Part shown: positions 1 through 64,000 of the stretch, piece after piece
Numbering within the stretch: the first letter of the stretch is position 1
How the letters are laid out: each line of letters opens with the position of its first letter
NCBI RefSeq assembly: GCF_016728505.1
Contig: NZ_CP068159.1
Location: 1,054,001-1,118,000 of the forward strand
DNA length: 64,000 bases
Reading direction: 5' to 3'
From: Corynebacterium riegelii
Lineage (GTDB): Bacteria > Actinomycetota > Actinomycetes > Mycobacteriales > Mycobacteriaceae
Position numbers and translations under genes: made by a program
The notes under the pieces: model-generated
What the model saw: the letters and a program-made list of their open reading frames with translations, nothing else
Told to the model about the DNA's origin: nothing
The model's database searches: none

Positions 1-1
1 C

Positions 2-259
2 TCGTCTCGCCACATCCACGTCCAGGTCATCGACGACCTTGCGGGCCACACCCTGGCTTCCGCATCCTCCATCGAGGCGGACGTGCGCAACCTGGAGGGC
101 GACAAGAAGGACAAGGCTGCCAAGGTTGGCCAGCTCATCGCTGAGCGCGCCAAGGCTGCGGGCATCGAGACCATCGTCTTCGACCGTGGCGGCTACAAGT
201 ACCACGGCCGCGTTGCGGCTCTGGCTGAAGCAGCTCGTGAAGGTGGTCTGAAGTTCTAA
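2..259 (+). CDS. rplR: 50S ribosomal protein L18, C-terminal part
   Basis: The reading frame is open from the window edge and ends with GGLKF-stop. It gives the last 85 residues of L18, including the conserved [12 protein letters not shown] stretch and the alanine-rich terminal helix. L18 binds 5S rRNA in the large subunit. The N-terminal part lies left of the window. The gene is followed after 40 nt by rpsE in the usual spc-operon order, so co-transcription is expected. The identification is firm; only the start is missing. Confidence 0.95.
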
Positions 260-299
260 TGATCACTGCAATCATCACCATCAACGGAAGGATCGCGTA

Positions 300-929
300 A
301 TGGCCGAACGTGAACGGCGTGACGGCGGGCGCTCCGCCGACAACCAGAACAACAACCGCGGAGAGCGTGGTGGCCGCGGCCGCCGCGATGACCGCCGCAA
401 CCAGAACGATGATCGCGACAAGTACATTGAGCGCGTCATCACCATCAACCGTGTGGCTAAGACCGTTAAGGGTGGCCGCAACATGTCCTTCACCGCGCTC
501 GTGGTGGTAGGCGACGGCCAGGGCATGGTCGGCGTCGGCTACGGCAAGGCGAAGGAAGTTCCGGCTGCAATCCAGAAGGGTGCTGAGGAGGCTCGCAAGA
601 ACTTCTTCCGCGTCCCGATGATTGGCGGCACCATCCCGCACCCGGTCCAGGCAGAAGAAGCTGCTGGCATCGTGATGCTGCGCCCGGCTGCTCCGGGTAC
701 CGGTGTCATCGCCGGTGGCGCTGTCCGCCCGGTGCTGGAGTGCGCTGGTGTCCAGGACATCCTGGCGAAGTCCCTTGGTTCCGACAACGCTCTGAACGTT
801 GTCCAGGCAACCGTTGCAGGCCTGAAGCAGCTCGTGCGCCCTGAAGAGGTTGCAGCGAAGCGCGGCAAGTCTGTCGAGGACGTCGCTCCGGCCCGTATGC
901 TGCGCGCTCGCGCAGGTCAGGAGGCGTAA
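300..929 (+). CDS. rpsE: 30S ribosomal protein S5
   Basis: S5 is a small-subunit protein involved in decoding fidelity. The 209-residue product has an Arg/Asn/Gly-rich N-terminal extension (about residues 1-40) typical of actinobacteria. The conserved core follows, starting near [18 protein letters not shown], and it contains the double-stranded-RNA-binding fold and the GYGKAKEVP motif. An AGGA-type ribosome binding site precedes the ATG. It lies between rplR and rpmD, the canonical spc order, and ends 5 nt before rpmD. Confidence 0.97.
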
Positions 930-934
930 GAGCA

Positions 935-1120
935 ATGGCACTGAGGATTACGTTGCACCACGGCAAGGTGGGCGAGAAGCCGGTTACCCGCAAGAACCTG
1001 GAGGCTCTGGGTCTGCGCAAGATCGGCCAGTCTGTTGTTAAGAAGGACAACGCTGCAACCCGCGGCCAGATCCTGAAGGTGCGCCACCTGGTCACCGTCG
1101 AAGAAGTAGCAGGGGAGTAG
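935..1120 (+). CDS. rpmD: 50S ribosomal protein L30
   Basis: A 61-residue protein with the L30 pattern: an initial beta strand (LRITLHHGKVG), then KNLEALGLRKIGQSVV and the terminal VRHLV-type strand. The length is typical of bacterial L30. It starts 5 nt after the rpsE stop and is followed 7 nt later by rplO, so it is a tight member of the spc operon. The assignment is secure from sequence and position. Confidence 0.96.
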   Translation: MALRITLHHGKVGEKPVTRKNLEALGLRKIGQSVVKKDNAATRGQILKVRHLVTVEEVAGE

Positions 1121-1127
1121 ATAGCAC

Positions 1128-1613
1128 ATGGCTGACATCATTAAACTCCATGATCTGCGCCCAGCAAAGGGTGCAAACAAGCCGAAGCAGCGCGTCGGCC
1201 GTGGTGAAGCTGGCAAGGGCGGCAAGACCGCCGGCCGCGGCACCAAGGGCACCAAGGCACGCAACCAGGTTTCGGCAGCGTTTGAGGGTGGCCAGATGCC
1301 GCTTCACATGCGCCTGCCGAAGCTGAAGGGCTTCAAGAACCCGAACCGTGTCGAGTTCCAGGTTGTCAACGTTGCTGACCTGGCTAAGGCATTCCCGGAG
1401 GGCGGCCAGATCGCCATTGCAGACATCGTTGCTGCTGGCCTGGTTCGCGCGAAGGAGCCGGTGAAGGTTCTGGGCAACGGCGACATCAACGTCAAGTTGG
1501 ACGTCACCGCAACCAAGTTCTCCAAGTCTGCGGTTGAGAAGATCGAGGCTGCTGGCGGCTCCGCCACCACCGAAGACTTCCGCCCGCGTTCCGCGGAGAA
1601 GAAGGCTGACTAA
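1128..1613 (+). CDS. rplO: 50S ribosomal protein L15
   Basis: A 161-residue L15. The N-terminus has the family pattern: a short strand, then a glycine/lysine-rich extended arm (about residues 20-45, [18 protein letters not shown]) that threads into 23S rRNA. The C-terminal globular part ends in a KKAD tail. A GGGGAG ribosome binding site lies before the ATG. It is the last gene of this spc block: a strong terminator follows and the next genes are on the opposite strand, so secY is separated from rplO here. Confidence 0.96.
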
Positions 1614-1635
1614 TCCAGCTAGCCTAAAGGCATAG

Positions 1636-1677
1636 GCCCGGCTGCTGAAGCAATTGCTTTGGCTGGCCGGGCTTTTT
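1636..1677 (+). terminator. Terminator after rplO
   Basis: GCCCGGC (1636-1642) and GCCGGGC (1666-1672) form a perfect 7-bp stem followed by TTTTTGC. The position is 22 nt after the rplO stop and before the convergent dmsD-like gene. It ends the spc block upstream of an inserted segment. Confidence 0.8.
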
Positions 1678-1723
1678 GCTTACTTAACCCTATTTAGCTG
1701 CAGAAGGGGTGAAGCAGCAAAAA

Positions 1724-2380
1724 CTACGCCACCGCGGCGCGCCGCACACCTCGCGTAAGACCGGGTAGTGCTTGATACACCGCAGTGCGGGCGTGTTCCG
1801 TGACACCGGCCAGCACCTGTTCAGCAAACCGAGCCGGGTGGTTGATGGCAAACTGGCGCAGCAGTGCTACGAGGCGCTCATACTCCCGCGCGTTGGGCGC
1901 CCCGGCAACAAGGGCTGCGACGTGCGCGATGCAGCGTAGCTCAAATCCAATGTGGTCAGGCGGCAGGTTCCCCAACTTGTTCCCCAACCCGCCAGTGCTC
2001 AAAGCAGGTTGGAAGCCAACGGTTGCGTAGAAAGCTTCGACTTGCGACGCCACCCCGTCCAGCACCAAACCGTCCAGCGAAAAGTAGGGCGATTCGTAGG
2101 GCTGAGCGAGCGGGGCTCCTGTGCCGATGAACAGATACAGGTGGTCGCGCTGCAGCTGTTCAACCGTATCCGGCTGGGCGGCGGATCGCTCAAGCATCGC
2201 TGTAGCCTCACGCGAGTCTGGGTCCTGCAGGGGCCAATCTTTGAGCAGATCCGGGTTGGTCAGTGCGGTGAGCATCTCTGGGGAGGGCTCATCCAGAAAC
2301 AGTTGGCCAACAATAACTGCAGCAACGCTCAAGCGCCGGAACCGTTCCATGCCACGATCCATATCCGTATCCATTTCCAC
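1724..2380 (-). CDS. dmsD: TorD/DmsD-family chaperone for a molybdoenzyme
   Basis: The 218-residue product resembles the TorD/DmsD cytoplasmic chaperones that bind the twin-arginine leader of DMSO/TMAO reductase catalytic subunits. The best clue is the central LQRDHLYLFIGTGAPLAQPYES segment (about residues 79-100), where E/Y-S-P-Y typifies the family, within an otherwise helical protein. The start could be the GTG at 2380 or the ATG at 2350 (MERFRRLS). Upstream on the same strand lies only the tail of a dmsC-like gene; no dmsA or dmsB is present. The chaperone may therefore be a leftover of a lost reductase operon or may serve an enzyme encoded elsewhere. The family call is good, the substrate is inference. 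Confidence 0.72.
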   Translation of the reverse strand: MEMDTDMDRGMERFRRLSVAAVIVGQLFLDEPSPEMLTALTNPDLLKDWPLQDPDSREATAMLERSAAQPDTVEQLQRDHLYLFIGTGAPLAQPYESPYFSLDGLVLDGVASQVEAFYATVGFQPALSTGGLGNKLGNLPPDHIGFELRCIAHVAALVAGAPNAREYERLVALLRQFAINHPARFAEQVLAGVTEHARTAVYQALPGLTRGVRRAAVA

Positions 2381-2630
2381 GCCAGATTCCCACCCTGTCC
2401 ATCGCGCCGTAGAACATGCATCGTCCTGCCAGCTCAGCGACTACCATAAGCACGTAGGCGAGAATGATCCAGAACAACGCCGATGCGGTAGGGCGACCTC
2501 GCGTGCCGCTGAAGGCCAGCAGTAGGCCGACGATGAAGGCGCCGATGAGCAAAAGCGCGATGCGGATCCAGCGCAGGCAATCGTGAACTAATAGGGTCGG
2601 GGAGTCTGCGCGCAGATGGGAGGGAACTTA
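2289..2630 (-). pseudogene. C-terminal remnant of a DmsC-like reductase membrane anchor
   Basis: The frame is open from a stop at 2628-2630 to 2289. It encodes two hydrophobic segments (around LIGAFIVGLLLAF and LFWIILAYVLMVVAELAGR) followed by CMFYGAMDR. The ELxGRxxFY pattern matches the C-terminal end of DmsC-type anchors of DMSO reductase as I recall the family. A full anchor is roughly 280 residues or more with eight helices; only the last two or so remain. The frame overlaps the start of the dmsD-like gene, as in an intact operon. Nothing resembling the first part lies between here and secY, so I read it as truncated. Confidence 0.6.
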
Positions 2631-2773
2631 GTAATTAGGGGCCGAGCTGCTAGAGTGGTGGGGTCCAATATGTACGGGTGGGCCTTGGCTTGCGTTTCGG
2701 CAGGTGATTCGGCCCATTTGGAATACTGTCCATATTCTCTTGCTGCTAAACGTAGTAGGAGCCAGGAGGCTTT

Positions 2774-4102
2774 GTGTCCGCAATTGCTCAGGCGTTTAAA
2801 GATCCTGATCTGCGTAAAAAGATCTTGATCACGCTTGCCCTGATGTTTCTGTACCGTCTCGGTGCGCAGATCCCCACCCCGGGTGTTGATTACGCGCTGA
2901 TCAATCAGCGTCTGCAGGACATCTCGCAGGGTGACCAAGCGTCGATGTTCTCCATCATCGGCTTGTTCTCTGGCGGTGCGCTGCTGCAGCTGTCTATCTT
3001 CGCCATCGGCATCATGCCGTACATTACGGCGTCCATTATCGTGCAGCTGCTGACCGTGGTTATTCCGAAGTTCGAGGAACTGAAGAAGGAAGGCCAGGCC
3101 GGCCAGGCGAAGATGACGCAGTACACGCGCTACCTCACGGTGGCGCTGGCGCTGCTGCAGTCCGCAGGCATCGTGGCGCTTGCGGATCGTGAGCAGCTGC
3201 TTGGCAGCGGAATTCCGGTGCTTGTAGAGGACCGTAGCGCTTGGACCCTGATCATGATGATCATCGTCATGACCGCGGGCGCCGTCCTGATCATGTGGCT
3301 CGGTGAGATCATCACTGAGAAGGGCGTGGGCAACGGTATGTCGCTGCTCATCTTCGCCGGCATTGCCACCCGCATCCCGATCGAGGGCGTGACCATTTGG
3401 GAGCAGTCCGGCCCGCTGACCTTCCTCCTGGTTCTCGGCGCCATGATCCTGCTGGTTGTTGGCATCATCTTCATCGAGCAGGGCCAGCGCCGCATCCCGG
3501 TCCAGTACGCAAAACGTATGGTGGGCCGCCGCCAGTACGGCGGGTCTTCGACCTACCTGCCGCTGAAGGTGAACCAGGCCGGCGTTATCCCGGTGATCTT
3601 TGCCTCCTCGCTGATGTACGTGCCGGTGCTGCTGACCCAGATTGTCACCATGAACCAGACGGCACAGCCGGATAACTGGTGGATGAACAACGTCATGTCG
3701 TGGCTGCAGAACCCCGGTTCCTGGCAGTACATCATCACCTACGTTGTACTGATCATCTTCTTCGCGTACTTCTACGTGTCCATCCAGTATGACCCGGTTG
3801 AGCAGGCTGAAAACATGAAGAAGTACGGCGGCTTTATCCCGGGTATCCGCCCGGGCCGTGCAACCGCGCAGTACCTCGGCTTTGTTATGAATCGCCTGCT
3901 GTTCGTCGGCGCGATCTACCTTGCGGGCATCGCTGTGCTTCCGAACCTTGCTATGGATGCCGGCGTGGCTGGCTCCGGTTCGGGTGGCATGGCTGGCTTC
4001 GGCGGCACCGCAATCCTTATTATGGTGTCCGTGGCATTGACCACGGTTAAGCAAATTGAATCCCAGCTTCTGCAATCTAACTACGAAGGACTTTTGCGAT
4101 AA
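2774..4102 (+). CDS. secY: Preprotein translocase channel subunit SecY
   Basis: SecY forms the ten-helix protein-conducting channel of the Sec system in the cytoplasmic membrane. The product has 442 residues. Family markers include the N-terminal [27 protein letters not shown] of the second helix, GERxxGNGMS-like [15 protein letters not shown], and the C-terminal [16 protein letters not shown]. The GTG start at 2774 is chosen because AGGAGG lies 5-10 nt upstream. The stop overlaps the adk ATG by one base, the usual secY-adk coupling. Confidence 0.97.
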
Positions 4103-4647
4103 TGCGTCTCGTTCTCCTCGGCCCTCCCGGTGCTGGCAAGGGCACCCAGGCAGCCATCCTGTCCGAAAAGCTCGGCGTCCCGCACATCTCTACGGGTGAT
4201 CTGTTCCGCGCCAACATTGGTGAAGGAACCCCGCTGGGTGTTGAGGCCAAGAGCTACATCGACGCCGGCAAGCTTGTGCCGACGGATGTCACCGCGCGCA
4301 TGGTGGAGGATCGCCTGAATCAGGACGATGCCAAGGACGGCTTCCTGCTCGATGGCTTCCCGCGCACGGTGGAGCAGGCCGACATCCTGACCGACCTGCT
4401 GGCTAAGAAGGGCGAGAAGCTCGACGGCGTGCTCAACTTCGTTGTTGATGAGGACGTGGTGGTTGAGCGCATGCTGGCCCGTGGCCGCGCCGACGACAAT
4501 GAGGAGACCATCCGCACCCGCCTCGGCGTCTACCGTGATGAGACCTCCCCGCTGATTGATCACTACGGCGAGGACATCATCTCCATCGACGCAGTGGGCG
4601 ATGTGGACGAGATCAACGCCCGCGCTATGCAGGCGCTGGGCAAGTAG
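4102..4647 (+). CDS. adk: Adenylate kinase
   Basis: Adenylate kinase interconverts ATP, ADP and AMP in the cytoplasm. The P-loop GPPGAGKGT lies at residues 7-15, followed by HISTGDLFR (AMP binding) and [10 protein letters not shown]. At 181 residues it is the short form without the extended zinc-binding LID; the LID position is the brief [15 protein letters not shown]. It overlaps the secY stop by one base, and a strong terminator follows 16 nt after its stop. Confidence 0.97.
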
Positions 4648-4663
4648 CCCGACAGCGTTTTAC

Positions 4664-4695
4664 AAGGCCGGTGGTTTCACCGGCCTTTCGCTTTT
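4664..4695 (+). terminator. Terminator after adk
   Basis: AAGGCCGGTG (4664-4673) pairs perfectly over 10 bp with CACCGGCCTT (4678-4687), with a GTTT loop, followed by TTCGCTTTTT. It separates secY-adk from map. Confidence 0.9.
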
Positions 4696-4696
4696 T

Positions 4697-4707
4697 GCTT
4701 ATCGACG
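4697..4707 (+). repeat. 11-bp word GCTTATCGACG, copy 1
   Basis: Exact copy, plus orientation, non-coding, just after the adk terminator. Other exact copies: 15040-15050 (+, eccB), 21238-21248 (+, eccC), 22215-22225 (-), 24021-24031 (-, non-coding), 32478-32488 (-), 33116-33126 (+, alr), 50036-50046 (-), 55555-55565 (+), 58159-58169 (+). Confidence 0.85.
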
Positions 4708-4732
4708 TTTCAACGAACCCCCGGAGAACCCC

Positions 4733-5524
4733 ATGGCATTCAGACGACGCAGCATTGCCGCTAAGACGGCAGAAGAACTTGACGCAATGGAGGCCGCTGG
4801 CCGCATTGTAGGTATTGCGCTGCAGGAGGTGCGCGCCGCGGCGAAGCCTGGTGCAACCACGCTTGATCTTGACACCGTTGCCGAAACCGTGATCCGGGAT
4901 CATGGTGCGATCCCGACGTTTTTGGGCTATCAGGGCTTTCCGGGCTCGATTTGTGCCTCGGTGAATGAGGTTGTGGTGCACGGCATACCGTCGGCAAGCA
5001 AGGTGCTCAAAGAGGGGGATTTGGTGTCGGTGGATTGCGGCGCGACCTTCAACGGCTGGGTGGGGGATTCCGCCTGGTCCTTTGGGGTGGGCGAGCTTGC
5101 GCCCGAGGTGGATGCGCTGAACCGCGCGACCGAATGGGTACTCGCTGAGGGGATGAAGGCGATGGTGCCGGGCAACCGCCTGACGGATGTCTCGCACGCG
5201 CTCGAGGTGGCGACGCGGCGCGCCGAGCAAAAGTTCGGCGTAGAACTGGGCATCCTCGACGGCTACGGCGGCCATGGCATTGGCCGTGAAATGCATGAAG
5301 AGCCATTTCTGGCCAACGAGGGTAAGCCGAACCGCGGCCCGCGCATCCAGGAAGGATCGGTGCTGGCAATTGAGCCGATGCTGATCCTTGGTGGGGAAAT
5401 CGACTCCGATGTGCTCGATGACGATTGGACCGTGGTCACCGCCGACGGCTCGCCCGCAGCGCATTGGGAACACACGGTTGCGGCGACAAAACATGGGCCG
5501 CGCATCCTCACTCCGCGTGTTTAA
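4733..5524 (+). CDS. map: Type I methionine aminopeptidase
   Basis: This enzyme removes the initiator methionine from new proteins. The 263-residue product begins [19 protein letters not shown] and has the pita-bread fold signature. Metal-ligand segments are [13 protein letters not shown] (two Asp), [13 protein letters not shown] (His) and the IEPML Glu, with a terminal WEHTVAAT carrying the last Glu. The start at 4733 has CGGAG nearby; a longer upstream frame runs back into adk and is not used. It lies after secY-adk, the standard neighbour set. Confidence 0.95.
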
Positions 5525-5528
5525 CCTA

Positions 5529-5542
5529 TATACTTTTGCGCA
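5529..5542 (+). promoter_or_regulatory. -10 element of the L,D-transpeptidase gene
   Basis: TATACT at 5529-5534 lies 7 nt before the ATG at 5542, the spacing expected for a transcript that begins at the start codon. No convincing -35 hexamer or ribosome binding site is visible. Confidence 0.5.
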
Positions 5543-6318
5543 TGTTTACCTCTACCCGCCACGGCAAGGCGTCTCTGATGAAGGCAACGATGAAGCGTCG
5601 CGTAGCCGCGCTCGCCGCAAGCGTTGGCATTGCCGCAACCTTGATCGCGCAGCCCGCAGGCGTTGCCCAGGCGCAGCCCGCGCCGCAGGACTTCTACAGC
5701 CAGGTACAGTCCCAGTACTCCTCGCTTGGCTCTAGCAATGACCAGGCGACGCGCGATGCTGCGTGGAACATGCGTAACTCCCTGCGCCAGCAGGCAGATG
5801 GGCTTGCAATCTTCGGCGCGCAGGCCCCGGCGCAGGCCAAGAAGCAGATCGACCAGACCGTGGAGAGCCTCTTCCCGGGCCTTATTGCGGAGCGCACCCC
5901 GAAGCCGGCACCGGCACCTGCCCCGGCACCCGCTCCGGCACCCGCACCGACGAAGCCAGCGTTTGATTACGGACCCTGCCCGAAGGACGCCAAAGTATGC
6001 GTTGACATCTCCGGGCGTCGCTCCTGGCTGCAAAACAACGGCGAGGTTTACTACGGCTCCGTCTACGTCGGCCCAGGACGCGCCGGCCACGAAACGCCGA
6101 AGGGCACCTTCTACGTCAATCGCAAGGTTAAGGACGAGATTTCCTACCTGTTCAACAACGCCCCGATGCCGTATGCGGTGTACTTCACCAACCGTGGCCA
6201 CGCGTTCCACCAGGGCGACCCGAGCATCCTGTCCCACGGTTGCGTGCGCATGTACCAGAAGGATGCACAGAAGTACTTCAACGATCTGCAGATCGGTGAC
6301 AAGGTCTTCATCTACTAA
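5542..6318 (+). CDS. Secreted L,D-transpeptidase (YkuD domain)
   Basis: The product cross-links peptidoglycan through 3-3 bonds outside the membrane. The N-terminal signal peptide (from MKATMKRR, hydrophobic through IAATLIA, then AGVAQA as a likely cleavage region) is followed by a helical segment. Next is a Pro-Ala repeat linker (about 116-135) and a C-terminal YkuD domain. The catalytic motif is clear: HAFHQGD followed by SHGCVRM, with the Cys nucleophile in HGC. The ATG at 5542 fits a leaderless transcript; the ATG at 5578 is a plausible alternative. Unlike the large mycobacterial LdtMt enzymes it has no immunoglobulin-like domains, only the Pro-rich spacer. Confidence 0.88.
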   Translation: MFTSTRHGKASLMKATMKRRVAALAASVGIAATLIAQPAGVAQAQPAPQDFYSQVQSQYSSLGSSNDQATRDAAWNMRNSLRQQADGLAIFGAQAPAQAKKQIDQTVESLFPGLIAERTPKPAPAPAPAPAPAPAPTKPAFDYGPCPKDAKVCVDISGRRSWLQNNGEVYYGSVYVGPGRAGHETPKGTFYVNRKVKDEISYLFNNAPMPYAVYFTNRGHAFHQGDPSILSHGCVRMYQKDAQKYFNDLQIGDKVFIY

Positions 6319-6331
6319 CCTTGGACGCTGT

Positions 6332-6377
6332 CCTCACCTGGCACATGTTGCGCTTTTCCCAGGTGAGGCACTATAGT
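6332..6377 (+). promoter_or_regulatory. infA promoter inside a 10-bp inverted repeat
   Basis: TTGCGC (6348-6353) and TATAGT (6372-6377) have an 18-nt spacer, a good vegetative promoter about 90 nt upstream of infA. CCTCACCTGG (6332-6341) and CCAGGTGAGG (6359-6368) form a perfect inverted repeat that brackets the -35 and reaches the spacer. The repeat may be an operator or the 3' hairpin of the transpeptidase transcript, whose stop is at 6316-6318; there is no T-tract. Confidence 0.6.
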
Positions 6378-6466
6378 GGACGTTTGGCGTGGCAACACGT
6401 CATGTAGCAATCCGGTAAATACGTCCAGTACCTGGGAAAACCTAGGTGCGTTAGGAAGTGGAGTGT

Positions 6467-6685
6467 ATGGCAAAAGAAGGCGCAATCGAGGTTGAGGGCC
6501 GCATTGTTGAGCCCTTGAAGAATGCAATGTTCCGTGTCGAGTTGGACAACGGGCACGAAGTTCTCGCCCACATCAGTGGCAAGATGCGCCAGCACTACAT
6601 CCGCATCCTCCCTGAGGACAGGGTCATCGTGGAGCTTTCCCCGTATGACTTGGAACGCGGGCGTATCACCTACCGCTACAAGTAA
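6467..6685 (+). CDS. infA: Translation initiation factor IF-1
   Basis: A 72-residue OB-fold protein beginning [15 protein letters not shown], with the conserved [20 protein letters not shown] and terminal [13 protein letters not shown]-1 binds the A site of the 30S subunit during initiation. The ATG at 6467 is preferred over the GTG at 6458 because the family begins with MAK. It has its own promoter and opens the alpha-type block that leads to rpsM. Confidence 0.97.
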
Positions 6686-6717
6686 GCACTTTTCGCCTCC
6701 TTATCCAGGGGTGCTTT
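6684..6717 (+). terminator. Possible weak terminator after infA
   Basis: AAGCAC (6684-6689, overlapping the stop codon) can pair with GTGCTT (6711-6716), followed by TT. The stem is short and the loop long. It could allow partial read-through into the 170-nt leader before rpsM, where I see no coding sequence. Confidence 0.4.
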
Positions 6718-6887
6718 TCCGTGAAACTCGATGAGTTTGGCGGGAGCTCTCGTTTACCTTCGGCCACGGTGGCTGAAGCCGCGCGAAACCACAACCCACT
6801 CTCCGGCACGGTCCGGACAAAGTGTTGCCTGGCGCGGACGGATAGGGAGAAAACCACCGTAACAACCCGAAAGGAACGTGACCCGAT

Positions 6888-7256
6888 ATGGCACGTCTTG
6901 CAGGTGTTGATCTGCCGCGTAACAAGCGCATGGAGATCGCACTGACCTACATCTACGGCATCGGCCCGGCCCGTGCCAAGGAACTGCTCGAGAAGACGGG
7001 CGTTTCTCCTGACCTGCGCACTGACAACCTGAGCGACGATCAGCTTGCAGCACTGCGTGACGCAATTGAGTCCTCCTACACCGTCGAGGGTGACCTGCGT
7101 CGTGAGGTGCAGGCGGATATCCGCCGCAAGATTGAGATCGGCTCCTACCAGGGTCTGCGCCACCGCCGTGGCCTCCCGGTTCGCGGCCAGCGCACCAAGA
7201 CCAATGCGCGTACCCGCAAGGGCCCGAAGAAGACCATCGCAGGAAAGAAGAAGTAA
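6888..7256 (+). CDS. rpsM: 30S ribosomal protein S13
   Basis: A 122-residue S13 with the N-terminal [13 protein letters not shown] and [14 protein letters not shown] helix-hairpin-helix. The basic C-terminal tail has [26 protein letters not shown]13 sits in the 30S head and contacts tRNA and S19. A GAAAGGA ribosome binding site precedes the ATG. The gap to infA is about 200 nt. rpsK follows after 3 nt, so rpsM-rpsK-rpsD-rpoA-rplQ form one block. Confidence 0.97.
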
Positions 7257-7259
7257 AAC

Positions 7260-7661
7260 ATGCCACCGAAGACTCGTGCTGGCGCGCGTCGTGGACGTCG
7301 CGTCGTAAAGAAGAACGTGGCCGCTGGCCACGCGTACATCAAGTCCACCTTCAACAACACCATTGTGTCCATCACGGACGAGACTGGTGCTGTCATCTCC
7401 TGGGCCTCTTCCGGCCACGTCGGCTTCAAGGGCTCCCGTAAGTCCACGCCGTTCGCTGCGCAGATGGCTGCCGAGAACGCTGCCCGCAAGGCAATGGAGC
7501 ACGGCATGAAGAAGGTTGACGTTTTTGTTAAGGGTCCGGGCTCCGGCCGCGAGACCGCTATCCGTTCCCTGCAGGCCGCTGGCCTGGAGGTGTCGTCGAT
7601 CTCCGACGTGACGCCGCAGCCATTCAACGGTTGCCGTCCGGCGAAGCGTCGTCGCGTTTAA
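7260..7661 (+). CDS. rpsK: 30S ribosomal protein S11
   Basis: The 133-residue product carries the S11 signature [23 protein letters not shown] and the C-terminal [18 protein letters not shown]. The N-terminal lysine/arginine-rich arm contacts 16S rRNA in the platform. It begins 3 nt after the rpsM stop and precedes rpsD by 26 nt, in the usual alpha-operon order. Confidence 0.97.
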
Positions 7662-7687
7662 GGCTGAAAGGAAAGAGGTAAGAGAAC

Positions 7688-8293
7688 ATGGCTCGTTATA
7701 CCGGCCCTGCTACCCGTAAGTCCCGTCGCCTCCGCGTCGACCTGGTCGGCGGCGACATGTCCTTCGAGCGTCGCCCGTACCCTCCGGGGCAGGCTGGCCG
7801 CGCCCGCATCAAGGAATCTGAGTACCTGCTCCAGCTGCAGGAGAAGCAGAAGGCTCGCTTCACCTACGGCGTGATGGAGAAGCAGTTCCGCCGCTACTAC
7901 GAGGAGGCCAACCGCCTCCCGGGTAAGACCGGTGACAACCTGCTGGTGCTCCTGGAGTCCCGCCTGGACAACGTCATCTACCGTGCTGGTCTGGCTCGCA
8001 CCCGCCGCCAGGCTCGCCAGCTTGTCTCCCACGGTCACTTCACCGTGAACGGCAAGGCAATTGACGTGCCGTCCTTCAAGGTCACTCAGTACGACATCAT
8101 CGACGTGCGCGACAAGTCTCGTTCGATGCTGTGGTTCGAAGAGGCCCAGGACAACCTGCTTGACTCCGTCGTTCCGGCCTGGCTGCAGGTCGTCCCGGAC
8201 ACCCTGCGCATCCTCGTGCACCAGCTGCCCGAGCGCGCTCAGATCGACGTTCCGCTGCAGGAGCAGCTCATCGTCGAGCTCTACTCGAAGTAG
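7688..8293 (+). CDS. rpsD: 30S ribosomal protein S4
   Basis: A 201-residue S4 of the type without the zinc-binding cysteines; the N-terminal half is MARYTGPATRKSRRLRVDL. The S4 RNA-binding domain is visible around residues 90-150 (RLDNVIYRAGLARTRRQAR, LVSHGHFTVNGKAIDVPS). S4 nucleates 30S assembly. An AAAGAGGTAAGAG stretch before the ATG serves as ribosome binding site. rpoA follows after about 80 nt. Confidence 0.97.
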   Translation: MARYTGPATRKSRRLRVDLVGGDMSFERRPYPPGQAGRARIKESEYLLQLQEKQKARFTYGVMEKQFRRYYEEANRLPGKTGDNLLVLLESRLDNVIYRAGLARTRRQARQLVSHGHFTVNGKAIDVPSFKVTQYDIIDVRDKSRSMLWFEEAQDNLLDSVVPAWLQVVPDTLRILVHQLPERAQIDVPLQEQLIVELYSK

Positions 8294-8375
8294 TCCACTT
8301 CTTAGCGTTCATAGCGCTTGTAAAATATCCGTTCCTACCGGCATCAGATAGTGGTTGCCGAATAAGGAGAAGTTC

Positions 8376-9389
8376 ATGCTCATCTCTCAGCGCCCGCAAC
8401 TGACTGAGGAATACATCGACACCAACCGCTCGAAGTTCATCATTGAGCCGCTCGAGCCTGGTTTCGGTTACACCCTTGGTAACTCCCTGCGCCGCACGCT
8501 GCTGTCGTCCATCCCGGGCGCAGCCGTGACCTCCATCAAGATCGACGGTGTGCTCCACGAGTTCACCACGATCAACGGCATCAAGGAGAATGTCTCCGAG
8601 ATCGTCCTCAACGTGAAAGACATGGTGCTTTCCTCCGACTCTGACGAGCCGGTTGTTATGTACCTGAACGTCGAGGGCCCGGGCACCGTCACCGCTGGCT
8701 CCATCGAGCCGCCGGCTGGCGTTGAGATCCACAACCCGGATCTGCACATTGCGTCGCTGAATGAGGGCGCACGCCTTGAGATGGAGCTTGTTGTGGAGCG
8801 CGGCCGCGGCTACGTCCCGGCCATGCCCAACTCCGGTGGCGAGGTTGGCCGCATCCCGGTCGACCAGATTTACTCGCCGGTGACCCGTGTTGCCTACAAG
8901 GTTGAGGCAACCCGTGTTGAGCAGCGCACCGACTTTGACAAGCTCATCATTGACGTGGAGACGAAGAACTCCATGTCCGCGCGCGATGCTTTGGCTTCCG
9001 CAGGTTCCACCCTGGTGGAGCTGTTCGGCCTGGCACGTGAGCTGAACACCATGGCTGAGGGCATCGAGATTGGCCCGTCCCCGCAGGAGACGGAGTTCAT
9101 CGCTGCCTACAACATGCCGATTGAGGACCTGAACTTCTCCGTGCGTTCCTACAACTGCCTGAAGCGACAGGAGATCTCCACCGTTGGCGAGCTGGCTGAG
9201 TACACGGAGTCCGACCTGTTGGACATCCGCAACTTTGGCCAGAAGTCCATCAATGAGGTGAAGATCAAGCTGGCTAGCTTGGGTCTGACGTTGAAGGACG
9301 CTCCGGAAGATTTCGATCCGACCCAGATCGAGGGCTATGACGCCGAGACCGGCGACTACGTTGATACCAGCGCGGACGACGCTGAGTAG
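8376..9389 (+). CDS. rpoA: RNA polymerase alpha subunit
   Basis: The alpha subunit starts polymerase assembly and contacts UP elements and activators. The start at 8376 ([14 protein letters not shown]) is set by the AAGGAGA at 8364-8370; an upstream TTG in the same frame lies before this site and is rejected. The 337 residues comprise the N-terminal assembly domain ([17 protein letters not shown] near 30-46) and the C-terminal domain ([13 protein letters not shown], then [19 protein letters not shown]). An acidic tail follows. rplQ follows after 65 nt. Confidence 0.97.
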
Positions 9390-9454
9390 GCAACAGAGTA
9401 GAAAGAACATTCTTTGAGCTAGCGCTCACATAACCGCACACGAGGAGTACGAAC

Positions 9455-10000
9455 ATGCCTACCCCTAAGAAGGGTGCCCGTCTCGGAGGGTCCGCCAAGC
9501 ACCAGAACCACATTCTGGCTAACCTGGCTCAGTCCCTGTTCGAGCACGGTGCTATCAAGACCACTGAGGCTAAGGCGAAGATGCTTCGCCCTTACGCTGA
9601 GAAGCTGATCACCAAGGCGAAGCGTGGCACGCTGGCTGACCGCCGCGCTGTTGCTGCTGAGCTGCCGAACAAGGATATCGTTGCACACCTGTTCAACGAC
9701 CTTGCTCCGCTTTTCGACGGCCGCGAGGGCGGCTACACCCGCACCATCAAGCTGGAGAACCGTGCTGGCGACAATGCGCCGATGGTACACATCTCCCTGG
9801 TGACGGAGGAGACCGTCTCTAACGAGGCGTCCCGCACCGCCCGCGCTGCTGCTTCCCGCCTGGCTGAGGCCGAGAAGGCTGAGAAGGCAGAAGCAGAGAA
9901 GGCTGAGGCAGAGAAGGCTGAGGCTGCTGAGGAAGCTGCAACCGAAGAGGTTGAGGCAACCGAGGAAGCTGCCGAGGAGGCTGCTGAGGAGCAGAAGTAA
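9455..10000 (+). CDS. rplQ: 50S ribosomal protein L17 with a long acidic-alanine tail
   Basis: Residues 1 to about 118 are standard L17 ([20 protein letters not shown], then [16 protein letters not shown]). The remaining ~60 residues are a low-complexity Ala/Glu/Lys extension made of [10 protein letters not shown]-type repeats ending [10 protein letters not shown]. Such tails occur on actinobacterial L17 and are probably disordered or coiled coil. A clear terminator follows the stop, closing the alpha block. Confidence 0.96.
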
Positions 10001-10028
10001 TCTGCGCCGAGCCTTGAAGGCTTTGAAC

Positions 10029-10070
10029 AACCGGCACCTAGGGTCGAAAGGCCCTGAGTGCCGGTTTTCT
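10029..10070 (+). terminator. Terminator after rplQ
   Basis: AACCGGCAC (10029-10037) pairs with GTGCCGGTT (10058-10066), with an inner AGGG/CCCT stem, followed by TTCTTTT. This is a strong intrinsic terminator. Confidence 0.92.
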
Positions 10071-10092
10071 TTTGCCAGTTACAGTAGTTGCC

Positions 10093-11070
10093 ATGGCTGA
10101 GAAGATCCCCTTCATTCTTGATACTGATACCGCGCAGGATGATTGCGTTGCCATCCTGCTTGGGGCAATGAGTGAGCGCGCTGAGATGCTTGGCATCACC
10201 ATGGTTGCTGGCAACGTTGGTTTTGAGCGTCAGATTCAGAACGCGCAGCTAACGCTGAACGTGATGGGCAAGCTTGGGCAGATCCCGATCTTTACGGGCT
10301 GTTCGCAGCCGATGTTGCGCCCGTGGGCGTCGGCGGAGAACGTGCATGGTGATGGCTCGGGTGGGCTGACCATGGATTTTGATGCGGCAACGGCGGAGGA
10401 TGAGCACGCAGTGGATGCGCTGTTGCGCCTCACGGCTGAGCGCCCGGGTGAAGTTTCCGTGGTGGCGATTGGCCCGCTGACCAATATTGCTACGGCGATT
10501 GTGAAGGATCGTCGCTTTGTTCACAACGTGAAGAGTCTTTACATCATGGGTGGTTCGAACAACGGGCGCGGCAACATTACGCCGTCGGCGGAGTTCAACT
10601 TTTATGTGGACCCGGAAGCTGCCCAGATTGTGTTCACTGCTGGCTTTGAGCGCATTGTGGTGTTGCCGTGGGATCCGGTGACGTTGGTGGATGCCACGAT
10701 TACGCGTGCGGAGTATGACAAGCGTTGTGCGTTTGGCACCCCCATTTCGGACTTTTTCAAGGCTGTATGTGACACCACGTTGGATTTCAACGAGTCGGTG
10801 GGTGTGGATGGTTCGACGCACCCGGATTCGGCTACGTTGGCAGCCTTGCTGTACCCGGAGCTGGTTACCAAGAGCTCGCCGTACCGGGTGGATGTGGAGA
10901 CGGCGTCTGAGCTGACTCGTGGTTTCTCGGCAATGGGCTGGGACAAGTTCGACAACTTCCAGCCGAATGCTGAGGTGATTGAGAAGTTCGATAAGGACGC
11001 GTTTTTTGCCATCTTGGATGATCTGCTGCAAACGCAGACCACTCCGGATAAAGAAACGTGGATTGCATAG
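10093..11070 (+). CDS. Inosine/uridine-preferring nucleoside hydrolase
   Basis: The enzyme family cleaves the N-glycosidic bond of ribonucleosides to base plus ribose for salvage. Residues 9-20 (LDTDTAQDDCVA) are the calcium-binding Asp cluster equivalent to the DTDPGxDD motif. MGGSNNGRGNITPSAEFNFYVDPEA matches the family's second conserved stretch with its Asn and Glu. The product has 325 residues, typical length. TACAGT at 10080-10085 lies 7 nt before the ATG, so the message may be leaderless. The Pro-Gly of the usual motif is replaced by Thr-Ala, and substrate preference is not determined. Confidence 0.85.
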   Translation: MAEKIPFILDTDTAQDDCVAILLGAMSERAEMLGITMVAGNVGFERQIQNAQLTLNVMGKLGQIPIFTGCSQPMLRPWASAENVHGDGSGGLTMDFDAATAEDEHAVDALLRLTAERPGEVSVVAIGPLTNIATAIVKDRRFVHNVKSLYIMGGSNNGRGNITPSAEFNFYVDPEAAQIVFTAGFERIVVLPWDPVTLVDATITRAEYDKRCAFGTPISDFFKAVCDTTLDFNESVGVDGSTHPDSATLAALLYPELVTKSSPYRVDVETASELTRGFSAMGWDKFDNFQPNAEVIEKFDKDAFFAILDDLLQTQTTPDKETWIA

Positions 11071-11072
11071 CT

Positions 11073-11915
11073 GTGGAGCAGGAGACGCTGCGGATCCGTC
11101 TGGATATCGCTTATGACGGCACTGACTTTCACGGGTGGGCCCGCCAGACGGAGGGCACTCGAACGGTGCAGGCCACGATCGAGGATGCGCTGAGTTTGGT
11201 TCTGCGCGCCCCGATTACGCTGACGGTGGCGGGGCGCACGGATGCTGGCGTGCACGCAAGCGGCCAGGTGGCGCATGCGGATATTCCGGCGGCGGCGCTT
11301 GCGCAGCGCTCGTTGGGGGAGGTGGGGGCGTTGGTGCGTCGATTAGCAAAATTGCTCCCGGATGACATCAGGGTACTTGCGGTGCGCGAGGTGCCCATGC
11401 TTTTCGACGCACGCTTTGCCGCCCTGACCCGCTCCTACACGTACCGGGTGACCACGCACCCGGCGGGGGCGTTGCCGACGCGGGTGCGCGACACGGCGGT
11501 GTGGGGCAAGCCGATAGATATCCAGCGCGCGCAGGAGGTGGCGGACGTGCTGGTGGGGTTGCATGACTTCGCCGCGTTTTGCAGGCCGCGGGAGCATGCG
11601 ACGACGATTCGGCACGTGCAGTCCTTTACCTGGCACGATGTGTCTACAGAGGCGGAGCCGGAGCTGTATGAGGCGCGGATCCAGGCGGATGCGTTTTGCT
11701 GGAACATGGTGCGCGCCCTGACAGCGACATGTCTGATGGTGGCCGATGGCCGCAAGGATTTGGCGTGGGCGCTTGAGTTGTTGGGCAAGTCGGCGCGTGA
11801 TCCGCAGGTGCAGCTGGCGCCGGCGAAGGGGCTGACGCTGACTGGGGTGACGTACCCGCGGGAGGAGGATTTGGCCGCGCGGGTGGCGGTAACAAGGGAT
11901 AAGCGGAGCCTCTAG
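11073..11915 (+). CDS. truA: tRNA pseudouridine synthase A
   Basis: TruA makes pseudouridine at positions 38-40 of the tRNA anticodon stem. The 280-residue product from GTG 11073 has the catalytic Asp in GRTDAGVHASGQVAH (Asp57), and AYDGTDFHGWARQ at the N-terminus. Near the C-terminus are FCWNMVRALTATCL and the family's conserved LAPAKGLTLTGV. An in-frame GTG at 11058 overlaps the preceding gene and is less likely. truA next to the ribosomal alpha block and ESX-4 genes is conserved in this order of bacteria. Confidence 0.93.
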   Translation: MEQETLRIRLDIAYDGTDFHGWARQTEGTRTVQATIEDALSLVLRAPITLTVAGRTDAGVHASGQVAHADIPAAALAQRSLGEVGALVRRLAKLLPDDIRVLAVREVPMLFDARFAALTRSYTYRVTTHPAGALPTRVRDTAVWGKPIDIQRAQEVADVLVGLHDFAAFCRPREHATTIRHVQSFTWHDVSTEAEPELYEARIQADAFCWNMVRALTATCLMVADGRKDLAWALELLGKSARDPQVQLAPAKGLTLTGVTYPREEDLAARVAVTRDKRSL

Positions 11916-11970
11916 CTAGAATGCTTGCGTACTTATTTCTCACCCTGCCGGGCTATGAGTTGGAGGAGCC

Positions 11971-14145
11971 ATGACGTCGACTGCCGCCGTGTGGTTCGCG
12001 CTCATCTTCTTCATGCTCCCGGGCTTTGTAGTCAACTGGGTTGCTGGCATGCGCGCGCCGGCGGCGATGGCGGCAGCGCTCCCGGTCAGCTTCGGCGTGA
12101 TCGGCATGTCCGCCTGGATGTGGGGGCTGACCACGGCGCCGTTTAACTTATGGACGTTCACGGTCAGCTGGGTGCTCGCCCTTGCCGCGGCGGCAGCGTG
12201 GCGTTATGCGTTTGCGCGTAGGGCACGGCGGCGCGGCGGCGAGGTGAGCTGGCGCCGGGCCCTGTTCCCTGGTGATTGGCGCGCGGGCAGCGTGCTGGCC
12301 CCAGCGTGGGTGCTTCCTGGCCTTGGCGTGGCGGTGGGTGCATGGATGAGCATCACCGATAGGTTGGGGTGGTTGCGCCGCCTGCCAAATGGCCTGGACA
12401 ACATCGTGCAGGGCTGGGACGTGCAGTGGCACGCCAACGCAGTGCGTTTCATCATGGAAACGGGTGTGGCCTCCCCAACGAGGATGGGCGAGCTGCAGAA
12501 CCTCGAGACCCACGCGGCACTGTTGTACCCCTCTGGCTTCCACGCGGGCGTGGCGCTGTTTGCTGAGGCCGCCGGCTTGGAGCCGATTCCGGCGCTGAAC
12601 ATCAGCCAGATCGTGCTGCCTGGCATTGCGCTGCCGATGAGCATGGCGTGTTTGGTGCTGGCGTTTTTGCGCTCGCGGGGACTGACGGCGCAGATTGCCG
12701 CGGGCCTTGCCGCGGCCCTTGTGTACGGCGCACCGCAGATTCTGTGGGTGTCTGATTACGTGGGCATGTGGCCCTACCTGTTTGCCATGACGCTGACCGG
12801 CACCGTGGTGTGGCTGTTTCTGCGGGTGCCGTTCCACCATGCGTCGGCGCTGCCGGCGGCGCTGGGTTTCTTAGGCGTGCTGTGCGCGCACCCTTCGGCG
12901 GTCACTGTTGTGGTGGTGTGTGTGGCGTTGGCGTGGGTGGCGTCGTTAGTAATCAAGCCCGCGCGCAGCCGGATCAGTGACCTGCTGTGGCTGGGCGCGC
13001 CGGCACTGGGTGCCTCGGTGGCGTTCCTGCCGCAGATTTTGGCGGGCTCCACGCAGGCTGAGGAAGTATCGGGCTGGCGTGCAGACGAGGCGTTTAAAGA
13101 CACCGACGCCTGGGCCTCTGCCTTCTACATGCAGACGCGCCACGTGGATCAGTTCTTCCCCAACTTTGCCCAAGCGGACGCGATTGTGGTGCTGTGGCTC
13201 GCCCTGATCGGCGCCGTGGTGATGGTGTTTTGGCGCGGCCAGGTGTGGCCGGTGCTGGTGTATGCGATCAGCCTGTGCGCCGCGGTCAATGCGATTGACC
13301 AGTTTGATAACGGCTTCGGCACCGCGCTCAACGTGTTGGGCAATCTGCATTACAACACGCCGCACCGGTTGATTCTTCCGGTGGTGATGTGCGTGGTGGC
13401 TGCGGTGGCGGTGGCACTGGCCGCGATGGTGCGGCTGGTAACGCTGGCGCCGCTGGCCGCGCGCTCCCAAAGCACAGCGGCACGGTCGGCAGCAACGGCG
13501 GCGTCGGTGGCTGTGGCGTTGGTCCTTGGTGCGGTGGCGGTGCCCGCCGTGCGCGCGGAGACGGTTGCAGGCGCGGAGGATTCTTTCGCCAGCCCACGAA
13601 GCGGCGGACGCATGGTCAGCGCCGATGATCTGGCCGCGTTCGATTGGCTTGCCACCCAGCCGAAGGCATTTGAAGGCTACACCATGGGCGACCCCGCCGA
13701 TGGGCACTCTTGGATGTACGCCTACAACGGAGTGCCCACCATGTCACGGCACTACCTGTGGCCCACGGGTGGGCGCGGCACAGCCTTTGACATCACGTAC
13801 TGGAACGTGGATGACATCGGTGAGGGCCTGCGTGGCCAACCGCGTGCCACGAACATTGCAGACAAGGCAGTCGAGGCGCTGGACGTGAACTTCTATATGG
13901 TTAGCCCGGATCCTTTCTGGCATTTCCAGCGTACAAACCAGGAGGCCAAGCTGGGGCTGTGGGCTTCTGAAGGCATGACCCCGGTGTATCGCAAGGGCAA
14001 AGTGGTGATCTTTGCTGTCAACGCGGCGTTTAGCCCGGCGGAGATTACGGCCATGCGTGCTAACGCCCTGAACAACGGCTCCGATGCCGTGCCGCTGCTG
14101 GCGCCTGCAGGCGGCACAAGTACCGCAAGCACCACAGGTTTTTAG
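11971..14145 (+). CDS. Large polytopic membrane protein, DUF6541-type
   Basis: A 724-residue integral membrane protein. At least a dozen hydrophobic segments occupy residues 1-510, with short charged loops (for example RRARRRGGEVSWRR) and a longer loop containing WDVQWHANAVRF. A soluble C-terminal domain of about 200 residues follows (from VRAETVAGAEDS to the end), presumably outside the membrane. The layout resembles glycosyltransferase-C-like or DUF6541 actinobacterial envelope proteins. GGAGG precedes the ATG. It lies between truA and eccB. I can support membrane topology and family resemblance but no activity. Confidence 0.7.
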   Translation: MTSTAAVWFALIFFMLPGFVVNWVAGMRAPAAMAAALPVSFGVIGMSAWMWGLTTAPFNLWTFTVSWVLALAAAAAWRYAFARRARRRGGEVSWRRALFPGDWRAGSVLAPAWVLPGLGVAVGAWMSITDRLGWLRRLPNGLDNIVQGWDVQWHANAVRFIMETGVASPTRMGELQNLETHAALLYPSGFHAGVALFAEAAGLEPIPALNISQIVLPGIALPMSMACLVLAFLRSRGLTAQIAAGLAAALVYGAPQILWVSDYVGMWPYLFAMTLTGTVVWLFLRVPFHHASALPAALGFLGVLCAHPSAVTVVVVCVALAWVASLVIKPARSRISDLLWLGAPALGASVAFLPQILAGSTQAEEVSGWRADEAFKDTDAWASAFYMQTRHVDQFFPNFAQADAIVVLWLALIGAVVMVFWRGQVWPVLVYAISLCAAVNAIDQFDNGFGTALNVLGNLHYNTPHRLILPVVMCVVAAVAVALAAMVRLVTLAPLAARSQSTAARSAATAASVAVALVLGAVAVPAVRAETVAGAEDSFASPRSGGRMVSADDLAAFDWLATQPKAFEGYTMGDPADGHSWMYAYNGVPTMSRHYLWPTGGRGTAFDITYWNVDDIGEGLRGQPRATNIADKAVEALDVNFYMVSPDPFWHFQRTNQEAKLGLWASEGMTPVYRKGKVVIFAVNAAFSPAEITAMRANALNNGSDAVPLLAPAGGTSTASTTGF

Positions 14146-14177
14146 CCCATCGCTGCACGCCCGCGCGCAGTCCAAGG

Positions 14178-14215
14178 TAGGATGAGCGCTTACTGCAATT
14201 GCGATATTGCAATTG
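14178..14215 (+). promoter_or_regulatory. eccB promoter with a 20-bp near-perfect palindrome
   Basis: TAGGAT (14178-14183) is a plausible -10. CAATTGC at 14196-14202 and GCAATTG at 14209-14215 are the arms of a 20-bp palindrome with one mismatched pair in the centre. The site would cover about +6 to +25 of the transcript and is placed like a repressor operator. The binding protein is unknown. Confidence 0.5.
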
Positions 14216-14242
14216 GGGGAAATCGGGGGAGGGGTAAAAACC

Positions 14243-15481
14243 ATGGCAAAACTGTTGCCAACCACCAAAACGCAGGTTTCTGGTCACCGCTTCATGCGCA
14301 GGCGCGTTGAACACGGCATCGTTTTTGGTGACGTCCGCATGATCCACGATCCGCTGTCATCCAGGCGCCGCGCCATGGTGTTTGGCATGGTGGCGGTGCT
14401 GCTGGTTTCAGGGGTGATGGGGTTGTTTGCGTGGATGCGACCAAACCCAGACCCGGGGGAGGCGCCGATTTTACGCGCCAGCGATGGGTCCCTGTTCGTA
14501 CAGGTAGATGGGGTCGCACACCCGGTGACCAATCTCGCTTCTGCGCGCCTGATTGCGGGTTCTGCCGCGCAGCCGGCGCGGGTGGGTGAGCAGGCGTTGG
14601 GGCAGCTGCGCAAGGGTGTTCCGGTAGGGATCGTGTCCGCGCCGGCGGTGTTCGCGCCGGCGGATTCGGAAGATGAATTTTGGTCCGTGTGCCAGGCCGG
14701 TACGGATGTGGTGGTGCGCGCCGATCAAGCGCCTGAGGCCTTGCTGCCCTCGGAGGCGGTGCTGGCGGTGGCGGATAACCGCGAGTGGGTGGTTACCGCG
14801 GCGGGCCGCACACAGTTGCCGCCACCGACCACCCCGGAAGGCCGCATCATCCGCCGCGGCCTGGGCGTCAGCGCCACCACGCCGCGATGGTCCCCGCCAC
14901 CAGCACTTATCACCGTCCTGAAAGAGCTGCCGCCGTACGCGTTGCCGCACCCCTTGCCGCAGATTGTGCGCACCCCGGCCGGCAGCTGGTTGCTTGTCAA
15001 TGGTGCGGTGCAGCCAATTACTCGCATTCAGGAGCTTTTGCTTATCGACGCCGGCGCGAACACCACCCACATCACCCAACCCCAACTCGCGTCCTACCCG
15101 GACCTGGAGCCAGCGTTTGATCTGCGGTTGCCGGAGCAGATCCCGATGTGGGTGGATCCCGCGCGCCGCGCCGTGTGCGTGGATGAAGTTGGCGGCGCCG
15201 GTGCCGTTTCCTACGAGGAGGCGCTGCGCGGGGCGGTGCAGCTTTCCGGCACCGCGGTGGCGACACACTTCGCGGGCCTTCACGCGGGATCAGTGGGGGT
15301 GGACTCCGGCTTCGGGTTTCACGTGGTCTCTGCGAATGGGCTGCGGCATGCGGCCGCTGAGGCACTGACGTTGGAGACCGTCGGTGTGGCTCGAATGGAC
15401 ACGGTGCCGTGGGGGCTGCTCGCCTTGCTGCCGGAGGGTGAGGCGTTGACGCGGGAGGCCGCGCTGACGGCCACCTACTAG
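14243..15481 (+). CDS. eccB: Type VII secretion core protein EccB
   Basis: EccB is a single-pass membrane protein with a large extracytoplasmic domain, part of the ESX core complex. The N-terminal cytoplasmic stretch (TTKTQVSGHRFMRRRVEHGI) is a family hallmark. One membrane segment lies at about 50-70 (AMVFGMVAVLLVSGVMGLFAW), and the rest is exported, with a cysteine pair (SVCQAG and RAVCVDE) consistent with a disulfide. The product from ATG 14243 has 412 residues, slightly short for the family. It is convergent with mycP. Confidence 0.9.
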   Translation: MAKLLPTTKTQVSGHRFMRRRVEHGIVFGDVRMIHDPLSSRRRAMVFGMVAVLLVSGVMGLFAWMRPNPDPGEAPILRASDGSLFVQVDGVAHPVTNLASARLIAGSAAQPARVGEQALGQLRKGVPVGIVSAPAVFAPADSEDEFWSVCQAGTDVVVRADQAPEALLPSEAVLAVADNREWVVTAAGRTQLPPPTTPEGRIIRRGLGVSATTPRWSPPPALITVLKELPPYALPHPLPQIVRTPAGSWLLVNGAVQPITRIQELLLIDAGANTTHITQPQLASYPDLEPAFDLRLPEQIPMWVDPARRAVCVDEVGGAGAVSYEEALRGAVQLSGTAVATHFAGLHAGSVGVDSGFGFHVVSANGLRHAAAEALTLETVGVARMDTVPWGLLALLPEGEALTREAALTATY

Positions 15482-15490
15482 ACCGGTACT

Positions 15491-15528
15491 AGCGCCGGAG
15501 TATTAGCGCCGGAGTATTAGCGCCGGAG
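15491..15528. repeat. Tandem 14-bp repeat between eccB and mycP
   Basis: AGCGCCGGAGTATT is repeated 2.7 times without a mismatch. The array fills the gap between convergent eccB and mycP and includes the mycP stop codon, so unit gain or loss changes only what follows the stop. Confidence 0.9.
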
Positions 15529-16686
15529 GCTGCGCGCGATCGTGATTACTCCAGCGAGCAGCAGTGCGCCGGCGATGACGATAAGCCCGCGGCCCGGTGC
15601 CAGGGAACGTTCCTGCGCCGCCGGGGTGATGAGCACGGGGGCTTGTTCCTCAAGTGTTTCGGGTGGCAGTTGGGAGATAACGCGCATCGGATCGATCGCG
15701 CCGTGACCGGGTTCGGCGGCGGCGAACACTAGCTCGCGCACCTGGTGTGGGCTCAAGTACGGGTAGCGCTGCAGCAGCAAGGCAATCGAGCCGGTCACCC
15801 TTGGTGCGGCGAAGCTGGTGCCCACGTACTGGGAGATGCGGTCGCGGCCGGCGACGGTGCCGGTAGCCCAGCCCGCACCGTCGGAGGCAAGCGCGTAGGA
15901 CACGGTGCCGTCGGCGGAGACGAACGGGCCGGGCACGGTAATGGAGTAGTCCGCAAGCGCGTGGTTGGTGGCCCGAGCGCCTACGGCGATCACGGTTGGG
16001 GAGTGGGCGGGGATGACGCTGAAGCCCTGCTCGCAGGCTTCGGTGGTGTTGCCGGCTGCTGCTATGACGACGGCGCCGGAGTGTTCGGCGCGCATCAGGG
16101 CGTCGTTAATCGGCGCCATATCTACAAGCTGGGCTACCTCCGGTGGCAGGCACGAGACAACAGAGATGTTGATCACGCGTGCGTGCTCGTCGAGCGCGTT
16201 GTGGATGGCGGCGGCGAGGGTTTCCAGGGTGCCTGCGTATTCGGCAAGCTCGGCGTCGCCGGCGCGGTTGCGGTAGTGGGCGGAGGTTTGCCGGATGCTG
16301 ATGATCTCTGCGTGGGGAGCGATGCCGCGGCTGGTGCCTGCGATGATGCCGGCCACGATGGTGCCGTGGCTGTCGCAGTCCGCAAACGGGTTTGGCGCGC
16401 CCGCATCGACAAAGTCGCGGCCGGCAATGAGCTGGTCTAGCTCCGGATGGTGGGCCACACCAGTATCAATGACCGCTACGCGGACGCCGGCGCCGGTGGC
16501 GAAGCGGTGCAGCGCATGACGCTCTGGTCCCGGTGCGGGAAGTGGCATGTCTGCCGGTAGGTGGGCGGGCACGGCGCAGGCGTAATCCTGGGCGGCGGCA
16601 ACGGGTGCAAACGCTGGCACAGACAGTGCCAGAGCTGCCAGCGCCGCGGCAAGGGCACCCGCACGAACACAACGTCGAGCGCGCAT
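15517..16686 (-). CDS. mycP: Mycosin: membrane-anchored subtilisin-like protease
   Basis: Mycosins stabilise and may process substrates of ESX systems at the outer face of the membrane. The 389-residue product has a signal peptide (MRARRCVRAGALAAALAALA, ending near AAAQ). The S8 catalytic triad is Asp74 (VAVIDTG), His107 (DSHGT) and Ser291 (GTSFAAP). A C-terminal membrane anchor spans about 366-384, followed by RSLRR. The start at 16686 is chosen for the signal peptide. It lies 2 nt after eccD, so the two are surely one transcript. Confidence 0.93.
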   Translation of the reverse strand: MRARRCVRAGALAAALAALALSVPAFAPVAAAQDYACAVPAHLPADMPLPAPGPERHALHRFATGAGVRVAVIDTGVAHHPELDQLIAGRDFVDAGAPNPFADCDSHGTIVAGIIAGTSRGIAPHAEIISIRQTSAHYRNRAGDAELAEYAGTLETLAAAIHNALDEHARVINISVVSCLPPEVAQLVDMAPINDALMRAEHSGAVVIAAAGNTTEACEQGFSVIPAHSPTVIAVGARATNHALADYSITVPGPFVSADGTVSYALASDGAGWATGTVAGRDRISQYVGTSFAAPRVTGSIALLLQRYPYLSPHQVRELVFAAAEPGHGAIDPMRVISQLPPETLEEQAPVLITPAAQERSLAPGRGLIVIAGALLLAGVITIARSLRR

Positions 16687-16688
16687 CC

Positions 16689-18017
16689 TTAGAGCCCCCG
16701 GATCAGTCCGAAGAGGCCGGTGAGCTGCACCGCAAGCGGGATCACTGCCATGATGGCGGCGGCCTCGGCGCGTTCGAACCACACCACCGTGGTCGGCTCC
16801 AGTGTGGGTAGGTGTGGCGCCCACAGTGGGGTGGTGCTGATGCCAAGCAGAAGCAGTACCGCCAGCACGATCAGCACGGGGTGTGGGTCCTGAGCCACGA
16901 TGACAGCGCCAAACAATGCGCACAGTGCGGCCAGGGTGGTCAGCGTTAACGCCACTCGGGACGCCGGGTAGTGGTGGCGGGTGGCGTGCAGCCCCATAGC
17001 GCCCGCGGCGGTCAACGCAAACGCCGAGACCCATCCAACGCGGCCGTCCGCATGCCAGCTGATCACAGCAAAAGCGGGGATGGTGCAGATGGCAACGGCA
17101 ATCGCCATGGCGTCCGCAATCGCGATCGCGTTGGCGCTGCGAGCGTCCACATCCAGCTGGTAGCCGTCAGAGCCGGTGAATTCCTCGCCGGCCGTGGGGA
17201 TGCGCGGGATTTGCAAGCCTGCTGCGCGGCTGGCCACGCCGGGGATAGCCATGACGGTGACTAGTCCCGCGAGTACGGCCAAAGCAGCCGGGGCGTCCCG
17301 GTCGGGCAGCCACGCACCCAAGGCGGCGACGCTGACCAACACCGCAGCGGTGCAGTAGGCGGCGGCAAGCGCCGGCCCAACGAGGCGCACCACGGCACCC
17401 GCCGCCATGGTGGTCAGTGCGGCAAACGCCCCGCTCATCGCTGCCACCGCCAGATCTCCTGGCCCCATCCAGGTGGCGCGCGGTCCAGCAACAAACGCAC
17501 CTACCGCAAGCGCGGTGATCGCAGGCACGAAGCCGTACAACACACGTGAGCGCGACACTGCCGCCACTACCAACACCACCATCGCGCATGCCGCCAAGGC
17601 GACGGGCAGCGAAGCAAAGCGGCTGGCAATCCCGGCAATGCCCACCGCGCCGACAACGCCTGCGAGCACATCTAACCCGCGCGCCTCGCCAGTACCTTCG
17701 GCGGCAGCGCTCAGTGACTCGGCGGCGTCGCGAACCACAGGGGCGGAGGGCGGTTCGATGGGGTGGAAGGTGATCACGGAGCCGTCGAAAAGCCGAAGCT
17801 TATGCAGTGGTGTGTGCATGTCCAGCGGGGCACCTGCGACGGTAGTGGCCTCCCACGGGCGGTGCACCTGCGGAATGTCGATCATGCGCGCAAGCTCCGG
17901 CAGCACCTCTGCCAGCGTGGATGCGGTAGGCAGTGTGACATCGATGTCGCGGTGAGTTGACGCTACCGAAACCCGCACCGTGACACGCACAACGTGGTGC
18001 GCCGATGTAGCAACCAT
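16689..18017 (-). CDS. eccD: Type VII secretion channel protein EccD
   Basis: EccD is the multispanning membrane component of the ESX core. The N-terminal ~95 residues form the ubiquitin-like cytoplasmic domain (RVTVRVSVASTHRDIDVTLP; LHKLRLFDGSVITFHP). The rest holds about eleven hydrophobic helices. The product has 442 residues, slightly short but complete. A G-rich ribosome binding site (GGGGGGAT) precedes the ATG. It is transcribed divergently from eccC. Confidence 0.92.
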   Translation of the reverse strand: MVATSAHHVVRVTVRVSVASTHRDIDVTLPTASTLAEVLPELARMIDIPQVHRPWEATTVAGAPLDMHTPLHKLRLFDGSVITFHPIEPPSAPVVRDAAESLSAAAEGTGEARGLDVLAGVVGAVGIAGIASRFASLPVALAACAMVVLVVAAVSRSRVLYGFVPAITALAVGAFVAGPRATWMGPGDLAVAAMSGAFAALTTMAAGAVVRLVGPALAAAYCTAAVLVSVAALGAWLPDRDAPAALAVLAGLVTVMAIPGVASRAAGLQIPRIPTAGEEFTGSDGYQLDVDARSANAIAIADAMAIAVAICTIPAFAVISWHADGRVGWVSAFALTAAGAMGLHATRHHYPASRVALTLTTLAALCALFGAVIVAQDPHPVLIVLAVLLLLGISTTPLWAPHLPTLEPTTVVWFERAEAAAIMAVIPLAVQLTGLFGLIRGL

Positions 18018-18154
18018 GGTTCTATCCCCCCAAAGTAAGTGTTTGCGCGGACCCCCTTTTTTAAGCCGCGCAGCTGGCCATCAGTATGCACCAGCGCACA
18101 AGCTGTGTCTAGCAAAATTCTTAAAAAACATGCGTGCAGGCCGCACATTGGGTT

Positions 18155-18160
18155 TATACT
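18155..18160 (+). promoter_or_regulatory. Probable -10 element of the eccC transcript
   Basis: TATACT at 18155-18160 in the eccD-eccC divergent gap (18018-18244) would give a leader of about 80 nt. No clear -35 is seen. The rest of this gap holds no coding sequence I can support. Confidence 0.4.
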
Positions 18161-18244
18161 TCCACCAACGCCTGCAGGTTTGGGGGTCCGGTTCTGGGGG
18201 AATCGGCGCCTGTTGGCACTGTGACAAAGGGGGAAACAGGCAGA

Positions 18245-21200
18245 ATGCTTGGCCGCGACCGCAACCCAGTTCTTGCACCCACCCACGGTGTGCTGATGCC
18301 GGAGCAGCAGCCACCACCGATGCCGCAGGGAGCGCTCAACGCTGAGGCCGTGCCTGCGGCCCAGAAAGATCAGCCGCTGCCGCTGATCCGGGTGCTCATC
18401 CCGGTGGTGATGGTGGTGGCAATCGCTGCCGTGATGGGGCTGATGGTGGCCTCGGGGCGCCAGATGAGCCCGATGATGCTGGTCTTTCCTTTAATGATGT
18501 TGATTGGCATGGTCGCCATGTTCAACCCCACCGAGGGCAAAGGCGACATCGATGAGACCCGGCGCGTCTACCTGCGTCACTTAGATGCACTGGTGGGTCG
18601 CGCCCGCACTAACGCCGTGAAGCAGCGCGAACACTCCACGTTCGTACACCCCGCGCCGGGCGAGTTGGCTACGGGAGTTGCCTCGGAGCGGGTGTGGGAA
18701 CGGGGCGACACGCACCCACAGGCCCTCCAGGTCCGGCTGGGCACGGGCGCGACGGCGTTGGCCACCCCGGTGGAGGTGGATGATCCGGGCTCGCCGGAAG
18801 ATCTGGACCCGGTGTGCGCGGTGAGTCTGCGGCGCACGGTGGCTGCGGTCAGCGCGGTGCACCAGATGCCGATTGTGGTGCAGCTGGCGGCGTTTCCGGC
18901 AGTCACGTTGGCGGGTCCGCGCGCGGCGGAGGTGGCGGCCTCCATTGTGTGCCAGCTGGCGTTTTTCCACGGCCCGGAGCTGGTGGGCATTGACGCCTCG
19001 CGTGCGCCGTTTGCCTGGTCAAAGTGGTTACCGCACGCCCGCAGGCCTGAGCAGGCGCAGTGGCGCATTTCGCTTGTCGACGCCACGCTAACCCCCACCA
19101 GCGCCCTCCACACAGGCTCCGCCGCGGCCGCAGCCATGGCAGCGCACGAGAGCGACTGCGTGATCACCATCCACCCGGACCCGCACTACGTTGTGGACGA
19201 AGACGCTCTGCACCTGGTGTGCACGGACACGATCACGGCGCACACAGCAACCGGTGCGGAGCCGCTTGGCGTGCCGGATGACTTCCGTGATGTGGAAGCG
19301 CAGCACCTTGCCCGCTTGCTCGCGTTTTATCGTCGCCCGGAGGAATCCGCAGGCTCCGGTGGGGCGGACGTGTTGTCCATGTTGGGGTTGGACAGGCTGG
19401 ATTCGGCGGACATGGAGTCCATGTGGCCGGGCCGCGAGGGCACGCGCCAGCGCCTGACAGTGCCGATCGGTGCGACCCCGGACGGCCAGGCAGTGTTTCT
19501 GGATTTGAAGGAGGCCGCCCACGGTGGATCCGGGCCGCATGGTCTGTGCATTGGGGCAACAGGCAGTGGAAAGTCGGAATTGTTGCGGACCCTCGTTGTT
19601 GCCCTCGCTGCCACCCACTCGCCGGATGAGCTGAACCTGGTCCTGGTGGACTTTAAGGGTGGCGCGACCTTCCTTGGCTGTGAGGGCTTGCCGCACACCA
19701 GCGCCGTGATCACCAACTTGGAGGATGAGGCGGTGCTGGTGGAGCGTATGTATGACGCGCTGTCGGGTGAGATGCATCGCCGCCAAGAGCTGCTGCGCAA
19801 GGCTGGCAACTTTGCCAACATCACGGACTACACCGCGGAGCGGCTCGCGGGTACAGCCCGCGGCGCCAACTTGGAGCCGCTCCCGGCGCTGGTTGTGGTT
19901 GTCGATGAGTTCTCGGAGCTTTTGACCCAACACCCGCACTTTGCGGATCTGTTTGTGGCTATCGGCAGGTTGGGGCGCTCGCTTGGGGTGCATTTGCTGT
20001 TGGCCTCGCAGCGCCTGGAAGAGGGCAAGCTGCGCGGGCTGGATAGCCACCTGTCGTACCGCATCGGCTTGAAGACGTTTTCTGCCGCCGAGTCGCGCCA
20101 GGTGCTCGGTGTGCCGGACGCCTACGAGCTGCCTGGCGAGCCCGGTTCGGGATACCTCAAGGCCGGTGCGCCTCAGCTGACGCGTTTTCGCGCGGCCTAC
20201 GTCTCAGGGCCGGTCACCCGCAGCGTGGTCACGCAGGCGCCGGTAGGGCCGGTCGTGGTGAGGCCGTTCCACGCCTGGGATGCCGAGCAGGAGGCGCTGG
20301 ATAACCCACCAAAGCCGGAGACGGTCACGGAGACTGACACCTCTACAACGGTGGTGGATGCGGTGGTGGAAACCACCCGCAGGTTCGCCGAGGAGGCGGG
20401 CATGCGGGCACACCAGGTGTGGTTGCCGCCCTTGCCGGCGCAGTTGGAGCTTTCCGCGCTGCGTCCCGGTGAACACAACTTCGGCGCGCTACAGGTGCCG
20501 ATGGGCCTGGTGGATGAGCCCTATCACCAGCGCCAGGACACCTTGCTGCTGGATTTAAGTGCTTCGGGTGGGCACGTGGCGTTGGCGGGTGCGCCGCAGA
20601 CCGGCAAGTCGGAAGCGCTCAAAACCCTGGCGGCGTCGCTTGCGCTGACGCACACCACGGACCAGGTGGCGATCTACGCTATCGATGCTGGCAGCGGCGG
20701 GTTGTCAGACCTAGAGGTGCTGCCGCACGTTGCGGGCACCGCCACGCGTGGTGATGAGGAGAAGGTGCGCCGCATCGTCGATGAGTTGCTCGGCGTGATC
20801 GATGCTGAGGCCGAGCACCAGCAACAACCGACCCGCCACACGGTCCTGCTCGTGGACGGCTGGCACACCCTCCTTGCCACCGACTCCAAACTCGAAGACC
20901 TGCGCGATCCGCTCACCCGCATCGCCTCTGAAGGCCCGGCCGCCGGCATCCACCTGGTGCTGACAACCCAGCGCTGGAGCGCGGTCCGCTCCGGCGTCCG
21001 CGACCTAGTGGCCACCCGCTGGGAGATGAAACTCACCGAGCCGATGGACTCGCTGATTGACCGCAAGGTCCAAACCACCCTGCCAAACCGCCCCGGCATC
21101 GGCGTTACTCCAGCGGGTAAAGTCATGCTGATCGCCCGCACCACCGCGGAAGACCTCGCCCACATCGCCCAGGTCACCGCCACACAGCCGCGCGTGCCAA

Positions 21201-21949
21201 AGCTCAAGGTGCTTCCCACCCACGTCAATGGGCTTGTGCTTATCGACGCCCCGCCGTCGCCCCCAACCACCCCAATCCCACTCGGCGTTGGCGGCCCACG
21301 CCTGGAACCGGTGTGGTGCGCCTCCGGCCACGTGGTTGCAGCCGGCGGGGCAGGGTGCGGAAAATCCACGTTCATCGCCACCACCATCCGCGCCATCGAG
21401 GCACTGCCGCGCGAAGAGGCGCGGATGGTGATCCTGGACCCGCGCCGGGCACACCTGGGGCGCGCCAGCGACGACATGATCGCCGCTTATGGGGCGTCTT
21501 CAACCTCTATCGATGACGCGGTCAAGGCGCTGTGCCACACGTTGGCCTCGCGTCTACCGGGTGCGGATATTTCGCCCTCTGAGCTAGCAGCACGCTCCTG
21601 GTGGCAGGGCCCAGAGTTGTACCTGGTGATCGATGACTTAGACCTAGTCAACGACGCGGTGCTGCGGGACCTCGCCGAGTACATCCCGCACGCCCGCGAC
21701 ATCGGCTTGCACGTGATTTGTGCCAGGAAGCTAAGCGGGATCTCGCGCGCACTGTTCGGCGGGTTTTTGGGCGCGGTTAAAGACATCCACCCGGACGCGC
21801 TGGTCATGGACGGCACGCGCGATGAGGGCAGCGTCTTCGGGGTTCGTCCCGGCCCGCTTGCGCCGGGGCGCGCAACGCTTGTGCAACTGGGATCAACAGT
21901 CGGCGCCATCCAGGTTGCCGCACCATATGAAGAGGGGGAGGACCTATGA
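18245..21949 (+). CDS. eccC: Type VII secretion ATPase EccC (single-chain, three ATPase domains)
   Basis: EccC is the FtsK/SpoIIIE-type motor that recognises WXG100 substrates. From ATG 18245 it has 1234 residues. Two membrane helices lie near 42-85 (LIRVLIPVVMVVAIAAV and MLVFPLMMLIGMVAMF). Three P-loops follow: GATGSGKSE (437-445), GAPQTGKSE (782-790) and GGAGCGKST (1034-1042). The first domain has a full Walker B (VVVVDEFSELL). The second has LLVDGWH without the Glu, as is typical of the degenerate second domain, and the third has VIDDLD. The start has only a weakly placed GGGGGAAA; a GTG at 18221 is possible. It overlaps the next gene by 4 nt. Confidence 0.95.
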   Translation: MLGRDRNPVLAPTHGVLMPEQQPPPMPQGALNAEAVPAAQKDQPLPLIRVLIPVVMVVAIAAVMGLMVASGRQMSPMMLVFPLMMLIGMVAMFNPTEGKGDIDETRRVYLRHLDALVGRARTNAVKQREHSTFVHPAPGELATGVASERVWERGDTHPQALQVRLGTGATALATPVEVDDPGSPEDLDPVCAVSLRRTVAAVSAVHQMPIVVQLAAFPAVTLAGPRAAEVAASIVCQLAFFHGPELVGIDASRAPFAWSKWLPHARRPEQAQWRISLVDATLTPTSALHTGSAAAAAMAAHESDCVITIHPDPHYVVDEDALHLVCTDTITAHTATGAEPLGVPDDFRDVEAQHLARLLAFYRRPEESAGSGGADVLSMLGLDRLDSADMESMWPGREGTRQRLTVPIGATPDGQAVFLDLKEAAHGGSGPHGLCIGATGSGKSELLRTLVVALAATHSPDELNLVLVDFKGGATFLGCEGLPHTSAVITNLEDEAVLVERMYDALSGEMHRRQELLRKAGNFANITDYTAERLAGTARGANLEPLPALVVVVDEFSELLTQHPHFADLFVAIGRLGRSLGVHLLLASQRLEEGKLRGLDSHLSYRIGLKTFSAAESRQVLGVPDAYELPGEPGSGYLKAGAPQLTRFRAAYVSGPVTRSVVTQAPVGPVVVRPFHAWDAEQEALDNPPKPETVTETDTSTTVVDAVVETTRRFAEEAGMRAHQVWLPPLPAQLELSALRPGEHNFGALQVPMGLVDEPYHQRQDTLLLDLSASGGHVALAGAPQTGKSEALKTLAASLALTHTTDQVAIYAIDAGSGGLSDLEVLPHVAGTATRGDEEKVRRIVDELLGVIDAEAEHQQQPTRHTVLLVDGWHTLLATDSKLEDLRDPLTRIASEGPAAGIHLVLTTQRWSAVRSGVRDLVATRWEMKLTEPMDSLIDRKVQTTLPNRPGIGVTPAGKVMLIARTTAEDLAHIAQVTATQPRVPKLKVLPTHVNGLVLIDAPPSPPTTPIPLGVGGPRLEPVWCASGHVVAAGGAGCGKSTFIATTIRAIEALPREEARMVILDPRRAHLGRASDDMIAAYGASSTSIDDAVKALCHTLASRLPGADISPSELAARSWWQGPELYLVIDDLDLVNDAVLRDLAEYIPHARDIGLHVICARKLSGISRALFGGFLGAVKDIHPDALVMDGTRDEGSVFGVRPGPLAPGRATLVQLGSTVGAIQVAAPYEEGEDL

Positions 21950-22917
21950 ATCAGCTCAGCCAGCAGCAGCCAAAACTGCGCATCACGGTAACGGACGGAT
22001 CGACCGTGTTTACCGGGGCGGCGAACCTGCACCGTTTCGACGCACCGTCGGAACACGAAATTGTCGCCTACGCCAAAAACGTCCTTGGTCCGTTTCCGGA
22101 AGGCGCGCCCGTGCACATCACCGCGTCCGCTGAGCGCTTAGCGCGCCTGGAGGCGGCGTTTGCGGACTATGACGTGGCGTTGACCTTGGAGGAGTTGGTG
22201 GGGGTTAGCGTGGACGTCGATAAGCAAGAGCCCAAAGAGCCCCACGAGCCCTTTGGGGTGGAAGAGGACTGGGAGCAAAACTGGCTGGTAGATGAGCCGG
22301 AAGAGCCGCTTGCAGAGCGCAGCCAGTGGCCGCTGTACTTGCTGGGTGCGGCGCTGGCGGCAGTCGTAGTGCTGGTGGGGTTCGGTGCGGTGTGGGCAAT
22401 GCGTGCCTGGAACTCCCCGCCGGCAAGCGCCCAGGCGGAGCCGGTGCCGGCTACAACCGTGGTGACCACGAGCGAGGTGACCACGACGGAGCCTGCCCAG
22501 CCTGTTGAGCCACAAACAGTTGTGCTGGAACAAGACGGGCTGCGAGTGGAGTTGCCCGCCGGCTTTACCCTCGCTGAGGATGAGGACACGTGGCGCGCCA
22601 CCGGTCTGGATCCAGATTTTCGCCTGCACATGGCAGTCGAGCAGCTGTACAACCTGCCCGCGCACACCATGGCTGAGCAGGTCTTGCGTGACATCGAAGC
22701 GGACCCGGAAACACAGCTTGTGGATACGGATGGACACTCGCTGACCTACCTCGAATTTCCCGGCGACGGATCCGAGGTGCTGTGGAAGACCTGGCCGCAC
22801 GACAACTACCAAATCTTCGTGGCCTGCCACACCCGCACCGCGCCGACCACCGTGCAGCAAGCAACGTGCCGCATGGCATTCGACTCCGCCGAATTCTCAC
22901 CGCCCGCAGCGGGCTAA
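21946..22917 (+). CDS. Type VII secretion-associated protein, Rv3446c-like
   Basis: A 323-residue protein with a cytoplasmic N-terminal half, an acidic segment (DVDKQEPKEPHEPFGVEED), one membrane helix at about 127-148, a Thr/Val/Glu-rich linker and an exported C-terminal domain of ~120 residues. This architecture and its place between eccC and the WXG100 genes match the Rv3446c family that accompanies ESX-4. It overlaps eccC by ATGA. It is not an EccE; no EccE is seen, as in ESX-4. The biochemical role is not established. Confidence 0.75.
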   Translation: MNQLSQQQPKLRITVTDGSTVFTGAANLHRFDAPSEHEIVAYAKNVLGPFPEGAPVHITASAERLARLEAAFADYDVALTLEELVGVSVDVDKQEPKEPHEPFGVEEDWEQNWLVDEPEEPLAERSQWPLYLLGAALAAVVVLVGFGAVWAMRAWNSPPASAQAEPVPATTVVTTSEVTTTEPAQPVEPQTVVLEQDGLRVELPAGFTLAEDEDTWRATGLDPDFRLHMAVEQLYNLPAHTMAEQVLRDIEADPETQLVDTDGHSLTYLEFPGDGSEVLWKTWPHDNYQIFVACHTRTAPTTVQQATCRMAFDSAEFSPPAAG

Positions 22918-23097
22918 AACCAGGCCAAAACAGGGCGAGTTCCAAAAAATTTTTACACAGTTTCAGCAGGTCACGGGATTTCCAAAAAGTTTTTTGCAAA
23001 ACGATGGAACCTGAAGGCCGTTTAGCCAGTCCAAATAAGTGAACAGTTCATCGCATACCGGCTGTTCTCACCTAACACCTACAAGGGGGAAACCACC
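22918..23097 (+). promoter_or_regulatory. AT-rich leader of the WXG100 gene pair
   Basis: The 180-nt gap has two copies of TTCCAAAAA(A/G)TTTTT (near 22940 and 22980), unusual A+T content for this genome, and a GAACAG...CTGTTC inverted repeat at about 23042-23068. A GGGGGAAA ribosome binding site lies before the first WXG100 gene. The A/T tracts could attract an Lsr2/CgpS-type silencer; that is inference. Confidence 0.4.
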
Positions 23098-23415
23098 ATG
23101 AGCCAATTCAAGACCGAAGCCGACGTCATGCGCTCCACCGCGGACCACGCGGACAACGTCAACGCAGATGTCAACCGTGAAATCGACCGCATCCAGGATG
23201 TGGCGCAGTCCGTCCGCAGCTCCTGGGAGGGCCGCGCGCAGCAGAGCTTCGACCAGTTGATGGTTCGTTACGACGATGCCCAGCGCCGGTTGACGGAGGC
23301 ACTCAGCGACATCTCCAACAACATCCGTGACAACGCAAAGAACTTCGAGAACACGGACGTGACCACCACCGACAACATCGACCGCATCGCCGCCACCCCG
23401 GGTCTGGCGCTGTAA
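23098..23415 (+). CDS. esxB: WXG100 protein, EsxB/EsxT-like partner
   Basis: A 105-residue helical hairpin with the turn motif WEG (in SSWEGRAQQSF, about residues 42-44) and a C-terminal FENTD that fits the [YF]xxx[DE] export signal of the CFP-10-like partner. It is expected to form a dimer with the product of the next gene and to be exported by EccC. The ESX-4 homologues in mycobacteria are EsxU and EsxT; which is which cannot be settled here. Confidence 0.88.
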   Translation: MSQFKTEADVMRSTADHADNVNADVNREIDRIQDVAQSVRSSWEGRAQQSFDQLMVRYDDAQRRLTEALSDISNNIRDNAKNFENTDVTTTDNIDRIAATPGLAL

Positions 23416-23451
23416 ACGAGCAGAGCAAACGAGTAGAGAAGGACTTTCAAC

Positions 23452-23736
23452 ATGCAGATCAAGTACAACTTCGCCCAGATCTCCAACACCGCGCAGGACA
23501 TCCGTTCCTCCGCACAGCGCATCAATGGCCAGCTGGGGGACCTCAAAGACATCATCAAGCCGATGACGGACACCTGGGAGGGTGAGGCCCGCGATGCATA
23601 CTACGCGCACCAGGCCAAGTGGGACCAGGCCGCTGAGGACCTCAACCGCATCCTCAACCAGATCGCTGAGACTGTGGATGAGGGCAACAACCAGATGATG
23701 GCCGTCAACAACGCAGCAGCCAACAGCTGGGGCTAA
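23452..23736 (+). CDS. esxA: WXG100 protein, EsxA-like partner
   Basis: A 94-residue WXG100 protein with WEG in the turn (MTDTWEGEARDAYY, about residues 42-44), flanked by two amphipathic helices, and no C-terminal YxxxD signal. This pairs it as the ESAT-6-like partner of the preceding gene, from which it is separated by 36 nt with an AGAAGGA ribosome binding site. A hairpin follows its stop. Confidence 0.9.
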   Translation: MQIKYNFAQISNTAQDIRSSAQRINGQLGDLKDIIKPMTDTWEGEARDAYYAHQAKWDQAAEDLNRILNQIAETVDEGNNQMMAVNNAAANSWG

Positions 23737-23751
23737 ACACTAACTACAGAC

Positions 23752-23796
23752 TTCCCCTTGGTACACGGGTGATGGGGGCCGTGGACGCAAGGGGAA
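23752..23796 (+). terminator. Long hairpin after the WXG100 pair
   Basis: TTCCCCTTG (23752-23760) pairs perfectly with CAAGGGGAA (23788-23796), with an inner CACGG/CCGTG stem. There is no T-run after it. It probably protects or ends the esx transcript. Confidence 0.55.
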
Positions 23797-24094
23797 CGGG
23801 GGAAGGGGGATACAACAGAATATGGGGGAGGCGGCGCCTCGCACACTAGCCATAACGTTCATGAACTCCGGTTCGGCTGGTGGGCGGGGCGCTGCTCTTT
23901 TAGATTCTTTGGGGTTTTGGTGGATGAACCTCGGATGACGTAAGGTTATCCACCTGTGTGTCGTGCAGGCACCCATGTGTGGGTGTTGTGCGTGGTTGTC
24001 GTCGGGTCTCCACCGGCCGCCGTCGATAAGCAAGATGCACATGTTTGAACAGATTTGGCCGGCAGCCATCTAGACAGACTTTAAGGAGTCATGC
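23797..24094 (+). other. Non-coding gap and rplM leader
   Basis: No convincing gene is seen here. The gap contains a hairpin CACCCA-TGTG-TGGGTG (23970-23985), one copy of the 11-bp word (24021-24031, minus orientation) and the AAGGAG ribosome binding site of rplM at 24083-24088. Confidence 0.5.
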
Positions 24095-24538
24095 ATGTCT
24101 ACTTACCACCCGAAGAGCGGTGACATTACCCGTAAGTGGTACGTCATCGACGCTACCGACGTGGTGCTGGGCAAGCTCGCTTCCACCGTTGCAGACATTC
24201 TGCGCGGGAAGCACAAGCCGCAGTACGCACCGAACGTTGACACCGGTGACCACGTCATTGTGATCAACGCTGACAAGATCCACATCTCGTCCAACAAGCG
24301 CGATCGTGAGATGCGCTACCGCCACTCCGGCTACCCGGGTGGTCTGAAGTCCATGACCCTCGGCCGCGCACTGGACGAGCGTCCGGACCGCGTGATCGAG
24401 GAAGCTGTGAAGGGCATGATGCCGCACAACAAGCTTTCCCGTCAGTCCATCAAGAAGCTTCACGTCTTCGTCGGCGAAGAGCACCCGTACGCTGCTCAGA
24501 AGCCGGAAACCTACGAGTTTAAGCAGGTGGCACAGTAA
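24095..24538 (+). CDS. rplM: 50S ribosomal protein L13
   Basis: A 147-residue L13 with [16 protein letters not shown], the [31 protein letters not shown] core and [28 protein letters not shown]. The length is typical. AAGGAG precedes the ATG. It overlaps rpsI by one base, the universal L13-S9 pair, and is downstream of the ESX genes as in mycobacteria. Confidence 0.97.
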
Positions 24539-25089
24539 TGACCGAGCAGAACAACTACACCGAGGAAACCGCAGCTGAGGCGCTCGACACCGACATCGAC
24601 GCTGCTACCGCTGCAACCGAGGAGTTCAACTACACCATCGCCGACGCTATCGCTCCTGAGCAGGACGAGGCAGCCGAGGCAGTTGAGCCGGTGCAGCTGC
24701 ACGAAGGCCCGATCCAGACCGTTGGTCGCCGTAAGCGTGCAATCGCTCGCGTCACCGTGGTCGAGGGCGAAGGCAAGATCACCGTTAACGGCCGCGAGTT
24801 TGAGGACTACTTCCCGAACAAGCTGCACCAGCAGGACATCCTGCAGCCGCTGACGCTGCTGGAGCGCGAGGGCCAGTTCGACATCAAGGCCAACATCTCC
24901 GGTGGTGGCCCGACCGGCCAGTCCGGTGCTCTGCGCCTGGCTATCGCCCGCGCACTGAACATCTACAACCCGGCTGAGCGCACCACCCTGAAGAAGGCTG
25001 GCCTGCTCACCCGTGACGCTCGTGCAGTGGAGCGCAAGAAGGCTGGTCTGCACAAGGCACGTCGCGCACCGCAGTACTCCAAGCGTTAA
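24538..25089 (+). CDS. rpsI: 30S ribosomal protein S9 with acidic N-terminal extension
   Basis: The S9 core starts near residue 58 ([19 protein letters not shown]) and ends in the conserved RRAPQYSKR tail that reaches the P-site tRNA. The first ~55 residues are an acidic Ala/Glu/Asp-rich extension found in actinobacterial S9. The 183-residue gene overlaps rplM by one base and is followed by a terminator. Confidence 0.97.
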
Positions 25090-25117
25090 TCGCTGGCACT
25101 TACTGCAGTACGTACAA

Positions 25118-25155
25118 AACGCCGCAACCCGTTTCCTGGGTGGCGGCGTTTTTGC
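25118..25155 (+). terminator. Terminator after rpsI
   Basis: AACGCCGC (25118-25125) with GCGGCGTT (25143-25150), an inner ACCC/GGGT stem, then TTTGC. It also faces the convergent flavoprotein gene and may act in both directions. Confidence 0.9.
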
Positions 25156-25179
25156 TTTGCCTATACTTACCCTGCCTGC

Positions 25180-26868
25180 CTAGGCACTTTTGGCGTGGTT
25201 GGCAATGATCCAGCCTGTCACCAAACCTTGGCCGATGGTTGCGCCGGCACCTGGGTAGACGGTGCCGAAGACGTTCGCGGCCGTGTTGCCCTGGGCGTAG
25301 AGGCCGGGTACGGGGGAGCCGTCGTTACGCAGCACGGTTCCCTCCGCATTAGTGGAAAGGCCGCCGCAAGTACCCAGGTCCGACAGCACCATACGTGCCG
25401 CATACAGCTTGCCGCTGAGCGGACGCAGGTTGTTGTTTGGAAGGTTTGTCGGGTCGCCGTAGTAGTTGTCATACAACGAATCGCCGCGCCAGAACTGAGC
25501 GTCCACACCCGCCTGTGCGTCCGCGTTGAAGGACTGCATTTGCTGCACAAAATCATCGACGGGCAGCCCAACCTTGGTGGCGAGCTCCTCCGGGGTTTCT
25601 GCCTCAACAATCACACCAGCGTCGTACCACTCCTGCGGGAACGGCATCCGCGGGAAGATCTCCGAGGCAAACAGGTAGGAATCCTTATACGCCTTATCAA
25701 AAATCAGCCAGAGATCGTTGGCGCGGCCCTCCTCGCGCAGCGCCAAGGTGCGCTGGCCGAAGGTCATGTAATCAGTGGACTCGTTAATAAAACGCGTGCC
25801 GTGCTCATCCACCATGAAGGAGCCCGGCAGGGAACGCTCTGCAAGCATGATCTTCGGCCCACCGTCGGCCTCTACTGGGGCGAGCGACGGGAACCACCAC
25901 GCCTGATCCATGAAGCTGGTCTCCGCATCGGCCTGGTCTACGGCGATGGAGATCAGGTCACCGAAGTTGGCGTCATTTCCTAGCGTCATGTCCTTTCTCA
26001 GCGTGGGGGACTGGAACCGTTGACGCCAATCCATGTTGTGCTCAAACCCGCCGCCGGCCAAGACCACGCCCTTGCGTGCGCGGATGGTCACGTTCTTGCC
26101 GTCTTGGGAGGCGGTCACGCCGGTGACGCGGCCTGCGTCGTCCTGCAGCAGCCCAGTCATTGGGGTGCGCGTCCAGATCGGGATGTTGCGCTTCACGCAG
26201 CCGTGGAACAAACCACCCGCTGTGGCCTGGCCGGTTGCTACATATTCGCGGCCGATGGCCAAGCCCCCGATGCCTTGGATGGTGCGCCACGCGGCTTGCG
26301 GCAGGGCCTTTACGGGCAGCTTGGTAATCAGGTTGAGGTACTTATAGTTCGCGCCGGTTGCCGGCATGGGGAAGGGGGCTTCGATGGCTGGCGGGTGGAA
26401 GCGGCCCCGCTCATCTCCAAGCTTTCGCAGATCAAACGGCTTCGCTTCGCAGGTGCGTCCAATGGCGGCACCACCAGGGCGCTCAGGGTGGTAGTCGGAG
26501 TAGCCTTTTGCCCAAAACAGGTTGAGCTCAGTCAGCTCGTCCAACTTCTTGATTGCGGCCGGGCCCGCCTTGATAACGGCTTCCCAACGCTCACGCGGGG
26601 CATCATCACCAACCAAGTCATCGACGTATTCCAGGCCGCGTTCCACGGTGTCGTCGAAACCGTCGCGCTGCAGCACGTGGTTTCCGGGGGCCCAAAATGC
26701 GCCACCGGACATGGAGGTGGAACCGCCGACGTACTCGCTTTTTTCAATGACAAGTACATCCAAGCCCAGATCGTCGGCGTAGAGCGCGGTAGCTAATCCG
26801 GTACCGGAGCCGACGACTAGGACATCAACTTCAATATCGCGTGCGGTGGGACCTGAGGGAACACTCAT
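25180..26868 (-). CDS. FAD-dependent dehydrogenase of the 3-ketosteroid dehydrogenase/fumarate reductase family
   Basis: A 562-residue flavoprotein with the dinucleotide motif GSGTGLATA at residues 20-28 and an adenine-ribose-binding Glu in [19 protein letters not shown]. The C-terminal FAD contact is [15 protein letters not shown]...GAGATIGQG. The overall pattern matches KstD-like enzymes and other fumarate-reductase-type flavoproteins; steroid substrate is not provable from this. Start 26868 is chosen because it leads directly into the Rossmann strand. It lies alone between rpsI and glmM on the opposite strand and seems an insertion in an otherwise conserved order. Confidence 0.8.
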
Positions 26869-26999
26869 GGATCTCTCCTTCGCTGTGTGTGAGTTGTTAC
26901 CTTGACCCGCCATGCTACGGAAAAGAAGCAACGTGGATGCCGGCTGCTGTGAAGCGACACATTCGAATGATGGGGCTGAGGCAGAAGGGGGCGTGCATA

Positions 27000-28352
27000 A
27001 TGAAACGCATGACTCGACTCTTTGGAACTGATGGTGTCCGCGGCCTGGCTAATGAAGCGCTGACGGCCTCGATGGCACTGAAACTGGGGGCAGCGGCCGC
27101 AACCGTACTGACCAAGGACCGTCGCTCCGAGAGCCGTCGGCCGACTGCGCTGATTGGCCGCGACCCGCGCGTATCCGGTGAGATGCTGGCTGCGGCGATG
27201 GCGGCTGGCATGGCCTCGAAGGGTGTGGATGTGCTGCGCGTTGGCGTTATCCCTACCCCGGGCCTGGCATTTCTTACCGACGACTACGGCGCCGACATCG
27301 GTGTTATGATCTCCGCCTCGCACAACCCGATGCCGGACAACGGCATCAAGTTTTTCTCTGACGGCGGCAAGAAGCTGCCGGATGATGTGGAAGACGAGAT
27401 TGAGGCTGCGATGGCGCAGCTGGATGAGACGGGACCGACCGGCACCGGCATCGGCCGCGTTATTGAGGAGGCGCCGGATGCACAGGAGCGCTACTTGGCG
27501 CACCTGAAAGAGGCGGTCTCTGCTGACCTGTCCGGCATCAAGGTTGTAGTGGATTGCGCCAACGGTGCGGCCTCCCAGGTGGCACCGAAGGCCTATGCTG
27601 CTGCGGGTGCTGAGGTGGTTGCCATCTTTAACAAGCCGAACGCTTTCAACATTAACGACGGCTCCGGCTCCACCCACATGGAGCAGATCCAGGAGGCCGT
27701 GGTGGAGCACGGCGCCGACATCGGCCTTGCCCACGATGGTGACGCGGACCGCTGCCTTGCTGTGGACGCCGAGGGCAACATTGTGGACGGTGACCAGATC
27801 ATGGCGATCCTGGCCACCGGCATGAAGGAACGCAACGCGCTGCACGACAACACGCTGGTAGCCACGGTCATGAGCAACCTTGGCCTGAAGCTGGCTATGG
27901 CGGAGCAGGGTATTGAGCTCAAAGAAACCGCGGTGGGGGATCGCTACGTGCTCGAAGAGCTCGGCCGTGGCGACTACTCGCTCGGTGGCGAGCAGTCCGG
28001 TCACCTGGTGATCCCGGCACATGCCACGACTGGCGACGGCACACTGACCGGCCTGAGCCTCATGGCCCGCATGGCGGAAAGCGGCAAGACCTTGGCGCAG
28101 CTGGCAAGCGTGATGAAGGTGCTGCCGCAGGTGCTGATCAACGTACCGGTGTCCAACAAGGGCAAAATCATGGATGCAGTCGAGGTCCAGGAAGCTATCC
28201 GCGAGGCTGAGGCGGAGCTGGGTTCCTCCGGCCGAGTGCTGCTTCGCCCGTCCGGCACCGAAGAGCTCTTCCGCGTCATGGTGGAAGCAGCCGACGAGGA
28301 GCAGGCGCGCAAGGTCGCAGGCGCGCTGGCAGCGGTAGTCGCAGCTGTGTAG
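27000..28352 (+). CDS. glmM: Phosphoglucosamine mutase
   Basis: GlmM converts glucosamine-6-phosphate to glucosamine-1-phosphate for UDP-GlcNAc and cell-wall synthesis. The N-terminus [12 protein letters not shown] is diagnostic. The phosphoserine loop is [13 protein letters not shown], the magnesium site is HDGDADRCL, and the phosphate site is [13 protein letters not shown]. With AAGGGGG at 26985-26991 the ATG at 27000 (MKRMTRLFG, 450 residues) is favoured; 27009 is the alternative used in many homologues. Confidence 0.96.
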
Positions 28353-28522
28353 CGCAGCTCATCCTGGGGGCGAAGGCCTCATTTTTAGTCAGGTGTAGGT
28401 CCGCTCGGATCCCTGTATTACCCGTGTAGAAAAATTTTTCTGCCGGGCAGGGAACCAGCGGGCCTTTTTCGCAGTCTGAATATGAGGAAGGATTTTTCAA
28501 TACCAGGATTGGGGGTTTACGC
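28353..28522 (+). promoter_or_regulatory. Leader with a 14-bp A/T palindrome
   Basis: AGAAAAATTTTTCT (28428-28441) is a perfect palindrome in otherwise GC-rich DNA, upstream of a three-gene operon. It resembles the A/T tracts before the WXG100 pair. GAGGAAGGA lies near 28483-28491, and a weak GGGGG precedes the start at 28523. Confidence 0.4.
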
Positions 28523-28837
28523 ATGGAGGCACACTGGGGCCCGGAGCTTGATACAGACGAGCTGCGCTCACGCTTCAGCGCGGCGATGGCAACGTATGAA
28601 GAGACCGCGGCGCAACTGAACCGGGAAAAGGTAGACGTGCGCGCCGTTGATTTCGGCGAGGGGTTTGCTGCCCAGGGGGCGCGGATTGTGAGCGCACTGG
28701 AAACCCTCCACGGCATAACGCTGTCCTACCTTGATAACCGCAGGGGCACGTGGAACAGCATCTTGGCGTTGGTAGATGACGTAGAAAACCAGGATGGTTC
28801 TGGTGCCGCCGCGTTTGGCGGGGTGAGTGGGCTGTGA
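28523..28837 (+). CDS. Small helical protein, EspC-like; possible type VII partner
   Basis: A 104-residue protein predicted to be two long helices. The segment VDFGEGFAAQGARIVSALETLHGITLSYLDNRRGTW, followed by a second helix ending ALVDDVENQD, resembles the EspC/DUF2580 layout of ESX-associated small proteins. It has no WXG turn. It overlaps the next gene by 4 nt (GTGA), so the two are translationally coupled. Function is inferred from architecture and the nearby ESX locus only. Confidence 0.5.
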   Translation: MEAHWGPELDTDELRSRFSAAMATYEETAAQLNREKVDVRAVDFGEGFAAQGARIVSALETLHGITLSYLDNRRGTWNSILALVDDVENQDGSGAAAFGGVSGL

Positions 28838-30345
28838 GTACGGCAACACATGGCAGCGTGCTGCTCACGCTTGGCCGAGAGATCAAAAACGTGGTGAGGT
28901 TGTTGGACAACTCGCCACAGGTGCGTGCTGATCAGCGTGCGCACGCAGCGTCATTGGCAGCGGATCTGATGCTGCTGCTGAACAAATCCGAGGGACAAGA
29001 TTTGCGCACGTTTCTTGCCGCGGCAGATGCATTGCGCGGCATTGGGTTGGCGCTAGCACCGCAGGCGGGCCTGTTGCCAGAGCCTGGGTTTGCCAGGCGC
29101 TGGTTTGAAAACGAAGGCATCGCGGAGCGCGAGCGTACTGATGTGAAGTTGGAGAAGGAGCACTTTGCTCGTCGAGACGAGGTGGCTACCCGCATTGAGC
29201 AGTGCTGCTCCTGCATCGAAACGGTGCAGGAGTCCACGAAGGTTGGTGTGGAGCTGCTTCTCCAGCCACCTGCTGAGATGCTAAAGACGCTGCTGAGGGC
29301 GGGGTTTAGCAATCTCGTTCCGGCTGCCGCGGATTTGGTGATCAATGCAATGCGCGGCTCGGTTGAAACCTTGCAAGACTGCAACAACACGGTAGAAATC
29401 GCCCTGGATGAAATTGCGAACAATATCTGTACCGCCGCAGAGACTCAGCCTCAGGCACCGGTGCAGTATGGCAATTGTGCGTGCCCGCCTTCTGTGCCTG
29501 TGCTCAAGCCGGAACCCCAAGCAGACCCCTGCCCACAGCCGGCGCCTCAAGCAGATCCCTGCCCGACTTCGGCACCAGCGCCTGGACCGGCACCAGCGCC
29601 ACAACCAGCTCCGGTGCCTGCACCACCACCGGCGCCGGAGGGCGGTGTCGCTGACGTAGCCAAGCAGGTGATCCCTACCTTGGAGAGGCTGACCCAGGTT
29701 GTGCCTGCTTCCGTGAATATGCCGGTGAATGTGCCAGTGAACCTGCAGTTTGATTTCACACTCAATGGCGGGATCAATACCAACGTGAATCTGGGGCAGG
29801 GGCTGGAAACCGTTGCTAGCTCTTTGACAAACACGGTGGGGTGCGACGTCACTTCCCAGTTCCAGCCGCAGCCTGCACCCGAGTGTGCACCGGCCAAGGT
29901 TGCTTGCGGCCCGCTTGGTCAGATGGGTGTCGCTGCGGTGCTGGGATGCATTGAGTTCTTCGCTGAAACACTGACCGAATCGGCGCACTGCGTCTGTGGT
30001 GAGCAGTGCTGCACGCCACCAGCACCTGAACCAACCCCTGAACCAACCCCGCCGCCTACCCCCGCTCCGGAGCCGACTCCTACGCCACCACCGGCGCCAC
30101 CACCTGCGCCAACTCCGCAGCCGCCGGTGGGTGATGGGGTAATTACGCCTCCTCCACATCTAGCAGATGTGCCGGAACCGACACCTCCTCAGGAAAAACT
30201 TGGAATGATGAACACACAGGCTGCTTCACACAGCTCGGACACGGGGGGTCCACAAGAAACTTCGGCCCCTAAACCGGCACCGAATCAGCCGCACGTGCCA
30301 AACACGGACGAAAATTGGGGGAGCAAAAAGGTGGGTGAGTGGTAA
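28834..30345 (+). CDS. Large Pro- and Cys-rich protein, candidate type VII substrate
   Basis: I do not recognise a family for the whole 503 residues. Residues 1 to about 205 are helical with coiled-coil character and contain a Cys cluster (QCCSCIE). About 205-270 is a Pro/Ala/Cys-rich segment with PCPQPAPQAD-type repeats. About 270-400 has NMPVNVPVNLQFDFTLNGG and several Cys. About 400-440 is a second PTPEPTPPPT-type region, then a polar tail. No signal peptide or membrane helix is seen. Many cysteines together with long proline repeats suggest an exported protein. The GTG start is coupled to the preceding EspC-like gene. Confidence 0.55.
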   Translation: MSTATHGSVLLTLGREIKNVVRLLDNSPQVRADQRAHAASLAADLMLLLNKSEGQDLRTFLAAADALRGIGLALAPQAGLLPEPGFARRWFENEGIAERERTDVKLEKEHFARRDEVATRIEQCCSCIETVQESTKVGVELLLQPPAEMLKTLLRAGFSNLVPAAADLVINAMRGSVETLQDCNNTVEIALDEIANNICTAAETQPQAPVQYGNCACPPSVPVLKPEPQADPCPQPAPQADPCPTSAPAPGPAPAPQPAPVPAPPPAPEGGVADVAKQVIPTLERLTQVVPASVNMPVNVPVNLQFDFTLNGGINTNVNLGQGLETVASSLTNTVGCDVTSQFQPQPAPECAPAKVACGPLGQMGVAAVLGCIEFFAETLTESAHCVCGEQCCTPPAPEPTPEPTPPPTPAPEPTPTPPPAPPPAPTPQPPVGDGVITPPPHLADVPEPTPPQEKLGMMNTQAASHSSDTGGPQETSAPKPAPNQPHVPNTDENWGSKKVGEW

Positions 30346-30620
30346 TGGATTTCGCCGAGTTTGCTGAAAAGTATCAGCGTCGTACTGCGAAACGGTTGCA
30401 GGACTTTGAGGCGGCGATCAAGGCCGCACAGCGCACAATGGAGGTCACTGCGCAGCAACATGCAATTGCACGCGAGCTGTATCCGCAGCGCCCTGTGTAT
30501 ATCCCGCGGGGGGATTACACCTTGCCGCGCAAACTGTATGAGAAACAAAGACGGGGCCAGGTGCGTTCGGTGCTACGGCGGGAAGGTCCCGGCACTGAGT
30601 CCGAAAAGCCAGACAGCTAA
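30345..30620 (+). CDS. Small basic protein, third gene of the operon
   Basis: A 91-residue protein starting MDFAEFAEKYQRRTAKRL, with a first helical half and a basic, Arg/Tyr/Pro-containing second half (YPQRPVYIPRGDYTLPRK). Its ATG overlaps the stop of the preceding gene (TAATG). No family is recognised. The tight coupling suggests it works with the two genes before it. Confidence 0.55.
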   Translation: MDFAEFAEKYQRRTAKRLQDFEAAIKAAQRTMEVTAQQHAIARELYPQRPVYIPRGDYTLPRKLYEKQRRGQVRSVLRREGPGTESEKPDS

Positions 30621-30684
30621 AGCCGGCTAGGTGTACTTCCTCGGAGGTTCGGGAGAGCCGGGTGAAAGAGGTCTGCAGCAGCGG

Positions 30685-30948
30685 TTAATGCTGGCGGCGG
30701 CCGTCCAGGGCGAATTCGACGAGGCTGGACCCGGGTACGGCCACCTTTTTCTCGACCGCCGTACACCAGCTGGTGGTGTCGGTGACAGGAACGTTGTTCT
30801 TACCAGCGATGGTGATGGCGTCGATAATGGCCGCCAGTGCCTGGTTGCGGGGCTGGGACTGGGTTTCCATGTGGCCGTCGAAATATTCATTGGCTTGGCT
30901 TGCGCTGCGCTTGCCCGGTCGCGCTCGGCTTGCTCTGGGCTTTTGCAA
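30685..30948 (-). CDS. Uncertain short reading frame, possible gene remnant
   Basis: An 87-codon frame from a TTG inside a hairpin element. The stretch ALAAIIDAITIAGKNNVPVTDTTSWCTAVEKKVAVPG looks protein-like, but the first 20 residues are low-complexity Arg/Ser/Ala. No ribosome binding site is visible; an internal ATG (METQSQPRNQ) would give 61 residues. It may be a decayed fragment. I do not recognise it. Confidence 0.25.
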   Translation of the reverse strand: MQKPRASRARPGKRSASQANEYFDGHMETQSQPRNQALAAIIDAITIAGKNNVPVTDTTSWCTAVEKKVAVPGSSLVEFALDGRRQH

Positions 30949-31094
30949 TGTCTGCTAGTGGACGGCGGGATACTCCTAGCAGACAATGAAAACCGCCCTC
31001 CATTTCCCCAGGTGAAATGTGCAGACTTTCGGCCATTTTTGCGTTGTATGCTAGGAGCCCGTCCGCCCTCCTAGCAGATAAACGTTATGTCAAG
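30941..31094 (-). repeat. Paired-hairpin element, copy A
   Basis: Read on the minus strand it begins with an 18-bp end, CTTGACATAACGTTTATC (31094-31077). Hairpin A2 follows (GCTAGGAG 31050-31057 with CTCCTAGC 31068-31075), then a ~60-bp spacer. Hairpin A1 comes next (TGTCTGCTAG 30949-30958 with CTAGCAGACA 30976-30985), and the element ends in ATTGCAAAAGCCC. A related copy lies at 50715-50860. Confidence 0.75.
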
Positions 31095-31187
31095 TAGAAA
31101 GCGAGCAGAAGACAAGCAGAAGCCGACACAAGCAGGAGCAAGCAGAAGGCAATCAAAGGACAAGCAGAAGCCTGCGCGACGCCGGCT
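31095..31187. repeat. Degenerate AGCAGAAG-rich tract
   Basis: The segment contains several copies of (CA)AGCAGAAG with variants and no coding frame. It joins paired-hairpin copy A to the tandem repeat at the hydrolase 3' end. Confidence 0.6.
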
Positions 31188-31235
31188 CAAGCCAGCTAGA
31201 ACACAAGCCAGCTAGAACACAAGCCAGCTAGAACA
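31188..31235. repeat. Three perfect 16-bp tandem repeats at the hydrolase stop codon
   Basis: CAAGCCAGCTAGAACA occurs three times in a row. The CTA in the last unit is the stop codon (TAG) of the minus-strand hydrolase, so the other two units lie in its 3' flank. Confidence 0.92.
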
Positions 31236-32082
31236 GGGAGAACTTGCTGTCGTCGCGGGCGATGCCTGCGGCCTCAGCAAGGTCTTCACCGATGAGGGAG
31301 TCCACGTTCTTGCCGGTGGCTTCCGCATCCGAAAACGCGGCGTATTTCTTCTCGCCGGCAAGCTTGTGCAGCAAAAAGCCGGTGAGCAGTGCGCGGGTGG
31401 TTTCCTGGTTCTTCTTGTCATTAGAGCCAAGGCCCAGCAGGCGGATGCCCAGGCCGTCTTCGGAAAAGCCCTGCTGGGATGCTTTCTTTACCGTCCGGTA
31501 GGACACTTGGCCGGCCCAGTTGTAGGCAAGCTTGGCGGGGTTGCCGGGGTTGAACAGGGAGTTGGCGTCCTCGCCTGGGCCCACGATCATGCCGGGTACG
31601 TACACGCGGCGTGCCGCCTCGATTGCAGACGGTGCCACGTTTGCCGGGTAGAGGGGGGCCACTGCGCGAACCTTGTCGTTGCCAACTGCTGCGAGCACTG
31701 CTGCACCGCCGCCCATGCCGTGGCCGGCAAGCCCCAACTTGCCGGGGGAGACGGTGATCTCGCCGTCTCCCATGCGCACACCACCGAGGATCTGCAGTGT
31801 GGTTTCCAAATCTGCGGCAAAGCCAGCGTGATCAGGGCTCAAATCAGTTTCAGTATCAGGTGCCGCCACCACGATGCCCCAGCTGGCAAGGTGGCGAAGC
31901 GTCTCGGTGTACGCACCGATGTCGCGGCGCCAGTCGTGACCGAACGCTACCGCCGGCAGGTCCTTGCCTTTGGCAGGCGCGTAGACCTTGCCGGGCAGGC
32001 CGGTGTGGCCCAGGTCGCCCTCCATCACACGGTGTGGGCCGCGCTTGGACAGTTCTGAAAGTTGCTTCAAGTTCGCAGACAC
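31228..32082 (-). CDS. Alpha/beta-hydrolase-fold protein lacking the nucleophile serine
   Basis: The 284-residue product from GTG 32082 (VSANLKQLSELSKRG) has the alpha/beta hydrolase layout. The oxyanion-region strand is AVAFGHDWRRD, a second strand is GIVVAAPDTETD, and an elbow lies at 119-125, AGHGMGG. The usual GxSxG is GHGMG here, with Gly122 where the Ser, Cys or Asp nucleophile should be. A histidine before the elbow Gly is as in many lipases. Catalysis by the standard mechanism is therefore doubtful. No signal peptide is seen with this start. Confidence 0.7.
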   Translation of the reverse strand: MSANLKQLSELSKRGPHRVMEGDLGHTGLPGKVYAPAKGKDLPAVAFGHDWRRDIGAYTETLRHLASWGIVVAAPDTETDLSPDHAGFAADLETTLQILGGVRMGDGEITVSPGKLGLAGHGMGGGAAVLAAVGNDKVRAVAPLYPANVAPSAIEAARRVYVPGMIVGPGEDANSLFNPGNPAKLAYNWAGQVSYRTVKKASQQGFSEDGLGIRLLGLGSNDKKNQETTRALLTGFLLHKLAGEKKYAAFSDAEATGKNVDSLIGEDLAEAAGIARDDSKFSLF

Positions 32083-32143
32083 ACGGGCAACTCTACTTGA
32101 TTTGGCATATGTTTCTGCCGGAAAGCCGCGTAGGGTGGCATGG

Positions 32144-32803
32144 ATGCTAGGCGCCTTATCACTTGCTTTTATTGACTCGGTCAACCTGCTGCTGATTGCA
32201 GTCATCGTGGCCGTGGGCATTGTGGCGCCTCGGGAAAACCGCAGATATGCCAAGGTCACAGGTCTGCTGATCGCGGGTGATTGGCTGGGGGTTGCATCGC
32301 TTGCGGCGCTGATGCTGCTGATTTTCGACGGCCTCGGTGACACCGTCCAACGCTTCGTCGAGGGCCCAGTGTTCGGCATTTTGCTGATTGTCACCGGCGT
32401 TGTCACTGGTCTTTTGGCGCTTCGGGGCGGGGATAACGCCGGTCTTGTGCAGAAGGTGATGGGGCCGTTGGCGGTGCCGTCGATAAGCACAGTGCTCACG
32501 GGTGTGGTGCTGGGGCTGGTGCAGTCGGCGACCTCGGTGCCGTTTTATGGCGGGCTGGCGCTGCTGTCGGCCGCTGGCATCGAGCCGGTGCAGCGCTACG
32601 CGGCGATTCCGCTGTACGCCACGGTTGCACTGTCGCTGCCCACGCTGTGTGCCCTGCTGGTGGGGTGGGTGCGCGCGAAGCCGAACTCTGCTGCCGGGCG
32701 CGCGTTTGCGTGGGCGCGCGCGAACCCAAAAACCGTGTCGCTGGCCGCAACGTGGGCGGTGTCGGTGATGCTGATCGCGCTCGGCGCGCTGCACCTGCTG
32801 TAA
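32144..32803 (+). CDS. Six-helix integral membrane protein, LysE/GAP-like
   Basis: A 219-residue membrane protein with about six hydrophobic segments, starting MLGALSLAFIDSVNLLLIAVIVAVG. The proline/serine-containing helix (MGPLAVPSISTVLTG) and the second half (QSATSVPFYGGLALLSAAG) give a three-plus-three repeat pattern like small exporters. TAGGGT (32131-32136) lies 7 nt before the ATG, suggesting a leaderless message. It is divergent from the hydrolase gene and ends 7 nt before alr. Transport substrate is unknown. Confidence 0.7.
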   Translation: MLGALSLAFIDSVNLLLIAVIVAVGIVAPRENRRYAKVTGLLIAGDWLGVASLAALMLLIFDGLGDTVQRFVEGPVFGILLIVTGVVTGLLALRGGDNAGLVQKVMGPLAVPSISTVLTGVVLGLVQSATSVPFYGGLALLSAAGIEPVQRYAAIPLYATVALSLPTLCALLVGWVRAKPNSAAGRAFAWARANPKTVSLAATWAVSVMLIALGALHLL

Positions 32804-32810
32804 TGAACGC

Positions 32811-33908
32811 ATGAGTTTGACTGCTCGCATTGATCTTGACGCGATCGCGCACAACACCCGCTTGCTGAAACGCCAGGCAGGCGACGCGAATCTGGTGTGC
32901 ATTGTCAAAGCAGACGCCTACAACCACGGGGTTGTGCGCTGCGTGCCGGTGATGGAAGCCAACGGTGCGGACGCCTTCGGGGTGGCCACGCTCGCCGAGG
33001 CCCGAGAGGTCCGCGCCCTCACCCGCCTGCCGGTGATGTGCTGGCTGTGGGACCCGAGCGACGACATCCCGGAAGGCATCGAGCTCGCTGCCCCCACGAT
33101 GGAGCATTTGCTCAGGCTTATCGACGCCCCGTTTACCCCCACCACGTACCTCAAAGTGGAAACCGGCATGCATCGCTCCGGCTTTGATGAAAGCGCGTGG
33201 GATGAGGTCTTCGCCCTGGCGGCTGAGGCGGAGCAGGCCGGGCGCATCCGCGTCAAGGGGCTGATGAGCCACCTGGCCTATGCGGATAACCCGCAAGATC
33301 CCTACACCGATACGCAGGCGGAGCAGTTTCGTGCCGCAATCAACCGTGGGCGCGCAGCGGGTCTGGAGCTTTCCTGCAACCACCTGGCCAACACGGCGGC
33401 GACGTGGACGCGACCGGACCTGCACTTTGACCAGGTCCGCCCCGGGGTCAGCCTGTACGGCATAGATCCGATCGTTGGTGCAGGTACGGGTCAGGGTGCG
33501 AGTGCAGATAAGGGACTGCGTCCGGCGATGTCGTGGGTGGCGGACATTTTGGCGGTCAAGCGCATTGGCAAGGGCGACCCGGTCAGCTACGGGTTGACGT
33601 GGCACGCCCCGCGCGACGGTTTTACCGCTGTGGTTCCCGCTGGCTATGCCGATGGTGTGTCGCGTGCATGGCAGCCGCACCTGCAGATCACGGTGCGTGG
33701 CAAGCGTTACCCGGTGGTGGGGCGCGTGTGCATGGATCAGATGGTGATCTGGTTAGACGCCAACGAGGATGAGGTCACGGCTGGTGATGAGGCCGTGATC
33801 TTCGGCCCCGGCGGGATGAGCGCCACCGAGCTTGCCGGCCGCATTGGCACCATTGACTATGAGGTGTTGTGCTCACCGAAGGGCCGCACCCGCCGCGAGT
33901 ACCGCTGA
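32811..33908 (+). CDS. alr: Alanine racemase
   Basis: Alr supplies D-alanine for peptidoglycan. The pyridoxal-phosphate lysine is Lys33 in VKADAYNHG, and the second catalytic base is Tyr279 in PAGYADG. Other markers are KVETGMHRSG and GRVCMDQM. The product has 365 residues, standard length. It starts 7 nt after the membrane protein gene and heads the alr-tsaE-tsaB-rimI-tsaD run found in mycobacteria. Confidence 0.96.
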   Translation: MSLTARIDLDAIAHNTRLLKRQAGDANLVCIVKADAYNHGVVRCVPVMEANGADAFGVATLAEAREVRALTRLPVMCWLWDPSDDIPEGIELAAPTMEHLLRLIDAPFTPTTYLKVETGMHRSGFDESAWDEVFALAAEAEQAGRIRVKGLMSHLAYADNPQDPYTDTQAEQFRAAINRGRAAGLELSCNHLANTAATWTRPDLHFDQVRPGVSLYGIDPIVGAGTGQGASADKGLRPAMSWVADILAVKRIGKGDPVSYGLTWHAPRDGFTAVVPAGYADGVSRAWQPHLQITVRGKRYPVVGRVCMDQMVIWLDANEDEVTAGDEAVIFGPGGMSATELAGRIGTIDYEVLCSPKGRTRREYR

Positions 33909-33913
33909 CTGAA

Positions 33914-33952
33914 CACTGTTGAAAGGCACTGTTGAAAGGCACTGTTGAAAGG
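33914..33952. repeat. Three 13-bp tandem repeats carrying the tsaE ribosome binding site
   Basis: CACTGTTGAAAGG is present three times without a mismatch between alr and tsaE. Each unit holds a GAAAGG Shine-Dalgarno sequence; the last one is 6 nt from the tsaE ATG. Confidence 0.92.
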
Positions 33953-33958
33953 AAATCC

Positions 33959-34459
33959 ATGAAAGCATCATTTCCTGCCGAGGGCAGCCGCGTGTGTGAG
34001 GACGCAGCTGCAACGCAGGCGTTGGGCCGCGAACTGGGGGCCGCGCTGGAGGCCGGCGATGTGGTGATTTTGGACGGCCCACTGGGCGCCGGCAAAACCA
34101 CCCTCACCCAGGGGATTGCTGCTGGCATGCAGGTTAAGGGCAGGGTGACAAGTCCGACGTTTGTGATTGCCCGCGAACATCGCTCCACCGTGGGCGGGCC
34201 CAACCTGGTGCACGTGGACGCCTACCGGTTGGTTGGTGAGGGCGGCAGCGGGGATCCGCTGGGGGAGCTGGATGCCCTGGATTTGGATACGGATTTGGAC
34301 GGCGCGGTGGTTGTCGCCGAATGGGGCGGAGGGCTGGTGGAGCAGATCGCGTCGAAATACCTGCTTATCAAGCTGGATCGGGAAACGCTGTTTAAGCAAG
34401 ACCCGGAATCTGAAGGCCGTGTGATCACCTGGTTCACTGCCTGTGGCGGCGGGTTGTAG
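33959..34459 (+). CDS. tsaE: tRNA t6A-modification ATPase TsaE
   Basis: TsaE is the small P-loop ATPase that works with TsaB and TsaD to put threonylcarbamoyl on A37 of tRNA. Its P-loop is DGPLGAGKTTLTQG (Lys46), followed by GRVTSPTFVIARE and LVHVDAYRL, and AEWGGGLVE. The start at 33959 follows the tandem ribosome-binding repeat. The product has 166 residues, normal length. Confidence 0.93.
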   Translation: MKASFPAEGSRVCEDAAATQALGRELGAALEAGDVVILDGPLGAGKTTLTQGIAAGMQVKGRVTSPTFVIAREHRSTVGGPNLVHVDAYRLVGEGGSGDPLGELDALDLDTDLDGAVVVAEWGGGLVEQIASKYLLIKLDRETLFKQDPESEGRVITWFTACGGGL

Positions 34460-34469
34460 GCTGGGGCGC

Positions 34470-34973
34470 ATGCTGAATCTCTCCAACACGCAGCGCAATT
34501 GGGTTGTCCTTGCTGTCGCAGCCTGGATTGTTGCCCTTATCGGCCTGATTTTTATCCCGCAGTCTCGCCCTGAGGCGGCGGAGGTGAAGATCGCTCCGAC
34601 CAACTCGTTGACCACCTCCCTTGAGGGGGCGCGACCCAACAGCGGTGCTGTTGTGGCAAACCTGGTCAACCCGGCCTTGGTCTATGACACCAATACGTAC
34701 GCCGCTTACACCATCTTGTGCCCGAATGAGCCGCCAGAGTTGATCGACGCCAAGCTGGAGGCGTTTGAGCTTGATCCGACCCTGGATCTGAACGGCCGTT
34801 ACGGCTACGTGTTGCTTTTGCCACACGATGTGGAGGCCCAGGTGGGACTGGACCAGGTTGCGTTGAATGACATTAATATCTGCAGCACCCCGCACACTGA
34901 GACCTACCCGATGGACGCTGGCATGCCGTTCTTCTACTCGGATGGCCAGTGGCAGCTGGGTATTGCGCAGTAA
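34470..34973 (+). CDS. Single-pass membrane protein between tsaE and tsaB
   Basis: A 167-residue protein with a short cytoplasmic start (MLNLSNTQRN), one membrane helix at about 11-31 and an exported domain. The domain has two cysteines (TILCPNEPPE and NICSTPHTE) that could form a disulfide. It does not match a family I know. It starts 10 nt after tsaE and its stop overlaps the tsaB ATG by one base, so it is co-expressed with the t6A genes, though nothing links it to tRNA modification. Confidence 0.7.
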   Translation: MLNLSNTQRNWVVLAVAAWIVALIGLIFIPQSRPEAAEVKIAPTNSLTTSLEGARPNSGAVVANLVNPALVYDTNTYAAYTILCPNEPPELIDAKLEAFELDPTLDLNGRYGYVLLLPHDVEAQVGLDQVALNDINICSTPHTETYPMDAGMPFFYSDGQWQLGIAQ

Positions 34974-35608
34974 TGCCTGATCCCAAGTTTGTTCTGACTA
35001 TTGACACCGCGACGGCTGAGCTGGTCGTTGGTGTTGCAAAGCGTGGCAAAGATGGGGCGCTAACCGTTCTGGCGGAGTCCGCTCAGGCCACTCGTGCCCA
35101 CAACGAGCTGCTGGTTCCTACCGTCGAGGCCATGCTGCAGGAAGCAGGCGTTACCTACGCGGACCTTGAAGCTGTGGTGGTTGGTTGCGGGCCTGGCCCG
35201 TTTACCGGCCTGAGGGTGGGCATGGCTTCAGCCTCCGCATTTGCGCAGGCGTTGAAGATTCCCGTCTACGGTGTGGTCACACACGATGCGACAGGGCTGA
35301 CGGTTGATGCCCCCTCGTGTCTGGTGGTGACGGATGCGCGCCGTCGCGAGGTGTACTGGGCACACTATGAGCGCGGCACGCGCGTGGCGGGCCCTGACGT
35401 GTGCGCGCCTTCTGCTGTTGCTGTGGAGTCGGTCGACGTGCTCAGCTGCCCGGAGCATCTCCGTGATCAGCTGCAGGTCACAGCCGGCGAGGTCACCTAC
35501 CTCGGCCCGCGCACAGCTGGCTTGGTTGCGGCCGCGGACTTCACTGCACCGCCGGCTCCGCTGGTGCCACTGTATCTGCGCAGGCCCGATGCGGTGCCAC
35601 CCAAATGA
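34973..35608 (+). CDS. tsaB: tRNA t6A-modification scaffold TsaB
   Basis: An ASKHA-fold partner of TsaD. The 211-residue product starts MPDPKFVLTIDTATAELVVGV, and contains AHNELLVPTVEAML and GCGPGPFTGLRVGMASA, typical of TsaB. It has the degenerate second half expected for the family. The ATG at 34973 overlaps the previous stop, and it overlaps rimI by 4 nt. Confidence 0.93.
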   Translation: MPDPKFVLTIDTATAELVVGVAKRGKDGALTVLAESAQATRAHNELLVPTVEAMLQEAGVTYADLEAVVVGCGPGPFTGLRVGMASASAFAQALKIPVYGVVTHDATGLTVDAPSCLVVTDARRREVYWAHYERGTRVAGPDVCAPSAVAVESVDVLSCPEHLRDQLQVTAGEVTYLGPRTAGLVAAADFTAPPAPLVPLYLRRPDAVPPK

Positions 35609-36108
35609 TCTTCAGGGAGCTTGTGCTTGACGACGCAACGCGGGTCGCCCACATCGAAGCCGACCTCTTTGCTAACGACAACCCATGGTCACGCGAGGCC
35701 TTTGTCGCCGAGTTTGCCGCCCCCCATACGTTTTATGTTGGGGCGTTTCTGCCCGGGAAAGAAGCCGGGGAGGAGCTTTTGGTCGGCTACGCGGGCCTAG
35801 CCATGCTGGGGCCTCGCAATGACCCAGAGTTTGAAGTACACACCATCGGTGTGGATCGCGCGCACCAAGGCAAAGGCATTGGGCGGGCGTTGATGGACCA
35901 GCTTGTGCACACTGCGGACCTTCTGGGTGGACCGATCTTTTTGGAGGTCCGCACCGACAACGCGCCCGCGATCGCACTGTATGAAAGCTACGGTTTTTAC
36001 ACCCTTGCCACCCGCAAGGCCTACTATCAGCCCTCTGGGGCGGATGCGTTTACCATGACCCGGCCTGCCACCACCCAGCCCGCTGCCACGAAAGGTGATT
36101 CCCAATGA
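35605..36108 (+). CDS. rimI: Ribosomal-protein alanine N-acetyltransferase-like GNAT protein
   Basis: A 167-residue GNAT enzyme. [22 protein letters not shown] opens the fold, and the acetyl-CoA loop is [48 protein letters not shown] is the RimI signature. A short Thr/Ala-rich tail follows. It overlaps tsaB and tsaD by 4 nt each. RimI acetylates the S18 N-terminus in E. coli; the substrate here is assumed. Confidence 0.9.
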
Positions 36109-37136
36109 TTGTGCTTGGTATTGAGTCCTCGTGTGATGAGACGGGTGTGGGCATTGTGCGTCTGGAAGCAGACGGCACGATGACCATCCTTGCGGATAAG
36201 GTTGCGTCTTCTATGGAGGAGCACGCCGTTTTCGGTGGGGTGGTACCCGAGATCGCCTCGCGCGCCCACTTGGAGGCGATGCCGCAGGTGATGGAGGCCG
36301 CACTTGCAGAAGCAGGCATTGAAAAACCTGATGCGGTGGCGGCGACGGTGGGCCCGGGTCTTGCCGGGGCACTGTTGGTGGGTGCGTCCGCTGCGAAGGC
36401 GTACGCCGCCGCTTGGGGCGTGCCGTTTTACGGCGTCAACCACCTAGGCGGGCACGTTGCGGTGGCCAACCTGGACGGGGAAGGGGAGCTGCCGCACTCC
36501 ATTGCGCTTTTGGTGTCCGGAGGTCATACGCAGCTGCTTGAGGTGGATGCCGTTGGCAAGCCCATGCGCGAGCTCGGTTCCACGCTTGATGACGCAGCTG
36601 GGGAAGCGTACGACAAGGTCGCGCGTCTTTTGGGGTTGGGGTATCCGGGAGGGCCGGTCGTGGATAAGCAAAGTGCCCTTGGAACGCCGAACATTGCCCT
36701 GCCGCGAGCATTGACCAAGGCTGAGGACATGCGCGGGGAGCACCGCTACAACTTTTCATTCTCTGGGCTCAAGACGGCGGTGGCGCGCTACGTGGAATCT
36801 GCCGAGGAGTATTCCGTGCCGGACGTGTGCGCATCCTTCCAAGAGGCGGTGTGTGACGTGCTGACCAAGAAAGCCGTGCTGGCCTGCGAGGACACTGGTG
36901 CGCGCACGCTGCTGTTGGGTGGCGGAGTTGCGGCGAACTCGCGACTGCGCGAGCTGGCAGAACAACGGTGCGCCGAGCGCGGGATTGAACTTCGCGTGCC
37001 ACGGTTTCGCCTGTGCACGGATAACGGTGTGATGATCGCGGCGCTTGCCGCCCAGCTGATTCATGAGGGCGCGCAGCCCTCCGGGTTGGATGCGGCGACC
37101 GACACTTCGCTTGAGGTTGAGGTGCCGCTGGTCTAG
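36105..37136 (+). CDS. tsaD: tRNA t6A transferase catalytic subunit TsaD
   Basis: TsaD transfers threonylcarbamoyl to tRNA. The start [18 protein letters not shown] is diagnostic, with the metal-binding histidines in NHLGGHVAV (about residues 110-118). [13 protein letters not shown] and the ATP site [15 protein letters not shown] follow. The product has 343 residues, full length. ATG overlaps the rimI stop. It ends the t6A operon; the next gene starts after ~110 nt. Confidence 0.96.
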
Positions 37137-37247
37137 CGCCAGATCTAGCGCCAGATGGCTGCCTGGAAAAGTTAGCGAGCGGGATTGCCTTTGTGCAGTT
37201 AGCCTGTTGTGGATTCATGCTTTGCCTGACTGCGAAAGGACCCCGCC

Positions 37248-37691
37248 ATGCATGGAGACGACCAGCGTTTTGGCCTGCTTGTTAACCCGGATCTGACGTA
37301 TCGACGCATTGTGTTCGACCTCGCAGACGCCAACCATTTCCTTGGCCCTGTGGTGCTTGACACGGTGCGTGTGGCGTTTATGGAGCAGGAAGAGGAGTTT
37401 GAGGCGATCTACTCGCCGTCCGCACGCGAGGACCGCGCGAAGCCGAACCCGGTTGCCTCCCTGGCGAAGAACCATGCAGCCACCGGCAACCCCAGCTTCT
37501 TGCAGGACCCGATGACCGCGATTTCCGGCCCGGTGATCTTCACCGGCCGCAAGGGCACCAGCATTAACGACGACATCGTGGAGGAGATCAAACAGACCAT
37601 CCGCGCCGCACGCCACTACCGGGACGACAACCCGGAGGAGTTTCAGCTGTGGGAAAACGCGGTGCTCAACATGGGTGCACCGCAGGATTAG
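37248..37691 (+). CDS. Conserved-looking protein of unknown function upstream of groES
   Basis: A 147-residue soluble protein (MHGDDQRFGLLVNPDLTYRRIV at the start, ending WENAVLNMGAPQD). It has no membrane segment or known motif that I can name; the sequence is compact and well ordered, with a helical C-terminal half. AAAGGA is placed 5-10 nt before the ATG. The CIRCE element lies just after its stop, so it is not part of the heat-shock operon. Confidence 0.65.
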   Translation: MHGDDQRFGLLVNPDLTYRRIVFDLADANHFLGPVVLDTVRVAFMEQEEEFEAIYSPSAREDRAKPNPVASLAKNHAATGNPSFLQDPMTAISGPVIFTGRKGTSINDDIVEEIKQTIRAARHYRDDNPEEFQLWENAVLNMGAPQD

Positions 37692-37718
37692 GGCTTGTTT
37701 GGGCGGCGTTGTTGTCAC

Positions 37719-37745
37719 TTAGCACTCGCGACGGTAGAGTGCTAA
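37719..37745 (+). promoter_or_regulatory. CIRCE operator for HrcA
   Basis: TTAGCACTC, 9 nt, GAGTGCTAA: both arms match the CIRCE consensus exactly. It lies about 107 nt upstream of groES and predicts repression by HrcA and induction by heat. Confidence 0.97.
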
Positions 37746-37852
37746 ACGGGTTGTCTCGAGCACAGTTGTTCACCCGCGACGACGGCTGCGCGACATGGGA
37801 ATAACCGCAACATTTTCCAAACGCTTTAGAGACGAAAGGTCAAGTACCTATC

Positions 37853-38152
37853 ATGGCAAACGTCAACATCCGCCCTCTCGACGACAAGGTTCTGGTGCAG
37901 ATCGCCGAGGCTGAGACCACCACCGCATCCGGCCTGGTTATCCCGGACTCCGCTGCTGAGAAGCCGCAGGAGGCTGTCGTGGTTGCAGTCGGCCCGGGCC
38001 GTCTGGACGATAACGGCAACCGTGTGGCTCTGGATGTCAAGGAAGGCGACACCGTCGTGTTTGCCAAGTACGGCGGCACCGAGCTGAAGTACGGCGGTGA
38101 GGAGTACTTGCTCCTTTCCGCACGTGACCTGCTCGCTGTTATTGAGAAGTAA
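37853..38152 (+). CDS. groES: Co-chaperonin GroES
   Basis: A 99-residue GroES with [28 protein letters not shown] including the mobile loop, and a C-terminal [17 protein letters not shown]. It caps the GroEL ring during folding. GACGAAAGG serves as ribosome binding site. CIRCE lies upstream and groEL 15 nt downstream. Confidence 0.97.
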
Positions 38153-39793
<1,641 letters not shown>

Positions 39794-39825
39794 TTTCTAC
39801 GGCTAAACGCCCAAGCTAAACGCTT

Positions 39826-39862
39826 AAGCCCCGCTCTTACTTCGGTATGAGCGGGGCTTTCG
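39826..39862 (+). terminator. Terminator after groEL1
   Basis: AAGCCCCGCTC (39826-39836) pairs perfectly over 11 bp with GAGCGGGGCTT (39849-39859), followed by TCG. It lies between convergent groEL1 and whiB3. Confidence 0.9.
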
Positions 39863-39901
39863 CCTTTCCCGGGGTGCTGGCGCCTTATCCGATGTTTGGG
39901 G

Positions 39902-40219
39902 CTACTTCGCGGATGCAGCCGCAGCAGGAACACGGGCGCCGCCGCGAGACTTGCGCAGAATTGCCTGGCGCTCCGACTCGCTCATGCCGCCCCAGATGCC
40001 GTAAGGCTCTGCCACGCGCAGTGCGTGCTCGCGGCACTGCGAGAGCACCGGGCACTGGAAGCAGATGGCCTTGGCGCGGTTTTCACGCTGTGCGCGGGCG
40101 CGGCCACGCTCCCCGTCGGGGTGGTAGAAGATCTCAGATGCTTCGCCTCGGCAGGCGCTGCGTAGCTGCCAATCCCAGAAGTCTGCGTTTGGTCCGGGCA
40201 GTGCGCTTGGCAGGGACAT
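39902..40219 (-). CDS. whiB3: WhiB-family iron-sulfur regulator
   Basis: The 105-residue product has the four-cysteine WhiB layout: ACRGEAS near the N-terminus, then ICFQC and SQC (CxxCxxxxxC), followed by the EPYGIWGGMSESER turn. A basic C-terminus follows. It is expected to bind a 4Fe-4S cluster and to act with a sigma factor. The position between groEL1 and sigD matches whiB3 of mycobacteria (Rv3416), which is the basis for the symbol. Confidence 0.85.
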   Translation of the reverse strand: MSLPSALPGPNADFWDWQLRSACRGEASEIFYHPDGERGRARAQRENRAKAICFQCPVLSQCREHALRVAEPYGIWGGMSESERQAILRKSRGGARVPAAAASAK

Positions 40220-40549
40220 AGTCTTAGAGCTCCTTCAATCTGCTTTCGTACAGCCGATGTAGCAGTGTGGTCTGCTTTGGTAAACGGTTGGTGAAGCCGC
40301 GGTAACGGGCATCTTGCGCCATCGGTGTGCCCCCGTAAAAAATGCTTATGAGCAGTGGTTTTGTTAAAGGTTAAGGGTGGGTGAATTCGGGGAGAATTCT
40401 TATTTCCCAGGCGTTTTAGGCTCTTATGGGGCTACTGGGCTGGCCAGTTTTTCCTCGGCGCGGTTGCTGGTGTGAAAATAGAGACATCGGTACTGTGGCC
40501 GAAGATGTATTGCCCGGGACCACGGGTGAGCGAGGAAGAAAGGAGCGCT
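40220..40549. promoter_or_regulatory. Divergent whiB3-sigD control region
   Basis: This 330-nt gap has no credible gene; a frame continues upstream of sigD but lacks a good start. It includes GAATTC twice 11 nt apart (near 40382 and 40393) and AAAGGAG at 40539-40545 as the sigD ribosome binding site. Promoters for both genes must lie here, but I cannot assign them with confidence. Confidence 0.4.
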
Positions 40550-41125
40550 GTGTCCCAGCCTGATGCAGAGGATGAACTCACGCGCCTTGTTCCGCTTGCC
40601 GCCGCTGGGAACAAACGGGCACTGCAAAACGTCATCCGAATCGTTCACCCCCAGGTGCTGCGGTATGCCCGCGCACGCATCAGTGGTGGCCGGATGCCAA
40701 CGGCTGAGGATGTGGCGCAGGAAATCTGCTTGGCCGTGGCAACGTCCATAGACAAGTACCAAGACATGGGCAAGCCGTTCATGGCATTCGTGTACGGCAT
40801 TGCGTTTAACAAGGTTGCGGACGCACACCGCAGCCTTTTTAGAGACAAACTCACACCCACGGAAGAGGTGCCGGATGCTGTTGATACCGGCGCTACCCCC
40901 GAAATGTTTGCGCTGGAAGCAGACGGTAGTAACCAAATTAGGGTTTTGCTCGATGAACTAGGTGACAAGGCTCGAGACATCATTATCTTGCGGGTGTTCG
41001 TGGGCCTGTCCGCAGAAGAGACAGCTGAGGCCGTGGGGTCTACCCCCGGGGCCGTGCGAGTTGCCCAACACCGGGCACTGGCAAAGCTGCGCGAGGCTTT
41101 GGAAGAACAGGACCGGGATCAATGA
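40550..41125 (+). CDS. sigD: ECF-type sigma factor SigD
   Basis: A 191-residue sigma factor from the GTG at 40550, chosen for its AAAGGAG. Region 2 is VLRYARARISGGRMPTAEDVAQEICLAVATSIDKYQD...FMAFVYGIAFNKVADAHR. Region 4 is LDELGDKARDIIILRVFVGLSAEETAEAVGSTPGAVRVAQHRALAKL. SigD controls mycomembrane-related genes in C. glutamicum. The stop overlaps rsdA by 4 nt, as expected for a sigma/anti-sigma pair. Confidence 0.93.
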   Translation: MSQPDAEDELTRLVPLAAAGNKRALQNVIRIVHPQVLRYARARISGGRMPTAEDVAQEICLAVATSIDKYQDMGKPFMAFVYGIAFNKVADAHRSLFRDKLTPTEEVPDAVDTGATPEMFALEADGSNQIRVLLDELGDKARDIIILRVFVGLSAEETAEAVGSTPGAVRVAQHRALAKLREALEEQDRDQ

Positions 41126-42051
41126 CAGGCCGCGATAAGGGTCAGTTTGATAATGATGCGACGCAGGTTGAACACGTCAATGACACTGACGCGTTCCTCG
41201 ACGCGCTTGGCCGCGGCGTTGACCCCTCCGATGGGGAAGACCCGCTTGCTGGGTTGTTTTTGGAACTGCGGGCGGAGGTTGAACAGTCGATGCCGGACGC
41301 GCCCAGCGTTGAGCACGTGTCCGCGCCGAAGCTCACGGCGATCAACGGGGGCCGCACCGAGGCCACCACTAAGAGGCGTACCTCCGGCGGGAGCGCTCCT
41401 CGCAAGCAGATGAACCCGTGGGCCGCTGGCCTCATTGGCGCTGCCGCAGCGTCGGCGATGGTCGTCGGTGGAGGTGTGGCGTTTTTGGATCTGGAGCAGG
41501 ACTCGGCGTTGCGGGAGACGTCGACAAGCATGAGCCCCAACAACACCGCAGCCATCGAGCTTGCCTCCACCCTGGAGGAAATCCAGGTGGCTAGCCAGGG
41601 CGGTGATGCGGACTACCTTGAGCAGCTGCTGATCCAGGCGCGGGAACTGGCAGAGGCGATGGCGGCGGACGGCGCGAACACGCAGCCTGCGGAGGAGCAC
41701 GTGAAGCGGGAGGAGAAGCCGGCGGAGCCTCCGCACACCGTCACTGAAACTGTGACCGTGGCTGTGACCGTGACGCAGACAGAGACGGTGAAGCAGCCTG
41801 TGTCTTCCTCGCACACGGTTAGCCCAAGCCCGTCGACGCCGACGTCGACCCAGCCTGGCCAGTCGGGCCAGCCGGGTGAGCCTGGTCAGTCGCAAGATCA
41901 GCAAAGCCCACAGCCCGAAGGCCAGCCGGGCCAGCCTGGCCAGCAGCAGCCGGGGCAGGGCGCGGCGCAGAACCCGCAGCCGGAGGGGCAACCTGGCCAC
42001 CCAGGAAGCGTGACGGTGCCGCCAGTGGTGCCGGCAACCCCGGGGCAGTAG
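41122..42051 (+). CDS. rsdA: Anti-sigma-D factor RsdA
   Basis: A 309-residue membrane protein with a cytoplasmic N-terminal sigma-binding region (DNDATQVEHVNDTDAFLDALGRG, about residues 10-32) and one membrane helix at 99-122. The exported C-terminal half ends in a Pro/Gly/Gln repeat (QPGQSGQPGEPGQS and similar). In M. tuberculosis RsdA is degraded by ClpP-family proteolysis to release SigD. It overlaps sigD by ATGA. Confidence 0.88.
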   Translation: MTGRDKGQFDNDATQVEHVNDTDAFLDALGRGVDPSDGEDPLAGLFLELRAEVEQSMPDAPSVEHVSAPKLTAINGGRTEATTKRRTSGGSAPRKQMNPWAAGLIGAAAASAMVVGGGVAFLDLEQDSALRETSTSMSPNNTAAIELASTLEEIQVASQGGDADYLEQLLIQARELAEAMAADGANTQPAEEHVKREEKPAEPPHTVTETVTVAVTVTQTETVKQPVSSSHTVSPSPSTPTSTQPGQSGQPGEPGQSQDQQSPQPEGQPGQPGQQQPGQGAAQNPQPEGQPGHPGSVTVPPVVPATPGQ

Positions 42052-42095
42052 CCCGAATAAGCCCGGGCTCAAAAACCCAGGCTGAAGAGCCCCAG

Positions 42096-42473
42096 CTAGC
42101 GCCCGCGGGCGTCAAGCCCGTCGAGGAAGCCCATGGCGTAATCCCAAGGCACGTACGCCTCAACGTTGGGGCGCGCGCTGGGTTCATGCACCGGGGGTAG
42201 CTCACCACGCAGCGTTGAGAGCATGTTCTGCTCCATGATTTCCCAGTCGTAGTAGTGCATCTGCTCGCAGTCTTCGCACTGGAAGAAGATTCCCTGGATG
42301 CCGCGTGGGCGCAGGCGGAGTTTACATTCGCGCACGTGTCCTAGGTCTTGGAGGACTTCGGCGCGTTCTTGGTCACTAAGTGGCTCGAACGGCTCGTCAT
42401 CTTCGATGAACGATGCCGGGTCGTTCGGGTCATCCGCGAACGGGTCGAGTGGCATCATGTCGTCGTAGTTCAC
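42096..42473 (-). CDS. DUF5319 family protein
   Basis: A small acidic protein of 125 residues from GTG 42473 (VNYDDMMPLDPFADDPND), or 120 from ATG 42458. The core LRLRPRGIQGIFFQCEDCEQMHYYDWEIMEQNM contains a CxxC with His-Tyr-Tyr, suggestive of metal binding. TAGTCT (minus strand, 42486-42481) lies 7 nt before the GTG, supporting a leaderless start. It lies between rsdA and guaB as in mycobacteria (Rv3412). Function is unknown. Confidence 0.75.
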   Translation of the reverse strand: MNYDDMMPLDPFADDPNDPASFIEDDEPFEPLSDQERAEVLQDLGHVRECKLRLRPRGIQGIFFQCEDCEQMHYYDWEIMEQNMLSTLRGELPPVHEPSARPNVEAYVPWDYAMGFLDGLDARGR

Positions 42474-42533
42474 GAAGACCAGACTAGCCGCTAAAGAAAA
42501 GAAGCCGACTATGCCCCTGACCCTTACTTCTAA

Positions 42534-44069
<1,536 letters not shown>

Positions 44070-44076
44070 GAGCATC

Positions 44077-45237
44077 ATGCGCGAGATTGTAGAAATTGGT
44101 ATTGGCCGGGACGCTCGTAGGGCTTTTTCGCTTGACGACGTCACGTTGGTCCCCACCCGCCGCACCCGCTCGTCCAAGGACGTTGACACCACGTGGCATG
44201 TGGATGCGTACACCTTTGACGCCCCGATCATTTCGTACCCGACGGATGCGTTGGCAAGCCCGGAGTTTGTCATTGAGATGGGCAAGCAGGGCGGCCTGGG
44301 TGTGATTGACGCTGAGGGTCTGTGGGGGCGCAGCGCCTCCATCCCAGACGCGATTGCGGAGGTCACCGGTAAGACGCAGTACCCGGAGACGATGAACTCC
44401 CGGAAGGACTACCTGGAGTACGAGGCGTCGAAGACGCAGGCTGTGGAGACGTTGCAGCGTCTGCACGCGCAGGCGTTGGATACTGATCTGCTGACGGAGC
44501 GTATCCGCCAGGTGCGTGACTCTGGGGTGACCGTTGCGGTGCGTGTGAGCCCGCAGAACGCCCGTGAGCTGGCGCCTGTGGTGATTGCGGCAGGCGCAGA
44601 GCTCCTGTTCATCCAGGGTTCGCTGGTGTCCGCGGAGCACGTGCAGCAGGGCGGGGAGCCGCTGAACTTGAAGGAGTTCGTCGGCTCGCTTGAGGTGCCG
44701 GTGATCGCAGGCGGCGTTTATGACTACTCCACGGCGATGCACCTGATGCGCGCTGGCGTGGCCGGTGTGATTGTGGGCAGCGGTAGCGCTGGCCTGGAGG
44801 GCATCGGCGTTCCGTTGGCCACCGCGATTGCAGATGTCGCGGCGGCACGGCGCGACTACCTGGATGAGACCGAGGGTCGTTACGTACACATCGTGGCTAA
44901 CGGCGATGTAAACACGGCGGGCCAGATTGCTGTGGCGCTGGCGTGTGGCGCTGACGCCATGATGGTTGGCCGCCCGCTGGCGTGCGCCGAGGAGGCCGCA
45001 GCCCAAGGCTCTTATTGGGAGCCACAGGCAGCGCACCCGCGCAACCCGCGCGGTGGCATTCAGGTGGATTTTTCAGAAAATCACTACCCGCTTGAGGTGG
45101 TCCTGCATGGTCCTTCCAATGACGCCTGGGGCACCTTGAACCTCATTGGTGGCCTGCGCCGAATCATGGCCAAGTGTGGCTTTACCACGGTCAAGGCCTT
45201 CCAGAAGGCGCAGCTGGCGGTTCGGCCGACCATTTAG
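44077..45237 (+). CDS. guaB3: GuaB3 family IMP dehydrogenase-related protein
   Basis: A 386-residue paralogue without CBS domains, starting MREIVEIGIGRDARRAFSLDDVTLVPTRRTRSS. The barrel is visible (YPTDALASPEFVIEMGKQGGLGVI; PVIAGGVYDYSTAMHLMRAGV), but the GSxCTT catalytic loop of IMPDH is replaced by VGSGSAGLEG, so classic IMPDH activity is not expected. This protein always follows guaB in actinobacteria. Recent work on the family suggests a GMP-reductase-like role in some species; not assigned here. Confidence 0.92.
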   Translation: MREIVEIGIGRDARRAFSLDDVTLVPTRRTRSSKDVDTTWHVDAYTFDAPIISYPTDALASPEFVIEMGKQGGLGVIDAEGLWGRSASIPDAIAEVTGKTQYPETMNSRKDYLEYEASKTQAVETLQRLHAQALDTDLLTERIRQVRDSGVTVAVRVSPQNARELAPVVIAAGAELLFIQGSLVSAEHVQQGGEPLNLKEFVGSLEVPVIAGGVYDYSTAMHLMRAGVAGVIVGSGSAGLEGIGVPLATAIADVAAARRDYLDETEGRYVHIVANGDVNTAGQIAVALACGADAMMVGRPLACAEEAAAQGSYWEPQAAHPRNPRGGIQVDFSENHYPLEVVLHGPSNDAWGTLNLIGGLRRIMAKCGFTTVKAFQKAQLAVRPTI

Positions 45238-45266
45238 TGGCCAGGTAGTGGCCCTGTGCGGGGCCG

Positions 45267-46145
45267 CTACCTGCGGCGCCGGGTGCGCCGCCCACCCAAG
45301 GTCTGGTTGACAGACGCCAAGATCACCAGCACGATTGCGGCGACCTTGAGCAGGCTTGGGCTTTGCGCAAGCACAAGCCAGCCGATGACGGCAGCAAACG
45401 CTGGCTCCAGGGCGATGAAAATGGCGAACACGTTCGGCTGGAGCTGGCGCATGGCGATCAGCTCCAGCGAATAGGGGATCAAAGACGCCAAGATCGCCGT
45501 ACCGATGGCTAACCAGAGCAGCGAAAAGTCCGTGAGAATGACAACGGAGCCGCGCCAACCCAACGGCATCAGGATTAACCCGCCCACGGCAAGCGACACC
45601 GCAAGGCCACCCTGGCCGGGCACCAACGCACCGGCGTGCTTGTTCGCCATGATGTAGCCCGCCCAAAACACGCCGGCGATGAGGATGTAGACAACGCCTT
45701 GGGGATCCAGCGGGTCGCCCGTCAAAGAGTCCACGGCCAGAAGGGCCATGCCGATCATGGCGAGGGCGACGGAGGTGGCGTCGCGAAGCGAGCGCGAAAG
45801 CACCGCCGCAAGCAGCAAGGGGCCCAAAAACTCGATGGTCACCGCGGTGCCTAGGGGGATGGTGGAAATGCCGGCGTAGAACGAGCCGTTCATCCCACCC
45901 ATGGTTAGCCCCAGCAGGCACACGCCGCGCCACTGGGCGGCGCTCCACTCCCAGAAACGCGGACGCGAGAGAGCGAAGAGGATAACCGCGGCGATCAGCA
46001 GGCGCAGCGATGCCGTGGCCCACGTACCAGCCGCCGGAAACAGTTGCGTAGCAAGAGCTGCTCCGAACTGCAACGACAAGCATGAACCAAGAATGCAAGC
46101 AATGGCCATACCCTGCGGCGGGGTAGAAGGGCGGACAGTTTTCAT
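45267..46145 (-). CDS. EamA/DMT-family exporter, RhtA-like
   Basis: A 292-residue membrane protein with ten predicted helices in two EamA repeats. The N-terminal [28 protein letters not shown] matches the RhtA threonine/homoserine exporter pattern. The C-terminal repeat carries [21 protein letters not shown] and a basic end (GGRRTRRRR). The ATG at 46145 is chosen; an in-frame start exists at 46160. It lies between guaB3 and guaA on the opposite strand. Substrate assignment is by family resemblance only. Confidence 0.8.
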
Positions 46146-46198
46146 GCATGGATTATGCATGGCCAGTACACGTCTGGGGGATCAGGGGTGGCATCAGT

Positions 46199-46213
46199 TA
46201 GTATTTGAAACCG
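46199..46213 (+). promoter_or_regulatory. -10 element of guaA
   Basis: TAGTAT (46199-46204) lies 8 nt before the GTG at 46213, fitting a leaderless guaA message. No -35 is evident. Confidence 0.5.
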
Positions 46214-47760
46214 TGAGACCTGTACTTGTAGTGGACTTTGGCGCGCAATACGCGCAGCTCATCGCGCGGCGCGTGCGTGAGGCGAACGTGTACTCGGAGG
46301 TGGTTCCCTCCACCATCACGGCAGAAGAGCTTAAAGCGAAGGATCCGGTGGCACTCGTGCTCTCCGGCGGCCCGTCTTCGGTGTACGCCGAGGGCGCCCC
46401 GCAGCTGGATCCGGAGATCTTTGAGCTGGGTCTGCCTATCTTTGGTATTTGCTACGGCTTCCAGGTGATGACGCAGGCGCTGGGTGGCGAGGTTGCCAAG
46501 ACCGGCTCCCGCGAATACGGCCGCACGGCGATGGCTGTCAAGGGCGGCGTGCTGCACGCTGGTCTGGATGAGCACCCAGTGTGGATGTCGCACGGCGATT
46601 CCGTGACGCGCGCACCGGAAGGCTTCGAGGTCACCGCGTCTACCCCGGGCGCGCCGGTTGCTGCGTTTGAGAACGTAGAGCGCAAGTTCGCCGGCGTGCA
46701 GTACCACCCGGAAGTCATGCACTCCCCGCACGGCCAGGAGGTGCTGACCCGCTTCCTCACCGAGATCGCTGGCCTGGAGCAGAACTGGACGGCGTCCAAC
46801 ATTGCGGAGCAGCTCATTGAGCAGGTTCGCACCCAGGTTGGGGACGGCTACGCGATCTGTGGCCTTTCCGGTGGTGTGGATTCCGCAGTTGCTGCCGCGC
46901 TGGTGCAGCGCGCGATCGGTGACCGTTTGACCTGTGTGTTCGTGGACCATGGCTTGCTGCGCCAGGGCGAGCGCGAGCAGGTGGAGACCGACTTTGTTGC
47001 CGCAACCGGCGCGAAGCTGGTGACGGTGGATGAGCGCAAGGCATTCCTGGACAAGCTGGCCGGTGTGACCGAGCCGGAAGCGAAGCGCAAGGCGATCGGT
47101 GCGGAGTTCATCCGCTCCTTCGAGCGCGCTGTTTCCGGGATTCTTGCAGAATCCGGAAACGAGAAAAACGTGGACTACCTGGTGCAGGGCACCCTGTACC
47201 CGGACGTTGTGGAGTCCGGCGGCGGCACCGGTACCGCCAACATTAAGAGCCACCACAACGTGGGTGGCCTGCCGGATGACGTGGAGTTCGAGCTGGTTGA
47301 GCCGCTTCGCCTGCTGTTTAAGGACGAGGTCCGCGCCGTTGGCCGCGAGCTCGGCCTGCCCGAGGTGATTGTGAACCGCCAGCCGTTCCCGGGCCCGGGC
47401 CTGGGTATCCGCATTATTGGCGAGGTCACCGAGGAACGCCTGGAAACCCTTCGCGCCGCTGATGCGATTGCTCGCGAGGAGCTGACCAAGGCTGGCCTGG
47501 ATGACCAGATCTGGCAGTGCCCGGTGGTCCTGCTGGCTGATGTGCGCTCGGTGGGCGTTCAGGGCGACGGCCGCACCTACGGCCACCCGATCGTGCTGCG
47601 CCCCGTTACCTCTGAGGACGCGATGACCGCGGACTGGGTGCGCATCCCGTACGAGACGCTTGAGGTGATCTCCACCCGTATCACCAACGAGGTGGCTGAT
47701 GTCAACCGCGTGGTGTTGGACGTGACGTCCAAGCCGCCGGGGACCATCGAGTGGGAGTAA
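46213..47760 (+). CDS. guaA: GMP synthase (glutamine-hydrolysing)
   Basis: The enzyme aminates XMP to GMP. The N-terminal glutamine amidotransferase has the Cys80 nucleophile in GICYGF and the His165-Pro-Glu167 pair in YHPEV. The ATP-pyrophosphatase domain has the P-loop LSGGVDSAV, and the C-terminal dimerisation domain ends [13 protein letters not shown]. With the GTG at 46213 it has 515 residues, slightly shorter at the N-terminus than usual; an upstream frame is open but the -10 lies inside it. Confidence 0.95.
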
Positions 47761-47761
47761 T

Positions 47762-48841
47762 TCAGTTTTCCTCGCCCGCGTTCTCGCGGGCGTAGTACGC
47801 GGACACGGATCCGACGCGCTGCGTCACGTTAATCGTGAGCAGTGCGCCGTCCTTGTCCGCGTTTTGTCGTTCTTCGGGGCATGCGGCCTCGCCGATGTTC
47901 ACCTTGCAGGTGATGTCAACCGGGACGTTTTGCGGCAGGATGATGTCGGTTCTGCCGATGTTGTTCGCAATGTTGACCGTTTTCGGCTCACTCAGCGGTT
48001 CGAGATCGGTGAAGTCGATGTAGGACTCGCCGATGAAGCCGCTGGTGCCCATTTGGTCTGGTAGCTCGTCGACGTCGTACACGGTGATGTACGCGCTGCC
48101 GAAGCGGCTGTAATTGCCAAGTCGCAATTCGCTGGTGACCCCCAGCGCAAACACCGTTGCCGTTGTCAGCACCAGCGTGACGGGGACCCACAGCCAGTAG
48201 CGCTTCTTTGCTTGCGCACGCTCCGGTGCCGGCTCGACTGGGTCCGGCAGGTGCCACAGGCCCGGTGCCGCACCGAGTGGGTCCCATGCCGGTGGTTTCT
48301 GCCCGGGGTGTTCGTAGCCCTCCGGCACGGTCAGGTGGGAGGTATCCACGGCAGGGCCTTCGCTTGCCGACGCCGCCTCGCCCCCCACCACCAACAACCC
48401 CGCCGGCGCCTCCGGCTGTCGCTGGTAGGCGAGGTACCAGCCGAGCGCGAAGAGCACGAAGGTAACCAAGACTCCTCGCATGTCGCTAGCTACAGCAACG
48501 GACGGGAAGAAGATGACAAGGCCAACGAGCAGCAGCCAGCCGGTATCGCGCTCTTTCTTCTCAATCTTGGTCAGCTGATCTTTCGGAGTGGAAATCGCGT
48601 TTGCCGGTGTGCGGGTTAGCCCGAAGCGGGGCATGTTGATCCAGCACAATAGGTAGAGGAACAGACCGCCGCCGAAGGCGAAAGACAAAACGACAAACAG
48701 GACGCGGATCAGCGTTGGGTCGATTTGGAAGCGGGCACCGATGCCTTCGCAGACACCAGCGATGACGGCTTTGCCGCCTTGGTCTTGAGGGATGCGGGGT
48801 GGGCGGGTCTCCCACATGCGTTTCAGTGTGTTGGTTTCCAT
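47762..48841 (-). CDS. PspC-domain membrane protein, LiaF-like
   Basis: A 359-residue protein. Residues about 20-75 are a PspC domain (KAVIAGVCEGIGARFQIDPTLIRVLFVVLSF...LYLLCWINMP). Two further helices lie at about 100-140, then a cytoplasmic-type linker, another helix (WVPVTLVLTTATVFALGV) and an exported domain of LiaF-like type (NNIGRTDIILPQNVPVDITCKVNIG). It is divergent from a sensor kinase that also starts with PspC, so it likely belongs to an envelope-stress module. It ends convergently with guaA. Confidence 0.82.
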   Translation of the reverse strand: METNTLKRMWETRPPRIPQDQGGKAVIAGVCEGIGARFQIDPTLIRVLFVVLSFAFGGGLFLYLLCWINMPRFGLTRTPANAISTPKDQLTKIEKKERDTGWLLLVGLVIFFPSVAVASDMRGVLVTFVLFALGWYLAYQRQPEAPAGLLVVGGEAASASEGPAVDTSHLTVPEGYEHPGQKPPAWDPLGAAPGLWHLPDPVEPAPERAQAKKRYWLWVPVTLVLTTATVFALGVTSELRLGNYSRFGSAYITVYDVDELPDQMGTSGFIGESYIDFTDLEPLSEPKTVNIANNIGRTDIILPQNVPVDITCKVNIGEAACPEERQNADKDGALLTINVTQRVGSVSAYYARENAGEEN

Positions 48842-48886
48842 GGCTTCTATTGTTGTGAGCCAACGCCTGGCACGGTATCGGGTATG

Positions 48887-48909
48887 ACCCTGATTTTTCT
48901 TTTCAGGGT
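48887..48909. promoter_or_regulatory. Inverted repeat in the divergent PspC/kinase promoter region
   Basis: ACCCTGA (48887-48893), 9 nt, TCAGGGT (48903-48909), flanked by GGGTA and TACCC that extend the symmetry. It is a good candidate operator for the response regulator encoded downstream, controlling both directions. Confidence 0.5.
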
Positions 48910-48945
48910 TTACCCCGATGTGCTCAGGGCATTGGGCGTGCAACG

Positions 48946-50082
48946 ATGGGGGACATGTCTGCGTTGTATCCCCGGCTCACCCGAGTGAGATCCCGTCGCG
49001 TGATCGCCGGCGTGGCCGCTGGCCTGGCCTCGCATCTCGGGGTGGAGGCGAAGTGGGTACGCCTGTTTTTTGTGGCGGCGAGTTTCGCCGGCGGCTTCGG
49101 CGCGTTGTTATACGCCGGGTTGTGGATGTTCACCCCGCTTGCCGAGAACACGGCCCCGCGGCAGCGCCCCAGCGCGCTTGATATCTTCCTGGTGCTCGCC
49201 GGGTTTGCAGGAGCGCTGACGTCGTTACAGGTCTCCTCCGGTGCTGGCGGGGCGGTGTTGTTCATCCTTGGCGTGCTCATTGTTGGTGCGGTGATCGCGC
49301 TGCAGGCGTATGACCGCGGTACGGATTCGTGGCGCAACATTGCCGCACTGACCCTGGGTGCGCTGTTGATCATGGGCGGAGTACTGGCAATTGCGCTCAT
49401 AGGGGAGAGCAGTGGAGTAGCCGGTGTGGTCGTCTCTGTACTGGTCACGGTGCTGGGTGTCGGCGTTTTAGTAGTGCCGCTGATGGTCAAGCTGGCTAAC
49501 TCGCTGGTTGCGGAGCGTGAAGCAAAAGCGGTGGCGAACCAGCGCGCGGAGATCGCCTCGCGCCTGCACGATTCGGTGCTGCAGACGCTTGCGCTGATTC
49601 AAAAGCAGGCCGACGATCCGGAGGAGGTTGCCCGGCTCGCGCGCGGTCAAGAGCGGGAGCTTCGCGCCTGGCTTTTCAATGACACCGTGTCCAACCACAC
49701 CACCGTCTTCGCCGCACTGCAGAAGGCTGCGGGCGAGGTTGAAGACACGTACGGGGTAGTGATCAAGCCGGTCACGGTCGGCGAAGACATCCCCTTTGAC
49801 CAGCGCACCGAAGCGGTCGTGCTCGCCGCGCGTGAGGCCATGGTCAACGCCGCCAAGCATTCGGGTGTGGATACTATCGACGTCTACGCCGAACACCTCG
49901 CCGGCCGACTCGAAGTGTTCGTCCGCGACCGTGGCAAAGGCTTCGACCCAGACGCCATACCGGCAGACCGGCACGGTTTACGAGACTCCATTGTGGGCCG
50001 GGTTGAGCGGGTTGGGGGAGAGGTGGGCGTGGTGGCGTCGATAAGCAATGGCTCCGAGATCGAACTAGCGTTGGACCTATGA
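48946..50082 (+). CDS. Sensor histidine kinase with N-terminal PspC domain
   Basis: The 378-residue protein joins a PspC domain (about residues 12-65: RSRRVIAGVAAGLASHLGVEAKWVRL) to three or four helices, then a HisKA_3 dimerisation region. The phosphoacceptor is His208 (ASRLHDSVLQTLALI), and the HATPase has AAREAMVNAAKHSG and VRDRGKGFDPDAI. There is no large sensor domain outside the membrane, so PspC and the helices probably sense membrane state. The ATG at 48955 is an alternative. It overlaps the regulator by 4 nt. Confidence 0.88.
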   Translation: MGDMSALYPRLTRVRSRRVIAGVAAGLASHLGVEAKWVRLFFVAASFAGGFGALLYAGLWMFTPLAENTAPRQRPSALDIFLVLAGFAGALTSLQVSSGAGGAVLFILGVLIVGAVIALQAYDRGTDSWRNIAALTLGALLIMGGVLAIALIGESSGVAGVVVSVLVTVLGVGVLVVPLMVKLANSLVAEREAKAVANQRAEIASRLHDSVLQTLALIQKQADDPEEVARLARGQERELRAWLFNDTVSNHTTVFAALQKAAGEVEDTYGVVIKPVTVGEDIPFDQRTEAVVLAAREAMVNAAKHSGVDTIDVYAEHLAGRLEVFVRDRGKGFDPDAIPADRHGLRDSIVGRVERVGGEVGVVASISNGSEIELALDL

Positions 50083-50702
50083 CGCGCGTGTTTTTGGTGG
50101 ATGACCACTCGGTGTTTCGGGCCGGAGTGAAAGCCGAGCTGTCCGCTGCGGTGGAAATCGTCGGAGAGGCCGGCACCGTTGCGGAGGCGGTGCGCGGGAT
50201 CGAGGAGACCCAGCCGGACGTGGTGCTCTTAGACGTGCACATGCCCGACGGCGGGGGCCTAGCCGTCCTCAAACGCGCGCCGGGACCTGCGTATTTGGCG
50301 CTGAGCGTCTCGGATGCAGCAGAAGACGTCATCGCCCTGATCAGGGCGGGTGCGCGCGGGTACGTGACCAAGAACATCGCGAGCGCGGAGCTTGCGGAGG
50401 CAATTGAGCGGGTGCGTGGTGGGGACGCGTACTTCTCGCCACGGCTCGCCGGGTTCGTGCTCGACGCTTTTGCCTCCGGGCCGGTGGTGGAGGAGGACGA
50501 CCCGGCAGTGGACTCGCTCACCCGGCGCGAGCTGGAGGTGTTGCGCCTCCTTGCGCGCGGCTACACGTACAAGGAGATCGCCGAGCGCCTGTTCATCTCG
50601 GTGAAGACGGTGGAGACGCACGCCTCCAACATCCTGCGCAAGACGCAGACCTCGAACCGGCATCAGCTCACGCGTTGGGCGGTGGCGCGCGACCTGGGGT
50701 AG
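50079..50702 (+). CDS. NarL/LuxR-family response regulator
   Basis: A 207-residue regulator. The receiver domain has the acidic pair VDDHSVF and the phosphoacceptor Asp52 (LLDVHMPDGG). The C-terminal LuxR-type helix-turn-helix is LTRRELEVLRLLARGYTYKEIAERLFISVKTVETHASNIL. It is coupled to the kinase by ATGA. A paired-hairpin element starts 12 nt after its stop. Confidence 0.92.
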   Translation: MTRVFLVDDHSVFRAGVKAELSAAVEIVGEAGTVAEAVRGIEETQPDVVLLDVHMPDGGGLAVLKRAPGPAYLALSVSDAAEDVIALIRAGARGYVTKNIASAELAEAIERVRGGDAYFSPRLAGFVLDAFASGPVVEEDDPAVDSLTRRELEVLRLLARGYTYKEIAERLFISVKTVETHASNILRKTQTSNRHQLTRWAVARDLG

Positions 50703-50714
50703 CGGCGGGCCCTG

Positions 50715-50860
50715 CTTGACATAACGTTTATCGTCTAGCGCTCTCGGGCCGCTGCTAGACGACATTGCAAAAAGCCCCAAATCCAACAAAATGCGACCTG
50801 CGGAAATGCGGAGGAAAAATTTTATCGTCTAGCAACATCTTGCTCACTGCTAGACGATAT
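50715..50860 (+). repeat. Paired-hairpin element, copy B
   Basis: It begins with CTTGACATAACGTTTATC (50715-50732), identical over 18 bp to copy A. Hairpin B2 follows (TCGTCTAGC 50731-50739 with GCTAGACGA 50754-50762), then ATTGCAAAAAGCCCC and a ~60-bp spacer. Hairpin B1 comes last (ATCGTCTAGC 50824-50833 with GCTAGACGAT 50849-50858). No gene is seen in 50703-50903. Confidence 0.78.
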
Positions 50861-50903
50861 GGAGACACCATGTGCGACCCCAGCGCCAACCTAAGCCGCA
50901 GGC

Positions 50904-52817
50904 CTAGAGCACACCCGCCTGCGTCAGAAGCGACAGCGCCGTCTTGTCCGTTTCCTGCAGCATCAGCGGGTTCGTGCCCGGCATCGGCGAAATTGTCGTG
51001 TCCGCCCACTGCTTGCCGGTCGGAATGCCCACGATGTGCAGGCGCGGATCGAGCGTGCCGTCGGGGTGGACGGTGCGTCGAGTATCGGCGTCGGTCTCCG
51101 GCGCGGCCGTTTCCACCCCGCCGGGTGCAAACGGGCGCACGCGGGAGCTGTTTCTTAACGACGCCACCAACGCGTCCCCCGACGTACGCACATCCGGGCC
51201 CGGCAAAAATGCGTCTGCCAGCGCCGTTGCGGTGACGGTGCGCGAGTGGCTCCTGGCGGTGTAGGTGCCCTCGGCGCCTGTAGCATCAGAATTGCCAGTG
51301 GAGACCTCGGTGGTGGGGTTGGGGCCGAGGAAGGTGGCCAGGGAGGCGTCGGCAAGCGCGAGAAGCTCGCGGGTGCGGAATAGTGGTGGGCCGGAGCCGA
51401 CCATTTGGCCGAACGCCATGTACTGCGACAGGGCTGCTTCGCGGGGGCCGCGGCCGTTTTCGGTGGCGATAGCGCTGGGTTTGCGGCCTGCGGAGATCAC
51501 CCACAGGCCAGCCTTGATGGGGGAGTCGGCGGCGGCGACGGCCTCGCGGATGTCATCTGCCATGCGTTTGCCGATGCAGTGGTTGAGCTCTTCCAGCGAC
51601 AGCGTCTCGGTGCCGGCGAGCGGGTCGGCCCAGTGGGCAAGGTGGAAAGGTTCGGTGCTGAAGTCCGCGCAAGTCTCGCTCAGCGCTTCGGCGACGGGGA
51701 AGATGCTGGCAGCGCTTGCGTGTGCGTCCAGGTCAACGGCATCGATGGCGGCCAAAACCTCGTCAAGCGGGAGCTTCATTGCTTGTGGACGCACCCTTGC
51801 AAGCGTGGTGTAATACGCCGCGTAGGCGTCACGGGCCAGTGCCGGCCAGAGGTCGCGGCCGAAGGAAACCGGCGCCTCGCTGGCCGTGGCAGCATCGATG
51901 GCGGCGCGCAGGCGAGTCAGATCGGCCTTCGGCGGCAGCGAGTGGTACTCGGATTTCGGCAGGTAGGGGTAGCCGCGCCCGGAGGTCACGACAAGGTGTG
52001 GTTCGCGCCCGCTGGGCTCGTAGCGCAGGCCGGAGCGTGTCGACGCATCCTCTACAAAACGCCCACCGCGGCCAATGGTGACAAGTGCCATGAGGTCGAA
52101 AAAGCCCATGCCCATGCCGCGCACCAGCACCTGCTCGCCGGGGGCGAGGCGATCCACGTCCTGCTCAACCGGGTTGTTCGCGCCGATGTAGGTCACGCCG
52201 GAATCCGCAAACGCCCGCTGTCCAGGCGACATGCCCGGCAGCACCCAGCCGGTGGCAAGCACGGTGGCGTCGGCGTGGATCACGGTGCCATCCGCAAGCT
52301 GGATCGCGTCAGTAACGCCGTCTTCGTGGATGCTCACCGCGCGGGTGTTGTGTTCAACCACGGTCACGTTCTCCGGCAGCTGGGCCAACGCAACTTGCCA
52401 TACCCAGCGCAGGTACTCGCCGTAGAGTGCGCGCGAAGGGTTGGACTCTGGTCGGGTTGCGCGGATCTCTTCGGTGAAGGAGGTGGGGAGGGGGTGCGGG
52501 TGGGCGCGCATAAGCGGATGCGAATGCTCGCCCCGAAGGGCCTGGATCCACTCGTACATGGTGGGGCCTTCGAGGATGGGGGCGCCGACGGTTGCGCCGG
52601 GTTCGGTGAAGAGTGTGACGGCGCCGGCGAGTGTGTTCATGCACAGCGTGTGGGTTTGGGTGGTGTCCCAGACGCGGCCGGCGCCAATTTGAGAGTCATC
52701 AATGACGTGGAGGGTGAGCGGGGTCTGGCTCGGGCGCTCGCGCAGGTATGCGGCGAGGCGTTCAGTGATGGAGATCCCGCGGGGGCCCGCTCCGATGATT
52801 GCGATGGATGCTGCCAC
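50904..52817 (-). CDS. FAD/NAD(P)-binding protein
   Basis: A 637-residue protein with an N-terminal Rossmann motif SIAIIGAGPRGISITERLAAYL (GxGxxG near residues 9-14) and a second nucleotide-binding segment (VLVRGMGMGFFDLMALVTIGRGG). This is the pattern of FAD-NAD(P)-binding domain proteins related to lysine/ornithine N-monooxygenases but of unassigned function. GTG 52817 is preferred: GGAGGA (52832-52827) lies 9 nt before it; the upstream ATG at 52850 precedes this site. It is divergent from the ABC-transporter operon, separated by less than 100 nt. Confidence 0.75.
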   Translation of the reverse strand: MAASIAIIGAGPRGISITERLAAYLRERPSQTPLTLHVIDDSQIGAGRVWDTTQTHTLCMNTLAGAVTLFTEPGATVGAPILEGPTMYEWIQALRGEHSHPLMRAHPHPLPTSFTEEIRATRPESNPSRALYGEYLRWVWQVALAQLPENVTVVEHNTRAVSIHEDGVTDAIQLADGTVIHADATVLATGWVLPGMSPGQRAFADSGVTYIGANNPVEQDVDRLAPGEQVLVRGMGMGFFDLMALVTIGRGGRFVEDASTRSGLRYEPSGREPHLVVTSGRGYPYLPKSEYHSLPPKADLTRLRAAIDAATASEAPVSFGRDLWPALARDAYAAYYTTLARVRPQAMKLPLDEVLAAIDAVDLDAHASAASIFPVAEALSETCADFSTEPFHLAHWADPLAGTETLSLEELNHCIGKRMADDIREAVAAADSPIKAGLWVISAGRKPSAIATENGRGPREAALSQYMAFGQMVGSGPPLFRTRELLALADASLATFLGPNPTTEVSTGNSDATGAEGTYTARSHSRTVTATALADAFLPGPDVRTSGDALVASLRNSSRVRPFAPGGVETAAPETDADTRRTVHPDGTLDPRLHIVGIPTGKQWADTTISPMPGTNPLMLQETDKTALSLLTQAGVL

Positions 52818-52905
52818 GAATCTAAATCCTCCGGATAGTTGAGTTGGCATCTTCTAGACTGAATAGTCTATTGTTGCGAAACAAACTTGTCTAATAATGA
52901 ACGGC
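52818..52905. promoter_or_regulatory. Divergent promoter region with TAGACT/AGTCTA palindrome
   Basis: TAGACT (52855-52860) and AGTCTA (52865-52870) form an inverted repeat between the flavoprotein and the transporter operon; a second one, TTGTTGCGAAACAA, follows at 52871-52884. TAATAA (52892-52897) can be the -10 for the transporter operon, with its transcript starting close to the ATG at 52906. Confidence 0.4.
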
Positions 52906-54585
52906 ATGAAGAAAGGCACCATGAACGTCTTGAGAGGGAAGGTGACACCTTCAATAGCAATTACAGTGGTAGCGGCACTGCTTGCGGGGTGTGCGCCACC
53001 GACGAGCGGGAAGTCAGACAACGTGCTGACCTACTTAGAATCCGCCTGGTTTAACAACCTGTACCCGCCGGCGGCCGGCTTTTACCCCAACGGCGGCGTG
53101 GTTAACCAGATAACAGACCGATTGCTCTACCAGGATCCCGAGACGCTTGAGCTGCACCCGTGGATTGCCACAGACCTGCCGGAGATCAATGAGGACGCAA
53201 CCGTGTTCACCTTTGATATCCGCACGGACGTGACGTATTCCGACGGCACCCCCATGACGGCACAGAACATCGTGGACAACTTTGACCTCTACGGCCTAGG
53301 TGACAAGGAGCGGCTGTTCAACGTCTCGGAGCAGATCTCCAATTACGAGCGTGGCGAGGTTGTGGATGAGGACACGGTGCGCTTTTACTTCAGCAAACCT
53401 TCCCCGGGCTTTGCGCAGGCAGCCTCCTCCTACAATGCCGGCTTGCTTGCTAACGCCTCGCTGAAGCTCCGCAGCGAAGACTTCGGCCCGGGCAACGCCG
53501 TCAATGTGATCGGGTCTGGTCCGTTCGTGGTGGAGTCTGAAACGCTGGGGACCGACCTGGTGCTGCGCGCCCGCGAGGATTACGACTGGGCACCACCAGT
53601 GCTTGAGCAGCAGGGGCGTGCGCGTTTAGATGGCATCCACTACACCTTTGCCGCTGAGGAAGCAGTGCGCTCCGGCGCGCTGATCTCTGGCCAGGCCGAC
53701 ATGGTGCGTGAGATCTCCGCTCCGGTGGAGCCGCACCTGAAAAACCACGGCATCCAGGTGGTCTCTGCAAGCACCAACGGGATGAGCAACCAGCTGGCGT
53801 TTCGTTTTAACCACCCGTTGCTGCAGGACATCCGCGTGCGCAAGGCACTGATCCACGGCATTAACCGCGAGGAAATCCTGCGCGTGCTCTACAGCGATTC
53901 TTACCCGCTGGCCACCGGGCCGATGGCGTCCACCGCACTCGGCTACACCGAAAAAGCCGGTGAGTACACCTTCGACCCGGAGCTTTCGCGCGAGTTGTTG
54001 GATAGCGCCGGGTGGCTCCCGGGGCCGGACGGTATCCGCGTGAAGGACGGGCAGCGCTTGAGCCTGTGGATTAACTACGCGCAACCGCAGCCGCGTTCCA
54101 AGGAACTAGTGACCATGGCGCAGTCTGACCTGCGTGAGCTTGGCATTGAGCTGAACATGGTGGCGGGAGACCGCGCAACGCAAAACGCAGCGGTGAAAGA
54201 CATTGATCGGGTGCAGATCATGCACACAGTGGTGGGGCGTGCGGATTATGACGTGATTGTGTCCCACCTGTCGCTCAAGCGCCGTGACGCACTGCTGAAC
54301 AACGCCGGCGACGATACACCTGTGGACCCCACGTTGGAGGAGCTGCTGTCCACGATTTCCTCCACGGCGGATGCCCAGGGGCGTGAGGCGGCATCGCATG
54401 CGGTGCAGGACTACCTCACCGAGCAGGCCTACGTGCTGCCGCTGTTTGAAGAGCCGCAGGTCTACGCACTGGCACCGCATGTGAAGGGCTTTGACACCGA
54501 AGCGGTGGCACGCCCGAGTTTCTACAGCGTCTACTTCGAAAACGGCGAGGACGAAGAAGTCACCGCAAAGGAGGCCAAGAGCTAA
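52906..54585 (+). CDS. Peptide/opine-type ABC transporter substrate-binding lipoprotein
   Basis: The solute-binding protein of family 5. The signal peptide starts MKKGTMNVLRGKV and ends in the lipobox LLAGC, giving a lipid-anchored receptor. The body shows NVLTYLESAWFNNLYPPAAGFYPNGG and TDRLLYQDPETLELHPWIATDLPE, close in style to the KPN_01854-type binding proteins. ATG 52906 is chosen because a likely -10 lies just upstream; 52897 and 52921 are alternatives. Genes that follow overlap one another by 1-8 nt. Confidence 0.85.
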   Translation: MKKGTMNVLRGKVTPSIAITVVAALLAGCAPPTSGKSDNVLTYLESAWFNNLYPPAAGFYPNGGVVNQITDRLLYQDPETLELHPWIATDLPEINEDATVFTFDIRTDVTYSDGTPMTAQNIVDNFDLYGLGDKERLFNVSEQISNYERGEVVDEDTVRFYFSKPSPGFAQAASSYNAGLLANASLKLRSEDFGPGNAVNVIGSGPFVVESETLGTDLVLRAREDYDWAPPVLEQQGRARLDGIHYTFAAEEAVRSGALISGQADMVREISAPVEPHLKNHGIQVVSASTNGMSNQLAFRFNHPLLQDIRVRKALIHGINREEILRVLYSDSYPLATGPMASTALGYTEKAGEYTFDPELSRELLDSAGWLPGPDGIRVKDGQRLSLWINYAQPQPRSKELVTMAQSDLRELGIELNMVAGDRATQNAAVKDIDRVQIMHTVVGRADYDVIVSHLSLKRRDALLNNAGDDTPVDPTLEELLSTISSTADAQGREAASHAVQDYLTEQAYVLPLFEEPQVYALAPHVKGFDTEAVARPSFYSVYFENGEDEEVTAKEAKS

Positions 54586-55547
54586 TGGGCCGCTACATTG
54601 CTAAGCGCTTAGGCCAGGCGCTGATTGTGTTGCTGTTGGCGTACACGCTGGCGTTTTTCCTGCTGTCGGCGTTGCCGTCGGATGGTGTGGCGGCACGCTA
54701 CGCGGATCCGGCGCTGGGGTTGTCCAACACGGAGATCGCGCAGATTCGTGAGCAGATGGGTGTGGATAAGCCGCTGATTGAGCAGTACTTTGCCACGCTT
54801 GGCGGGTTGTTTACAGGCAACCTGGGTTACTCGGTGGCAACCGGCACCTCAGTGTCCAGCTTGATTGCGACAGCCACGCCGCACACGTTTGTGTTGGCGG
54901 TGTCCTCGGTTGGTTTGGCTATTGTGGTTGCGCTTGCTGTGGCGTGGGTGGCAACCCTGCCTGGTGGCGGGTTTATTCGCCGGGGTTTCCGCGCGTTGCC
55001 GTCGTTTATGGTTTCGCTTCCGGGCTTTTTCATTGCGATTGTGCTGCTGCAGGTGTTTTCTTTCCAGCTTGGCTGGGTCAACGTGGTTAATCCGACCGCG
55101 TTCGAGGGCTTGATTCTGCCCACCTTGACGTTGGTTGTGCCCATGGCGGCACCATTGATTCAGGTGCTGATCCGCTCGATTGATGAGGTCCAGGCGAAGC
55201 CTTTTGTACAGGTGCTGCGCGCGCGTGGTGCCAGTGAGTCACGGATTTTCTGGCGCGACGTGCTGCGCAACGCCTTGCTGCCGGCGATCACTATGGCTGG
55301 CCTGTTGTTCGGCGAGCTTGTCGGCGGCGCCGTGGTCACGGAGACGGTGTTTGGCCGCGCGGGCCTTGGCCAGCTCACGGTCAACGCTGTGTCCTCCCGT
55401 GACATGCCGGTGCTGCTTGGCGTGGTGCTGATTGCTGCCGCCGCCTACGTGATTATCAATTTGGTTGTTGATCTGCTGTACCCGGTTTTGGACGTCCGGC
55501 TGCGCGACACCACTTCGAAAGCTCCCACTAAGGAGGGTGCGAAATGA
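54585..55547 (+). CDS. ABC transporter permease, DppB-like
   Basis: A 320-residue inner-membrane permease with about six helices. The N-terminal MGRYIAKRLGQALIVLLLAYTLAFFLL leads to the binding-protein-dependent transport signature near residues 205-225 (VQVLRARGASESRIFWRDVLRNALLP), whose EAA-loop contacts the ATPase. The ATG overlaps the lipoprotein stop by one base. A typical DppB/OppB role is inferred. Confidence 0.9.
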   Translation: MGRYIAKRLGQALIVLLLAYTLAFFLLSALPSDGVAARYADPALGLSNTEIAQIREQMGVDKPLIEQYFATLGGLFTGNLGYSVATGTSVSSLIATATPHTFVLAVSSVGLAIVVALAVAWVATLPGGGFIRRGFRALPSFMVSLPGFFIAIVLLQVFSFQLGWVNVVNPTAFEGLILPTLTLVVPMAAPLIQVLIRSIDEVQAKPFVQVLRARGASESRIFWRDVLRNALLPAITMAGLLFGELVGGAVVTETVFGRAGLGQLTVNAVSSRDMPVLLGVVLIAAAAYVIINLVVDLLYPVLDVRLRDTTSKAPTKEGAK

Positions 55548-56428
55548 GCATTTCGCTTATCGACGCCCACGTAAACCCCAACAAACGCCCCAAGCGAGAC
55601 CCTAGGCGTGGTCTCAAGCGCAGCACTCCCAAGCGCTGGAGCGCTCCGGGCACCATCATCGCGATTGTGGTGCTGGCCGTCGCGTTGTTGTGGGCCCTGG
55701 TCCCCGGTGTGTTTGCCACGCATGATCCGTACAAAGGCACGGATGTAGCGCTGCTTGCGCCGAGTTCGCAGCACTTCTTTGGCACTGACGCGGTGGGGCG
55801 CGACCTGTTCTCCCGCGTGGTGTTTGGTGCGCGCCAGTCGCTGCTCGGCGCCCTGATTGCCGTGGCTGTTGGTCTGGTGTTGGGTACCCTGATCGGCCTG
55901 ATCGCCGGCACGCAGCGCGGCTGGGTGGAAACTGCGCTGATGCGCTTTGTGGATGTGCTGCTGGCCATTCCTGGCATCCTGCTTTCGCTTTCCATCATCA
56001 TCGTGACCGGGTTCGGTTCCCTGCAGGCGGCGTTTGCCGTGGGTATGACGTCTGTGGCTACGTTTGCGCGTTTGGCGCGCTCCCAGGTCATCCAGATTGC
56101 AAACGCCGAGTTTGTTGAAGCCGCCTACGGCTCCGGTGCAACGCAGGCCCAGGTGCTGGTGCGCCACGTCCTGCCAAACTCGCTGACCCCAGTGTTGGCG
56201 TTGGCCGCGCTGCAGTTTGGTAGCGCGATCCTGCAGCTGTCCATCCTCGGGTTCTTGGGCTACGGCGCACCGCCGCCCGTGCCGGAGTGGGGCTTGTTGA
56301 TTGCAGAGGGCCGCGACTTTATGGCCACCGCCTGGTGGCTGATTCTGCTGCCTGGCCTGGCAATTGTGGCCACGGTCATGTCCGCCAACCGCCTGTCTGA
56401 GGCGATCCGATCGGAAGGGGAGAAGTAA
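55544..56428 (+). CDS. ABC transporter permease, DppC-like
   Basis: A 294-residue permease with a cytoplasmic N-terminal arm rich in Lys/Arg (NPNKRPKRDPRRGLKR). The LGTDxxGRD-like HFFGTDAVGRDLFSRVVFGARQSL is typical of OppC/DppC. The EAA-type loop is EAAYGSGATQAQVLVRHVLPN. It overlaps the first permease by ATGA. The start region contains one copy of the 11-bp word (55555-55565). Confidence 0.9.
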   Translation: MSISLIDAHVNPNKRPKRDPRRGLKRSTPKRWSAPGTIIAIVVLAVALLWALVPGVFATHDPYKGTDVALLAPSSQHFFGTDAVGRDLFSRVVFGARQSLLGALIAVAVGLVLGTLIGLIAGTQRGWVETALMRFVDVLLAIPGILLSLSIIIVTGFGSLQAAFAVGMTSVATFARLARSQVIQIANAEFVEAAYGSGATQAQVLVRHVLPNSLTPVLALAALQFGSAILQLSILGFLGYGAPPPVPEWGLLIAEGRDFMATAWWLILLPGLAIVATVMSANRLSEAIRSEGEK

Positions 56429-58044
56429 TGAGCACCCCAGAAAATAATCCACTGCTGTCCGTCGAGGACTTGACCGTGTCCTACGGCGGCAAGGATCCGG
56501 TGGTTCAAGACGTGTCCTTTGCCGTGGAGGCCGGCAAGATTACCGCGATTGTGGGTGAGTCCGGTTCCGGTAAGACGACGTCTGCCATGGCGTCGATTGG
56601 GTTGTTGGATCCCAGCGCGCACATCCACAGCGGCACAATTCGCTTTAAGGGCGAGGACATCACCGGCGCCACCAATGCGCAGTGGCGCCAGCTTCGTGGC
56701 GTCCACATTGGCCTGGTGCCGCAGGACCCGAACAATTCGCTCAACCCATTGAAAACCATTGGCGCCTCCGTCGAGGACGGCATGGCAATCCATGGGATCG
56801 GGGATGCGGCCAGCCGCAAGGAGCGCACGCTTGCCCTGCTTGAGCGCGTGGGTATTGATGACCCGGAGCGTCGCTACGCCCAGTACCCGCACGAGCTTTC
56901 TGGCGGCATGAAGCAGCGTGTGCTGATTGCTGCGGCGGTTGCGTTGGAGCCGCAGGTGATTATTGCGGACGAGCCGACGTCTGCACTCGATGTGACCGTG
57001 CAGAAAACCATCCTGGATTTGTTGGATGAGATGCGTGCGGAGCTTGGCCTGGGCATCGTTCTGATTACCCATGACCTAGCGGTTGCGGGCGATCGCGCGG
57101 ATGACGTGGTGATTATGCAGCGCGGCCGCGTCGTTGAGCGTGGGCCTGCGGGCGAGGTGTTGGCGAACCCAACGCAGGAGTACTCCAGGCGGCTGTTGGA
57201 TAACGCGCCGTCGCTCGCGGTGGCGGATGCCTACCATCGCCCGGCCACAAGCACCGAGACGCTTTTGAGCGTTGAGGGCCTAAGCAAGCAGTTCGGCGAC
57301 TTCACCGCAATCGAGGACATTTCCTTTGAGGTCAAGCGCGGATCCACCCACGCGCTGGTTGGCGGTTCCGGTTCCGGCAAGACCACCACAGGCCGTGCAA
57401 TTGCCATGTTCAACCAGCCCACGGCCGGCACCATCACCTTGGACGGCACGGACCTGACGCAGCTGACCCCGCGTGAGAAGCGCGCGATGCGTGCGCGCGT
57501 GCAGATGGTGTACCAAAACCCGTATGCGTCGCTGGATCCGAAGATGCGGATTCGTGACATTGTGGCGGAGCCCGTGCGCAACCTGCACGGGGTGAGCAAA
57601 TCCAAGAGCCTGAAGCTTGCAGAGGAGTACCTGGACCGCGTCGCACTTGACCCGTCGGTGTTTGCCCAGCGTATGCCGGCGCAGCTGTCGGGTGGCCAGC
57701 GCCAGCGTGTGGCGATTGCGCGTGCGCTGATCGTGCAGCCGGAGCTTGTGGTGCTGGATGAGGCGGTGTCTGCGCTTGATGTGACGGTGCAGGCGCAGAT
57801 TTTGGAGTTGTTGGAGCAGCTGCAGCGTGAGCTGGGCTTGACGTATGTGTTTATCTCGCATGACCTGGCGGTGGTGCGTCAGATTTCGGATACGGTGAGT
57901 GTGTTCCATCGCGGCCGCCAGGTGGAGACCGGCCCGACCGATACGGTGTTTACGCACCCGCGGCATGAGGTAACGCGTGAGTTGATTGACGCTATTCCGG
58001 GTAGCGTGTTCCGCGCCCGACAGTTAGGAGAGTTCGTTGTCTAA
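56428..58044 (+). CDS. Fused double ABC ATPase, DppD-DppF type
   Basis: A 538-residue ATPase with two complete nucleotide-binding domains. The first has Walker A GESGSGKTTSA (about 38-48), signature LSGGMKQR and Walker B VIIADEPTSALD. The second has Walker A GGSGSGKTTTG (about 309-319), signature LSGGQRQR and LVVLDEAVSALD, where Ala-Val replaces the usual Pro-Thr. It energises the two permeases. The ATG overlaps the permease stop by one base, and the stop overlaps the following gene. Confidence 0.93.
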   Translation: MSTPENNPLLSVEDLTVSYGGKDPVVQDVSFAVEAGKITAIVGESGSGKTTSAMASIGLLDPSAHIHSGTIRFKGEDITGATNAQWRQLRGVHIGLVPQDPNNSLNPLKTIGASVEDGMAIHGIGDAASRKERTLALLERVGIDDPERRYAQYPHELSGGMKQRVLIAAAVALEPQVIIADEPTSALDVTVQKTILDLLDEMRAELGLGIVLITHDLAVAGDRADDVVIMQRGRVVERGPAGEVLANPTQEYSRRLLDNAPSLAVADAYHRPATSTETLLSVEGLSKQFGDFTAIEDISFEVKRGSTHALVGGSGSGKTTTGRAIAMFNQPTAGTITLDGTDLTQLTPREKRAMRARVQMVYQNPYASLDPKMRIRDIVAEPVRNLHGVSKSKSLKLAEEYLDRVALDPSVFAQRMPAQLSGGQRQRVAIARALIVQPELVVLDEAVSALDVTVQAQILELLEQLQRELGLTYVFISHDLAVVRQISDTVSVFHRGRQVETGPTDTVFTHPRHEVTRELIDAIPGSVFRARQLGEFVV

Positions 58045-59284
58045 CATGACCAACATTATTGATGTTCTAGCTGGGGTTACGCTGCCTGAGCGCTCGGCTC
58101 GTCCGGACGCGGTGGCGAATGCTGAGCGCAGCTTTGAGGCACTGTTTGAGAGCAGTTTGCTTATCGACGTCCCCGTTAACCACCGCTACGCCACCGCCGC
58201 CTTCATCGCCGGTATTTCTGGCGACGCCTGCGCGTTTGACTTCTACGCCGACCTTTTGAGTGATGAGGACGAGGCGTTGGTAGACGTCGTCGCCTCCGCC
58301 GTGGAGGTGGGCCGTTCCACCGGCCCGTATTCAGGTGGGGACTTCGTTCTCTTTGGTGGTGCTGAGGGTGTTGATGGGCTGGATGCAAAGCTTGCCGCCG
58401 CGTTCGACTTCGCGCACCTGTTGACCTTCCACCCGAAGGACGCCTCACCTGCCGCGATCGGTCACCTGCAGGAGGCGGGCTACACGGAAACCGGCATCGT
58501 GTCGCTGTCCCAGCTGATCTCATTTGTGGCGTTTCAGCTGCGCGTGGCGCACGGCGTGCGTGTGCTCGCTGGTGTTTCTGGTGACGCTGGTGTTTCTGGT
58601 GACGCAGGTGTTTCTGGTGCTTCGGTAGAAGCACCCGCGCGTGCTGTGGGTGTTGCGGATCCGGGCTGGGCGCCGACGTCGGCAACCCTGCAGCCCGAGG
58701 TTGTCGCACCGACAGGCTTTGTCAACCACTCGCTGGGGTGGAAGCCGTGGGTTGCACCACTGCCGAAGGAGCAGTTCACCGAGGAGCACATTGATGCGCT
58801 GATCAAGCCTGAACGTATTGATATGGAGTACTTCCGTCTCCTGGCGCGTGACCCGGCGGCGCTGAAGGCGCGCACCTTGACGGATCTGGACATTTTCTAC
58901 AACACGGAAGGTGGCCTTGCGCGTGCGGAGCGTGAGCTGGCGGCCACGGTGGCGTCGCGGCTCAATGGGTGCGAGTACTGCGCTTCCGTCCACCAGGCGC
59001 GTGCCAAAGAAGAGGGCGGCGACGCCGAGATTATTGATCGCCTGCTTGCCGAAGGCGTAGAAACCGATCTTGGCTCCCCGCTGTGGAACGCGATCCGTGA
59101 TGCGGCTGTGGCGCTTACCCGAACCCCCTTCGCGTTTGGCAAGGCCGAGGTTGAGGCACTGCGCGCGGCTGGTCTTGATGACGTGGCGATTATTGACGTG
59201 ATCAACGCCTCCGCCTTCTTCAACTGGGCAAACCGCCTGATGCTCACCTTGGGTGCGCCGGATGTGCCGAAGCGCTTCCGCTAG
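58037..59284 (+). CDS. CMD-domain/AhpD-like fusion protein
   Basis: The 415-residue protein joins two carboxymuconolactone-decarboxylase-type domains. The N-terminal one (about 1-175) lacks a CxxC. The C-terminal one (about 225-415) has the AhpD redox centre CEYC (312-315) followed by ASVH. The linker (178-195) has three AGVSGD repeats. The two parts resemble the Avi_7170 and Avi_7169 families, separate genes in other KPN_01854-type transporter clusters. TTG 58037 is placed 6 nt after AGGAG; ATG 58046 is the alternative. It overlaps the ATPase gene by 8 nt. A peroxidatic or oxidative role on the imported compound is inference. Confidence 0.8.
   Translation: MSNMTNIIDVLAGVTLPERSARPDAVANAERSFEALFESSLLIDVPVNHRYATAAFIAGISGDACAFDFYADLLSDEDEALVDVVASAVEVGRSTGPYSGGDFVLFGGAEGVDGLDAKLAAAFDFAHLLTFHPKDASPAAIGHLQEAGYTETGIVSLSQLISFVAFQLRVAHGVRVLAGVSGDAGVSGDAGVSGASVEAPARAVGVADPGWAPTSATLQPEVVAPTGFVNHSLGWKPWVAPLPKEQFTEEHIDALIKPERIDMEYFRLLARDPAALKARTLTDLDIFYNTEGGLARAERELAATVASRLNGCEYCASVHQARAKEEGGDAEIIDRLLAEGVETDLGSPLWNAIRDAAVALTRTPFAFGKAEVEALRAAGLDDVAIIDVINASAFFNWANRLMLTLGAPDVPKRFR
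58568..58621 (+). repeat. In-frame 18-bp tandem repeat in the CMD-AhpD linker
   Basis: Three copies of GCTGGTGTTTCTGGTGAC (the third with three changes) code for AGVSGD units. It lengthens the inter-domain linker and is free to vary by slippage without a frameshift. Confidence 0.9.
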
Positions 59285-59312
59285 GCGGTTGTGGGAGCGT
59301 GATTCTGGGTGC

Positions 59313-59411
59313 GTTTCGAGCTACTCGAAACGTACTCGAAACGTACTCGAAACGAATTTTCCTAGCTTGACCTGCGGATAACATCCTACTTGAAACGGTT
59401 TCGAGTAGAAT
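59313..59411 (+). promoter_or_regulatory. GTTTCGAGTA operator array and promoter of the AlbA-type gene
   Basis: Copies or near-copies of GTTTCGAGTA lie at 59313-59320 (truncated), 59323-59331, 59333-59342, 59344-59353 (these three in reverse) and 59398-59407. The last overlaps the -10 TAGAAT (59406-59411), which is 8 nt from the GTG start. Repression by the gene's own product is the simplest reading. Confidence 0.65.
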
Positions 59412-59419
59412 GTTGAGCT

Positions 59420-60772
59420 GTGAGTGTGCAGCGCAACTTTTCTGAGGATCCCCGCCAGCTTCTGCAGGTCCCGGAGGATCAGTGGTTTGAGCGCAAGTCC
59501 TTCCGCATTAAGCCGAAGGATTTGGCCAAGACCATTGTGGGCATGGCCAATGCTGAAGGCGGCATTATTGCCGTTGGTATTACGGACCGTGAGTTTGATG
59601 GGCGCCCAAGCGCCACGCAGGACAATGCTCTGCGACAGACGGCGTTGGACCATACCGATCCAACAGTCCGAGTGCAGATTGAGGTTTGCGGGGCAGGGGA
59701 GGGTGCGCAGGTGTATCTCTTCCATGTGCTGCCAAGTGAGCGTGTGCATTACTTAAAATCCGGCGAGTGCTATCTGCGGGTTGGCGATGAGTCTCGTCAG
59801 CTGAAGGCGGACGATATTCTTGAGCTTCGCTACACCAAGGGTGAGCAGCAGTACGACGCGACGGTCCCGCCGAGGGTTAGCGTCAGTGACCTGGATCTGG
59901 AGCTGGTCGGGGATTATGCCGAGGCGATTGGGTCATCCTCCGCGGAAGATGCCTTGAAGGCCCGGAATCTGATTGACCGCGAAGGCAAGCCGCGTACGGC
60001 AGCCATCTTGCTGTTTGGTAAAAACCCGCAAGAGTTTTTCCCTAACGCCCATATTCGGGTGCTTCGCTTTGGTGAGGATCAGCGTTTTGATGGACCAATA
60101 CCGAAACAAATCCAGGCTGCCCAAGAACTGATCGGCGGAATGCTGCCTAGCGTGCGTAGGTTGACGGGCTCGGGCCTGTTTGAGGACGAGAACCTGATTC
60201 CCCATGACGTCTGGCTTGAGGGGTTGGTCAACGCGGTGGTCCACCGCTCGTACAGCATGGCCGGGGATCATATTCGCTTTGAGATCTACCCTGGGCGTAT
60301 TGAGATCTCCAGTCCTGGGCGGTTTCTTGGGTGGGTTAACCCGCGGACGCCGGAATCGTTAGCTTGCTTTGTTCGTAACCCAATGATCGCCCGTGTAGCC
60401 AGGGAACTTCGTCTCGGTCAGGGGCTGGGGGAGGGCATCCGGCGTATGTTCGCCAGCATGCGCAGGGTGGGGTTTGCGGATCCGGTTTATACGCAAACAA
60501 GTGGCAGTGTTGTGCTTACGTTGAATGCGATTCAGCGTTTGGATCCCCAGGTCTTGCAAAGTTTGCCGCGCTACGCCGAGGAAGTGCTGACGGTGCTTGA
60601 AACAAGCGGGCGGCCGATGTCTACGGGTGAAATTGCTGAAGTGTTGGAGCTTTCCGCCCCGCCCGTGCGTCGGGCACTGCAGGCAATGCGCGACGTGCGG
60701 TTGGTGCAGTGGCGCGGAAACGGACCTCGTGATCCGCGCGCTGTTTGGTACGTCGAGGGGCCATTGCGCTAG
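59420..60772 (+). CDS. AlbA-domain ATP-binding transcriptional regulator
   Basis: A 450-residue protein of the Schlafen-AlbA_2 type. The N-terminal DNA-binding domain is about residues 15-135 (FERKSFRIKPKDLAKTIVGMANAEGGIIAVGI). A GHKL-like ATPase domain of the HATPase_c_4 class follows at about 225-370 (LEGLVNAVVHRSYSMAGDHIRFEIYPGRIEISSPGR; GQGLGEGIRRMF). A winged helix at the C-terminus ends the protein (GEIAEVLELSAPPVRRALQAM). Start GTG 59420 is supported by the -10 spacing. The operator array upstream and one copy directly after its stop suggest self-regulation. Confidence 0.82.
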   Translation: MSVQRNFSEDPRQLLQVPEDQWFERKSFRIKPKDLAKTIVGMANAEGGIIAVGITDREFDGRPSATQDNALRQTALDHTDPTVRVQIEVCGAGEGAQVYLFHVLPSERVHYLKSGECYLRVGDESRQLKADDILELRYTKGEQQYDATVPPRVSVSDLDLELVGDYAEAIGSSSAEDALKARNLIDREGKPRTAAILLFGKNPQEFFPNAHIRVLRFGEDQRFDGPIPKQIQAAQELIGGMLPSVRRLTGSGLFEDENLIPHDVWLEGLVNAVVHRSYSMAGDHIRFEIYPGRIEISSPGRFLGWVNPRTPESLACFVRNPMIARVARELRLGQGLGEGIRRMFASMRRVGFADPVYTQTSGSVVLTLNAIQRLDPQVLQSLPRYAEEVLTVLETSGRPMSTGEIAEVLELSAPPVRRALQAMRDVRLVQWRGNGPRDPRAVWYVEGPLR

Positions 60773-60775
60773 GCA

Positions 60776-60785
60776 GTTTCGAGTA
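60776..60785 (+). promoter_or_regulatory. Additional GTTTCGAGTA site after the AlbA-type gene
   Basis: An exact copy of the upstream operator lies 3 nt after the stop codon, in the gap before a convergent membrane protein gene. It may allow DNA looping over the gene or be a residue of duplication. Confidence 0.5.
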
Positions 60786-60793
60786 TCCGCCCC

Positions 60794-61210
60794 TTAGGCG
60801 TAGGCCAGTCGGCGCGACCCATCCACGTGTGGGTACAGCACCCATGCGGCGCTAAACAGCACGACAAACGCCACTGCCACGCCCCACACGGGCCACGCTG
60901 CCAGCGGTGCAAGCATGAGGAGCAGCCACCAGGCCATAAGCGGGAGCATCATGCTTATCTGTGGCCCCGTGTACACGTTTTTCTGTTCCCCGTACGCCCG
61001 CATTTGTTTGCGGTAGGGGTGTGCGAGCGTGACCGCGATTGCTGCGATGACGCATGCTAACGCGAGCATCACCTTGGTGCCAATGGCCAGCTGCGAAACA
61101 AGAACCGCCACCGATCCGGCAACTCCAAGTGAACCAATCACATGCACGATGATCGGCGTGGGGATTGGCGTTTTTCGGTTAAGGGCCTCGGCAGCGCTAA
61201 TGGGAATCAC
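60794..61210 (-). CDS. Small integral membrane protein
   Basis: A 138-residue protein with four hydrophobic segments arranged as two hairpins, joined by a charged loop (HPYRKQMRAYGEQKNVYTG). The C-terminal end is HVDGSRRLAYA. No family is recognised. It starts 17 nt downstream of the XRE-ImmA gene on the same strand and may be its co-transcribed partner, for instance a membrane substrate or effector; that is speculation. Confidence 0.6.
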   Translation of the reverse strand: MIPISAAEALNRKTPIPTPIIVHVIGSLGVAGSVAVLVSQLAIGTKVMLALACVIAAIAVTLAHPYRKQMRAYGEQKNVYTGPQISMMLPLMAWWLLLMLAPLAAWPVWGVAVAFVVLFSAAWVLYPHVDGSRRLAYA

Positions 61211-61227
61211 GCCAGAGACGTTACCGC

Positions 61228-62367
61228 CTATCCGGCAGGTTTAGAACTTTCAGTTCCCTGCTCGTAGTGGCGGACCAGTTGGTCCACCACAGGGATCCGT
61301 GCATCGAGGAAGTACGAGGCGTCAAGGACGCTGATCCTGTCTTCCTGTAAAGCACGGGCCACGGTTCCAACATATGTGGGGCCTAGATCGCGGTAGCGGA
61401 TTCGCCAGTGCGCGGGGCCAGAATCGCGGTTGCGGAGCTTATCGGGCTCAGTCTTCCAAGCTGCATCGCTTCTAGCCTGCTCGCTTTGAATGGCAGCTTC
61501 ATCGGTGACGCCGAGGTCTTTCAATCGGATAGCTGCGGCGATACGGCTTACCTTGAATGTCGTTGCAATATGTCCAATCGCATCTTCATTAGCGGTGGAA
61601 AGTTGTGTTCTCACTGCGGCTTCGGGCATGAGGAAGTGTGCTGCGAAGGAGTTCGCCAGTGCTTCCTCATTGTTTGCTTCCTCAAGCATGCACAGCCCGC
61701 TATCCCGATTAATAAGGTGCCCGACCTCATGGAAGAGAGTGAAGCTTTTTCCAGAGGGGAAGTCGTTGCCGTTCAGCAAGATCAAGGGCAGCACGTCGTG
61801 ATGTACGGAAAGGCCACGGAATACTCCACGATCAACTCCGGATGTTTGGAAAACGAGGATTCCGTGAGACTCCAGCAACTGTCGCCAGAACTTGAACCCT
61901 GCCTCCTTGCTTGGCCCTGGCGGAGTGAAGTCACTATCGATGCCGAAAATGCTACGTATTTCTTCTGCCGCTTCTTTCATCCCAGCACGCTGAAATGGCT
62001 TGATCAAAGTGGTGGGTGTAGGAGCTTCGTCCGCGTATTCCAGTATGATTTCGCGGTAGCGCTCAGCGCGTCGTAGTGCTTTCGTGGTAGAAGCGTCAAG
62101 GCCATCGAGCTCCGGAGACTGACGGAAGTCGATCGTGGATGGAATATCGGGGGAGGTCGGAGCAGGCGTGAAAAAGAACGCAGGTGTGCGGTCGAGCTTC
62201 TTTGCCATCTTGACCAGCTGCTTGAATGTTGGGGAACTACTGTTGTCTTCGAACTGCAGGATTCGTTCCGGCTTCACATTTGCTGCAGAAGCCAATTCCT
62301 CAACGCTTAGCCCGGATACCTGGCGGGCCCAAGCCAGCGTGTTTCCAATGATGGGTGCGCGCCCCAT
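61228..62367 (-). CDS. XRE-type regulator with ImmA/IrrE metallopeptidase domain
   Basis: A 379-residue protein. Residues about 8-60 are an XRE helix-turn-helix (LAWARQVSGLSVEELASAANVKPERILQFED). Residues about 165-280 form an ImmA/IrrE-like peptidase with the zinc motif HEVGH (213-217) and a downstream acidic ligand region EEANNEEALANSFAAHFLMP. Such proteins cleave or release repressors in mobile elements and toxin-antitoxin-like modules. ATG 62367 is used because GGAGG lies 6 nt before it. It is divergent from the MmeI-like remnant. Confidence 0.88.
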   Translation of the reverse strand: MGRAPIIGNTLAWARQVSGLSVEELASAANVKPERILQFEDNSSSPTFKQLVKMAKKLDRTPAFFFTPAPTSPDIPSTIDFRQSPELDGLDASTTKALRRAERYREIILEYADEAPTPTTLIKPFQRAGMKEAAEEIRSIFGIDSDFTPPGPSKEAGFKFWRQLLESHGILVFQTSGVDRGVFRGLSVHHDVLPLILLNGNDFPSGKSFTLFHEVGHLINRDSGLCMLEEANNEEALANSFAAHFLMPEAAVRTQLSTANEDAIGHIATTFKVSRIAAAIRLKDLGVTDEAAIQSEQARSDAAWKTEPDKLRNRDSGPAHWRIRYRDLGPTYVGTVARALQEDRISVLDASYFLDARIPVVDQLVRHYEQGTESSKPAG

Positions 62368-62503
62368 TTTCAACCTCCCTTCCGGACCAAAAGATTTCCT
62401 ACTAAAGCACCTATTGGTTGTGGAGGATACTCAACGCCTTCCACTTTGGATGCAATGTTCGAACAGGGCATACCATGGCGCATTAGACTGTGCCGCCGCA
62501 CTC

Positions 62504-62516
62504 TAGACTGTTTCGC
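62504..62516 (+). promoter_or_regulatory. -10 element of the MmeI-like gene
   Basis: TAGACT (62504-62509) lies 7 nt before the ATG at 62517, fitting a leaderless transcript. A second TAGACT is at 62484-62489. Confidence 0.45.
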
Positions 62517-63623
62517 ATGGCAAGACTAGGGCTAAAGGCGATTGGAGAGCGGGTTGCTCCGCTCGCCGGAAAAGTTGAATATGACCGAGAAATCATCTTC
62601 GATCTGCTGCTCGCATATGGGCGATCAAAAGGCAATGTCACCCGTCTACGCAACGGCAGTCTCAACATCGCCGACGACCCTGCGCATGAGGTAGGCCAGA
62701 AAAACGTGGTCTACTTTCGGGAGACCACCGGGGATCTACTAGAAGAGCTAGAAACACTCCGAGTGTCACCGACCGTGGTGAAGTACAGCCCGCGTTTTGT
62801 CATTGTGACGGACTACCAGGACATGCTGGCGTTTGACACCAAAACAACGGAGAACCGTAAGTTTCCCCTTCGGGAAATCGATCAACACTTCACCTTCTTC
62901 TTGCCGTGGGCGGGGATGGAGAAGACGCAGTACACCTCGGAATCTCATGCCGACGTTAAAGCTGCGGAGCGTATGGGCAAGCTCTTTGATGAGCTCGCTG
63001 CTGCCAACCCGGACATGATGGCTGTTGATGCATCGCGACACGGTCTGAATGTCTTTTTCACCCGACTGTTGTTCTGTTTCTTTGCGGAAGACACGGGAAT
63101 TTTTGGAGACAACCAATTCACTAATGCTGTTGCCTCGCAAACCTTAGGTGATGGATCAGATACAGACACGTTCCTGCGTGAGCTTTTCGCATCGTTGGAT
63201 ACAGTAGAACCGGCAGACAAACCTGCGTATCTTGCTGGGTTTCCGTACGTTAACGGTCGCCTTTTCCGTGAAAATGCTTTGCTCACAGTCCCGCGTTTCA
63301 CCGCAAAGGCTCGTGAAACTCTCATCGACTTGGGGACGTTGAAGTGGCAGGACATTAACCCGGATATTTTCGGTTCGATGTTCCAAGCCATCGTTACCCC
63401 GGGACAACGTTCGAACCTTGGACAGCACTACACCTCAGTGCCGAACATTCTGAAGACGATTGAACCGTTGTTCTTGGATGAGCTGAAGGAAGAATTTGAC
63501 GCGGCATATGACAGTCGGGTGAAACTCGACCGACTCCTTGACCGCATTGCAAACATCAAGGTTTTTGAAACTTTCATGCCACGACGGATACAAACGCGCG
63601 CGAACTACGATTTAGCCGCCTGA
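62517..63623 (+). pseudogene. Truncated MmeI-like (type IIL) restriction-modification gene
   Basis: The frame codes for 368 residues. The first 360 look intact, with an N-terminal nuclease/spacer region, VNVFFTRLLFCFFAEDTGIFGDN-type helical segment (seen as LNVFFTRLLFCFFAEDTG) and LGQHYTSVPNILKTIEPLFLDEL, which in MmeI-like enzymes precedes the methyltransferase. After LDRIANIKVF, where DPACGSGNF is expected, the protein reads ETFMPRRIQTRANYDLAA and stops. The SAM-binding, catalytic and specificity domains are therefore missing, about two thirds of the usual enzyme. A leaderless start with a good -10 remains. Confidence 0.75.
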
Positions 63624-63649
63624 CTAGTTCACCGACGTAACCTCGCGCT

Positions 63650-64000
63650 TCATTGGACGTCGAAAGTCTTCGACTGTTTTTCATTATCTTCGACCCAGTG
63701 AACGGTTAGCTTTGTGCCTGCGGTGCCCATCGAATACGAGACTGGCACTTTCCAGATGACCCCAGGTTCCAGCGTGATTGGCTGATCATCCACAAGGAGT
63801 CTCATAAGGCCCGATGCGGCTTGGCCTTCGAAGGTCACCGCTTCAGCAGCGAGATCACCAGTATTGGTAACCTCAAACCAGTGTTTCGTTTCGTATTTGA
63901 TCTTGCCGCGCTTGTCAATTTCCTTTTCGTGTCGCTCGCTCTTTGACTCGACGCGGAAGCGGACGCCGAGCGGCTCATGGCGCACCCCGACCACGGAGAG
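63650..64000 (-). CDS. Unknown protein, 3' part only
   Basis: The frame is open to the right window edge and gives about 116 C-terminal residues. A Lys/Glu-rich stretch (KSERHEKEIDKRGKIK) leads to a beta-rich domain (WFEVTNTGDLAAEAVTFEGQ; VPVSYSMGTAGTKLTVHWVEDNE) with an immunoglobulin-like feel. No motif is recognised. It follows the MmeI-like remnant convergently in the accessory region. Confidence 0.5.
   Translation of the reverse strand, partial: LSVVGVRHEPLGVRFRVESKSERHEKEIDKRGKIKYETKHWFEVTNTGDLAAEAVTFEGQAASGLMRLLVDDQPITLEPGVIWKVPVSYSMGTAGTKLTVHWVEDNEKQSKTFDVQ

What the first reader, a model, noticed from the sequence alone, without database searches (positions are those of the whole stretch)
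59313..60785. Operator array GTTTCGAGTA around an AlbA/ATPase regulator
Five full or partial copies precede the gene, one overlapping its -10, and a sixth exact copy lies 3 nt after its stop. The protein has an AlbA-type DNA-binding domain, an ATPase domain and a winged helix. Spacing of the three central copies is 11 bp, one helical turn, so several molecules could bind on the same face. Sites on both sides of the gene suggest looping. This is a compact self-controlled unit, perhaps the sensor part of a defence or stress system, next to XRE-ImmA and restriction genes.
Basis: partly seen in the sequence, partly recalled or inferred. Interest (0 to 1): 0.62.

Follow-up and report, generated by a model that had tools for sequence, protein, structure and literature searches.

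The report
Repeat-flanked Schlafen-type defence gene unit
The repeated motif is real, and it is one end of a small one-gene unit, probably an anti-virus gene, that relatives carry between two copies of the same repeat and that comes and goes in bacterial genomes; the copy in this window is a damaged remnant.

Summary
In detail: four exact and one single-mismatch copy of GTTTCGAGTA precede the gene, one overlaps its -10, and one exact copy follows the stop. The regulator reading is only part of it. In 24 of 30 loci in the genus the array stands on both sides of the gene as a long direct repeat. Fifteen of 151 genomes hold the strict palindrome without the gene beside it, inside one or more repeats, in several cases at the site that a sister species fills with repeat-gene-repeat. 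One site exists empty, with one repeat, and with repeat-gene-repeat. Loci fall into about 19 contexts; the gene is also in actinophages. The protein has the bacterial Schlafen architecture (SLFN/AlbA_2, GHKL ATPase, winged helix), a class described beside BREX. In Jiangella the gene interrupts a site intact in four relatives, between two copies of a 59-bp host segment; a complete Wadjet set fills the same site in another. The window copy is decayed: its right repeat is deleted, the 'sixth copy' is the scar, and 13 codons are lost. How the unit moves is unknown.

The parts
59310..59411 (+). Left repeat of the unit: iterated CTACTCGAAA half-sites, TGACCTGCG box and palindrome; carries the promoter
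59322..59353 (-). Three exact GTTTCGAGTA copies in 11-bp steps
59368..59376 (+). TGACCTGCG box inside the repeat, role unknown
59386..59408 (.). Palindrome CTACTTGAAACGGTTTCGAGTAG, probable autoregulatory operator over the -10
59406..59411 (+). Inferred -10 (TAGAAT) of a leaderless promoter
   Evidence: sequence; same layout in many relatives; inference
59420..60772 (+). Bacterial Schlafen-type gene: SLFN/AlbA_2, GHKL ATPase, winged helix, 450 aa
   Evidence: fold of the close relative L042
60077..60084 (+). Junction of an in-frame 39-bp deletion between two GATCAGCG copies of the relative L042
60776..60785 (+). Sixth copy: scar left after deletion of the right repeat (about 100 bp present in L042)

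Best explanation
The array is the left end repeat of a one-gene, repeat-flanked insertion unit that carries a bacterial Schlafen gene (SLFN/AlbA_2, GHKL ATPase, winged helix), most likely an anti-phage gene. Shown by comparison: the unit's architecture, its patchy presence, its many sites, and the empty, single-repeat and occupied states. Inferred: the winged helix of the protein binds the CTACTNGAAA half-sites, and binding at the palindrome over the -10 limits its own transcription. Inferred: the gene is gained by insertion and lost by recombination between the two repeats, which leaves one repeat. The window holds a decayed copy: the right repeat was deleted between two half-sites, leaving the 'sixth copy', and 13 codons were lost. 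The recombination machinery is not identified.
For: Direct repeats flank the gene in 24 of 30 genus loci. In the 80 named loci, 37 of 74 eligible ones have flanking repeats against 14 of 193 control ORFs. The strict palindrome is in 30 of 151 genomes with 0 control hits; 15 lack the gene beside it. All 16 stretches fetched from those sites match the repeat model and none has a convincing gene remnant (the model was built partly from some of them). Solo and occupied loci share flanks and differ by one repeat plus the gene (L184 and L185 vs L113, L176 vs L047, L181 vs L054). One site is empty in 9 close genomes, solo in 2, occupied in 1 of those looked at. The window's site lacks repeat and gene in two more distant genomes, L166 and L167. 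About 19 contexts for 41 loci. A decayed second unit lies in tandem in L051. Left and right repeats of one locus are more alike than same-side repeats of sister loci in some pairs (0.95-0.98 vs 0.88-0.90 in L012/L013 and L018/L019). Phage copies and a viral contig with a solo repeat. Patchy: 8 of 344 other genomes of the class. Schlafen fold; SLFN-kinase-wHTH proteins reported with BREX (passages read).
Against: No recombinase domain was seen in the gene, and no short target duplication at the one site examined. Each genome has at most one copy of the gene, so this is not a proliferating element. Six of 30 genus loci lack flanking repeats, the window among them. In some sister pairs the repeats show no homogenisation. 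In other genera many loci have no flanking repeats, and where present they are mostly not the array; in several they are recognisable host sequence. Binding, RNase and anti-phage activity are untested. The third Schlafen acid is D in only 14 of 26 members. No tree was built, so the direction of change at each site is inferred.
Confidence: 0.7

Rival explanations
1. The gene is passive cargo. Defence genes are inserted at hotspots with duplication of target DNA by host recombination or another element's integrase, and the array is only an operator that was copied with the gene.
For: In Jiangella the 59-bp repeat is host DNA, single-copy in 4 relatives, doubled around the Schlafen gene in G476; a complete Wadjet set sits between the same repeats in G354, and a JetA fragment lies beside the Schlafen gene in G316. 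Repeats elsewhere overlap tRNA genes or, by motif, an integrase end. In phages the gene lies near the integrase. 'Insertion with long target duplication' is described for restriction-modification genes (passages read).
Against: In Corynebacterium the repeat belongs to the unit, not to the target: the empty sites examined hold no copy, yet 24 of 30 loci carry it at both ends.
Confidence: 0.5
2. The Schlafen-type protein itself pairs or recombines the two repeats and is the mobility factor.
For: It is the only gene between the repeats in the genus loci, the ends hold arrays of its probable binding sites, and a second, diverged unit lies in tandem at a repeat.
Against: No known recombinase or transposase domain; the two phage loci lack paired repeats.
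Confidence: 0.15
3. A local operator array with sites on both sides for looping.
For: Palindrome over the -10, 11-bp phasing, a site on each side.
Against: The downstream site is a deletion scar; repeats exist without the gene.
Confidence: 0.12
4. The repeats are a transcribed RNA antitoxin, as in type III toxin-antitoxin systems.
For: Tandem repeats before a possible toxin gene.
Against: The array lies upstream of the inferred -10, and the palindrome overlaps it; Pfam shows no toxin of that kind.
Confidence: 0.03

Closest known systems
Bacterial Schlafen proteins (SLFN RNase - minimal histidine kinase - wHTH) linked to BREX, as described in PMC12839542 (passages read), which cites bioRxiv 2025.07.24.666596 (not held, not read)
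   Same: Same three-domain order; AlbA_2 domain with acids at the first two Schlafen positions in nearly all members
   Different: That passage concerns genes beside BREX loci; here a lone gene carries its operator array on both sides as direct repeats
Insertion with long target duplication of restriction-modification genes (Nobusato et al. 2000, seen only through PMC1643837, passages read)
   Same: Direct repeats flank a defence gene and an empty site with a single copy exists (Jiangella)
   Different: In Corynebacterium the repeat is part of the unit and is absent from the empty sites examined
Mobile gene cassettes or LTR-like elements (recalled)
   Same: Single gene, repeats at both ends, solo repeats, tandem units
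   Different: No integrase or transposase domain in the gene, and no tyrosine-recombinase motif by regex in the 21 named Corynebacterium loci
Prophage-borne defence genes of mycobacteriophages (PMC9262239, passages read)
   Same: Squirty gene 31 lies two genes from a RelA/SpoT-like gene, in a region shared in part with phage Fulbright
   Different: The passages read name no defence phenotype for this gene
PDB 3lmm, DIP2311 of C. diphtheriae
   Same: Best fold match, E 2.2e-22
   Different: 583-residue chain, 18-19% identity, TM-scores of 0.35-0.44, named only 'Uncharacterized protein' in the sequence listing

Membership tests
Bacterial Schlafen (SLFN-GHKL-wHTH) | SLFN/AlbA_2 domain | tested here: met
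   PF04326 58.4 bits, cut-off 25.3; Schlafen cores in Foldseek, E about 1e-3
Bacterial Schlafen (SLFN-GHKL-wHTH) | GHKL ATPase after it | tested here: met
   PF13749 57.3 bits, cut-off 26
Bacterial Schlafen (SLFN-GHKL-wHTH) | C-terminal winged helix | tested here: met
   ArsR/MarR-type matches in fold and sequence, modest E-values; the Pfam score is just under the cut-off
Bacterial Schlafen (SLFN-GHKL-wHTH) | Three catalytic acids (positions recalled; third one aligned to SLFN14) | tested here: inconclusive
   Window has E19, E24, D56; over 26 members the first is E in 24 (2 gaps), the second D/E in 26, the third D in 14
Bacterial Schlafen (SLFN-GHKL-wHTH) | RNase and anti-phage activity | not testable with these tools
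   needs an assay
Autoregulated gene | Conserved operator-like palindrome over its own promoter | tested here: met
   40 of 80 loci vs 2 of about 4,000 windows
Autoregulated gene | Protein binds the operator | not testable with these tools
   co-variation only
DNA transposon or insertion sequence | Transposase or recombinase domain in the unit | tested here: not met
   only AlbA_2, HATPase and HTH-type matches
DNA transposon or insertion sequence | Short target duplication at an empty site | tested here: inconclusive
   none seen at the one three-state site; about 30 bp next to each junction do not align
Insertion with long target duplication | Flanking repeat is single-copy host DNA at the empty site | tested here: inconclusive
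   met in Jiangella, not met in Corynebacterium
Integron cassette | Integrase nearby | tested here: not met
   no tyrosine-recombinase motif in the 21 named Corynebacterium loci by a simple regex, flanks up to 6 kb

The most novel reading that the evidence does not exclude
A new kind of minimal mobile element: one Schlafen-ATPase-winged-helix gene between two arrays of its own binding sites, in which the protein is regulator, defence effector and the factor that pairs the ends.
Probability: 0.13. Interest if true: 0.87.

Novelty: new variant of a known kind. Interest (0 to 1): 0.6.

Why it matters
How single defence genes move between bacterial chromosomes is an open question. Here one gene family shows empty, single-repeat, occupied and tandem states that can be compared base by base, with the cis-sites named, so excision, insertion and the part of the protein in either can be tested directly. 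The Jiangella site, where a Schlafen gene and a Wadjet system are found between the same host repeats, adds a second entry to that question.

Tried and rejected
Chance or genome-wide motif: rejected. Type III toxin-antitoxin RNA repeats: rejected as least likely (array upstream of the inferred -10). Link to the XRE-ImmA and type IIG genes: rejected for this locus, since they have no match in L042. Domain-specific co-variation of motif and protein: inconclusive; all four parts correlate (0.37-0.47), partial values were 0.14 (AlbA), 0.02 (middle part), 0.23 (HATPase) and 0.19 (winged helix), so shared descent is not excluded. Integrase in the Corynebacterium loci: not found by regex. Other cargo between array repeats in the genus: none seen with the strict pattern (two repeats without the gene lie only 630 and 264 bp apart, L175 and L183). 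The ancestral-type palindrome in viral contigs gave 56 stretches; I recognised only Squirty by its contig name and did not study the rest. The 31 viral relatives were not studied one by one. A PADLOC match of the window protein to a pAgo model (residues 34-372) was not pursued. Papers: no account of this unit was found; the library lacks most subscription journals and bioRxiv.

Full report
What was checked. The motif is present as described. Four exact copies and one single-mismatch copy precede the gene, and an exact copy lies 3 nt after its stop. At one mismatch the window has 6 sites against 1.40 expected, all of them here. In the whole 2.52-Mb genome there are 9 exact copies, 5 of them here; the control pattern has 5. 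The two copies nearest the gene form the palindrome CTACTTGAAACGGTTTCGAGTAG, whose end overlaps TAGAAT, which ends 8 nt before a GTG start; from this I infer a leaderless promoter. The organism is very probably a Corynebacterium: the closest named relative is Corynebacterium sp. HMSC29G08 (L042), 92% identical over 7.4 kb. No taxonomy look-up was made.

The gene. Pfam gives SLFN_AlbA_2 and HATPase_c_4 well over cut-off and several helix-turn-helix models just under it. An AlphaFold model of the L042 protein (mean pLDDT 86.3, pTM 0.73) matches PDB 3lmm best (E 2.2e-22) and then Schlafen cores at E about 1e-3. The window protein has acids at all three Schlafen catalytic positions (E19, E24, D56; the human positions are recalled, the third aligned through SLFN14), but over 26 members the third is D in only 14. 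A 2026 paper describes Schlafen RNases fused to a minimal histidine kinase and a winged helix as widespread beside BREX loci, and cites a preprint on bacterial Schlafens in anti-phage defence (passages read; preprint not held). So the protein is of a known architecture.

Repeats on both sides. A search of 151 genus genomes gave 36 with a match at E<=1e-20. Six of these (G049, G089, G116, G127, G128, G129) have only matches of 39% identity or less, which I set aside as paralogues; the other 30 are loci L001-L030. In 24 of these 30 a direct repeat flanks the gene; in a second measurement the paired parts were 79-179 bp and 77-100% identical. The six without are L001 (the window), L006, L007, L026, L029 and L030; the last two are the most diverged. 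The repeat is the array itself: iterated half-sites (CTACTCGAAA; in other lineages CTACTAGAAA, CTACTTGAAA, CTACTGGAAA, CTACTTGATAG, CTACTCTAAA), in most a TGACCTGCG-like box, then the palindrome. In the 80 named loci, 37 of 74 with enough flank have flanking repeats against 14 of 193 control ORFs in the same loci, and 40 of 80 have the start palindrome against 2 of about 4,000 control windows.

Repeats without the gene. The strict palindrome occurs in 30 of 151 genomes and the control pattern in none. Fifteen of the 30 carry the gene beside it; 15 do not (G002, G004, G007, G022, G038, G039, G042, G049, G052, G064, G077, G100, G111, G128, G129). G050 has both a gene locus and a second site. All 16 solo stretches match the repeat profile, L178 only in part, and L175, L177 and L183 hold more than one repeat; none has a convincing gene remnant. 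Two weak hits of 26-32 residues (E 0.03-0.06) were read as noise, and the profile was built partly from some of these sequences. Where a sister species holds the gene at the same site, the solo locus equals the occupied one minus the gene and one repeat: L184 and L185 against L113 (overlap 109 bp, flanks 94-95% over 2.5 kb each side), L176 against L047 (91 bp), L181 against L054 (98 bp), with looser cases L178, L174, L182 and L186.

Empty sites. At the L113 site nine close genomes (L191-L199) have 106-119 bp between anchor sequences, no repeat and no gene. L200-L204, L206 and L207 have 75-158 bp there and no repeat match; L205 (771 bp) was not resolved. L184 and L185 have one repeat; L113 has repeat-gene-repeat, with a stop codon in its gene. 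From the spread of the empty state I infer that insertion is the derived change; no tree was built. At the window's own site, L166 and L167 (right neighbour 50-51% identical) have the two convergent neighbours with neither repeat nor gene, and four genomes have a repeat beside that neighbour without the gene (L145, L147, L148, L150). Clustering 41 loci by flanking proteins gives 19 contexts; three stretches (L180, L181, L187) could not be oriented and were left out, one cluster may be joined by paralogues, and diverged flanks could split a site.

Tandem units and homogenisation. L051 has repeat, repeat, gene, repeat and then the 5' part of a second, broken copy (75% identical over 55 residues); L049 has a 16-residue gene fragment before its left repeat. 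In sister loci L012/L013 and L018/L019 the two repeats of one locus are 0.95-0.98 identical while same-side repeats between the sisters are 0.88-0.90. Not all pairs show this: in L011/L025 and L020-L023 the values do not differ clearly. This suggests recombination between the repeats or renewed insertion in some lineages.

The window copy. Against L042 the window lacks about 100 bp after the stop, that is, the right repeat; the breakpoints overlap in the motif at 60776-60784, so the 'sixth copy' is the scar. A 39-bp in-frame deletion lies between two GATCAGCG copies. It removes residues kept in the other members of alignment A1 apart from the outgroup L029. The copy may not be functional.

Outside Corynebacterium. 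The family is patchy: 8 of 344 other genomes of the class at E<=1e-60. In several genera the flanking repeat overlaps host genes: tRNA genes in L059, L069 and L102, and by motif an integrase end in L081 and relatives. In Jiangella (12 genomes; the genus name comes from L070 and L071, which match L309 and L310) the left flank, a 59-bp segment and the right flank are contiguous in four (L318, L319, L320, L322; the segment is 76-88% identical to that of L309). The Schlafen gene sits between two copies of that segment in G476 (97% identical) and, with a longer and more diverged repeat, in G316. Three genomes have another right flank and two lack the site. In G354 the two copies enclose a complete Wadjet set (JetA-D by PADLOC). 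G316 also keeps a JetA fragment beside the Schlafen gene. So at least two kinds of defence gene use that site.

Phages. Relatives of 47% identity are in mycobacteriophage Squirty and in Gordonia phages such as Nymphadora, near the integrase, with the start palindrome but without paired repeats. Related phages hold other genes there, including HicA/HicB-like genes. A review states that cluster N phages carry lysogenically expressed genes in the central region and that some act in defence (passages read). A viral contig whose printed stretch equals solo locus L173 carries a solo repeat near genes that I read as a lysis region.

Mechanism. Shown by comparison: presence, absence and architecture. 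Inferred: binding, autoregulation, loss between the repeats, defence function. Two readings of mobility stay open: passive cargo moved by general recombination or foreign integrases, which Jiangella favours, and a unit whose own protein acts at its ends, which the Corynebacterium architecture allows. The TGACCTGCG-like box is unexplained; a strict form of it stands upstream in 8 of 21 Corynebacterium loci (0.6% of control windows) and in 7 of 60 loci of other genera and phages (1.5% of control windows).

Verdict. The interpretation as a self-contained looping regulator is too narrow: the array is an end of a repeat-flanked, patchily distributed Schlafen unit, seen here as a damaged copy.

Noticed in passing
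L332:1573-8564 (G354, Jiangella): Complete Wadjet JetA-D set between the same host-derived direct repeats that enclose the Schlafen gene in another Jiangella genome
   Followed up: partly
L310 (G316), upstream of the gene: JetA N-terminal fragment beside the Schlafen gene, perhaps a trace of an earlier Wadjet at that site
   Followed up: partly
L252:608-696: Solo repeat in a viral contig next to a terminator-like hairpin and probable lysis genes
   Followed up: partly
window 59368-59376: TGACCTGCG-like box within the repeat, enriched upstream of the gene across genera, not explained by the operator over the -10
   Followed up: partly
window 62490-63623: MmeI-type (type IIG) restriction gene that ends after 377 aa; with the XRE-ImmA gene it has no match in the closest relative L042
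   Followed up: partly
window 58037-59284: Fusion of the TIGR04029 and TIGR04030 (CMD / alkylhydroperoxidase) domains after what looks like a peptide ABC transporter operon
   Followed up: no
L031, L032, L033, L034: Four more distant proteins matching the same query elsewhere in the window's genome (25-30% identity)
   Followed up: no
L059: About 2-kb segment between two copies of part of a tRNA-Gly gene that holds the gene, with TGTACAC sites on both sides, like integrase arm sites
   Followed up: no
L177, L183, L175: Two or more array repeats close together without the gene
   Followed up: no
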